NCBI GenBank assembly: GCA_003249165.1
Contig: QKJV01000377.1
Location: 1 to 38,921, forward strand
Source of the DNA: Desulfobulbaceae bacterium
GTDB taxonomy: Bacteria > Desulfobacterota > Desulfobulbia > Desulfobulbales > SURF-16
Length of the DNA stretch: 38,921 nt
Direction: 5' to 3'
Shown: piece after piece, positions 1-38,921 of the stretch
Layout: every line of letters starts with the position of its first letter
Position numbering within the stretch: the stretch's first letter is position 1
Notes under the pieces: generated by a model
Seen by the model: the letters and a program-made list of their open reading frames with translations, nothing else
Told to the model about the DNA's origin: nothing
Database searches by the model: none
Program-made: the position numbers and the translations under genes

Positions 1-218
1 GCTCCTTTAATGAAAACTATTCCCGCAGAACAACAAATCAATTTTCATGCCATACAAAATTATTTTCATTTTTTTTGTGTGTTCCAATATTTTTTTGATT
101 TTACACGCCATTTATTTCAAACAAAAAAGACAACAAAATTTTCCAGGCAAATTTTTCCTACTTCTATTCACATCATCCTGAAATACCGGGTTAAATTTAC
201 CTACTACACGGAAGCAAG
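1..218. other. AT-rich intergenic stretch upstream of ectABC
   Basis: This stretch is strongly AT-rich with many T and A runs, and has no codon pattern or homology I recognise. The open frame across it in the plus direction gives a low-complexity Phe/His/Thr-rich peptide and looks like chance. It may hold the promoter of ectABC, but I see no clean -35/-10 pair. The junction with the hemC-like remnant near 219 may be a rearrangement breakpoint. Confidence 0.5.
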
Positions 219-350
219 ATAATCAGAAACAATATTTCAGGCACCGCATATGATGCGGTTACGCTGGGTGAAAAACTCGGGTCACAAATTCTTGCAGATG
301 GAGGAAGTCATCTCCTAGCCGAAATTCGTACTCAACAAGCAGGGGAATGA
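219..350 (+). pseudogene. 3' remnant resembling hemC (hydroxymethylbilane synthase C-terminus)
   Basis: Reading frame 219-350 ends in TGA at 348-350 and encodes about 43 residues beginning IIRNNISGTAYDAVTLGEKL and continuing through ILADGG and HLLAEIR. This matches the usual end of HemC (SG-x-DA-x-x-LGE-x-LA-x-x-LL-x-x-GG-x-x-ILAEI). No start codon or catalytic part precedes it: upstream sequence is AT-rich and non-coding in character, and the dipyrromethane-binding Cys domain is absent. The remnant's stop codon lies just before ectA and overlaps its Shine-Dalgarno region. I infer a gene truncated by deletion or insertion at about position 219, with ectABC behind it. Recognition is by eye from the family pattern. 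Confidence 0.6.
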
Positions 351-362
351 GGAAATATCAAA

Positions 363-866
363 ATGGATAACCAGATAATTTTCCGGCCAGCCACAAGCGA
401 GGATGCAATAAAGATGCGCACTGTGGCACGGGAAACGGAAGTTCTTTCTGTCAATTCCACCTATTTTTACGCGCTTATGTCTCGTCATTTTCAACAGACA
501 TGCCTGGTCGCGGAAAGCCAGGGACGACTGTGCGGTTATGTTATCGGCTACCATCCTCCGGAACAGCCTGACACACTTTTCATTTGGCAGATAGGAGTAG
601 CATGCCAGCACCAAAAAAAGGGGCTTGGCAAAAAAATGCTGGCCCACCTCATCAAATCAACTAAACCAGATTATGTTGAGGCAACTATTGCCCCGGCAAA
701 TCATCCATCTATCAATCTTTTCAAATCTATAGCCCGGCAATTTGGGGCCCAACACAATTTTTCAAAAAACCCTTTTTTCGACGATGAGGACCTCGGTGCA
801 GATGAACAGGCCGAGCATCAAATGCGAATTGGTTCTCTCGTATCGAAGTTCAATAAAAAAACGTGA
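363..866 (+). CDS. ectA: L-2,4-diaminobutyrate N-gamma-acetyltransferase EctA
   Basis: EctA acetylates L-2,4-diaminobutyrate with acetyl-CoA, the second step of ectoine synthesis in the cytoplasm. The 167-residue protein is a single GNAT domain. It opens with IIFRPATSEDA, has the acetyl-CoA-binding beta4/alpha3 segment with GVACQHQKKGLGKKML (about residues 79-95), and the EctA-typical EATIAPANHPSINLF stretch (about 106-120). Length is normal for EctA. The start at 363 is preceded by GAGGAA. It is the first gene of ectABC; its stop falls just before ectB. No lysC/ask, ectD or ectR lies in the window, so aspartate semialdehyde supply must be encoded elsewhere. Confidence 0.93.
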   Translation: MDNQIIFRPATSEDAIKMRTVARETEVLSVNSTYFYALMSRHFQQTCLVAESQGRLCGYVIGYHPPEQPDTLFIWQIGVACQHQKKGLGKKMLAHLIKSTKPDYVEATIAPANHPSINLFKSIARQFGAQHNFSKNPFFDDEDLGADEQAEHQMRIGSLVSKFNKKT

Positions 867-880
867 ATACGGAGTTAAAC

Positions 881-2155
881 ATGCGCATATTCGATAATAT
901 GGAATCCCGTGTCCGGGGCTATATCCGATCTTTCCCGGTAATTTTCAAATCAGCTAAAGGCTCTATCATGACAGACGAATCCGGCACAAATTACATAGAT
1001 TTTTTTGCTGGAGCCGGAACATTGAATTACGGACATAACAATGACAAAATTACCAAAGCTTTAATAGAGTATTTGGAGTCCGACGGAGTGATTCATGGTC
1101 TTGATATGGCAACTACTGCGAAAAAAAATTTTATGCAGAAATTTAACGATACCATCCTTGCACCTCGCAATCTTGATTACAAAATACAATTTACCGGCCC
1201 CACAGGGACAAACTCCGTGGAAACTGCTCTAAAGCTTGCGCGCATGGTTAAAGGACGTTCAAATGTTGTCAGTTTTACGAACGGTTACCATGGTCTTACC
1301 ATGGGTTCTCTGGCCATAACAGGCAACAATTTCTACCGTGACGAAGCCTATATCAGCCGTTCTAACGTTACTTTTATGCCTTTTGACGGTTACATGGGTC
1401 CAGATGTCAACACCTTAGATCTTTTCCGCAAAATGTTAAATGACAGCTCCAGTGGTCTTGATCTGCCAGCAGCTGTCATTCTGGAGACAATCCAGGCTGA
1501 AGGAGGGGTAAATATTGCCAGCCCCGAATGGCTCAATGAACTCGCTGAGCTCTGTAACGAATTTGATATTCTGCTCATCGTTGATGATATACAAGTGGGT
1601 AATGGGCGCAGTGGTGATTTCTTCAGCTTTGAGGAAGCAGGCATTAAGCCCGATATCATTACATTGTCCAAGGCCATTGGCGGAGGGTTGCCGTTAGCTT
1701 TCATCCTTCTGAAACCGGATCTTGACCAATGGAAACCCGGAGAACATACAGGTACCTTCCGCGGCAACAACCTGGCATTTGTCGGCTCCTATCACGCCTT
1801 AGATTACTGGAAAAACACAGAACTATCGGATGCGATAAAATATAAAGGCGCCGTGATGGAAAAAGAATTACTGACAATTACTGAAAAATATCCTGAACTC
1901 AATGCTGAAGTAAGAGGCCGTGGGATGATTTACGGCATGGAAACTCTCGAACATGGTCTTGCTCGAAAGATTTCCGAAAAATGTTTTGACAATGGGTTAA
2001 TCATTGAATTGGCAGGTGCTGACGACCAGGTAATTAAACTCCTTCCAGCTCTGACTATAGATGAAAAAACGTTATTACGTGGTATTGAGATCCTGGATCA
2101 ATCCATCGAGACGACTCTCGAAAACAAATTTGCTAAATTAACCAGCGAGTTTTAA
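881..2155 (+). CDS. ectB: Diaminobutyrate--2-oxoglutarate transaminase EctB
   Basis: EctB transfers an amino group from glutamate to L-aspartate-4-semialdehyde, giving diaminobutyrate, the first committed ectoine step. It is a class-III PLP aminotransferase. Visible motifs are FTGPTGTNSVETALKLAR and the YHG/MGSLA segment for phosphate binding, DDIQVGNGRSGDFF around the PLP-contacting Asp, and LSKAIGGGLPLA with the Schiff-base Lys. I start at ATG 881 (MRIFDNMESR, 424 aa) because GGAG lies six bases upstream and EctB proteins normally open this way; a GTG at 863 overlapping the ectA stop would add six residues. ectC follows after one base. Confidence 0.95.
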   Translation: MRIFDNMESRVRGYIRSFPVIFKSAKGSIMTDESGTNYIDFFAGAGTLNYGHNNDKITKALIEYLESDGVIHGLDMATTAKKNFMQKFNDTILAPRNLDYKIQFTGPTGTNSVETALKLARMVKGRSNVVSFTNGYHGLTMGSLAITGNNFYRDEAYISRSNVTFMPFDGYMGPDVNTLDLFRKMLNDSSSGLDLPAAVILETIQAEGGVNIASPEWLNELAELCNEFDILLIVDDIQVGNGRSGDFFSFEEAGIKPDIITLSKAIGGGLPLAFILLKPDLDQWKPGEHTGTFRGNNLAFVGSYHALDYWKNTELSDAIKYKGAVMEKELLTITEKYPELNAEVRGRGMIYGMETLEHGLARKISEKCFDNGLIIELAGADDQVIKLLPALTIDEKTLLRGIEILDQSIETTLENKFAKLTSEF

Positions 2156-2156
2156 T

Positions 2157-2528
2157 ATGATTATTCGAAAAATAGATGAAATTATCGGTAGCGAAAACGA
2201 AGTAAAAGGTACAGGATGGGTCAGCAGTCGTTTACTATTAAAAAAAGACGGGATGGGATTCTCCTTTCATGAAACTATTATACCGGCTGGGACCACACTT
2301 GAATTCTGTTACAAGAATCATTTGGAAGCGGTTTATTGTGTGGCAGGAGACGGTAGCATTGAAGACCTTACCAGTGGTGAAAGACACGAAATACGGGACG
2401 GCATTCTCTATGCTTTAAACAACCACGACCCTCACATTCTCCGAGGGGGCAAAGAAGACATGCGCCTTATCTGCGCCTTCAACCCTCCAGTCACCGGCCG
2501 TGAAACACACAACAAAGAAGGGTCGTAG
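2157..2528 (+). CDS. ectC: L-ectoine synthase EctC
   Basis: EctC cyclises N-gamma-acetyl-diaminobutyrate by loss of water to give ectoine, a compatible solute. The 123-residue protein is a cupin of the usual family length (about 130). It shows the opening MIIRKIDEIIGSE, the conserved GWVSSRLLLKKDGMGFSFHET segment in two adjoining parts, LEAVYCVAGDG with a metal-binding Glu, and HDPHILRGG near residue 100. The start lies one base after the ectB stop, so translation is probably coupled. It is the last gene of ectABC and converges with trpS. Confidence 0.95.
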   Translation: MIIRKIDEIIGSENEVKGTGWVSSRLLLKKDGMGFSFHETIIPAGTTLEFCYKNHLEAVYCVAGDGSIEDLTSGERHEIRDGILYALNNHDPHILRGGKEDMRLICAFNPPVTGRETHNKEGS

Positions 2529-2596
2529 ACATCATGGATGACTAGCAGACCATGTATCAGTTCGACAAACCATTTTACCCAATAGAATAAACCCCG

Positions 2597-2631
2597 GCAG
2601 CACCATTATCCAACAGGCATCAAGGTGCTGC
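2597..2631. terminator. Hairpin between convergent ectC and trpS
   Basis: An 8-bp perfect inverted repeat, GCAGCACC at 2597-2604 and GGTGCTGC at 2624-2631, encloses a 19-base loop. It lies 70 bases after the ectC stop. There is no T-run on either side, so it is at best a weak or Rho-assisted terminator. Confidence 0.35.
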
Positions 2632-2708
2632 AAACCTTACCGCCAACAACTGACAATCAATTCGGATCTGCCTGTTCTTGAAAAATTATATTTTTGTCGA
2701 GGAGATGT

Positions 2709-3674
2709 TTAATACTTCAACCCAACTTTCTCTCTGACGAGATCAAGGGTCACGGTGGCTTTTTCTCTAGCCTTTTCGGCTCCTTTCGCAAGAACCGCTC
2801 GCAGATATGCTGGGTCAGCGCACAATTTTTCTCTCTTTTCACGGGCCGACCGAAAATATTCCCAGAGAAGATCCACCAGCTCGAGTTTCAGATATCCATA
2901 AGCCGCTCCACCATTTACGTAAAGATCATGGACTTCCTTGACCCGATTGGCAGGGGCGAACAACTTGAATATATTAAACAGATTGCACTTATCCGGATCT
3001 TTTGGAGCTTCCACGGGAGCAGCGTCGGTAACGATTGCCATTACACGCTTTTTCAGTTCTTTTGCGTCAAGAAAGATACCGATAGTATTGCCATAGGATT
3101 TAGACATTTTCTGCCCATCAAGGCCTGGAACTGTTGCTACGTTTTCTTCGATAGCCGACTCCGGCACGACGAATGTCTCCCCATAGCTATTATTGAATTT
3201 AATGGCAATGTCGCGAGCTACTTCAAGATGTTGCTTCTGGTCCTTACCAACTGGTACGATATCAGCCTGGTACAAAAGAATATCCGCAGCCATAAGAACC
3301 GGGTAGGAAAAAAGCCCGTGGCTCGGCGCAATTCCCTTGGCTATTTTGTCCTTGAACGAATGACAGCGCTCAAGCAATCCCATTGGCGACAAGTTTGACA
3401 GAATCCATGTCAATTCGGTTACCTCCGGGACATCTGATTGTACCCAGAATATACATCTATCCGGGTCAAGACCCAAAGCAAGGAAGTCCGCTGCTGCTTC
3501 AAGCGTGTCCCGCGCAAGAGCCTTACTGTCAGTGACAGTGGTCAGGGCATGGAGATTAACAATAAAGGCATAAAGCTCCCCCTTGTCCATATAATTAATC
3601 ATGGGCTGCATCATACCGAAATAGTTACCAATATGTAATTTTCCAGAAGGCTGGATACCTGAGAGAATTTTCAT
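2709..3674 (-). CDS. trpS: Tryptophanyl-tRNA synthetase
   Basis: TrpS charges tRNA-Trp with tryptophan using ATP. The 321-residue class-Ic synthetase carries the HIGH-type signature in PSGKLHIGNYFG (about residues 10-21), the family motif LLYQADIVPVGKDQKQHLE (about 152-170) and the KMSKS loop as KMSKSYGNTI (about 208-217). Length fits bacterial TrpS. The Shine-Dalgarno sequence is weak. It stands alone between ectABC and grpE-dnaK and is probably independently expressed. Confidence 0.97.
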   Translation of the reverse strand: MKILSGIQPSGKLHIGNYFGMMQPMINYMDKGELYAFIVNLHALTTVTDSKALARDTLEAAADFLALGLDPDRCIFWVQSDVPEVTELTWILSNLSPMGLLERCHSFKDKIAKGIAPSHGLFSYPVLMAADILLYQADIVPVGKDQKQHLEVARDIAIKFNNSYGETFVVPESAIEENVATVPGLDGQKMSKSYGNTIGIFLDAKELKKRVMAIVTDAAPVEAPKDPDKCNLFNIFKLFAPANRVKEVHDLYVNGGAAYGYLKLELVDLLWEYFRSAREKREKLCADPAYLRAVLAKGAEKAREKATVTLDLVREKVGLKY

Positions 3675-3761
3675 GAGATTTACTTATCTTTAATTAACAT
3701 TTTTCAATAAAAAGCCGCAACAATGCCCTTGTTTATACTCAGCCTGTTCAATAAGGACAAT

Positions 3762-3790
3762 AAAAAAAGGGAGCGAAAGCGCTCCCTTTT
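3762..3790 (-). terminator. Intrinsic terminator of grpE-dnaK
   Basis: On the minus strand a CGCTCCC-type stem, flanked by AAAA and TTTT so that it can extend to about 11 bp, has a four-base loop and is followed by a run of seven Ts (A-run 3762-3768 on plus). It lies about 30 bases after the dnaK stop, the expected place for a Rho-independent terminator. Confidence 0.85.
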
Positions 3791-3821
3791 CATAGACAGA
3801 CCATCAATTGCGGTGAGGAGG

Positions 3822-5747
3822 TTACTTCACCTCTTCAAAATCAGCGTCTACAACATCATCATCGTCTTTTTTGCCGGAACCAGCTCCGCTGCCCGCGCTT
3901 CCACCACTTGCAGCTCCGCCCGCATCACCTCCGGGATGAGCCTTGGAGGCCTGCGAATACATAATTTCGGCAAGTTTATGCGAGGCTTGCGTCAGCTCGT
4001 CGGTCGCGGCTTTAATAGCATCAGCATCATTTCCCTCGAGCGTTTTTTTCAACTTCTCAATGCCTTGCTTAACTTTTTCCTTTGTTTCGGCATCAACTTT
4101 ATCGCCCACTTCTTTGAGGCTTTTTTCTGTAGCATAAATCAACGAATCGCCATTATTTTTTGCCTCAACAAGAGCTTTACGCTTCTTATCTTCTTCGGCA
4201 TGCGACTCCGCATCCCGTTTCATCTTCTCGATTTCCTGTTCTGTAAGGCCACTCGATGCCGTAATTTTGATGGATTGCTGCTTACCAGTGCCCAAATCTT
4301 TGGCGGAAACATGCAGAATTCCATTAGCATCAAGATCGAATGTTACCTCAATCTGAGGTATGCCACGAGGAGCAGGGGGAATATCTGTCAGCTCAAAACG
4401 GCCAATACTCTTGTTATCCTGCGCCATCTCCCGCTCTCCTTGAAGAACATGGATTGAAACGGCCGGCTGATTATCAGCAGCAGTGGAGAATATCTGGCTC
4501 TTCTTGGTCGGCACCGTTGTATTTTTCTCGATCAGTCTCGTGGTAACACCGCCAAGTGTTTCGATTCCCAATGAAAGAGGAGTAACATCGAGAAGCAGAA
4601 CATCTTTCACGTCGCCTTTCAAAACACCACCCTGAATCGCGGCACCAATGGCAACAACTTCATCAGGATTCACACCCTTGTGGGGATCTTTACCGAAAAT
4701 TTCTTTTACCTTCTGCTGCACTTTCGGCATCCTGGTCATGCCGCCGACAAGTATTACCTCGTCAATATCGGATATTGAGAGTCCGGCATCTTTCAGGGCA
4801 GTATTGCAAGGACCGACTGTACGGTCGATCAGGTCACCGACCAATGCCTCCAGTTTGGCCCTGCTCAGTTTCATATTGAGATGTTTAGGGCCGCTTGCAT
4901 CAGCAGTAATGAAGGGCAGATTAATTTCCGTCTCCATTGTTGAAGAAAGCTCTTTTTTAGCCTTCTCCGCTTCTTCTTTCAATCGTTGCAGGGCCATCTT
5001 GTCGAGCCGCAGATCAATTCCCTGGTCTCGCTTAAACTCATCCGCCAACCAGTTAACGATACGCATATCAAAATCTTCACCACCGAGGAAGGTATCACCA
5101 TTTGTTGATTTTACCTCAAATACACCATCACCGATTTCAAGAATGGATATGTCAAACGTACCACCGCCCAGATCATATACGGCAATGGTTTCTTCACCTT
5201 TTTTGTCAAGGCCGTAAGCCAGCGAAGCAGCAGTCGGTTCATTGATGATCCTCTGTACATTCAACCCGGCAATGCGGCCGGCATCCTTTGTAGCCTGACG
5301 CTGGCTATCGTTGAAATAAGCAGGAACGGTAATGACGGCATCGGTAACCTCTTCGCCCAGGTATTCTTCGGCGGTTTGTTTCATTTTCCCGAGCACCATT
5401 GCCGAAAGCTCTGCGGGAGTGTATTTCTTGCCGTCCACCTCAACTGCGGGGTCGCCTTTGCCCTCAACAATCTTAAACGGGCTAATTTCAATGGATTTTC
5501 TTACTTCCGGATCATTAAATTTGCGACCGATCAACCGTTTCATGGCGAATATGGTTCTCATCGGATTAGTAACCGCCTGCCGTCTTGCCACCTGGCCGAC
5601 CAAACGCTCACCATTCTCAGTAAATGCAACAACAGAAGGCGTTGTCCTGTTCCCTTCCGCATTTGTCAGCACTTTCGGCTCTCCACCTTCCATGACCGCA
5701 ACACATGAGTTAGTTGTCCCCAAGTCAATTCCTATAATTTTACCCAT
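3822..5747 (-). CDS. dnaK: Molecular chaperone DnaK (Hsp70)
   Basis: DnaK is the cytoplasmic ATP-dependent Hsp70 that binds exposed hydrophobic peptides, with GrpE as exchange factor and DnaJ as co-chaperone. The 641-residue protein has the nucleotide-binding signature [14 protein letters not shown] (4-17), the phosphate motif [13 protein letters not shown] (about 190-202) and [14 protein letters not shown] (about 334-347). Next come the linker [18 protein letters not shown] and the substrate-binding domain, then a lidded helical tail with a Gly/Ala/Ser-rich end finishing in DADFEEVK. grpE lies 48 bases upstream on the same strand. dnaJ and hrcA are not in the window. Confidence 0.98.
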
Positions 5748-5795
5748 GATAAATCTCCAAAAATCTATTTTTCAACACCGGCAATCGCCTGCTGA

Positions 5796-6362
5796 TTAAT
5801 TCTTTTTCGCCACGACAACCTTTGCCGGACGTATTAACCTGTCTTTGTACATATATCCCTTTTCAAATTCCCGCAGAACACTGTTGGGATCAACCTCATC
5901 ACTTGCTTCCATTGCCAGAGCCTCATGAACATTCGGGTCAAACGGATTGCCAATGCTATTCATCGGCTGCAGTTCAAATTTTTCCAGAGCCGACATCAGC
6001 CCTTTATACGTCAACTCCACACCGGCAATCAAATCGCTTGCATTATTGGTTTTGCGTCCTTGCTCTATCGCTCGCTCCAGATTATCAATTGAGGGTAGTA
6101 ACTCTTTCAAAATCTGCTCTTCTGCATATTTCATGGCAAGCGATCGTTCACGCTCCATCCTTTTTTTATAATTTTCAAACTCTGCCGCCAGCCTTAACAA
6201 CTTATCCGTTGTATCAGCCAAGGATACTCGAGCCTGCTCAAGCTCATCAATTTCAGAAGAGTCCGTTTCATCCGCGGCCAGTTCTGCCGCAACCTCGACC
6301 TGCTCCGCTCCCTGTTTTCCAGGATTTTGAGTTTTGTCGATGTTTTCCTCTTTCTCTACCAC
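5796..6362 (-). CDS. grpE: Nucleotide exchange factor GrpE
   Basis: GrpE is a dimeric thermosensor that releases ADP from DnaK. The protein has an acidic N-terminal tail, a long helix (about residues 45-105, with LAAEFENYKKRMERERS), and the C-terminal beta domain with FDPNVHEALAME and VLREFEKGYMYKDRLIRPAKV. I start at GTG 6362 (188 aa): a strong AAGGAGG lies five bases upstream of it. An ATG at 6398 in the same frame would add 12 unlikely residues (MMHACGTG...) containing the Shine-Dalgarno itself. It forms an operon with dnaK and probably uses the heat-shock-like promoter near 6455-6482. Confidence 0.95.
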   Translation of the reverse strand: MVEKEENIDKTQNPGKQGAEQVEVAAELAADETDSSEIDELEQARVSLADTTDKLLRLAAEFENYKKRMERERSLAMKYAEEQILKELLPSIDNLERAIEQGRKTNNASDLIAGVELTYKGLMSALEKFELQPMNSIGNPFDPNVHEALAMEASDEVDPNSVLREFEKGYMYKDRLIRPAKVVVAKKN

Positions 6363-6773
6363 CAGCGCCTCCTTTCCAGTTCCGCAAGCATGCATCATCC
6401 CGGGAATGCAGGGATGTAATTAATTTTACTGTAAGTGTACTTAGGTAATTAGGCAAAAATGTACTTACCCTGTTTTTTCAAGCAGTTCATTCAGGGCTTT
6501 CATTGTGAGGAACAATAAGTATGCACTTTTTCATTGTCAAGTTAATCGGGAATATAGTTATCTTCTCTGTTTATTTGCTGCAATATTTCACTACTGCTTG
6601 ATTTAACGACAAAATTTCTGCTAATCTAATAATCGTAACCTTCTTCGATTTACAGCTAAAAACTGAAATTTAAGACAGGCTCTTCATAAATACCATTAGA
6701 AGAAAGTCTAATTCTCTGTATGCGGTATAAATTTCGCATATTTTTAATAAAGATTTTGTTTGTTTCATGGTGA
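6363..6773. other. Divergent intergenic region grpE / carbonic-anhydrase-like gene
   Basis: This 411-base region separates divergent genes. The grpE side holds a heat-shock-like promoter candidate and an imperfect inverted repeat (GTAAGTGTAC at 6431-6440, ATGTACTTAC near 6460-6468). The rest is AT-rich with no coding signal. I see no CIRCE element (TTAGCACTC-N9-GAGTGCTAA) and no clear promoter for the plus-strand gene. Confidence 0.5.
6455..6482 (-). promoter_or_regulatory. Candidate sigma-32-type promoter of grpE-dnaK
   Basis: On the minus strand CTTGAA (6482-6477) is followed after 15 bases by CATTTTT (6461-6455), resembling the heat-shock consensus CTTGAA-N13-15-CCCCATtT. The -10 half is only a partial match. 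Position about 95 bases upstream of the grpE start is reasonable. It is proposed by eye. Confidence 0.4.
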
Positions 6774-7643
6774 ATGATCAAGATGAATTTTTTACCAAAT
6801 TTCTCTATGTTAAAAAAAACAGGTTCTTTTTCTCTGAAATTTGCTCATTGCCTTGCCTTCGTTTTTCTTATTAGCATAATTTCCCTGCAGAGAAATGCTG
6901 GAGCCGAAATGTACCCTGTTCTAAAAAGCAGGGCAGGCACACCACCTTTCGAGATTATCGAGGCAATACTCCAATCGGGCAAAGGTATAAAAAAATCAGA
7001 CAACACACCTCTTGGAACTTATACTGTACCTGCACCGCATATTGTTTGGGTTGCCGATACTGACGCAAGAATTCAGCCGCAATACATCCTCACTCATCCG
7101 GAACAAAAAATATACAGCGTCCGCAACCTGGCAAATCAGCTTGATACTTCATTGGGCGCAATTGATTACGGCGTGCTCTATCTTCGCAGCCCAATCCTGC
7201 TAATAACTGGAAACACAGGCAATGAAGCCCTTCGTCTTTTTGCCGGAAATTACAAAGAACTTGACCAGTCCGTACGCCTTGAACTTGATCACCTGTACCC
7301 GGCACTCGGGTATTCCGGAAAGGATTCAAAAAAAACACAAAAAGAAAGAGAACTTCAGCTTGTTGAACAAAATGTTGATTACCAGGTAAGGCAAGCTCTT
7401 GAGCGCTACAGTGAAAGAGTCGAAAAAAAACGGCTCGTTGTGGTTGGCAGTGTATTGGATTTAACGAATGCTTACGGGAAAGGGATAAATCAATTAATAA
7501 TTATCAACATAAATGGCGAGACTGACGGGGAGAAAATCAGGAAAATGCAGCTGCTACGTTCAGTTAACCCGGAACTGCTGGCCAATATAGGCAGGCAAGC
7601 AGTTCCGAACATGGAAAAACCTAAGAAGCAAGATACTTTCTGA
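6774..7643 (+). CDS. Exported beta-carbonic-anhydrase-like protein lacking zinc ligands
   Basis: The 289-residue protein begins with a basic region and a hydrophobic stretch (about residues 22-38), then a likely signal-peptidase site after AGA (42-44), so it is probably periplasmic. The body follows the beta-carbonic anhydrase fold pattern: DTDAR (95-99) where the family has C-S-D-S-R, VRNLANQLDTSLGAIDYGVL (116-135), ITGNTGNEALRLF (144-156) where the family has G-H-x-x-C-G, and LVVVGSVLDLTNAYGKG (221-237). The zinc ligands are replaced: Cys to Asp95, His to Asn147, Cys to Asn150. The Asp97/Arg99 dyad remains. Activity as a carbonic anhydrase is therefore unlikely, and the function is unknown. 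Shine-Dalgarno is weak, so the start is uncertain. The 3' end overlaps the convergent aminotransferase gene by 23 bases. Confidence 0.75.
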   Translation: MIKMNFLPNFSMLKKTGSFSLKFAHCLAFVFLISIISLQRNAGAEMYPVLKSRAGTPPFEIIEAILQSGKGIKKSDNTPLGTYTVPAPHIVWVADTDARIQPQYILTHPEQKIYSVRNLANQLDTSLGAIDYGVLYLRSPILLITGNTGNEALRLFAGNYKELDQSVRLELDHLYPALGYSGKDSKKTQKERELQLVEQNVDYQVRQALERYSERVEKKRLVVVGSVLDLTNAYGKGINQLIIININGETDGEKIRKMQLLRSVNPELLANIGRQAVPNMEKPKKQDTF

Positions 7644-8925
7644 TACTTTCAGCAATAGTTGTAAAAACCATACGGAAATCATCTTCGTACCTTTCTAACA
7701 GAGTCACCCTGAAGCCCTGCATGGATGTGGCGAATGAAGAAAGAGGAACCACACATATTCCAGTTGCCCCAAGAAGATAGTAAACAAATCGCTTATCCAA
7801 AGAAACATTATCCGCACTAACAAGCCTTTCAATCTCGGCCCGTACTTGGCTGTTTTCTATCTCCAGTGTCTGTTTATGGGTCAACACCCCCTCCTGAAAT
7901 GCGACACTCATATAAAAAGCCCCATTGGTACGGTTAACGATAACCCCATCAATCTGTTTCAGGGTTTCATATGCGATATTTGAATACTTTTCGTACCGCC
8001 GTATCCTTTCATCGAGATAGTTTTGATATTCAGGATGACTGATGATGCGGGGATAAGCCCGCTGGGGTAAAGTTGTTGAGCAGACTTCCACCATTTTCGA
8101 ATTCAGAATTGATTGAGTGTACTTTTCAAACATAGGGTCACGGTGCCCGTTATAAACCTCTATCCAGCCGCATCGAGAACCGGGCCAGGGCATTTCCTTG
8201 GAAATACCGCGCATGGCAATAGCAGGGACATCGCCGACAATATCTGAAATAGGCGGCGTCTTTTGCCCGTTATAAACGATGTTATGGTATACTTCGTCAC
8301 AGATAATAAAAAGATCATATCTGCGGGCAATATCAATCATCCCCCGCAGGATGGATTCCGGATAAACCGCTCCGGTGGGATTATCCGGGTTGATTATAAG
8401 AATCCCGGCAACAGCCGGATTATATTTAATCCTTTTTTCAAGATCATCAAGATCCGGATACCAATGATTTTCAGGATCAAGTTTATACGTTACCGGCCGA
8501 TCACCGCAATGAGCCGCTTCGGCGGATGAATGTGTAGTATAACTCGGTGTCGGCACGACCACTCTGGCTGTTCGACGCAGAAAACCAAAAATTTTGGTAA
8601 TTGCGTCTCCCAATCCGTTAAAAAAGAGAATATCATTGGGACCGATCTGCGCTCCACCACGCTTATTCCGCCTGTCAGCGATAAACTTTCTGGTTTCCAG
8701 CATACCTCTGGTCGGTGAATAACCATATGTGGTGTCATCCATAACCAGCTCGGCCACAATCTCCTTCATCCATTTTGGAATTCTCTCACCTTTCGCTATG
8801 GGATCACCGATATTCTCCCAATGCGTTTTAATACCATATTCCTGCAATTTTTCGCCGACGTTGACAATGTTACGAATTTCATAAGTCAACTCACCTGCAC
8901 CGATATGCACAATGTCCGTCCTCAT
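7621..8925 (-). CDS. PLP-dependent aminotransferase, class I/II
   Basis: A cytoplasmic fold-type-I aminotransferase of 434 residues. Visible motifs are YGYSPTRGMLETRKFIADRR (67-86), INPDNPTG (178-185) with the substrate-carboxylate-binding Asn182, CDEVYHNIVY (209-218) with the PLP-ring Asp and Tyr, and GISKEMPWPGSRCGW (240-254) with Schiff-base Lys243 and phosphate-binding Arg251. The protein resembles aspartate/alanine-type aminotransferases, but the exact substrate cannot be read from sequence. It stands alone, with its stop overlapping the convergent carbonic-anhydrase-like gene. Confidence 0.85.
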   Translation of the reverse strand: MRTDIVHIGAGELTYEIRNIVNVGEKLQEYGIKTHWENIGDPIAKGERIPKWMKEIVAELVMDDTTYGYSPTRGMLETRKFIADRRNKRGGAQIGPNDILFFNGLGDAITKIFGFLRRTARVVVPTPSYTTHSSAEAAHCGDRPVTYKLDPENHWYPDLDDLEKRIKYNPAVAGILIINPDNPTGAVYPESILRGMIDIARRYDLFIICDEVYHNIVYNGQKTPPISDIVGDVPAIAMRGISKEMPWPGSRCGWIEVYNGHRDPMFEKYTQSILNSKMVEVCSTTLPQRAYPRIISHPEYQNYLDERIRRYEKYSNIAYETLKQIDGVIVNRTNGAFYMSVAFQEGVLTHKQTLEIENSQVRAEIERLVSADNVSLDKRFVYYLLGATGICVVPLSSFATSMQGFRVTLLERYEDDFRMVFTTIAESIRKYLAS

Positions 8926-9484
8926 CTATCTGTTCCTCTGCCCCAAATGAGGGGGAAAAAAAGAGATTACAAAAAGCACAAATTTTTTTTACTACCACAC
9001 CATATGAAGTTAGTCAACCAACCGTTACCCTCTCCCGGATTACTGCCGATGAGACATGTAAGACCACAACTACCAAGGGAAGCACGATTATATCTGACAT
9101 ATGGAGATTGACAACAAAAGAAAAAACCGAGTGAACTGCGGCAACAAACAAAAATAACGGATTACCCTCAATGACTGTAGCGCACCGTACAAAAATCGTT
9201 ACTTATTTCGAAAACGCTATTCAAAAACTCGATGGTTCTGAGATAATCCATGCCCTTTTTAACCCGGCAGGAATGAAAACAACGATAATGTATTATTGCA
9301 ACCTCTAACTCAAGCCGCTATCAGCACAATCGGCACCCTCAGTTAAAAAGGGCTAGACAGCAAGATGGGAAAAACGTCTTCTCCTGTGTTCGCCGGATAA
9401 CGGCCGGGAACCTTGAGTGCCATCCCCGATTTATTCCCTGTTATTTCGTCTTCCGCTAAAAAAAATACGGCCAATACTTTTGTC
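8926..9484. other. Long intergenic region between aminotransferase and citrate synthase genes
   Basis: About 560 bases without a gene I can support. It includes the upstream region of the aminotransferase (minus). A plus-strand frame at 9171-9308 (45 codons from ATG) has no Shine-Dalgarno sequence and no recognised homology. No tRNA, riboswitch core or repeat was seen. Confidence 0.5.
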
Positions 9485-9518
9485 AAAAAAAACCCCCGGC
9501 CAAGAAAATCTGCCGGGG
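9485..9518 (-). terminator. Intrinsic terminator of citrate synthase gene
   Basis: On the minus strand a perfect 7-bp stem (CCCCGGC / GCCGGGG, 9494-9500 and 9512-9518) with an 11-base loop is followed by eight Ts (A-run 9485-9492). It begins about 16 bases after the gltA stop. Confidence 0.88.
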
Positions 9519-9534
9519 ATTGCATTTTAATATT

Positions 9535-10857
9535 TTATTGAGCCGGATAAGCTTTACGCTCAGCGACAGGAACAAAAGGTCTTCTTTTGGGGCCGATATA
9601 TATCTGCCGCGGTCTACCAATTCGCCAGTTAGGATCATCCCACATTTCCTTCCAATGGGCAATCCAGCCTGGTAAACGGCCAAGGGCAAACATTACCGTA
9701 AACATATTGCTTGGAATACCGATAGCCCGGTAAATAATACCGCTATAAAAATCCACATTCGGGTACAGATTACGGGAAACGAAATAGTCATCTCGTAAAA
9801 CCACTTCTTCAATTTCACGGGCGATATCAAGCAGCGGGTCAGAATAGAATCCCATTGAAGCAAGAACTTGCTCGCAGGCGTTCTTAATGATACGAGAGCG
9901 GGGATCATGACTTTTATAAACTCTGTGCCCAAACCCAACCAACCGGAAGGGATCCTTAGAATTTTTCGCCCGCTCAATATACTTCATGTAATTTCCGCCA
10001 TTTTCATAAATCTCCTCGAGCATTTCGATAACCGCCTGATTAGCGCCACCATGCAATGGTCCCCAGAGAGCACTGATTCCAGCGGAAATTGATGCATAGA
10101 GATTCACTTTTGCACTTCCAACTAATCGTACCGTTGATGTCGAACAATTCTGCTCATGATCGGCATGAAGGATGAGCAGTTTGTTCAGGGCTGCAACCAC
10201 GGCATCATTTACAACATAAGGCTTGACCGGAGAATCAAACATCATGTTGAGAAAATTTGCACAGTAAGAGTAATCATGCCGTGGATACACCAGCGGTTGC
10301 CCCATGGACTTCTTATAAGAAAATGCGGCAATAGTTCGAATTTTGGAAATCAGCCGTGCTGCCATCATGTCGATATTTTCACCAGGGTTATCGCTCATCT
10401 CCGGATAGAAATTACACAAGGAATTAACCATGGAAGACAAAATTGACATCGGCGGAGCATAGGGCGGGAAATGATCAAAAAAATGAATCATGTCCTCATG
10501 AATCAGTGCAAATCCGCCCAGCAACTGACTAAACTCCGAAAGCTGTTCCTGGGTCGGCAAACTCCCATGTACCAGCAGATAGGCTACTTCAACAAAAGAA
10601 CAGTTGTTAGCAAGGTCCTCAATAGCATATCCACGATAATTGAGTATGCTTTTTTCTCCATCAAGGAAGGTGATTGAGCTGACACAGGAACCGGTATTCA
10701 TAAAACCGGAATCAATTGTTATGTAACCAGTCTGGGAACGTAATTTCCTGATATCAATTGCCTTTTCGCCTTCTTTTCCTTCCACGATCGGCAACGTATA
10801 GGTCTTACCATCAATTATAAGTTCCGCTTTTTTATCGTAAATGTAATTATCTATCAT
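9535..10857 (-). CDS. gltA: Citrate synthase (Si-type, GltA)
   Basis: Condenses oxaloacetate with acetyl-CoA to citrate. The 440-residue protein is of the longer hexameric bacterial GltA type: N-terminal beta domain (1-50), then HADHEQNCSTSTVR (231-244). The catalytic residues are His269 in GPLHGGANQA, His311 in GFGHRVYKSHDPR and Asp369 in NVDFYSGI. Shine-Dalgarno AAGGA precedes the ATG. The gene stands alone with its own terminator. In a dissimilatory sulfate reducer it may serve glutamate synthesis or a full oxidative cycle; the window does not decide which. Confidence 0.96.
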   Translation of the reverse strand: MIDNYIYDKKAELIIDGKTYTLPIVEGKEGEKAIDIRKLRSQTGYITIDSGFMNTGSCVSSITFLDGEKSILNYRGYAIEDLANNCSFVEVAYLLVHGSLPTQEQLSEFSQLLGGFALIHEDMIHFFDHFPPYAPPMSILSSMVNSLCNFYPEMSDNPGENIDMMAARLISKIRTIAAFSYKKSMGQPLVYPRHDYSYCANFLNMMFDSPVKPYVVNDAVVAALNKLLILHADHEQNCSTSTVRLVGSAKVNLYASISAGISALWGPLHGGANQAVIEMLEEIYENGGNYMKYIERAKNSKDPFRLVGFGHRVYKSHDPRSRIIKNACEQVLASMGFYSDPLLDIAREIEEVVLRDDYFVSRNLYPNVDFYSGIIYRAIGIPSNMFTVMFALGRLPGWIAHWKEMWDDPNWRIGRPRQIYIGPKRRPFVPVAERKAYPAQ

Positions 10858-11202
10858 AACATCATCCTTTTATTTTCACCCCGTTCCAACCAACTCTTTA
10901 TTGAAATAGCCATTTTGCCGCAACAAACAAAACGGCTTAAAATATAGCGACAATTTGCAATATGGGCGTTTTAGTTATAATGCCGAGTGTCAGCAGGCAT
11001 ATAGGAAGCAGGAACCAAGAAAATGCCCGGGCATTGAAAAGAGAGTCATTTATGGGGCATCAGCGATTGACGAACAGCGCCACAATAATTATAAATGGCA
11101 ATTATATGCAAGTTCTACCAGAATTTCAACTAGTAACATTTCCGAAGCAATCTTTTCAAGAAAGTTTTATATTAAACATCAACGAATAGTACGTCAACTT
11201 AA
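10858..11202. other. Divergent intergenic region gltA / thiE
   Basis: About 345 bases between divergent genes, presumably holding both promoters. I looked for a TPP riboswitch core (CTGAGA and ACCTGAT-type boxes) upstream of thiE and did not see one. Open frames across it are low-quality. Confidence 0.45.
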
Positions 11203-11898
11203 ATGCCTGAATCAAGTCCTCTGTATCAACAAAGACTGCAAAAATTTATTGAAGAAGTCTCGCTTTATCCTGTTTCATGTGAAAAACTCGCCTGCGGTAG
11301 AAGCGACGAGGAATGGCTTGACGCAGTTCTCGCCGGTGGGGCCCGCATCGTCCAACTGCGTGACAAGCTCTCCGATGACCGGACCCTCCTTGCCAAAGCA
11401 AAAATTTTTCGAAAAAAAACCAACGAAACCGGAGCACTCTTCATCGTCAATAACAGACTTGACATTGCCCTGCTTGCCGCTGCGGATGGCATCCATCTCG
11501 GCAATAGCGACCTCCCTGCCGAGGAGGTACGATCCCTTGCCCCGAATCTCATTATCGGCGTATCGGCTAACACAAAAGAACAAGCAGCCTCCGCCAAAAG
11601 ACATGGGGCAAGTTATTATAATATTGGCCCCCTTTTCCCCACCTCAACAAAATCAGGACTATCAACGTTTATCGGTGTCGAGGCAATAAGTTCTTATTCT
11701 GCAGAATCGGATCTGCCTTTTACAGTGATGGGCGGCATCAAACTGGAGCACGTCCCTCTCCTGACTGCATATCGAGCCCGTCGTATCGCCGTTGTTACGG
11801 CACTGACACAAGCAACCGACATTAAATCGGAAACAGAGAAATGGATAAAGGCTATTAAAACTGGCATCCAGAGGAAATATTCCAATGATAAGCTGTAA
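11203..11898 (+). CDS. thiE: Thiamine-phosphate synthase ThiE
   Basis: ThiE joins HMP-pyrophosphate with the thiazole phosphate to give thiamine phosphate. The 231-residue TIM barrel shows ARIVQLRDK (about 47-55) for pyrophosphate and HMP binding, FIVNNRLDIALLAAADGIHLG (about 78-98), IIGVSANT (about 110-117), YYNIGPLFPTSTK (about 131-143) and VMGGIK (about 165-170) for phosphate binding. It has an N-terminal extension of about 20 residues compared with compact ThiE proteins. No Shine-Dalgarno is evident, so the start is less certain. The next gene overlaps its end by 14 bases. Confidence 0.9.
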   Translation: MPESSPLYQQRLQKFIEEVSLYPVSCEKLACGRSDEEWLDAVLAGGARIVQLRDKLSDDRTLLAKAKIFRKKTNETGALFIVNNRLDIALLAAADGIHLGNSDLPAEEVRSLAPNLIIGVSANTKEQAASAKRHGASYYNIGPLFPTSTKSGLSTFIGVEAISSYSAESDLPFTVMGGIKLEHVPLLTAYRARRIAVVTALTQATDIKSETEKWIKAIKTGIQRKYSNDKL

Positions 11899-12532
11899 AT
11901 ATGACGAAATCAAAACACTCATGGACTATGCCGTTCCCGACGAGGAACGGGAGAGAGCCCTATCTCTGCTTGAACAATTCAGCGGTGATAAAATTGCCCT
12001 CAACCTCTTTCACACATTTTACAGCTTTCTGCCAGAAGGTCTTGATGATGCAATTAACGGGTTGATACTTATTGCCGCGAGTCAAGGAGTTTTCCTTTTG
12101 TGTGCGACGACTGGAATTGACAATTATCTCTATCTTGTCAACCAGGAACAGGCCGAATTTCTTGGCAACACAGCGGAAGGAATTTGGGAGGAGGAAGTTC
12201 TGAGATTTTTCGGCTACCCGAATCGTGCAGCAAGTATAAGTGCCTTGGAAGACCTTGGCCGCTTTTCAGCTTACAGTCCGATAACGATGGATACAAATCT
12301 TTGTCCGGTATGCGCCGCCGCTCAAGGAGAACTCCATACATTCGGCTGCCCGGTTGAGGTCTGTCCCTGGTGCGGAGGGCAACTGACCCACTGCTCGTGC
12401 CGTTTCACCATTACGGGCAAAGGCAGCTTGAAAGATGAAGAAGATCTTGACTCATTTCATAAACTGCTGACCCAGAAGGGACGTGTTCCTTTTGCCTCAA
12501 ATCAGCGCCCGACATATCCCTCAGATCAATAA
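11885..12532 (+). CDS. Cys-rich zinc-binding-type protein, function unknown
   Basis: A 215-residue protein I cannot assign to a named family. The N-terminal two thirds (1-130) look globular and helical, with LDDAINGLILIAASQGVFLL. The C-terminal part is a dense metal-binding module: C140-x2-C143, H151, C155, C160-x2-C163-G-G-Q-L, then C170-x-C172. This pattern suggests two structural zinc sites. The start ATG at 11885 lies inside thiE (14-base overlap) and is preceded by GAGGAAAT, so translation is coupled to ThiE. The coupling suggests co-expression but gives no proof of a role in thiamine synthesis. Confidence 0.8.
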   Translation: MISCKYDEIKTLMDYAVPDEERERALSLLEQFSGDKIALNLFHTFYSFLPEGLDDAINGLILIAASQGVFLLCATTGIDNYLYLVNQEQAEFLGNTAEGIWEEEVLRFFGYPNRAASISALEDLGRFSAYSPITMDTNLCPVCAAAQGELHTFGCPVEVCPWCGGQLTHCSCRFTITGKGSLKDEEDLDSFHKLLTQKGRVPFASNQRPTYPSDQ

Positions 12533-12539
12533 GGATAAA

Positions 12540-13472
12540 TCATTTTAGCGTGTTCAGGTACTTATAAAATTCTGAATCAGAAGTAAGAATTAACCGAGTA
12601 TTGCCACCAAACGAATTCCGGTAAGTTTCCAGGCTCTTTGAAAATGAATAAAAACTTGGATCCCTGCTGTATGCCTCCGCATATATCCTTGCAGCCTCAG
12701 CGTCCGCCTTACCCTTAATTTCCTCGGCTTCCCGCGTGGCCCCAGAAGTAATGAACTTTAGCTCCCGTTCAACCTTACCGAGGATTTCAGCCTTCTGCCC
12801 CTCACCCAAAGATCGCTTTTCCGCGGCAATACGTTTTCTTTCCGAAATCATTCTTTCATATACTTTTTGCCGGACAGAATCGATGTAATTAACCCGCTTG
12901 AGCATAACATCGACGAGTTCAATTCCATAATTCAAAGTAAGTTTGGAAGCGGATTCAAAAATCATCTGCGAAATCTTATCGCGTCCGAGCTTGATGGGTT
13001 CAGCGCGTGCCTCTTCAGCAACCCCTGCATCAAACTGCTCCGGCGCCCAATCGGAACTTCGGATTATCTCGACCAGATTGTTTTTATTGACTAGATCACG
13101 AATTGAACTATCGACAATATCGTCAAGCAGCGTCTGGGCACGGCTTACATTATCGACTGCCTGCAGAAAACGCAACGCATCGGAAATTCTCCAACGGGCG
13201 GTAGCATCAATATAAACAAAAGTTTTGTCATTAGTGGGGATCTGGTTCGGGTCACCATCCCAGATCAGAATTCTTTTCTCAAAAAAACGAACTGCCTGGA
13301 TAAAAGGAGTTTTAAAATGCAGGCCTGCTTCGGTAATCGGTTTGCCGACAGGCGCGCCGAACTGGGTAACTACGGCCTGTCTTCCCTCAGGAAGAATAAA
13401 GAAACCATCCCAAATCGTGACACCACAAATAACCACTACAGCAATCAGTAAGTATCGGACAAATATCTTCAT
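12540..13472 (-). CDS. hflC: Membrane protease modulator HflC
   Basis: HflC partners HflK in the inner-membrane HflKC complex, which encloses and modulates the FtsH protease. The 310-residue protein has one N-terminal membrane segment (about residues 5-27), then the SPFH/band-7 domain beginning ILPEGRQAVVTQFGAPVG, VRFFEKRILIWDGDPN, and a coiled-coil region (about 205-275) with ERMISERKRIAAEKR and AEEIKGKADAEAARIY. It starts 12 bases after the hflK stop, with AGGAGG upstream. Length is normal for HflC. Confidence 0.95.
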   Translation of the reverse strand: MKIFVRYLLIAVVVICGVTIWDGFFILPEGRQAVVTQFGAPVGKPITEAGLHFKTPFIQAVRFFEKRILIWDGDPNQIPTNDKTFVYIDATARWRISDALRFLQAVDNVSRAQTLLDDIVDSSIRDLVNKNNLVEIIRSSDWAPEQFDAGVAEEARAEPIKLGRDKISQMIFESASKLTLNYGIELVDVMLKRVNYIDSVRQKVYERMISERKRIAAEKRSLGEGQKAEILGKVERELKFITSGATREAEEIKGKADAEAARIYAEAYSRDPSFYSFSKSLETYRNSFGGNTRLILTSDSEFYKYLNTLK

Positions 13473-13484
13473 TCTTTTCTCCTC

Positions 13485-14603
13485 CTAATTCGCCTTCTGG
13501 CCTGAAATTTTTCTGCTATCAGTCAGATCTAGAAAAGGCAGAATTGACTGCTGGCCCTTATCAATTACATAGATATTGGAGACAGAAGGAAGGATTGTTT
13601 TCATCGTTTCCAGATACATCCTTTTTCTGGTCACGTCCTCAGCCTTTTTGTATTCTGCATACACAGCCAGAAAACGTGCGGTTTCACCTTTTGCCAGGTT
13701 GGTTCGTTCGATGGCATAGCCATGGGCTTCTTCAAGCATTTTCTTTGCGTCACCACGTGCTTTCGGAATCAGTTTATTATATGTCTGCTCTGCCTCATTA
13801 ACGAGACGTTTCATATCCTGATCAGCCTCATTGACTTCGTTAAAAGCAGGTTTTACCGGATCAGGAGGGTTGACATCCTGTAATTTTACCGTCAAGACCT
13901 TTACGCCACTTTCATATTTATTTAGACTTTCCTGCAGAGCCCGCGCGGTGGCATCCTCAATAATTTCCCGATTACCTAGCACGTAATCAAATCCCCTGTT
14001 TCCCACAATGGTCCGGATGGCCATTTCTGAAACATCGCGCACAGCCTGATCAACGTCGCCAACCTTAAATATAAAAAGAAAAGGATCCTGGACTTTGTAC
14101 TGAACGATCCACTCAACATCTATGACGTTTTTATCGCCGGTCAGCATAAGAGATTCCATATCGTATCCCTTTTTAACAAAAACCGATTTTTGTCCGGGAA
14201 TCCTTGTTCGGAATCCAAATTCGAGTTTACGTACTGTTTCCACGTCAACTTTGATCAAATCGTCAATGAGCGGAATCTTGAAATTGAGACCCGAAGAAGC
14301 GACTTTATGGAACTTGCCCAGGCGTAGCACAACACCTTTTTCACCAGGTTCTATAGTGTAGAAGGAGGAATAAATAATTTGCACAATGAAAACAATGACA
14401 ACGACAGCAACTATGCGCATGATGGCGGCACCGATGTCCGGGGCAGAGCCTCCGGGATCCGGTTCAGCTTCTCCAGGACCTTTTCCGCCACCTTTATCCT
14501 CAAAACTCTCCTTAATTTTTTTCAGCAGGGCTGCTAATAATTCTTCAGGAGAAGAAGGTTTCTTCTTTTGACCCCATGGTGGTTGCTGATCGTCTAATGG
14601 CAT
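13485..14603 (-). CDS. hflK: Membrane protease modulator HflK
   Basis: HflK is the partner of HflC around FtsH. Its 372 residues begin with a Pro/Gly/Lys-rich cytoplasmic tail (1-58). A membrane segment follows (about 60-82, MRIVAVVVIVFIVQIIYSSF), then the SPFH domain (YTIEPGEKGVVLRLGKFH onward). A long coiled coil comes after VNPPDPVKPAFNEVNEADQD (about 235-252), a hallmark of HflK. It is first in the hflK-hflC pair; the rhomboid gene lies 118 bases upstream on the same strand. Confidence 0.95.
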   Translation of the reverse strand: MPLDDQQPPWGQKKKPSSPEELLAALLKKIKESFEDKGGGKGPGEAEPDPGGSAPDIGAAIMRIVAVVVIVFIVQIIYSSFYTIEPGEKGVVLRLGKFHKVASSGLNFKIPLIDDLIKVDVETVRKLEFGFRTRIPGQKSVFVKKGYDMESLMLTGDKNVIDVEWIVQYKVQDPFLFIFKVGDVDQAVRDVSEMAIRTIVGNRGFDYVLGNREIIEDATARALQESLNKYESGVKVLTVKLQDVNPPDPVKPAFNEVNEADQDMKRLVNEAEQTYNKLIPKARGDAKKMLEEAHGYAIERTNLAKGETARFLAVYAEYKKAEDVTRKRMYLETMKTILPSVSNIYVIDKGQQSILPFLDLTDSRKISGQKAN

Positions 14604-14721
14604 TGTTCCCGTTCCTGTTTAAAATTTAAAACCGTAAACGTAAAATTGAATCAATCTGGCTGATATTTATTTATCTATCAAAGCAAAGCAATCAAATTGC
14701 GGGTTCATTACAACATTTTTT

Positions 14722-15612
14722 TCATGAAAACGCAAGTTGCCAGCATCCCAAGACAACTGTAACAGAAAGAGCCCACAGGAAAAATTGACGTTTCCATGTA
14801 TTGCACCAGGCCAAAAAGGCGGGAAATAAAGCGACAATAATACCGATGCCAATGCCCGCAAGCAGGCCGCAGAAATGTGCTCCCAGGTCGGTTCGTTCAC
14901 CGCTGCTGCCTAACATGGCTAAAAGACTGACTCCTGCTCCAAAAGGCAGAAGAAGTCCACGAAGCTTGAATTGGCGCTTAAGCTCGAGCCCGGTAAGAAT
15001 GCCGATTGCGCCAAAAACTGCCGTAGAAAAACCAACGGAAAGATGCTGCCCGGACCGCAATATAATATTGAAGCCGTTGCCAGCTGTGCCCGCAGCAAGT
15101 ACCAGAAACCAACCCAGGCCACTCCCTAAAATTTTGCAGAGAAAATGAATGACGATACCGCCAATGACAACGTTTCCCAATACATGCACCGGATCGGCAT
15201 GGAGAGTAAGGCCAGTAATCAAACGCCACCACTGCCCATGTTCGAGAATCTGTTTAAGATCGACAGCTCCGGCTGTAAACCATCTGCTCCCAGTAATCCA
15301 GGGACCGGTGACCCAGTAAAAAATTAACAACAAACCCATAAAAAACAAAGTTGGAGGCTGCCTTTCCCGGAACACAAACAAACCAACCGCCTCCTCTTTA
15401 GGAGGAGGCCAATTTCTGTTTTCCTGTTCAAACGAGGCAATATGCCCGATCGCTGCATCCCTGAATTGTTCGGTTACGGTTATCAACCAGCCTTCCTGAA
15501 ATTTTTCAAGCACGTGAGGGATGTTAACAGATTGCAGGACGAGAGACCATAAGTATGCCTGTTGGTATGTTTTTATGCGGGCAATCTGTACCCGTGTCTC
15601 GTTTTCTGGCAC
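14722..15612 (-). CDS. Rhomboid-family intramembrane serine protease with N-terminal cytosolic domain
   Basis: A 296-residue protein. Residues 1-75 form a soluble domain (MPENETRVQIARIKTYQQAY onward, ending in a Pro-rich linker). Six or more membrane segments follow. The rhomboid signature is complete: HADPVHVLGN with His138, His143 and Asn147; GFSTAVFG with catalytic Ser196; and GAHFCGLLAG with catalytic His246. It should cleave membrane-embedded substrates. The start is GTG at 15612 and no Shine-Dalgarno is visible, so a different start is possible. It lies upstream of hflK-hflC on the same strand and may belong to a membrane quality-control group. Substrate unknown. Confidence 0.88.
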   Translation of the reverse strand: MPENETRVQIARIKTYQQAYLWSLVLQSVNIPHVLEKFQEGWLITVTEQFRDAAIGHIASFEQENRNWPPPKEEAVGLFVFRERQPPTLFFMGLLLIFYWVTGPWITGSRWFTAGAVDLKQILEHGQWWRLITGLTLHADPVHVLGNVVIGGIVIHFLCKILGSGLGWFLVLAAGTAGNGFNIILRSGQHLSVGFSTAVFGAIGILTGLELKRQFKLRGLLLPFGAGVSLLAMLGSSGERTDLGAHFCGLLAGIGIGIIVALFPAFLAWCNTWKRQFFLWALSVTVVLGCWQLAFS

Positions 15613-15839
15613 TAAATTTACTGGGGAATATTTTTTTTGAGAGTGAACTCTGGCTCTATCAGAGAAACCTAAACAAGAGATTTCATAAAGTGATGATGAG
15701 GTAACATAACCATTTCACACGCCAAATCAAGCTGTGGAAATTTATGTCACATTCAGAAAAATCCAATTACAACAAGTGCGAAAGCAAAACCACAGCCTTC
15801 GCTCTTCAAAAGATTTGGAAAATACCGGAGACAAAGCTC

Positions 15840-15874
15840 AAAAAAAAAGGGATTATGCCGTAAAGCATAATCCC
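15840..15874 (-). terminator. Intrinsic terminator of tRNA-Leu
   Basis: On the minus strand a perfect 10-bp stem (GGGATTATGC / GCATAATCCC, plus positions 15849-15858 and 15865-15874) with a six-base loop is followed by nine Ts. It begins 10 bases after the tRNA 3' end. Confidence 0.92.
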
Positions 15875-15884
15875 CAGATTTTTT

Positions 15885-15971
15885 TGGTGCCGAAGGCGAG
15901 ACTCGAACTCGCACAGGAGTACTCCCACTAGACCCTGAACCTAGCGCGTCTACCAGTTCCGCCACTTCGGC
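15885..15971 (-). tRNA. tRNA-Leu (anticodon CAG)
   Basis: The 87-base minus-strand sequence folds as a class-II tRNA. The acceptor stem is GCCGAAG / CTTCGGC, followed by discriminator A and an encoded CCA (plus 15885-15887). The D-arm contains GGCGGAACTGGTAGAC. The anticodon stem CTAGG/TCTAG carries loop TTCAGGG, anticodon CAG. A long variable arm (GTGGGAGTACTCCTGT) and a T-arm with GTTCGAGTC complete it. It decodes CUG. The long variable arm is typical of leucine tRNA. Confidence 0.96.
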
Positions 15972-16266
15972 GTTAAGTGAAGTGCTTATTTACAGACTTT
16001 CCCTCTTTGTTGTCAAGTCTTTTCGTATCGTTTTTTTCAAACCCATGAAAATACCATTTGCAGGAGAGGTTTAATCTGCTATCTTCCCGGCACAACCGAC
16101 ACGCTTGGTCTCTTTTTTATCTCTCTTCCAGTTTCTGGAAGGAAATCATTACCAGGCATTAACCACTTTTTAATTTTACAGCATGATAATTTTATTATGC
16201 CACTTTTTATAAAACCTTGAATTTTCAATCTTGAGACATTCATGCTTTGTGATTATCATTGTGCCC
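15972..16266. other. Intergenic region between tRNA-Leu and ribF
   Basis: About 295 bases between divergent genes, containing the tRNA and ribF promoters by position. I looked for an FMN riboswitch upstream of ribF and did not recognise one. Confidence 0.4.
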
Positions 16267-17241
16267 ATGAAAATATATAGAGATCTTTCGGAAATTGTTC
16301 AGCCTATAGATAACCCTTTCGTCACCATCGGCAATTTTGACGGTGTCCATTTGGGACATCAAATGCTTTTCAGTGAAGTGATACGCCAGGCTTACCAGAA
16401 CAATGGTACCAGTGTAGCCATAACCTTCAACCCTCATCCTTTAAAGGTCGTTCGTCCAGATATCGGAATTAAACTTATTTCAAACTGCGACCAGAAGTGT
16501 GAACTGATCGAGCATGCGGGCCTTGATGTGCTTATTGTCATTCCTTTTACTCGTGAATTTGCTTCGACTTCAGCAGTAAATTTTGTTGATACAGTCCTTA
16601 TAGGTACCATAGGCATCAAAGGACTTGTCGTCGGATATGATTACGCCTTTGGCAAAGGCCGAGAAGGGGACATTAACTTTCTCAAAAAACAGGGCGAATT
16701 AAAACGTTTCCCGGTTACGGTGGTCGAACCCTTTTACGTGGACGGCGTTCTTGCCAGCAGTTCAAAAGTTCGCGAACTGGTCAGCGCCGGAAAAATGCGT
16801 GATGTGAAAAAACTGCTTGGGCGTTTTTACCAGATCAGAGGAGAAGTAAAAAGAGGAAAACAGCGGGGTGGATCGGAGCTTGGATTTCCCACCGCCAATC
16901 TCCATATCGCTGAAGAGGACCTCCGCCCTCGACACGGAGTCTATGTAACCCAGGTTATTTATAACGGGAAGTGTTATGGTGGGGTTCTCAATATCGGCTA
17001 CAATCCGACATTCGGCGAAGAAAAACTTTCGGCTGAAACCCATATTTTCGATTTTAATGAGGATATTTACGGAGAACCGATCAAAATCAATCTGCTCAGA
17101 TTCCTCCGGCCCGAAAAAAAATTTTCCAGTCCCAGAGAACTCAGCGACCAAATCACCGAGGATATCAAACAGGCCAGAGAAGTTCTGACAAGCGAAGAAA
17201 AAGAGATCATTCTCTCCTGCGAGGAGAAATATAACAGCTGA
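16267..17241 (+). CDS. ribF: Bifunctional riboflavin kinase / FAD synthetase RibF
   Basis: RibF phosphorylates riboflavin to FMN and adenylates FMN to FAD. The 324-residue protein has the N-terminal nucleotidyltransferase domain with TIGNFDGVHLGHQ, TFNPHPLKVV and ASSSKVRELVSAGKM (the ISSTxIR-type motif). The C-terminal kinase domain has VKRGKQRGGSELGFPTANL, GVLNIGYNPTF and ETHIFDFNEDIYGEPI. Length is normal. I choose ATG 16267 (MKIYRDLSEI); an in-frame TTG at 16231 would add 12 residues of poor character. No clear Shine-Dalgarno. Confidence 0.95.
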   Translation: MKIYRDLSEIVQPIDNPFVTIGNFDGVHLGHQMLFSEVIRQAYQNNGTSVAITFNPHPLKVVRPDIGIKLISNCDQKCELIEHAGLDVLIVIPFTREFASTSAVNFVDTVLIGTIGIKGLVVGYDYAFGKGREGDINFLKKQGELKRFPVTVVEPFYVDGVLASSSKVRELVSAGKMRDVKKLLGRFYQIRGEVKRGKQRGGSELGFPTANLHIAEEDLRPRHGVYVTQVIYNGKCYGGVLNIGYNPTFGEEKLSAETHIFDFNEDIYGEPIKINLLRFLRPEKKFSSPRELSDQITEDIKQAREVLTSEEKEIILSCEEKYNS

Positions 17242-17244
17242 TGC

Positions 17245-17262
17245 GGGGGCACTTTTGCCCCC
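17245..17262 (+). terminator. Hairpin after ribF
   Basis: A perfect 7-bp stem GGGGGCA / TGCCCCC with a four-base loop starts four bases after the ribF stop. No T-run follows, so termination would be weak or Rho-assisted. Confidence 0.5.
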
Positions 17263-17506
17263 ACAACCAACAATTTCAAAAAACCATTAAACGCAAAATT
17301 CTCGGCGCCACAAACAGCATCACTTTTTTTGCTCTTTCAAGCAATTACCTTCCAGTGTTTGCCTTCCACAAACATGAAATTCGAGTAATAGAATCAGACC
17401 GAAACAATCCAAACAACACGAATTGTTAACAAATCCTTATGGAGCCTGAAGACAGCAGGATAGAAGATGACCCATGCACGAGGGATGTAGCCAGAAAAAT
17501 ATACTT

Positions 17507-18304
17507 TTAGAAAAAATAGGAAAGGGTTAAACTGGCGGCCAGGAAGTTGTCCATTTCCTCCTGATTGTAAAAAGCTCTCTCAAAAAAAAGCCCTTGTGCG
17601 GGGGCAGTGTATCGGCTGAGATTAACGGATTCCTGTAGATATCGTTGCAGGTCCCCGGCAACGAGCTGCTCTTTGCCAATTGCTGTCAAAACGCCAACTA
17701 TTCGGCGCACCATTTTCCAGAGAAAATGAGATCCGATTATTCGGACCAGCACCAGGTCTTCGGTTTCAACAATCTGGACCCTATTGATCATGACATGAGG
17801 AGATTTTTTCTTGACGACCTGGCGGTCAGTGAATGAGGTAAAATCGTGCATTCCTTCCAGCAATGTGGCGGCCTTTTGCATAGTGCCCACATTGAGCAGA
17901 CCGTCAGCTTGCCATACATAACCTTTACAGAATGCGGTTCTGCGTTTCGCAAGTTGATAGAGGTAGCTGCGTCCTATACAATTGTGCCGGGCATGAAAGC
18001 GGGAGCCGGCTTTTTGCACCATGAGAATATTTATGTCATGCGGCAGCAGGTTGTTCATTTTTTTTTCAATCTGTTGAGGGGTATCATCGGTGGCTGCCTC
18101 AAGATGCGCGATAAACCGAACAGCATGCACACCACTGTCAGTACGCCCATTGCCCTGCACATCAACATGTTCCCCATAGAGCTCTTGCGCGGCATACAGT
18201 AAAGCACCCTGTATTGTCCTGGCGTCTTGCTGTTTTTGCCAGCCGCTGTAGCGCCTGCCATCAAATTCCAGTGCCAGTTTAAACCGACTTATCTTATTCA
18301 TCAT
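17507..18304 (-). CDS. truA: tRNA pseudouridine synthase TruA
   Basis: TruA converts uridines 38-40 of the tRNA anticodon arm to pseudouridine. The 265-residue protein opens with FKLALEFDGRRYSGWQKQ, has the catalytic Asp56 in GNGRTDSGVHA, LPHDINILMV (about 88-97), FHARHNCIGRSYLYQL (about 103-118) and the C-terminal GSHFLWKMVRRIVGVL (about 209-224). Two adjacent ATGs make the first codon ambiguous by one residue. Confidence 0.96.
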   Translation of the reverse strand: MMNKISRFKLALEFDGRRYSGWQKQQDARTIQGALLYAAQELYGEHVDVQGNGRTDSGVHAVRFIAHLEAATDDTPQQIEKKMNNLLPHDINILMVQKAGSRFHARHNCIGRSYLYQLAKRRTAFCKGYVWQADGLLNVGTMQKAATLLEGMHDFTSFTDRQVVKKKSPHVMINRVQIVETEDLVLVRIIGSHFLWKMVRRIVGVLTAIGKEQLVAGDLQRYLQESVNLSRYTAPAQGLFFERAFYNQEEMDNFLAASLTLSYFF

Positions 18305-18503
18305 AACAGTCCAATAAATGTTATTGTCATTTTAAACAGCGGTTACGATTAACTGCCGGCTGCTCATATCAGGAAAAAGGAATAAAGAACACCTTGTCAA
18401 ATTCTTTTTTTGTGGGGAGAAAGCGGCAGGATCATAAACGAAGACTTCCAGGGAAGCGGGCGCTTATTATGAATTACCCACATACTCGGAGATCCAGACA
18501 GAC

Positions 18504-18582
18504 AGAATCTCTGCTGCACCGCAGAAGAGATTCTGAAAAGAGGTCAAAATTGCGGGTTTACCCCCTCTAACGGGGGAAAACC
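18504..18582 (-). terminator. Two tandem hairpins downstream of argJ
   Basis: The first met by transcription is 18555-18582: GGTTTTCCCCC / GGGGGTAAACC around GTTAGA, a near-perfect 11-bp stem. The second is 18504-18534: 9-bp stem AGAATCTCT / AGAGATTCT with further inner pairing. Neither has a long T-run. Together they probably end the seven-gene run that closes with argJ. Confidence 0.55.
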
Positions 18583-18615
18583 TCCTTAATATCCAAATAC
18601 ATCTATAAAAATACG

Positions 18616-19812
18616 TTACGATCGATAATCGGCATTGATTCTAATATACTCAACGGAAAGATCGCAGGTGTAGACTTTGGCTTTCGCCTCCCCATTTTTC
18701 AAATCAATGGTTACCGAAAATTCAGGCTTTTTCAAAACAAGTGTTGCCTTTTTTTCCTGTTCAATTCCCAACCCGAGCCCATCGCGCACCATCATTGTAT
18801 CGTCAAAAGAGATATCGACCCGGTACGGATCAAATTCAATGCCTGCCCTCCCCAGCGCCGCGATTATTCTTCCCCAGTTGGCATCTTCACCAAAAAAAGC
18901 TGTTTTAACCAGGCTTGAATTTGCCACGGTTCGAGCTGCCTGATCTGCCTCCCGAACTCCAGGCGCACCCTTGACGTGCACCGTAATACATTTTGTTGCA
19001 CCTTCACCATCTTTCACAATCTGCAAAGCAAGATCCAAACAGAGATCATCAAGAGACCGGTGGAACAGTTCTGCTTCTTCGGAGTTGACAGAGGTTATTT
19101 CCGGATTTCCCGCTTTGCCATTTGCCAAAAGCAGAACTGTATCGTTGGTACTGGTATCCCCGTCAACAGTAATAGCATTAAAAGACTGGTCAACACTTTT
19201 CTGCAGTATGCTTTGCAAGACGGCGGAACTCACCATTGCATCGGAGACTATAAAGCTGAGCATGGTGGCCATGTTAGGCATAATCATCCCTGCCCCTTTG
19301 GCCAGGCCAAGCAGGGTTACCTTTTTCCCGGAAATTTCCACTTCGCGCCGTGCCGTTTTCGGGAGCGTATCTGTGGTCATCATAGCCCGAGAGACATCAC
19401 CGAAACCATCATTGTGGAGACTCGCGACAAGTGCGTTCATGCAATTTTCAAAAATGGATAATTCAAGTTGCTGACCAATGACTCCGGTAGAAGCGACCAT
19501 GACCAGATTATCTGGAATGCCCAACTGTCGACCAACCAGCGCCGAAGTCTCGCGTGCCAGTGTCATGCCTGTTTCACCAGTACAGGCGTTGGCAATGCCA
19601 CTGTTGACGATAATAGCCTGGGCTTTACCTTTTTGGAGATACTCCATGTCGAGCAGCACCGGGGCAGCCTTTACTTTGCTCGTGGTAAAAACGCCAGCCG
19701 CAGCAGCTGGAGCCTCGGAAAAGATCAAGGCCACATCCAGGCGGTCTTTTCCTCTAATTCCTGCTCTTACTGCCCCCGCCTTAAACCCTGCTACCTCTAA
19801 TTTCTCGCTCAT
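18616..19812 (-). CDS. argJ: Glutamate N-acetyltransferase / amino-acid acetyltransferase ArgJ
   Basis: ArgJ moves the acetyl group from N-acetylornithine to glutamate in the cyclic arginine pathway; some members also use acetyl-CoA. It is made as a precursor that cuts itself before the catalytic Thr, here Thr183 in MPNMATMLSF. Other motifs: GIANACTGE (about 72-80), STGVIGQ (108-114), ITVDGDTSTNDT and GEDANWGRI. I start at ATG 19812 (MSEKLEVAGF, 398 aa), with AGGA upstream; the longer frame from 19887 would run into secA. It is the last gene of the run headed by the membrane-protein gene at 26819. Confidence 0.94.
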   Translation of the reverse strand: MSEKLEVAGFKAGAVRAGIRGKDRLDVALIFSEAPAAAAGVFTTSKVKAAPVLLDMEYLQKGKAQAIIVNSGIANACTGETGMTLARETSALVGRQLGIPDNLVMVASTGVIGQQLELSIFENCMNALVASLHNDGFGDVSRAMMTTDTLPKTARREVEISGKKVTLLGLAKGAGMIMPNMATMLSFIVSDAMVSSAVLQSILQKSVDQSFNAITVDGDTSTNDTVLLLANGKAGNPEITSVNSEEAELFHRSLDDLCLDLALQIVKDGEGATKCITVHVKGAPGVREADQAARTVANSSLVKTAFFGEDANWGRIIAALGRAGIEFDPYRVDISFDDTMMVRDGLGLGIEQEKKATLVLKKPEFSVTIDLKNGEAKAKVYTCDLSVEYIRINADYRS

Positions 19813-19859
19813 CTGTTCTTCCTGTCCGGCTGAAAATAAACAGCAAACCTTTATCTCTA

Positions 19860-22409
19860 TTAACTCTTCTTCAATGCACCGCAGCATTTTTTATACTTCT
19901 TCCCACTCCCACAAGGACAGGGAGCATTACGCCCTACTTTCTGAGCCTGCGATTGCTGTTTTTTCTTTTGCACTGCAGCCGCTTGATCACTGCGGTTGGT
20001 TTCCATCTGCTCCTGTTTGCGCCGACGCTCGTCTTCAAGTTCCTCAACCTCTTCCGATCTGGCAATCTGGACAAGAAGCAGGGTGGAAACCGTTTTTTCC
20101 TTTACTCGCTGCATCAGCTCACCAAACAGCTTATACCCCTCTTTTTTATACTCATCCAAAGGATTTTTCTGGCCATAGCCCCGCAGCCCGATTCCCTCTT
20201 TGAGGTGATCCATACTCAACAAATGATCCTTCCAGAAAGTATCGACAATCTGCAACAGGATAACCCGCTCCAGATGCCGCATATTCTCCTCACCTAATTC
20301 CTGTTCTTTGGCGGCATAAGTTTCCCTGACCATACCCAGCAGCTTTTCTTCAAATGTAGCTTGTTTCAGCCCGTGGCGTTCACTCTCCGGCCACTCAAGC
20401 TGAAGACCGATAGAAGCAAGGGTATGCTCATGGATTGCGGTCCAATCCCACTCCTCTGAAGGTAATTTCTCATCACAAACCCCCTGGGCAACAACGGCAC
20501 TCAGGTCAACAATCATATCGTCAATAATATTTTTGATATTTTTGCTGCCAAGAACCTCCCGGCGCTGTTTGTAAATGACCCCGCGCTGCATGTTCATGAC
20601 ATCGTCATATTCCAGGAGATGTTTTCTGATGTCAAAGTTATGGCCTTCCACTTTACGTTGAGCGTTCTCGATCGCCTTTGTGATCATATTGTGTTCGATC
20701 GGTTCATCCTCTTCCATACCGAGTTTATCCATTATCCCGGCAATACGGTCAGAACCAAAAATACGCAGCAAATCATCCTCAAGGGAGAGATAAAAGCGAG
20801 AAGAGCCGGGATCACCCTGGCGGCCTGAACGGCCACGTAACTGATTATCGATGCGCCGGGACTCATGTCTTCCCGTACCAAGGATATGCAAACCGCCCAG
20901 CGCAGCTACTCCTTCACCAAGCTTGATATCCGTTCCACGACCCGCCATGTTCGTGGCGATAGTTACTTTCCCTTTAAGCCCGGCTTCGGCAATAATCTCC
21001 GCCTCCTGGGCATGATGTTTGGCATTAAGCACAGAATGAGAAATCCCCTCTTTTTTCAACATGCCGGACAACATCTCCGAGATTTCAATATTAACCGTAC
21101 CGACAAGAACCGGCTGACCTTTAACGTGTAACTCCTTAATTTCTTGCACGACCGCCCGGAATTTGGCATTGGCGTTTTTATAAATGACATCGGCATAATC
21201 AATTCTGATCATTTCCTTGTGGGGCGGAATAACCGTTACTTCCAAATTATAAATTTTCTTGAATTCCGTCGCCTCGGTATCGGCGGTACCGGTCATGCCG
21301 GCCAGCTTTTCATACATCCGGAAATAATTCTGGAAGGTAATGGAGGCGAGTGTCTGATTTTCCCGCTCTATCTTTACCCCTTCCTTGGCCTCAAGGGCTT
21401 GATGCAGACCATCGCTGTAACGTCTTCCCGGCATAGTACGCCCGGTAAACTCATCGACAATGATCACCTCACCGTTCTGAACCAGATAATCAACATCTCG
21501 GGTAAAGAGGTGATGAGCTTTCAAAGCCTGATTAAGGTGATGCAGCAACTCTATATTTTTCGGATCATAAAGATTTTCTACCTGCAGGAGATTCTCCCCC
21601 AGAGCAATGCCTTCCTCAGTCATCGCCAGAGACCGTGCTTTCTCATCGACCTCATAATGAACATCCTTTTCAAAATGGGGAATCACTTTGTTCACATGGT
21701 AATACAGCTCGGTAGACATCTCCGAGGGACCGGAAATGATGAGCGGCGTTCTTGCCTCATCAATCAAAATACTGTCAACCTCATCGACAATTGCATAATA
21801 ATGTTCTCGCTGGCAGTAATCCTCCAACCTGAACTTCATATTGTCGCGCAGATAGTCAAATCCAAATTCATTATTGGTTCCATACGTGACATCGGCAGCG
21901 TAGGCAGCCCGACGCTCTGCGTCATCCAGGCCATGGAGGATCGTACCTGTTGTGAGGCCGAGGAATCTATAGATCCCCCCCATCCATTCACTGTCACGGC
22001 GAGCCAGATAATCGTTGACAGTAACGACATGCACTCCCTTGCCAAACAATGCGTTTAGGTAAACCGGCATAGTAGCGACAAGGGTTTTCCCCTCACCGGT
22101 TTTCATCTCGGAAATTTTGCCCTGATGCAGAATAATACCACCGATAAGTTGGACATCATACGGCCGCAAACCGAGGACACGTACCGAGGCTTCACGTACC
22201 ACAGCAAAGGCTTCGGCTAGCAGATCATCCAATGTTTCACCTTTTTCCAACCGGTTGCGAAACTCAATGGTTTTAGCCGCCAGCGCAGCATCATCAAGCT
22301 TCTGCATCGACGATTCAAGTTTGTTAATCCGTTCGACAACTGGCTGAATCTTCTTCAGAACCCGATCGTTTCTGCTGCCAAAAAATTTCGTCAGAACCTG
22401 TCCAATCAT
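19860..22409 (-). CDS. secA: Preprotein translocase ATPase SecA
   Basis: SecA is the motor that drives unfolded preproteins through SecYEG. The 849-residue protein shows [11 protein letters not shown] (Walker A, about residues 102-112), [33 protein letters not shown] (Walker B region), [13 protein letters not shown] and [15 protein letters not shown] (second nucleotide-binding domain). It ends with the C-terminal SEC-C zinc motif [17 protein letters not shown]. Strong AAAGGAG precedes the start. It lies between the GNAT gene (15 bases) and argJ (47 bases). Confidence 0.98.
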
Positions 22410-22424
22410 GAAAACTCCTTTCCC

Positions 22425-22886
22425 CTATCTTTGCCAGATCATTGCTTCTTCGTTGCAGTCCGGAAATTTGGGACAATTGATGCAGTCGCTCCAAACCTTA
22501 TGGGGCAGTTCTTTTTTATCAATGGATTGAAAGCCGAGGGTCGCAAAAAATCCCGGCTGATAGGTCAATGTAAATACACGGTGGATCCCGAATGTTTCCG
22601 CTTCAGCAAGGCACGCGGCAACAAGCTGGGACCCTATGCCACGCCGTTGGAAATCCTCATCAACTGCCAGGGAACGAATCTCCGCCAGATTTTCCCAGCT
22701 TATATGCAGCGCGCCGGCGCCGACAATCCTGTCAGTTCCATTAAAAGGAAGCACATACACATGGAAATCGCGCAGTTGATCGTAAAGGGCGCTGAATGAG
22801 CGGGCAAGGAGTAAACCTTTGTTGGAAAAATGCTGCAGTAAATTGTAAATTGCCTTAACATCTTCCATGCGGGCATTACGTATCAT
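22425..22886 (-). CDS. GNAT N-acetyltransferase, short ArgA type (probable N-acetylglutamate synthase)
   Basis: A 153-residue single GNAT domain. It opens MIRNARMEDVKAIYNLL, has the acetyl-CoA motif RSLAVDEDFQRRGIGSQLV (about residues 71-89), and FTLTYQPGFFATLGF. It ends with a short Cys cluster: C-x2-C-x5-C (SDCINCPKFPDC). The pattern matches the short ArgA-type acetyltransferases known from Geobacter-like bacteria and mycobacteria, which acetylate glutamate or glutamine in place of the classic long ArgA. Co-location with argJ in the same run supports a role in arginine synthesis; this is inference and the substrate is unproven. The start is preceded by AAGGAT. Confidence 0.72.
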   Translation of the reverse strand: MIRNARMEDVKAIYNLLQHFSNKGLLLARSFSALYDQLRDFHVYVLPFNGTDRIVGAGALHISWENLAEIRSLAVDEDFQRRGIGSQLVAACLAEAETFGIHRVFTLTYQPGFFATLGFQSIDKKELPHKVWSDCINCPKFPDCNEEAMIWQR

Positions 22887-22956
22887 AATTTTGTTATCCT
22901 TACTTTTGCGCCAGCCGTTTGAGACAGAGCCTGTCTGAACAACTTAAATGACCGGC

Positions 22957-23547
22957 TCATTCCACCTTGCCTGCAGACAATTTGGAAACAGGGAGCAAGG
23001 TTACATAAGCCCTGGTATCCTCCTCATTTTCCAACCGTGTGGCCACTTCGTTGGCCTCAGCAAGTTTCTCGTATCTGCCGACAAAAACCCGAAAGGCATC
23101 AGTCCCCTCCTCAGGAGGAAGGTAAAAAGCATCATGACCTTTAGCTTTCCAACCAAGCACATCACGCTGGGCCTTTTTTTTATCCCGAAAAGATCCAACC
23201 TGCAATGAAAAGAATGAAGGGCCCTCTTGCTCTTCGGGGCCCACTCTTCCTTCTTTCGATGCTGCCTTTCCCCCCTCGACATCATCCGTTCGCACCGGAT
23301 CAGGCGGGGTAATTCCCTCGCGAATGGTCGTTTTCCCTTTCTGCCACAGGTCTGCAGCCATCCGGGTAAGCATATCCGGTCCTTTCGCGGGCTTTGAGGG
23401 CAGCAGAATAGTCTGTCCACTCCAAACTCCCAGCAAAAACATCCACAGGAATATGCAGAAAAACACAACTCCCACTCCCAGCATTCCGAAGATGCCCAAT
23501 TCAATGCGGAAAGTAAAAAATTTTTTACTCTTTTTTCTCGCCGGCAT
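22957..23547 (-). CDS. SPOR-domain membrane protein
   Basis: A 196-residue bitopic protein: a basic cytoplasmic tail (KKSKKFF), one membrane segment (about 16-42, IELGIFGMLGVGVVFFCIFL), a charged linker, and a C-terminal SPOR domain (about 120-190, SFFSLQVGSFRDKKKAQRDV to VATRLENEEDTRAYVTLLPV). SPOR domains bind peptidoglycan lacking stem peptides, typically at the septum. It begins four bases after argS, so the two are likely cotranscribed. Specific role unknown. Confidence 0.85.
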   Translation of the reverse strand: MPARKKSKKFFTFRIELGIFGMLGVGVVFFCIFLWMFLLGVWSGQTILLPSKPAKGPDMLTRMAADLWQKGKTTIREGITPPDPVRTDDVEGGKAASKEGRVGPEEQEGPSFFSLQVGSFRDKKKAQRDVLGWKAKGHDAFYLPPEEGTDAFRVFVGRYEKLAEANEVATRLENEEDTRAYVTLLPVSKLSAGKVE

Positions 23548-23551
23548 AGCT

Positions 23552-25228
23552 TTACATATGATCAGGCGCCTTCATCCCCAGAAGGGTAAGACCATTGTGG
23601 AAAACAGCCCGCACTGCTTCGCAGAACCAGAGACGGGCTTGGGTAATACGCGAATCCTCAGAAATAATTTTATGCTTATTATAGTAACTATGGAAAAGAC
23701 CGGCAAGCTCCTGGAGATAATAGACAACTTTGTGCGGTGCCAATTCCCTTGCTGAGTCAAAAACCAGAGCGGGATAAGCCGCAAGTGCTTTCAAGATCTT
23801 CAGTTCTTCAGGTGCGCTGAGCAATGCAAGAGAGGCTTCGGCAAGCTCTCCTTTAGCCACGCCCTTTTCCAGCGCCTGCCGATTTACACTCACCAAGCGG
23901 GCATGTGCATACTGCACGTAATAAACCGGATTTTCCTGACTTTGTTTTTTGGCCAGATCCAGATCAAATTCAAGCTGACTGTCTGCCTTGCGCATAAGGA
24001 AGAAAAAACGGGCGGCATCGGCTCCCACCTCATCGAGCAACTCATCGACAGTAACAAAATTCGCCTTGCGGGTGGACATTTTTACCTGCTGACCTTCCCG
24101 CATAAGAGTAACAAACTGATGAAGGATAACCGTCACTTTGGAATCATCATATCCAAGCGCTTTAACGCCCGCGAGAACGTCCGGGACAGTCGCTATATGG
24201 TCAGCGCCGAAAATATCCACGAGCCAGTCGTATCCGCGACGAAATTTCTCCCGGTGGTATGCAATATCCGGTAGTCTGTAGGTGGGTTCACCGCTGCTTT
24301 TAATGATCACCCTGTCTTTTTCATGCCCGAATTCTGTAGTTTTAAACCATACCGCGCCATCCTTTTCGTAAACAAGTCCACGGTCGCGCAAAGAGGTCAC
24401 GACATCGTCAACCAGTCCATTTTCATAAAGACTGTGCTCGTTATAATAGCTATCAAAGGACACGTCAAAGCGGGTCAAGGTCTGATTAATGTCAACAAAA
24501 ATAGCCTGCTCCGCAGCTTCCTTGAATGGTGCCACATCATTTTCATCTTTCAGAGAATCACCGAATTTGACTATAAGGCCTCTGGCGATTTCGTAGATAT
24601 ACTCTCCCTGGTAACCATCCTCGGGGAATGTATGCGGCAGACCGAGAAGTTCAAGGTAGCGAGCTCTAGTTGATTCGCCAAGCACCCGCATCTGCCTGCC
24701 GGCATCGTTGTAATAATATTCCCGTTCCACTTCATAACCGCTGGCTGCAAGCAATCGGGCAATGGCATCGCCAAGGGCTGCCTGACGTCCATGGCCAACA
24801 CTAAGCGGCCCCGTGGGATTGGCGCTGACAAATTCCACCAAAACGCGCTGACCGTTTTTCGCAACTGAGCGCCCAAATGTACTCCCCTGACTGAGGACTT
24901 CAGGAATAACGGATTGCCAAACTGATTCTTTAATGAAAAAATTGACAAAGCCCGGCCCGGCAACTTGAACTTTATCAAACAGCTCTTTTTCACTGCCAAG
25001 CAAATCCGCAAGCTGTTCGGCAATTCCGCGCGGGTTCATTTTTTTCCCGGTTGCCTTTTTCTCGCAACCAGCAATAACCATAGCGGCATTTGTGGCGAAA
25101 TCGCCCTGTCCTTCAAATTTAGGGTCTTCCACGGCATAGCTGCCTCGTGCGGCTTCAGACCAGAGCCCCTGTTGGACCCCTTTCTCAAAACATTCATCCA
25201 AAATTTTTTTTATGCGTGATTTTATCAT
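23552..25228 (-). CDS. argS: Arginyl-tRNA synthetase
   Basis: ArgS charges tRNA-Arg. The 558-residue class-I enzyme shows the N-terminal Add-1 domain, the HIGH-like motif within ANPTGPLSVGHGRQAALGD (about 135-153), YYYNDAGRQM, FGADHIATVPDVLAGVKALG (about 340-360), and a KMSKS equivalent reading KMSTRKANFVTVDEL. The C-terminal anticodon-binding region has YYVQYAHARL and ends with LLGMKAPDHM. Its start has no evident Shine-Dalgarno. It follows alr after 53 bases and precedes the SPOR gene. Confidence 0.96.
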   Translation of the reverse strand: MIKSRIKKILDECFEKGVQQGLWSEAARGSYAVEDPKFEGQGDFATNAAMVIAGCEKKATGKKMNPRGIAEQLADLLGSEKELFDKVQVAGPGFVNFFIKESVWQSVIPEVLSQGSTFGRSVAKNGQRVLVEFVSANPTGPLSVGHGRQAALGDAIARLLAASGYEVEREYYYNDAGRQMRVLGESTRARYLELLGLPHTFPEDGYQGEYIYEIARGLIVKFGDSLKDENDVAPFKEAAEQAIFVDINQTLTRFDVSFDSYYNEHSLYENGLVDDVVTSLRDRGLVYEKDGAVWFKTTEFGHEKDRVIIKSSGEPTYRLPDIAYHREKFRRGYDWLVDIFGADHIATVPDVLAGVKALGYDDSKVTVILHQFVTLMREGQQVKMSTRKANFVTVDELLDEVGADAARFFFLMRKADSQLEFDLDLAKKQSQENPVYYVQYAHARLVSVNRQALEKGVAKGELAEASLALLSAPEELKILKALAAYPALVFDSARELAPHKVVYYLQELAGLFHSYYNKHKIISEDSRITQARLWFCEAVRAVFHNGLTLLGMKAPDHM

Positions 25229-25281
25229 GGTAGCGATACGAGTTTTCAGATTTATTTGTTTTTTTTCGGCATATCAAACGC

Positions 25282-26403
25282 TCAGGTTTCCGGAAGATAA
25301 AGACGTTTATTAAGATTGCCGAAAAGGCAAACAACTTCATAATTTATTGTTCCCATCCAGGTCGCGACCTCTTCAGCACTTATCCTATCCCCCTGCTGCT
25401 GCCCCATCAGGGTCACCTCATCACCCGCGCAGGCACCGGGAATGTCTGTTACATCAATCATTGTGACGTTCATGCAGATTCTGCCACGTTGAGGAGCACG
25501 TTGCCCACGCACCAGCACTTCTGCCCGGTTGGACAGAACTCGCAGATAGCCATCATTATATCCAATCGGCAGTACTGCAAGTCTGCTTGGGCGATCGGTA
25601 ACATAAGTATAACCGTAACTGATGCCCGACCCGGCGGGGACATTTTTGACTTGAATAATTCTCGTTTTGAACGACATGACCGGTCTAAGCTGATCCTGCG
25701 CGGCCCAATCTCCCTCACCGGCCATGCATCCATAAAGGGAGATGCCAGGCCTGACCATATCCCAATGCATATCAGGATAACGGAGTATGGCAGCGGAATT
25801 CGCTATATGGGCGCCAGTCACTGGAGTTTCAGATGTTCGAATTTTTTGCATGACCTCCGCAAAAAGATTGTTTTGCTCACAACATAAACGGCCTTCACCA
25901 AGATCGGCATGGGGAAAATGGCTCATCACGCCAGCGAGAAAAATGCCCTTTTCACGGCGTAACGTCGCTAAATAAGCCGGTATATCTTCAGGCAAAATTC
26001 CGAGGCGGCCCATTCCCGTATCAACTTTCAGATGAACCCCGATACGAACGCCGGTTACAAGTGCGATACGAGAAAGTTCAACTATATGGTTCTTCTCGAA
26101 AACTACCGGCTGCAAATCATAATGAATGACATCATCCAGGGATTTCCGGTCAACTCCGAGAAAAACCACTATATCTCCTTTGATACCGGCTTCCCGCAAC
26201 TCAATTCCTTCCTCGACCTCTGCGACACCAAAGGCACTTATCCCTTCATCCTGCAAAGCACGGGCAACCTGGAGCATGCCATGCCCATAGGCATTTGACT
26301 TGACAACAGCAAGCATCTTGGTTTCGGCGCCAAGCCGATCCAGCAGAAAGCGTACGTTATGACGCAAAGCGTCGAGATCAATCTCAACCCAGTGGGAGTT
26401 CAT
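25282..26403 (-). CDS. alr: Alanine racemase
   Basis: Interconverts L- and D-alanine for peptidoglycan. A fold-type-III PLP enzyme, 373 residues from my chosen start. The PLP Lys35 sits in LAVVKSNAYGHG; further motifs are HLKVDTGMGRLG, GAHIANSAA, VRPGISLYG and the catalytic Tyr region GSGISYGYTYVTD. I start at ATG 26403 because it overlaps the upstream stop as ATGA and fits the usual N-terminus (W-x-EIDLDALRHN); ATGs at 26418 and 26427 are possible. Translation is probably coupled to the upstream membrane-protein gene. Confidence 0.94.
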   Translation of the reverse strand: MNSHWVEIDLDALRHNVRFLLDRLGAETKMLAVVKSNAYGHGMLQVARALQDEGISAFGVAEVEEGIELREAGIKGDIVVFLGVDRKSLDDVIHYDLQPVVFEKNHIVELSRIALVTGVRIGVHLKVDTGMGRLGILPEDIPAYLATLRREKGIFLAGVMSHFPHADLGEGRLCCEQNNLFAEVMQKIRTSETPVTGAHIANSAAILRYPDMHWDMVRPGISLYGCMAGEGDWAAQDQLRPVMSFKTRIIQVKNVPAGSGISYGYTYVTDRPSRLAVLPIGYNDGYLRVLSNRAEVLVRGQRAPQRGRICMNVTMIDVTDIPGACAGDEVTLMGQQQGDRISAEEVATWMGTINYEVVCLFGNLNKRLYLPET

Positions 26404-26819
26404 ACCTTTCGCATCCATGCCTGCCATATCACACGGCTACCCAATAGCAAGCCCCACCCTACCGCACTTATGACAAAACCGTAAATCTGATGAAGAATAT
26501 TGCTCGTACGTAAAAATCTGCCCAAAAACATCATGACAAGTATCACACTCCAGGCTTTTATGGAAAATACGCCACCGATACAGGAATTATCATCACGGTT
26601 TAGAATACGGACAATATTTCTTCTGGCACTTTTTTCAAATACGAAAAATCCCTTCAGTGTTCCGATGACAAGCGCTACTCCCAGCATAAAATAATGTTTG
26701 TCGGCGACAAACAGATGACTGCCACGGGCCAATAGGAGTATTCCAGCAACGGACCAGAAAAGGGCTGCAACCAACAGCAAAGTTTTACGTGATGCAGAGG
26801 GTTTGAATTGAGTGAGCAC
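26400..26819 (-). CDS. Small integral membrane protein, function unknown
   Basis: A 139-residue protein with about four hydrophobic segments (about residues 13-31, 43-60, 86-104 and 112-130), lacking a recognised family motif. A basic loop (KSARRNIVRILNRDD) separates the first and second pairs. Start is GTG at 26819 without a clear Shine-Dalgarno. Its TGA overlaps the alr ATG. It heads the run alr-argS-SPOR-GNAT-secA-argJ, which hints at an envelope-related role, but no function can be stated. Confidence 0.7.
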   Translation of the reverse strand: MLTQFKPSASRKTLLLVAALFWSVAGILLLARGSHLFVADKHYFMLGVALVIGTLKGFFVFEKSARRNIVRILNRDDNSCIGGVFSIKAWSVILVMMFLGRFLRTSNILHQIYGFVISAVGWGLLLGSRVIWQAWMRKV

Positions 26820-26862
26820 GTCTGTGGGCTTTGAGTATAGGTGGTTAAATTGGAACTAGTAC

Positions 26863-26905
26863 AAAAAAGATAGGCCCACCTTCTTGTACAAGAAGACAGG
26901 CCTAA
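26863..26905 (-). terminator. Intrinsic terminator of the ferredoxin gene
   Basis: On the minus strand a long stem-loop contains the perfect 16-base palindrome CTTCTTGTACAAGAAG. It is flanked by an outer TAGGCC / GGCCTA pairing and followed by TCTTTTTTG. It lies about 30 bases after the ferredoxin stop. Confidence 0.85.
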
Positions 26906-26936
26906 TCAACCGGAAGGATATTATGCAAAATTTACA

Positions 26937-27122
26937 TCATACCTCTGTTACGGTAATGGCGCCTTCGGGGCATACTTCAACGCAGGTTTCACAACCAAGA
27001 CATTCGTCAGCGTTAACCGGTTCAGCTTTACCATCAACCATCTCATAAACCTGAGCGGGGCATGCGCCTACACATTCTTCATCGCCAGCACATTTGTCTT
27101 TATCTACAACAACTTCCCACAT
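26937..27122 (-). CDS. Ferredoxin, 7Fe/8Fe type with Asp14 (FdIII-like)
   Basis: A 61-residue low-potential electron carrier. The second cluster motif is complete (C41-x2-C44-x2-C47, with C21 as fourth ligand). The first has C11-x2-D14-x2-C17 plus C51: the second Cys of the usual C-x2-C-x2-C is Asp14. This is the pattern of Desulfovibrio africanus ferredoxin III, whose [3Fe-4S] cluster can take up a fourth metal through Asp14. I start at ATG 27122 (MWEVVVDKDK), preceded by a strong GAGGAGG. It is a single gene with its own terminator. A possible promoter TTGACA lies near 27260-27265 on the minus strand. Confidence 0.93.
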   Translation of the reverse strand: MWEVVVDKDKCAGDEECVGACPAQVYEMVDGKAEPVNADECLGCETCVEVCPEGAITVTEV

Positions 27123-27488
27123 GATATTACCTCCTCTTAACTTGAAGAAAATTCTTTTGGGCGAAAGATTCCAACCCAGCACTAACCAACTTTATTTTGT
27201 CCATGAAAGACAAAAAGTATTCACAAAATTTTAATTCCAATAAATCATAGCCCTTTTTTTGTCAACACAATTTTTAAACCACTCAAGCGACATTCGCAGA
27301 CTTGTAAAACATGCTGGTTCTTTAGATGTAAGGTTATCTTTTCCGTAAGCTTCAGTAGTTTTATAGAAAGATTACAAAGTATTATCAAAATGGCTTAACA
27401 TCACATTTTTGCTCAATGCTTCATGCCGGGAAAGGATTGCTACACCTTTGTCAGCCCTGCCAGGCTGGGGACAACAGGGACTTATATA
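27123..27488. other. Intergenic region ferredoxin / dtxR-family gene
   Basis: About 366 bases with the ferredoxin upstream region (minus; TTGACA at 27260-27265 but no good -10) and the 3' flank of the dtxR-family gene. A short stem, CAGCC-CTGCCA-GGCTG near 27449-27464, lies just after the dtxR-family stop but lacks a T-run. No gene seen. Confidence 0.4.
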
Positions 27489-28028
27489 TCAAGTCTCAAG
27501 TACTTTGTTTGCGGCGCTCCATTGAAAGTCACCGCAATACTCTCCGCAATTTTCAGGTTTGCCGCCGCGATTCCTGTATTCCTCGAAGTTACGCAGCCAA
27601 TCAAGTCCAGCTCTGGGACAGTCCTTAACAAATGCCATAAAATCCGTTAGGCTATCAAGTGTGGAGGAACTGAGGGCATGCTCCATCTTGCATGCCTCAT
27701 CATTAGCAATTTTAAACTCAATCTTTAAAATTTCAGTAAGGAACCTGACTAAAGCTTCGTGTCTGCGCCGCATTTCTTTCCCAACATCAGCCCCATTTTT
27801 TGTCAGCTCAACATATTCATATTTTTCGTAATTTACCAAACCACGCTCATTTAAAGTTTTGAGCATGCTTGATACAGTCGGCATTTTGACATCCATCTTT
27901 TTCGCGATATCCTTAACTCGTACTACTTTTTTTTCTTTGTCCAAGTCAAAAATAGCTTCAAGATAATCCTCCATAACCGCGGTCAGGGGTTTTTCAACCG
28001 TTATTCGAGACTTGTTATCGGATACCAT
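27489..28028 (-). CDS. DtxR/IdeR-family metal-dependent transcriptional regulator
   Basis: A 179-residue regulator. The N-terminal winged helix (about residues 17-78) has MEDYLEAIFDL, VRVKDIAKKMDVKMPTVSSMLKTLNERGLV and YVELTKNG. The dimerisation and metal-binding domain (about 80-135) has H90 in MRRRHEALVRFL and C113-x2-E116-H117 in EACKMEHALS, matching the C-x-x-E-H ligands of iron-type DtxR. There is no SH3-like domain; the C-terminal tail has C161 and C165. It presumably represses metal-uptake genes when iron is bound. No feo or transporter gene is adjacent. GGAG lies seven bases before the ATG. Confidence 0.9.
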   Translation of the reverse strand: MVSDNKSRITVEKPLTAVMEDYLEAIFDLDKEKKVVRVKDIAKKMDVKMPTVSSMLKTLNERGLVNYEKYEYVELTKNGADVGKEMRRRHEALVRFLTEILKIEFKIANDEACKMEHALSSSTLDSLTDFMAFVKDCPRAGLDWLRNFEEYRNRGGKPENCGEYCGDFQWSAANKVLET

Positions 28029-28088
28029 AATGTTCTCCAGTTAGACACTTATAACTTTTATTGATTCATCAAATAACTTATCCTCCTC

Positions 28089-28543
28089 TTATTTGTCAAG
28101 TTTTTCATCTCTAAGCTCCTTTATAAATTGAGCAACGCAGGTAACATTATTTTCAACTGTTTTACGAATCTTTTGCCACGACCACATCGCTACAATTCAA
28201 TAAATTTCTCTTGTTATAACTCTCAAGTTATCAGCTGAATGTCTCATTACAACCACTGCAGCAACATTTTCTAACCGTAGATTTTCATCAACTTTTTTAC
28301 ATTTTAGCTGATTAATAAGTAACTTAAATATTTCACATACATCCGTTTCATTTTTTAGAGGCAATTAATAGCTCCCCATACTATATTCTTTTTTTCATCT
28401 TCGATAGCTCTCTTACCTAATCTGAAACCAGCAACGCTTGTTAATGAGGCAATTCCGTTGATATTTTTTTGGATCAACTCTTCTGGGCCAAAGCAATTGA
28501 CCTTCTTTATCCAATATTTTAAATATACAGAGATCTTATTTAT
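28089..28543 (-). pseudogene. Probable decayed coding region of unknown family
   Basis: Three minus-strand segments read like protein. Segment 28543-28355 ends KRAIEDEKKNIVWGAINCL then TAA. From about 28364, in another frame, a segment includes NETDVCEIFKLLINQLK and VVVMRHSADNLRVITREIY, then TGA at 28199-28197. In the same frame past the TGA comes MWSWQKIRKTVENN to KELRDEKLDK, then TAA at 28091-28089. Joined, they form about 150 residues, broken by one frameshift next to a T6 run and one in-frame stop. No ATG opens the first segment. The second could start at TTG 28364, with GGGGAG seven bases upstream, so separate small genes are an alternative. I do not recognise the family. Confidence 0.35.
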
Positions 28544-28595
28544 TTAAAGATATAATAATTCACTCACCTTTTCCTTTTTTTGTTCCGGAGATTCC

Positions 28596-28955
28596 ATGAA
28601 AGATAAAAAACAGAAGAAAAACAATCCAGTGTCAGCAGAACTAAAAGCTCAGAAATCAGAAGAAGCCATGATAGCGGGTATCCTGGAAGGAAGCCCTGAT
28701 GGTATCGGTGTAGCCGTTATCAGATTAGATTGTGGTTGTCGTAAAATGGCCGCCGTTGATAAAAACGGCGAACCAGCCAGCAAAGTGATTATTTACCGTG
28801 ATCAGGCGGAATCCATCTGCGATAAATGTAAAGCCGATAACGGCGCCTTCAGTCGGGTAAAAGAAGAATTCATTCATTGGGTAGATCCTCAACCTGATCA
28901 GGCCACAAAAAACATGATCCTTAAAAAAGTATTGGGCACACAGGTTACCCATTAA
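28596..28955 (+). CDS. Small protein with C-x-C / C-x2-C motif, function unknown
   Basis: A 119-residue soluble protein: Lys/Gln-rich start (1-25), then a compact domain with C46-G-C48 in RLDCGCRKM and C75-D-K-C78 in ESICDKCKADNGAF. The four Cys could hold one zinc or iron site. The C-terminal part has VKEEFIHWVDPQP. I do not recognise the family. The start is well supported by CGGAG upstream. An MlaC-type gene follows after 74 bases on the same strand and may be cotranscribed; the relation is not obvious. Confidence 0.7.
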   Translation: MKDKKQKKNNPVSAELKAQKSEEAMIAGILEGSPDGIGVAVIRLDCGCRKMAAVDKNGEPASKVIIYRDQAESICDKCKADNGAFSRVKEEFIHWVDPQPDQATKNMILKKVLGTQVTH

Positions 28956-29029
28956 TCCTTTCTAATTCTTTTCCATCCATTGTTTTATTAATTGTTTCGG
29001 CGGATCGATATTTTCTCCCGGAGTTTGTC

Positions 29030-29653
29030 ATGCAAAAAACGCTCGGCAGGTTAAACGTATTTTTAGTTGTTTTTCTCCTCGTTGTTTCGTCGATTAGTAC
29101 AGTTTACGCCATTCCAGCTTCTCCAATGGATACCATGAAAGGTGTTGTTGATGAAGTATTTCATACTTTACATACATATCCGGTCAATGGCCCACCAGAC
29201 AACCTGGCGTTGCGGCGTTCCGAGATAAAAAAAATCATTGATGCTCATTTTGACACTATTGATATGTCACAAAGAGCTTTGGGCAAGTATTGGAAAGAAA
29301 TTCCTGAAGAGAAAAGAAATGAGTTCACCAGACTTTTCTACTGGAGAGTTTACAATTTCTATATTCTGCGCCTTGAGACCTATTCTGATGAGAAAGTGTC
29401 TTACGATAAGGAATTTCTAAAAGGGAAAGTTGCTTCTGTTTATACGAAGATAATCAGCAAAAAATACTCAGAATTTGATATAGAATATCGCCTGAAGCAA
29501 GCAGGAGAAGAATGGAAAATTTATGATGTTGTTATTGAGGGGGTCAGCCTGGTGGCAAATTACAGAAGTCAGTTCAACAGTTTTTTAAACAAAAAAACAT
29601 TTGATGAACTCTTACAGGCCTTGCATGACAAAAATTCTGAAAATTCATTGTGA
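29030..29653 (+). CDS. MlaC/Ttg2D-family periplasmic phospholipid-binding protein
   Basis: A 207-residue secreted protein. The signal peptide (1-27) ends VYA, then the MlaC pattern follows: VDEVFHTLHTYP, RRSEIKKIIDAHFDTIDMSQRALGKYW (about 65-91), FTRLFYWRVYNFYILRLETY, and the C-terminal EWKIYDVVIEGVSLVANYRSQFNS typical of the family. MlaC shuttles phospholipids between the outer-membrane and inner-membrane Mla complexes. No mlaD, mlaE or mlaF is in the window, so its partners must lie elsewhere. GGAG precedes the ATG. Confidence 0.85.
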   Translation: MQKTLGRLNVFLVVFLLVVSSISTVYAIPASPMDTMKGVVDEVFHTLHTYPVNGPPDNLALRRSEIKKIIDAHFDTIDMSQRALGKYWKEIPEEKRNEFTRLFYWRVYNFYILRLETYSDEKVSYDKEFLKGKVASVYTKIISKKYSEFDIEYRLKQAGEEWKIYDVVIEGVSLVANYRSQFNSFLNKKTFDELLQALHDKNSENSL

Positions 29654-29748
29654 TTTTTTAAGCAACAGCGTACTGAAAAAAATGATAAGGTGACAAAAAA
29701 TCATCCTGTTTACTTTGGGTTACCACTCGTTTTTAGTTGACGATAATT

Positions 29749-30078
29749 TTAAACCGCAAACATAATTGAAATACCAATGAAGCAACAGAAGAAGGTAACT
29801 ACCGTAAAAAAAACAAGCAGAAAGCCCTTACCAAAATTTCCGTATCGCAGTGCAATTTTTTCACTGTATAATGTTATTGCTACAGCGTTAAGGTAAAATA
29901 TAATAATTGAAAATACCCATAAAGAAACAAAAAATATGATTCGGCTTTTATGCCCAGGCTCATTGATCCAGTCGGAAAAAAATTGGACCGCCCCGCCAAA
30001 AATCATTACAGTGACCAGACAGGTTATCCAGAGATAGACCCGTTTTTGATAAAGCCAGCAGATTGATCTTCTTATCAT
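29749..30078 (-). CDS. Small membrane protein, function unknown
   Basis: A 109-residue protein with three hydrophobic segments (about residues 13-33, 47-68 and 84-108) and a basic N-terminus (MIRRSICWLYQKR). No family motif is recognised. It lies 52 bases downstream of cbiA/dsrN on the same strand and could be cotranscribed with it. It converges with the MlaC-type gene. Confidence 0.55.
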   Translation of the reverse strand: MIRRSICWLYQKRVYLWITCLVTVMIFGGAVQFFSDWINEPGHKSRIIFFVSLWVFSIIIFYLNAVAITLYSEKIALRYGNFGKGFLLVFFTVVTFFCCFIGISIMFAV

Positions 30079-30130
30079 TTTTATTCCTTATTCTATCGCT
30101 GCAAACCGACAACCGGGATATTTCACCCGA

Positions 30131-31561
30131 TCATATTGCATTTTGGGGTACTTGCCGTTTTGAGGCATAGCTTTTCGCTTTTTCAACCAGAGCCGTAGCC
30201 CATTGCGCTGTCCCAACCGCATGAACATGTGTATAAAGGGCAAGCACATTTTTATAGATCAATCCATCTCTCCCACCCATAAAGCCAACACCTCTTTCCA
30301 CCTCAAAGCCGAGGTCCTCCAATTTGCCAGACCAAGAGGCAATTTTACTGTACCGGAATTCATGCCCTTTAATCTGGTCACCTGCCTTATAAAACGGATT
30401 GCCTTGTAATGCTTTTAGAATCGAATATCCGTGGGCCTGAGGTTTTTTGCTTAATGTGAAATGGATGGGAAATAATCCGACCAGGGGAAAATCCTCCCCT
30501 TCCAGAGTTATTTTCTCACCTAAATAAATTAACCCTCCACATTCGGCATAAATAGGAAGACCTTCTTGCGCCTTTCTCCGCACAGATGCGCGAAATGATA
30601 TATTCTCAGCCAAGAGTTTTGCACTGGTTTCGGGAAATCCGCCACCGATATAGAGTGCATCGATCTCTGGCAGCTCTTTTGCCGTCATGGAGTTAATTTC
30701 AACCAGTTGTGCGCCAAGCTGTTCAAGAGCAATCAAATTTTCCGGATAATAAAATTGGAAGGCGGCATCACGGATTACGCCGATTCGTGGCGAATAGTTA
30801 ATGTGACTTATACCTTTTTCTTCAGCTGGTGTTGTTGGTAAAGGTTGTCGCATCAGATGTTCAATCTTATCCAGATTAACACTTTCTTCGATTATTTTGG
30901 CAAGCTGAGACAAGGCTACTTCAGAGCCATCATATTCCTGAAAAGGAGTGACACCAAGATGGCGCATGGGGAAAATGTCTTTTTTCATCCGATGGATTGC
31001 ACCGACTACAGGGATACCAGTGTATTCCTCAACAGCCTGACGGACAATATTTTCATGCCGCAAACTACCTATGCGATTAAGGATTACACCACCAATAGAC
31101 ACATCCTGGTCCAACAGTTTACAACCCAGCACCATTGCCGCAACAGTACGAGTCGTTTTCGTACAATCAACTACCAGGAGCACTGGCAATCCGAGTCGGC
31201 AAGCAAGTTCTGCCGTACTGTATGAGCCCTTTATGTCAACTCCATCGTAAAGACCGCGGTTTCCTTCAATTATTACATAATCATTGCCGGCAGCGTACTT
31301 GGCAAATGAGGCTTGCATAGCCTCAGGCTCCATCAAATAAGGATCGAGATTGAAGCATGGTTGCCCGCAGGCGAGACTGAGCCACCCTGCATCTATATAG
31401 TCCGGGCCTTTTTTAAAGGGGACGACCTTATATCCTTTTTTAGTAAGGAGAGCAACCAATCCGACCGCAACGACACTCTTCCCTGACCCACCACCGAGGC
31501 CGGCGACGACAACGCCCAGCGGGATTTTTTTATTTTCGTTCACACTATACTCCGAAATCAT
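30131..31561 (-). CDS. Cobyrinate a,c-diamide synthase family protein (CbiA / DsrN)
   Basis: An ATP- and glutamine-dependent amidotransferase, 476 residues. The N-terminal domain begins with a P-loop, GGGSGKS (23-29), and contains KKGPDYIDAGWL. The C-terminal class-I glutaminase domain has the nucleophile Cys in YAECGGLIYLGE and ends LYTHVHAVGTAQWA. CbiA amidates the a and c side chains of cobyrinic acid; DsrN, its homologue in dsr operons, is thought to amidate siroheme of sulfite reductase. Closeness to dsrABD, with only the TPR/HEAT trio between, favours DsrN. No other cobalamin gene is present, so sequence alone does not decide. Confidence 0.88.
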   Translation of the reverse strand: MISEYSVNENKKIPLGVVVAGLGGGSGKSVVAVGLVALLTKKGYKVVPFKKGPDYIDAGWLSLACGQPCFNLDPYLMEPEAMQASFAKYAAGNDYVIIEGNRGLYDGVDIKGSYSTAELACRLGLPVLLVVDCTKTTRTVAAMVLGCKLLDQDVSIGGVILNRIGSLRHENIVRQAVEEYTGIPVVGAIHRMKKDIFPMRHLGVTPFQEYDGSEVALSQLAKIIEESVNLDKIEHLMRQPLPTTPAEEKGISHINYSPRIGVIRDAAFQFYYPENLIALEQLGAQLVEINSMTAKELPEIDALYIGGGFPETSAKLLAENISFRASVRRKAQEGLPIYAECGGLIYLGEKITLEGEDFPLVGLFPIHFTLSKKPQAHGYSILKALQGNPFYKAGDQIKGHEFRYSKIASWSGKLEDLGFEVERGVGFMGGRDGLIYKNVLALYTHVHAVGTAQWATALVEKAKSYASKRQVPQNAI

Positions 31562-31724
31562 TTGCCAACATTTATACGTATCAACTTCAATAGCATTTCA
31601 ACCCACTGTAAAAAAACATAGTCAAACGCACAATGAATTTCCTATAAATGTTACTCGTTATTTTCTCATTCACTTGAAATTCTTTATATTCATGGTTACA
31701 TTCATCCAACATAAAAAGACTGAA

Positions 31725-31767
31725 CAGGTAACACCTGCCGGCACCCTCGCTCCGGTTCCCTTACCGG
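31725..31767. other. GC-rich structured intergenic element
   Basis: Within AT-rich DNA between divergent genes, two perfect 5-bp hairpins stand close together: CAGGT-AAC-ACCTG (31725-31737) and CCGGT-TCCCTT-ACCGG (31752-31767). A further CTGCC / GGCAG pairing can enclose the second. It could be a leader RNA of cbiA/dsrN (minus) or of the TPR genes (plus), or an operator. The minus strand carries AAGGGAACCGG, loosely like part of a cobalamin riboswitch core, but the full consensus is absent. Confidence 0.35.
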
Positions 31768-31831
31768 GCAGCGCCTGGTACTTATCCTCATATCAGTTCC
31801 AAACAATAATTAATGACCATAAGGATTGCAT

Positions 31832-32461
31832 ATGTCCGACAAGAAACTTACTGAAGACCTTGCCCAAATAATACAGGAGATGGAGCAGAAATGCATTGAA
31901 CATCCCGATTCCATTATGGCCCATCATCACCTTGCTCTTGTATACCGTAAGGCCGGCCGTCATAACGATGCCATTAAAGAATTGAAAAAATGTGTTGAAA
32001 TAGATGAACATTCTCACGAGGCATATATTAATCTCGGAGCAGTTTATTTCGAACTTGGCAAACTTGATGATGCCCTGCAGGCAAACAAGATGGCGCTTCT
32101 TTATGCACCAAATCCCGCCCAGGCACATACAAATATCGGTCTTATCCTGCAGCAGCAGGGTGAACATGAAAAAGCCATCGACTCCTACACGAAGGCCACA
32201 CATCATGATCCAAAACTTGCTTTTGCATGGGTTAACCTGGCTACCGCTCAAATTATGGCCGGCAACTTCGATGAGGCCCTTCACGCGGCGAAAAAGGCCG
32301 TCGAACTTGACCCAAATTTTCCAATGTCACATAATAACCTGGCCGTAGCCTACTATTATAAAAAAGATTATGCTGCCGCCAAAAAGGCCATTGATACAGC
32401 AGTAAAATGTGGATATCCGGTTGATCCGAATTTCATTAAAGCTGTCAATGAAGAACTCTGA
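31832..32461 (+). CDS. TPR-repeat protein
   Basis: A 209-residue protein built almost wholly of tetratricopeptide repeats, about five in tandem. Typical units are MAHHHLALVYRKAGRHNDAI, AYINLGAVYFELGKLDDAL, AHTNIGLILQQQGEHEKAI, AWVNLATAQIMAGNFDEAL and SHNNLAVAYYYKKDYAAAK. No signal peptide, so it is cytoplasmic and probably a protein-protein scaffold. I start at ATG 31832 (MSDKKLTED), with AAGGA six bases upstream. It leads a three-gene plus-strand group; the next gene begins after two bases. Partner unknown. Confidence 0.88.
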   Translation: MSDKKLTEDLAQIIQEMEQKCIEHPDSIMAHHHLALVYRKAGRHNDAIKELKKCVEIDEHSHEAYINLGAVYFELGKLDDALQANKMALLYAPNPAQAHTNIGLILQQQGEHEKAIDSYTKATHHDPKLAFAWVNLATAQIMAGNFDEALHAAKKAVELDPNFPMSHNNLAVAYYYKKDYAAAKKAIDTAVKCGYPVDPNFIKAVNEEL

Positions 32462-32463
32462 TT

Positions 32464-33603
32464 ATGGTTAAACAAGCTGTTATTAAAGTCAGGCCATGGT
32501 GCCCTTTCTGCGGTCAGGATGTTGATGCACCTCAGGAACCCGTTCAAAGAAAAATGAATGAATTTAAAGTGGGTACTTGCCAGTGCGGAGCTGTTTATAC
32601 TTCTGATCCGACTGGCTTTAACGTCGGATCCGCTATGGTTGAATGCCTTGTTTATGCCTGTGATGACAACTGGGATTTTGCCTGGGAACTTACCGCAGAC
32701 GAAGATTATCTGACTGCTCGGATCGACAACTACGACGAGCTGACCCATCAGGTTTATGAAATAAAAAATGTCGATGGCCGCAAGGTTGCGGGTGTGCTCT
32801 ATTTTGTACGCCTTACGAAGGATTTTGCTGAACTTTCGAAAAAACTGAAGGACCACCGACAGAAAACTGATGAAACTCTCCTCAAGTCGGAATCGGAATT
32901 CGTTATTCCGCCGATGGAACCTGCCCGTGATCCGAAACGAAAGAAGAAAAAGGCCGTCAAATCACAAATTCGTGATTTTGTTTACAGCGGCGATATCGAC
33001 GCACTTGTAGATTACAGTTTTGATGATGCAGCAACGATCCGATATATGCAACGTCTGCTTTATGACCCTGATGAGAGTAAACGATGGTATTGTGCCTATA
33101 TTATTGGTCAGGTTTGTGCCAGGCTTGCGACGCGTAAACCAGGCATGGTAAGTGACCTGTTGCATCGAATGTATGAGTCATGTACAGACTCCGCGTCTAC
33201 CCATTGGGGCCTGATCGAGGCAATTGGTTCAATTATTGCGGCACGTGCAGACATATTCGGTGGATTTGCCAGACATCTCCTCATGTATCGAAATGTTCCT
33301 TCAAGCCGGGTACAGGTTCTTTGGGCTCTCGGGACTATTGCTGAAAAGAGCCCTGAAATTGTCCGCAATACACCGATTTACAGTGTATTCCCCTATGTTG
33401 ATAATCCCGAGCCAATTACACGAGCTCATGCAATAAGGTTATTTGGTCGAATAAAAGCCAACGAACTGAAAAATGATATTGAAAAATATAAAGATGACGC
33501 AAATCTGGTAACCATCTATGAAAACGGTCTGCCTCAAATCGTTTCTGTTGGCGATATCGCACAAAAGGCTCTGGCACAGATGACTGAGCCAGCCACATCT
33601 TGA
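32464..33603 (+). CDS. Zinc-ribbon and HEAT-repeat protein (DVU0298-like)
   Basis: A 379-residue cytoplasmic protein. The N-terminus has a zinc-ribbon pattern, C13-x2-C16 and C39-x-C41. A conserved middle segment follows (GFNVGSAMVECLVYACDDNW), then a basic linker (RDPKRKKKKAVK, about 154-165). From about 195 on come helical HEAT/PBS-lyase-like repeats, e.g. RWYCAYIIGQVCARLATRKP, HWGLIEAIGSIIAARADIF and RVQVLWALGTIAEKSPEIV. It resembles the DVU0298 family of sulfate reducers, an uncharacterised family; I recall this from pattern only. The HEAT part suggests a scaffold role. It is tightly packed between two TPR genes. Confidence 0.78.
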   Translation: MVKQAVIKVRPWCPFCGQDVDAPQEPVQRKMNEFKVGTCQCGAVYTSDPTGFNVGSAMVECLVYACDDNWDFAWELTADEDYLTARIDNYDELTHQVYEIKNVDGRKVAGVLYFVRLTKDFAELSKKLKDHRQKTDETLLKSESEFVIPPMEPARDPKRKKKKAVKSQIRDFVYSGDIDALVDYSFDDAATIRYMQRLLYDPDESKRWYCAYIIGQVCARLATRKPGMVSDLLHRMYESCTDSASTHWGLIEAIGSIIAARADIFGGFARHLLMYRNVPSSRVQVLWALGTIAEKSPEIVRNTPIYSVFPYVDNPEPITRAHAIRLFGRIKANELKNDIEKYKDDANLVTIYENGLPQIVSVGDIAQKALAQMTEPATS

Positions 33604-33642
33604 GACTAGAATATATATAATAGTATTTTTTTGGAGTTACTG

Positions 33643-34221
33643 ATGAAAGATTTACCAATGCACAACCCCGAAAGTAAACAGGAAGAAAAAAGTCAGGCAC
33701 GACTCGACTACGAAGAGGGTATGACATTTTTCAAAAATGGTGAAATAGCCCAAGCAGCGAACATGTTTCATAATGCGTTAATTGGTTTTGAACAGAAAAA
33801 GGACATGAATGGCGTGGCGAACGCTACAGATAAACTTGCCGATATCTGTGCCGAACGTCGCGAACTCGACAAAGCACTACAAATGTATGACCGTGTTATT
33901 GAAATTTGCTTTGATCAGGGTGATAATATCAGTGTATTTTCCATTGATAAAAAGAAGGCGAAACTTTTTGCCGACTGCGGGAAATTTGCAGAAGCAATAG
34001 ACAGCTATTTGACCATCATGGAACACTATCAGGCAATGCGCAACCCCCAAGGTACAATTGAAACCCTGGAAAAGCTTGCTGATGTGTATATGAAGGCAGG
34101 AAATTTAGAAAATGCAGCAGACTGCTATCGAACCGCAGCATCCATCCATGCCAACTACAAGCACAAAAGACATGCCGAGGAATTTTTCAAAAAAGCTGAA
34201 GAGGTATTAGCTAACGCTTAA
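33643..34221 (+). CDS. TPR-repeat protein
   Basis: A 192-residue cytoplasmic TPR protein with about four repeats: ARLDYEEGMTFFKNGEIAQA, VANATDKLADICAERRELDK, IDKKKAKLFADCGKFAEAID and TLEKLADVYMKAGNLENAAD. I start at ATG 33643 (MKDLPMHNPE), since GGAG lies seven bases upstream; an in-frame TTG at 33631 is less likely. It is last of the plus-strand trio, ends just before the 23-bp inverted repeat, and faces dsrD. Its role is unknown; association with sulfite reductase is only suggested by position. Confidence 0.87.
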   Translation: MKDLPMHNPESKQEEKSQARLDYEEGMTFFKNGEIAQAANMFHNALIGFEQKKDMNGVANATDKLADICAERRELDKALQMYDRVIEICFDQGDNISVFSIDKKKAKLFADCGKFAEAIDSYLTIMEHYQAMRNPQGTIETLEKLADVYMKAGNLENAADCYRTAASIHANYKHKRHAEEFFKKAEEVLANA

Positions 34222-34228
34222 AAAAAAT

Positions 34229-34281
34229 TGACATACAATAAAAAAACCGCCCTTATAAGGCGGTTTTTTTATTGTATGTCA
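34229..34281. terminator. Bidirectional terminator with perfect 23-bp inverted repeat
   Basis: Arms 34229-34251 and 34259-34281 are exact reverse complements, with a seven-base loop. The core CCGCC / GGCGG is flanked by A7 and T7, giving a U-tract in either direction, as in bidirectional Rho-independent terminators. The pairing continues 11 bp further out through TGACATACAAT, more than a terminator needs. It separates the TPR trio (plus) from dsrABD (minus). Confidence 0.92.
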
Positions 34282-34301
34282 TAATATTACTAAAAGACTT
34301 A

Positions 34302-34556
34302 TTATTTGCCTTCTTCTGCAGCGTCTCTTGTTTCCTCATTTTTAATTCTTGAGGGAAGAGCATACATTGTTGTGCTACCGCTGGACCAGAACATCAGCTT
34401 TTGTTCTTTAACCAGCTCATTGGCAATATTTTTGATAACGCGTGGAGATGATGAAGGATCGCACTCGTAGAAATCTTTGATATACAGCTGAGGTTTAGGT
34501 GCTTTCGTTGCTTTCGCTATCATTGCTGCCTTAATTTCATCTTTACTTAAACCCAT
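34302..34556 (-). CDS. dsrD: Dissimilatory sulfite reductase-associated protein DsrD
   Basis: An 84-residue winged-helix protein, normal for DsrD. It shows GLSKDEIKAAMIAKATK, LYIKDFYECDPSSSPRVIKN and LMFWSSGSTTMYALPSR. DsrD has been reported as an allosteric activator of DsrAB and is a marker of the reductive pathway. It is the third gene of dsrABD on the minus strand, 117 bases after dsrB, with AAGGAG before its ATG. A hairpin in the dsrB-dsrD gap may tune its level. The bidirectional terminator ends the operon. Confidence 0.95.
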   Translation of the reverse strand: MGLSKDEIKAAMIAKATKAPKPQLYIKDFYECDPSSSPRVIKNIANELVKEQKLMFWSSGSTTMYALPSRIKNEETRDAAEEGK

Positions 34557-34607
34557 GTCACTTACTCCTTATTAGTAGTCATCCAAGGGAAGTTTGTCTC
34601 TTCAACA

Positions 34608-34651
34608 GTGTGAGGGCAGCAGAATATTTATTCCACTACCCTCAGTCACAC
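34608..34651 (-). promoter_or_regulatory. Hairpin in the dsrB-dsrD gap
   Basis: GTGTGA (34608-34613) pairs with TCACAC (34646-34651), and GGG (34614-34616) pairs with CCC (34639-34641), leaving a small bulge. It lies just after the dsrB stop. There is no T-run, so it is more likely a processing, stability or partial-termination element than a full terminator. Confidence 0.4.
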
Positions 34652-34673
34652 GGCTGCTTATTCAGGCAGTCAA

Positions 34674-35804
34674 TTACTTAATGTGGCTTGTGAACTTGAA
34701 TTGTGTAGAAGTTCTCCAAGTATCGTAGGCCAGACGATAATCGTCAATTGATTTGATTGTGAAGGGAATTCCGGTTTTCTCAAAGAATTTTTCCCAGCCG
34801 ATTCTCTCTGCCCACTCGCCAACACGCTCATATTTCTTCGCGTCTTTGGCATATACTTCAACGATATTCTTAACTGCTGCAACTGTTTCCGGCCAGCGGG
34901 GCGGAGTGTTGGGCAGGAAAGGAATAATCAGTTTGGAGAATTTAGGCATTGAACGGGAGTTAGAGACCTTACCACCAACCAGAATCGCGATTCCGTCACC
35001 TTCAGGGTCAGACAACGGCATAGCAGGACACATGGTGTAGCAGTTACCACAGAACATACAGCGCTCAGCGGTTACTTTTACGGATTTTACTTCTTCGCCT
35101 TTGCTGTTGGTAGCCTTAGCCGGTTTTACAGCTCCCAGCGGACATGCTGCGATTGCCAGAGGCAGTTCGCAAAGACCGGAAATAGCATCATGATCAATCA
35201 TCGGCGGTTTACGATGAATACCGAGGATAGCGATATCGGATGCATGCACCGCACCACACATGTTCAGACAACATGCCAGAGCAACACGTACCTGAGCAGG
35301 CAGAGTCATGCTGGTGAAGTAATCAAAAAGTTCATCCATAACGGCTTTAACAACGCCGGAAGCGTCGGTAGCCGGTGTATGGCAGTGAACCCAACCCTGG
35401 GTATGAACGATAGCTGATACGCCAGCGCCTGTACCACCAACCGGGAATTTGTTGCCGCGTGATGCGAGGTCATCAAGCAGTGGCTGAACTTTCTCTTTGG
35501 CGTCAACCATGAATTCGACGTTATTTCTGGTTGTCCAGCGAACATAACCATCACAGTGCTTGTCGGCGATATCGCAGATCTCGCGGATGTGCTCGATACT
35601 CATCAAACGGGCAGCACCAATACGTACGGTATAGCACTCATCGCCGCTCTCGGCTTTGTGCATCAATACACCCGGCTGGGTGATTTCATGATAGAGCCAT
35701 TTAGCGAAATTGTTTTTGATTACCGGTGGGAGAAAATCTCCATAGTGTGGCGGACCAAGGTCTGTTATTCTATCTTCCATCGGTTTATCAGGATTGTAAC
35801 CCAT
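34674..35804 (-). CDS. dsrB: Dissimilatory sulfite reductase beta subunit DsrB
   Basis: DsrB carries the catalytic siroheme-[4Fe-4S] site of the alpha2-beta2 enzyme that reduces sulfite with six electrons. The 376-residue protein shows [17 protein letters not shown] with C141, then [14 protein letters not shown] with C178, C179 and C183 as siroheme-cluster ligands. The inserted ferredoxin domain has C221 in AACPLGAV and [13 protein letters not shown] (249-260). Cys spacing agrees with Desulfovibrio DsrB. It follows dsrA after 61 bases with a strong AAGGAGG upstream, in operon with dsrD. Confidence 0.98.
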
Positions 35805-35865
35805 AGTTCTACCTCCTTATATTTCAGCAAGTATAGTACTTAAATATATTGTCACGAGAGCATTA

Positions 35866-37146
35866 TCACTGTGCGTGGCGTTTACGGAACTCTTTAACAT
35901 CACGATCCCAGCCGCCTTCAACCTCTTCTTCCTGCCAGAAAACATACGGGTTGGAACGAGGTTCTTTCACATGCTGCGGAGCGGGTGTAACTTCCATAAC
36001 TTTCAGGAAGGTCGGCAGACCAACACGCTGAATAGTCTCACCACAGCGCTCACGGTTCTTACCATTTTCCATCCACCAATCCCATACTTTTTCAATCTGC
36101 TCGCAGACTTCTTCGTATTCATTATCAGCGGTTACAGGCAGGAATGGAATAATCATGGTGGCGAACTGGGCACCATCGAGGATAGGAGCTTTCGCACCAA
36201 TGCAGAGACACATACCCTGCTCAACACCAGGACGGAGAGCGCGCGGCATTACATTGATGCAGTGCATGCAGCGTGTACACTCTGAGTTGTCAATCTTCAG
36301 CTCATCGCCTTCCATCCACATACATTTGGTGGGGCACAGATCGAGTACTTCTTTCTGGATATCAAATTTTCCCCAGTCACGACCAGCGTGGGCACCGCCG
36401 TTAGAAGGATAGTTACCTGCGATATATTCTTTTACTGCAGCCTGATCGATGCGGATATCATCTTTCCAGTTGCCGATCATGGCAAAGTCGGAACGTGCGA
36501 TTGCGGCAACGCAGTCGTTCGGACAACCGGACATTTTGAATTTAAACTTATACGGGAAAGCGGGGCGATGGAGCTCATCCTGATATTTGTTGGTCAGAAA
36601 GTGGCAAAGAGCCTGCGTATCGTAGCAGGACCACTCACAACGTGACTGACCGAGGCAGCAGGAAGGAGTACGCAGGTTGGAACCTGAACCACCGAGATCC
36701 TGATTCAGATCATGGGTCAGATCATAGAAAAGAGGCTCCAGATTCGGGGTTGTGGTACCGAGCAATACCATATCACCGGTTGATCCGTGCATGTTGGTCA
36801 TACCGGATCCATATTTTTCCCACAGATTACAGATGTCACGCAGTTTTGCCGTGCTGTAGTACAAACCAGAGGGCTGATTTACACGAACGGTATGGAAGTG
36901 GGCTACGCCCGGGAACTGCTTGGGAACGTCGGAATACCGCCCGACGATACCGCCACCATAACCGAATACACCTACGATACCACCATGTTTCCAGTGCGTA
37001 ATTCTGTCTTTATAGGACAGCTCCAACTGGCCCAGAATGTCCCAGCACTCGGGTTTTTTTTCGGCCTGGCGCTTAAGATCTGTTACAAAGCTCGGCCATG
37101 GTCCTTTCTCGAGTTCGTCCAATAAGGGCGTATCATGCTTTGGCAT
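35866..37146 (-). CDS. dsrA: Dissimilatory sulfite reductase alpha subunit DsrA
   Basis: DsrA pairs with DsrB in the cytoplasmic terminal reductase of sulfate respiration. The 426-residue protein has the siroheme-cluster pattern C164-x5-C170 and C208-x3-C212 (CCLGQSRCEWSC and SGCPNDC). The inserted ferredoxin domain ligands are C271, C290, C293 and C296 (CTRCMHC). The spacing equals that of D. vulgaris DsrA. The strongly conserved GGIVGVFGYGGGIVGRYSD and HGSTGDMVLLGTTT are present. Strong AGGAGG precedes the ATG. It is the first gene of dsrABD, with a promoter candidate about 150 bases upstream. Together with DsrD this indicates the reductive type. Confidence 0.98.
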   Translation of the reverse strand: MPKHDTPLLDELEKGPWPSFVTDLKRQAEKKPECWDILGQLELSYKDRITHWKHGGIVGVFGYGGGIVGRYSDVPKQFPGVAHFHTVRVNQPSGLYYSTAKLRDICNLWEKYGSGMTNMHGSTGDMVLLGTTTPNLEPLFYDLTHDLNQDLGGSGSNLRTPSCCLGQSRCEWSCYDTQALCHFLTNKYQDELHRPAFPYKFKFKMSGCPNDCVAAIARSDFAMIGNWKDDIRIDQAAVKEYIAGNYPSNGGAHAGRDWGKFDIQKEVLDLCPTKCMWMEGDELKIDNSECTRCMHCINVMPRALRPGVEQGMCLCIGAKAPILDGAQFATMIIPFLPVTADNEYEEVCEQIEKVWDWWMENGKNRERCGETIQRVGLPTFLKVMEVTPAPQHVKEPRSNPYVFWQEEEVEGGWDRDVKEFRKRHAQ

Positions 37147-37475
37147 TTTCTCGTTTCCTCCTAAGGATCTGTTAATATGTAAGCCTAACCAACCTGCCCA
37201 CCCTCAGCTATTTAGTTCATGATGCGCCTTAGTACGCTCCACTTTTCTGCTGCAGAATGAACACACGTATTTCTGAATAGAAATTCAGTCTTGCCGAGAT
37301 TATCCACCTCGCAACTTTTTGTCAACAAAAAATCTTTATCTTTAATTATGATTTTTATAGAAGCTTGATTATTGAAAATTATTATGTTTTTTATGTAAAA
37401 AAAAATTGTATCATAATTTAATTTATATAATCCACTCCCGTTTTTCTTAATTTTATTTTTTTACAATATTTTACT
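37147..37475. other. Divergent intergenic region dsrA / DUF134 gene
   Basis: About 330 bases. The dsrA-proximal part is mixed in composition and holds the dsrA promoter candidate. From about 37320 on it is very AT-rich. On the plus strand TTGTAT and TATAAT (near 37407-37432) occur with a short 14-base spacer and might serve the DUF134 gene; I do not rate it highly. No coding signal seen. Confidence 0.45.
37299..37325 (-). promoter_or_regulatory. Candidate sigma-70-type promoter of dsrABD
   Basis: On the minus strand a perfect -35 TTGACA (37325-37320) is followed after 15 bases by GATAAT (37304-37299), five of six matches to TATAAT. The spacer is short of the ideal 17. Transcription would begin near 37291, leaving a leader of about 145 bases before dsrA. 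Confidence 0.45.
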
Positions 37476-37808
37476 GTGTCACGTCCTAAAAAAAAACGAT
37501 TATGCGAAGGTAGATTATGCGGCCGATCTTTCAAACCGGCCTGGGTTCCTATGACCAAATTACGCAAAATTGATTTGTTGCGTGATGAGGTTGAAGCACT
37601 CAAACTCTGTGATATGGAGGGGTTAACCCAAGAACAGGCTGGCCAGAAAATGGGAATTTCTCGCGGAACGGTTCAAAGAATTTTAACAAAAGCACGGCAA
37701 AAGGTAGCTGATGCCCTGGTGACTGGCTCCGCGCTTGTTTTCCAGGAAGATCCACATGAAAGCGGTCAACCGGCAAATTGGCCTTCAAACGCGGCTACTG
37801 AAGAGTAA
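37476..37808 (+). CDS. DUF134-family helix-turn-helix DNA-binding protein
   Basis: A 110-residue protein of the DUF134 family: start MSRPKKKRL, a central FKPAWVPMTKLRKIDLLRDEVEALKL, then a sigma-region-4-like helix-turn-helix, GLTQEQAGQKMGISRGTVQRILTKARQKVADAL (about 49-81). Start is GTG at 37476, without a clear Shine-Dalgarno. These proteins are commonly neighbours of NifX/NifB-like proteins, as here (38001-38396), so it may regulate that gene or metal-cofactor functions. It is divergent from dsrA. Confidence 0.87.
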   Translation: MSRPKKKRLCEGRLCGRSFKPAWVPMTKLRKIDLLRDEVEALKLCDMEGLTQEQAGQKMGISRGTVQRILTKARQKVADALVTGSALVFQEDPHESGQPANWPSNAATEE

Positions 37809-37931
37809 AAAAAGAAAAGAGCAGCGGGGCAAAAAAATTATTGAACCATTCTAAATTATCTAAATTTTGCAACCAATGAGCATGCGTCATTCATTTCTTT
37901 GTGTTTTCGAGCAATTTTTGCTATACCGGTT

Positions 37932-37982
37932 CTTTCAGGAAAAGGGCGGAAACAGAAAATATAACGAGCCCTCCCCTGAAAG
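37932..37982. terminator. Inverted repeat between convergent DUF134 and NifX-like genes
   Basis: CTTTCAGG (37932-37939) pairs with CCTGAAAG (37975-37982), and AGGGC (37943-37947) with GCCCT (37968-37972), with a small internal loop and a 20-base apical loop. It lies between convergent genes, so a two-way termination function is plausible. There is no strong T-run. Confidence 0.45.
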
Positions 37983-38000
37983 AATCCATCTTATCCAAAA

Positions 38001-38396
38001 TCAATGATGACAGCTATCACCACCTTTGCATGCCTGCTGCGGGTGCATGACAGGCAATTTATTCTGTAAAAATCCGTCAATGACGGTCAGGACATTCTGA
38101 TATTCATCCCGCGCGGCGAAGTAAACTTCTATGCCGACCTCACTGAAACCCTGCAAGGGTCTCATGCCCATCCCGCCAACTACCAATGCGTCCACGTTAT
38201 TATCTTTCAGAAGCTTAACGGGGACCAGACATCCCCCAGCTCCATGTTCAATGTTATTAATCGTATCCACTCCCGCTATTTTGCCATCCTGCAGATTAAT
38301 AACGGTAAACAGGTCACAATGACCAAAGTGATCAGAACGGCTCGCAGCCATTCCTCCGGGATTATCGGTAGGAACGGCGATTCTTAAATTTTTCAT
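38001..38396 (-). CDS. NifX/NifB-like dinitrogenase iron-molybdenum cofactor biosynthesis family protein
   Basis: A 131-residue protein of the NifX/NafY/MTH1175 fold: MKNLRIAVPTDN, SDHFGHCDLFTVINL (about 21-35) with a metal-binding His/Cys pair, NNIEHGAGGCLVPVKLLKDNNVDALVVGGMG in two adjoining parts, and a Cys/His tail CKGGDSCHH. Members carry or sense Fe-S or Mo-containing cofactors. No nif gene is in the window, so the name does not prove nitrogen fixation. AGGAG precedes the ATG. It converges with the DUF134 gene. Confidence 0.88.
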   Translation of the reverse strand: MKNLRIAVPTDNPGGMAASRSDHFGHCDLFTVINLQDGKIAGVDTINNIEHGAGGCLVPVKLLKDNNVDALVVGGMGMRPLQGFSEVGIEVYFAARDEYQNVLTVIDGFLQNKLPVMHPQQACKGGDSCHH

Positions 38397-38467
38397 AACT
38401 ATCTCCTAAATTGATTACACTATTGCCTCCACCGGAGGCGGTCCAAAATAAAATCGGCAGATTTGAC

Positions 38468-38800
38468 TTACCTTGCAGCAGACCACATCTGAATGATAGA
38501 CGAAACAGCAATAACAAGAGCGGCATTCGCTCGCTGCAGTCCGAATAAGTTAATAGCAATACCCAAACCGATTGACAGATTACGCATCATAATTCCATAG
38601 ACAAACGCTCTGGCATCTCCGCATTTAAATAATATTCTCCCAGTATCGTGCTGAGGAGGAAATTGACTGCTTAGACAATGACCAAAGGGACGAAATATTT
38701 CCCAATACAGTTGAAGCATCCTATATCGGACTTGCTTTGAGTGCGATAGCAACAAAAACTGTACCGAAAACTCCCACCGTCGAAAATGCCGGGAAACAAG
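38468..38800 (-). pseudogene. Decayed BASS/ACR3-type sodium symporter or arsenite transporter (3' part)
   Basis: Three frames together give the C-terminal third of a bile-acid:sodium symporter / arsenic-resistance family transporter. In reading order these are AFSTVGVFGTVFVAIALKAS (TAG at 38723-38721), then IGKYFVPLVIV, a TAA at 38673-38671, AVNFLLSTILG, then in a third frame GRILFKCGDARAFVYG, MRNLSIGLGIAINLFG and ALVIAVSSIIQMWSAAR. Two frame changes and one internal stop break it, and no N-terminal part or start is found before about 38800. It resembles the family pattern GDARAL-x-YG-x-x-MRNLSIALAIA. I infer a non-functional remnant. Confidence 0.7.
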
Positions 38801-38921
38801 GCTAAATACCTCTCGGGGCTCTGTTACTTTTAATATGCATTCAAGGGAAGGTATTCAAATCTTTTTTTTCGACATACATATTTTTTTCTTTTCTCTAACG
38901 GATTCCGCTGTATAGTTATGT
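38801..38921. other. AT-rich end of window
   Basis: T-rich non-coding sequence upstream of the transporter remnant. The missing 5' part of the transporter is not recognisable here, so a deletion boundary may lie near 38800. Confidence 0.4.

Follow-up and report, generated by a model that had tools for sequence, protein, structure and literature searches.

The animal proteins CARP VIII, X, and XI, which belong to the alpha class, have a carbonic anhydrase fold that has lost the zinc ligands and taken on a binding role. In the beta class we know of no loss of the zinc site other than that in a domain inside CsoSCA. The C-terminal beta-carbonic anhydrase domain of CsoSCA has lost its zinc site, and in a cyanobacterial enzyme an allosteric RuBP site lies near the defunct site (PMC11086599). 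CO2 hydration without a metal occurs in iota-carbonic anhydrases, an unrelated family (PMC8132391). No description of a zinc-less, free-standing, exported beta-carbonic anhydrase was found in the open-access literature searched, which is weak evidence as most subscription journals lie outside it.

A gene for what is probably such a protein is found in a stretch of 38,921 nucleotides from a Desulfobulbaceae bacterium (contig QKJV01000377.1), here called the window. The features of the gene and its old active site are:

6774..7643, + strand: zinc-less beta-carbonic anhydrase homologue, 289 amino acids (Pfam PF00484, AF2 model, 59 orthologues)
6774..6905, + strand: predicted signal peptide, residues 1-44 or 12-44, cleavage after Ala44 (AF2 helix 21-40, hydrophobic core, orthologue alignment)
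7047..7070, + strand: W92-V-A-D95-T-D97-A-R99, the beta-carbonic anhydrase C-x-D-x-R motif with Cys changed to Asp (W92 59/59, D95 57/59, D97 57/59, R99 52/59)
7209..7229, + strand: G146-N147-T148-G149-N150-E-A, the beta-carbonic anhydrase G-H-x-x-C-G-A motif with His and Cys replaced (alignment)

The fold and the emptied zinc site

Pro_CA (PF00484) is the single Pfam family matched by the open reading frame (E-value 2.1e-11, 44.8 bits, cut-off 25.7) in a search taken up to E 0.1. A sequence search of the PDB gave strong scores for beta-carbonic anhydrases only, and D95, D97, R99, N147, and N150 fall on their C-x-D-x-R and H-x-x-C motifs. The AF2 model, made from 19 sequences from the window and related loci, has a pLDDT of 77.7 and a pTM of 0.71. 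When compared using Foldseek and VIA-align it matches beta-carbonic anhydrases, best of all M. tuberculosis Rv3588c (2a5v; Z 17.5, 3.2 Å over 183 residues), and the best 50 rows are all entries with this fold, two of them carbonyl sulfide hydrolase. Since the Pfam score lies above the cut-off and the model matches at Z 17.5, homology by chance is excluded. The first-pass annotation had claimed a retained beta-carbonic anhydrase framework and named a different predicted fold as an outcome that would speak against it; the framework is borne out by the Pfam score and the model, and the predicted fold is the expected one. The sole Pfam match and the fold also place the protein outside the iota-carbonic anhydrases. 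Among the PADLOC defence profiles there was one weak match (E 0.002), to an unnamed model, and the sole NCBIfam match, to DotU at 0.055, was rejected as chance.

The true start may be ATG 6807 (codon 12) instead of ATG 6774, where the open reading frame as given begins; the choice alters only the length of the signal peptide. This peptide was judged by eye and from hydropathy, not with a dedicated predictor. The N-terminus of the window protein has a hydrophobic segment that ends at an A-x-A-like site. All 59 orthologues have a hydrophobic segment as well, which ends just before the KxRxGxPP motif described below, at a conserved point in the alignment. Export, as proposed in the first-pass annotation, thus appears probable.

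Numbered from ATG 6774, the window protein has Asp95, Asp97, Arg99, Asn147, and Asn150 at the positions that align with Cys/Asp/Arg/His/Cys, both in the H. influenzae enzyme and in a ligand-keeping paralogue encoded by the same genome (L055:6722-7576). The three zinc ligands other than Asp are changed exactly as first claimed. The mature protein contains no Cys, and its three His residues (89, 108, and 173) are not at ligand positions, so a Cys/His/Cys zinc site cannot form. None of the 59 orthologues has the Cys/His/Cys set, the three residues being replaced by Asp, mostly Asn, and Ser/Asn, respectively, and no His is conserved in 85% or more of the family. Of the hallmarks of the zinc enzymes the protein thus has the Asp/Arg dyad of C-x-D-x-R and lacks the Cys/His/Cys ligands, and judging from these residues it very probably does not act as a zinc-dependent carbonic anhydrase.

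The dyad is kept in the window protein (D97, R99) as had been stated, but it is not invariant, occurring in 57 and 52 of the 59 sequences, respectively; the divergent members L038 and L039 have lost both residues (ADSGPGL, ADSSPGL). Conservation of the three replacing residues across species had been put forward as a check, and it was found for Asp95 (57/59), but not for the other two. Position 147 is Asn in 40 sequences and otherwise Ser, Asp, Gln, Pro, Val, Ile, Thr, or Ala, while position 150 is Ser in 43 and Asn in 14. Position 149 is Asp in 39 sequences and elsewhere Asn, Gly, Thr, or Ala, the window protein having Gly. Ranked by entropy among 230 positions, 95 and 97 come 22nd and 23rd, 99 comes 50th, 150 comes 62nd, and 147 comes 111th. 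As Asn147, position 150, and Arg99 vary, the emptied zinc site is probably not the new functional centre. The Asp95/Asp97 pair may be structural.

Two readings would still give the old pocket a task. According to one of them Asp95, Asp97, Asn147, and Asp/Ser at 149-150 form either a site with oxygen ligands for Mg, Ca, or Mn, or a catalytic site without metal. The conservation of D95 and D97, the frequent Asp149 (39/59) and Ser150 (43/59), and the metal-free hydration by iota-carbonic anhydrase (PMC8132391) agree with this. Such an enzyme is nevertheless quite unlikely, given the variation at 147 and 149, the Gly149 of the window protein itself, the absence of Asp97 and Arg99 from L038/L039, and the location outside the pocket of those family-specific residues that are most strictly fixed.

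The other reading holds that the pocket has been rebuilt to bind bicarbonate, CO2, or another small anion, making the protein a periplasmic sensor or buffer of inorganic carbon that uses Trp92, Arg117, and Arg99. Trp39, Arg64, and Tyr181 of the H. influenzae beta-carbonic anhydrase belong to its non-catalytic bicarbonate site. W92 and R117, found in 59 and 54 of the 59 members, respectively, align with residues 39 and 64 of that enzyme (4waj; residues 86-122 align without gaps with 33-69 of the chain). In an alignment by eye the counterpart of Tyr181 is Leu228, however, and nearly all members have a residue other than Tyr at this position; Trp is also common at the place of W92 in ordinary beta-carbonic anhydrases and may be ancestral. 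A sensor of this kind therefore seems unlikely.

The family, its paralogues, and the locus

Searches of relatives, the order, and the phylum gave 59 distinct orthologues, all within the Desulfobulbales, an order of sulfur-cycling bacteria, and the matches outside the order in the phylum search retain the zinc ligands. In a scan of about 85,000 species genomes 18 loci were found; the informatively named ones come from Desulfobulbaceae or Desulfurivibrio, and the others are Proteobacteria or Deltaproteobacteria MAGs. The alignment comprises 96 sequences after removal of near-identical copies. It was split by ligands into 59 sequences without Cys/His/Cys and a comparison set of 37, defined by having these residues, of which 37/37 also appear canonical in other respects. 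In the midpoint-rooted tree of whole sequences the two sets are separated by one branch with a support of 100/100, and none of 200 bootstrap trees requires more than one change of ligand state. There was thus a single loss of the ligands, or at any rate the family forms one lineage. The gene is missing from several families of the order, and its role is thus dispensable or replaceable. One genome that is 6% contaminated (G513) has two different copies (L127 and L131), reflecting duplication or contamination.

Besides the zinc-less protein, the genome of the window encodes two Pro_CA proteins, and both keep the ligands. One is the paralogue L055:6722-7576, which has its own signal-like N-terminus, is located between genes for an HD-domain protein and valyl-tRNA synthetase, and is also found in many relatives. 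It shares about 35% identity over 180 residues with the zinc-less protein, including NVDYQV and NxNGE stretches, and the signal-like N-terminus is common to both. It differs in keeping C/D/R/H/C, in having a His/Gly-rich N-terminus in place of KxRxGxPP, and in being found at another locus. In these paralogues (L040-L060, e.g., L055:6722-7576) a His/Gly-rich stretch, such as ASDHGGGHGGGHGAA, often directly follows the signal peptide and is possibly a zinc-gathering tail. The other (L055:11625-12419) lies about 4 kb away, with the HD-domain and valyl-tRNA synthetase genes in between, and the same pair of beta-carbonic anhydrases is found in three other genomes (G001, G002, and G003).

The presence of an exported-type paralogue with intact ligands in the same genome and in many relatives would fit a role for the zinc-less protein as an inactive subunit, tuning the activity of the paralogue in mixed dimers or tetramers. 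The two genes are unlinked, however. In five genomes that are 91-100% complete (G013, G024, G026, G037, and G046), G024 being a single contig, the zinc-less protein is the only Pro_CA match, and two further genomes with the gene (G025 and G030) have no match to the Pro_CA profile at all. Conversely, G009 and G023 have the paralogue and lack the zinc-less gene. These genomes therefore rule out an obligate partnership as the general role, and such mixed oligomers are highly improbable.

The genes and promoter-like elements around the gene are:

5796..6398, - strand: grpE, divergent neighbour (Pfam, conserved synteny)
3822-5747: dnaK, with grpE (Pfam, conserved synteny)
2709-3674: trpS, with grpE-dnaK (Pfam, conserved synteny)
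7621..8925, - strand: class I/II aminotransferase, convergent neighbour (Pfam, conserved synteny)
6598..6627, + strand: promoter-like TTGATT-N18-TAATCT with TG before the -10, for the zinc-less gene (upstream alignment of seven relatives, by eye)
6512..6540, - strand: promoter-like TTGACA-N17-TATTGT, for grpE-dnaK (aligned upstream regions)

The zinc-less gene overlaps the aminotransferase gene by 23 bp at the 3' ends. In most genomes with readable flanks it points away from grpE-dnaK(-trpS) and often towards the aminotransferase gene. Exceptions include Desulfurivibrio, with an EamA-type transporter gene downstream, and G037, where grpE-dnaK-trpS is found downstream on the same strand. Where the gene is missing, grpE and the same aminotransferase gene are direct neighbours in eight of 15 loci read, so the gene is cleanly present or absent at a fixed spot. 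In G038 an unrelated open reading frame of 651 amino acids (L148:1784-3739), by eye similar to flagellar hook/rod proteins at its N-terminus, lies between the two. A SprA-related protein (PF12118; e.g., L083:10547-11521) recurs near the locus in many relatives, and none was seen in the portion of the window examined. The neighbours in the window and in the loci of relatives are housekeeping genes only, and no functional hints were found among them.

The upstream element CTTGATT...TCTGCTA is common to the genus of the window and the near family and is a plausible extended -10 promoter. A strict version of the pattern was found in 9 of the 59 upstream regions, compared with 0.05 expected from simple shuffles. 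It is distinct from the promoter-like element of grpE, suggesting that the zinc-less gene is transcribed separately from grpE-dnaK. Co-regulation with these genes by heat shock was considered and rejected, as none of the loci examined contains a CIRCE and the intergenic region between the divergent genes shows no sigma-32-like site.

Newly fixed residues and the proposed role

Outside the old pocket, three elements are specific to the zinc-less family:

6909..6947, + strand: mature N-terminal motif M46-x-P-x-x-K51-x-R53-x-G55-x-P57-P58 (K51, G55, P57, and P58 59/59, R53 54/59)
7416..7436, + strand: R215...R220-L221, both arginines 59/59
7590..7595, + strand: C-terminal G273-R274 (G 59/59, R 57/59)

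The N-terminal motif begins two residues past the predicted cleavage site, and KxRxGxPP is not conserved in the paralogues with intact ligands. In the closest of these, K/Q and D/E are found where the zinc-less family has R215 and R220, and position 274 is Ser in most of them. None of K51, G55, P57, P58, W92, R215, R220, G273, and R274 is fixed in the ligand-keeping set. The newly invariant basic residues thus occupy three regions: the N-terminal tail, a stretch close to where the last core strand begins, and the C-terminus. The AF2 model has a pLDDT below 50 at residues 45-53, as expected of a tail that becomes ordered upon binding, and a shallow alignment could give the same result.

In four close pairs dN is lower than dS, with dN/dS about 0.09-0.35 (NG86). 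In one genome pair the ratio is 0.19 for the zinc-less gene vs. 0.04 for the paralogue, and with YN00 it reaches 0.6 in one pair, so that constraint looks looser there. These values point to purifying selection. The evidence as a whole supports an exported pseudoenzyme that is selected for a task different from hydrating CO2 with zinc. The lost ligands, some variable active-site positions, and the absence of the gene from several families would also fit a relic, a former carbonic anhydrase gene in decay. Decay is contradicted by the new residues fixed in 59/59 and by dN<dS; moreover, all 59 sequences are intact, the signal segment is kept, and the promoter-like element is conserved in near relatives. 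A relic is hence scarcely credible. The proposal of a repurposed pseudoenzyme instead of decay is well supported by a clade of 59 members that have all lost the ligand set, by dN<dS, by mostly kept synteny, and by residues fixed after the ligands were lost.

The explanation we find reasonably probable is that the protein is an exported pseudoenzyme with the beta-carbonic anhydrase fold that has been repurposed for binding or scaffolding without catalysis. The basis of this explanation in fold, ligand loss, family, conservation, synteny, and independence from other Pro_CA proteins is computed. A beta-carbonic anhydrase with intact ligands would have been duplicated, and the ligand set lost once in the ancestor of the known members, presumably leaving a protein without zinc and without activity. 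A new surface would then have been fixed, consisting of the basic mature tail (KxRxGxPP), R215, R220, the C-terminal Gly-Arg, and Trp92. The protein would be made with a Sec-type signal peptide cleaved before Glu45-Met46, and its core kept most likely as a dimer-forming scaffold. From the basic character of the newly invariant residues and their positions in the three regions named above, we infer that this surface may bind an anionic ligand or else a partner in the periplasm or envelope. The protein would then act independently of the paralogue, as a scaffold or regulator. The binding part by itself is held with less confidence than the explanation as a whole. Asp95/Asp97 are conserved (57/59) more than expected if the old pocket has no role, which speaks against the explanation, and the housekeeping neighbours are uninformative on function.

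Comparison with known systems

The chances appear roughly even that this is an undescribed family of free-standing, exported beta-carbonic anhydrase pseudoenzymes, confined to Desulfobulbales, in which an envelope protein binds its partner through the basic tail and the arginines. If true, this would clearly exemplify evolution from enzyme to binder, in a family whose members stand alone, are exported, occur across the order, and carry newly fixed features. The protein is likely annotated as carbonic anhydrase from its Pfam match, and counting it as one would mislead reconstructions of carbon metabolism, in particular for genomes such as G024 and G046 that encode no other Pro_CA protein.

With the beta-carbonic anhydrases (PF00484) the family shares the fold, the sequence frame, Asp97/Arg99 in most members, and R117-N118-x-x-N121-Q122; it differs in the absence of Cys/His/Cys from 59/59 and in the added N-terminal motif and arginines. 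CARP VIII, X, and XI are analogous in ligand loss and binding role, but have the unrelated alpha fold and are found in animals. The C-terminal domain of CsoSCA is likewise a beta-carbonic anhydrase domain without the zinc site. PF00484 as sole Pfam match, the single domain, and the neighbouring grpE-dnaK and aminotransferase genes set the protein apart from CsoSCA (PF08936). In CsoSCA the domain shares a single chain with an active domain and is cytoplasmic, in carboxysomes, while the zinc-less protein is free, probably exported, and in some genomes without an active Pro_CA partner.
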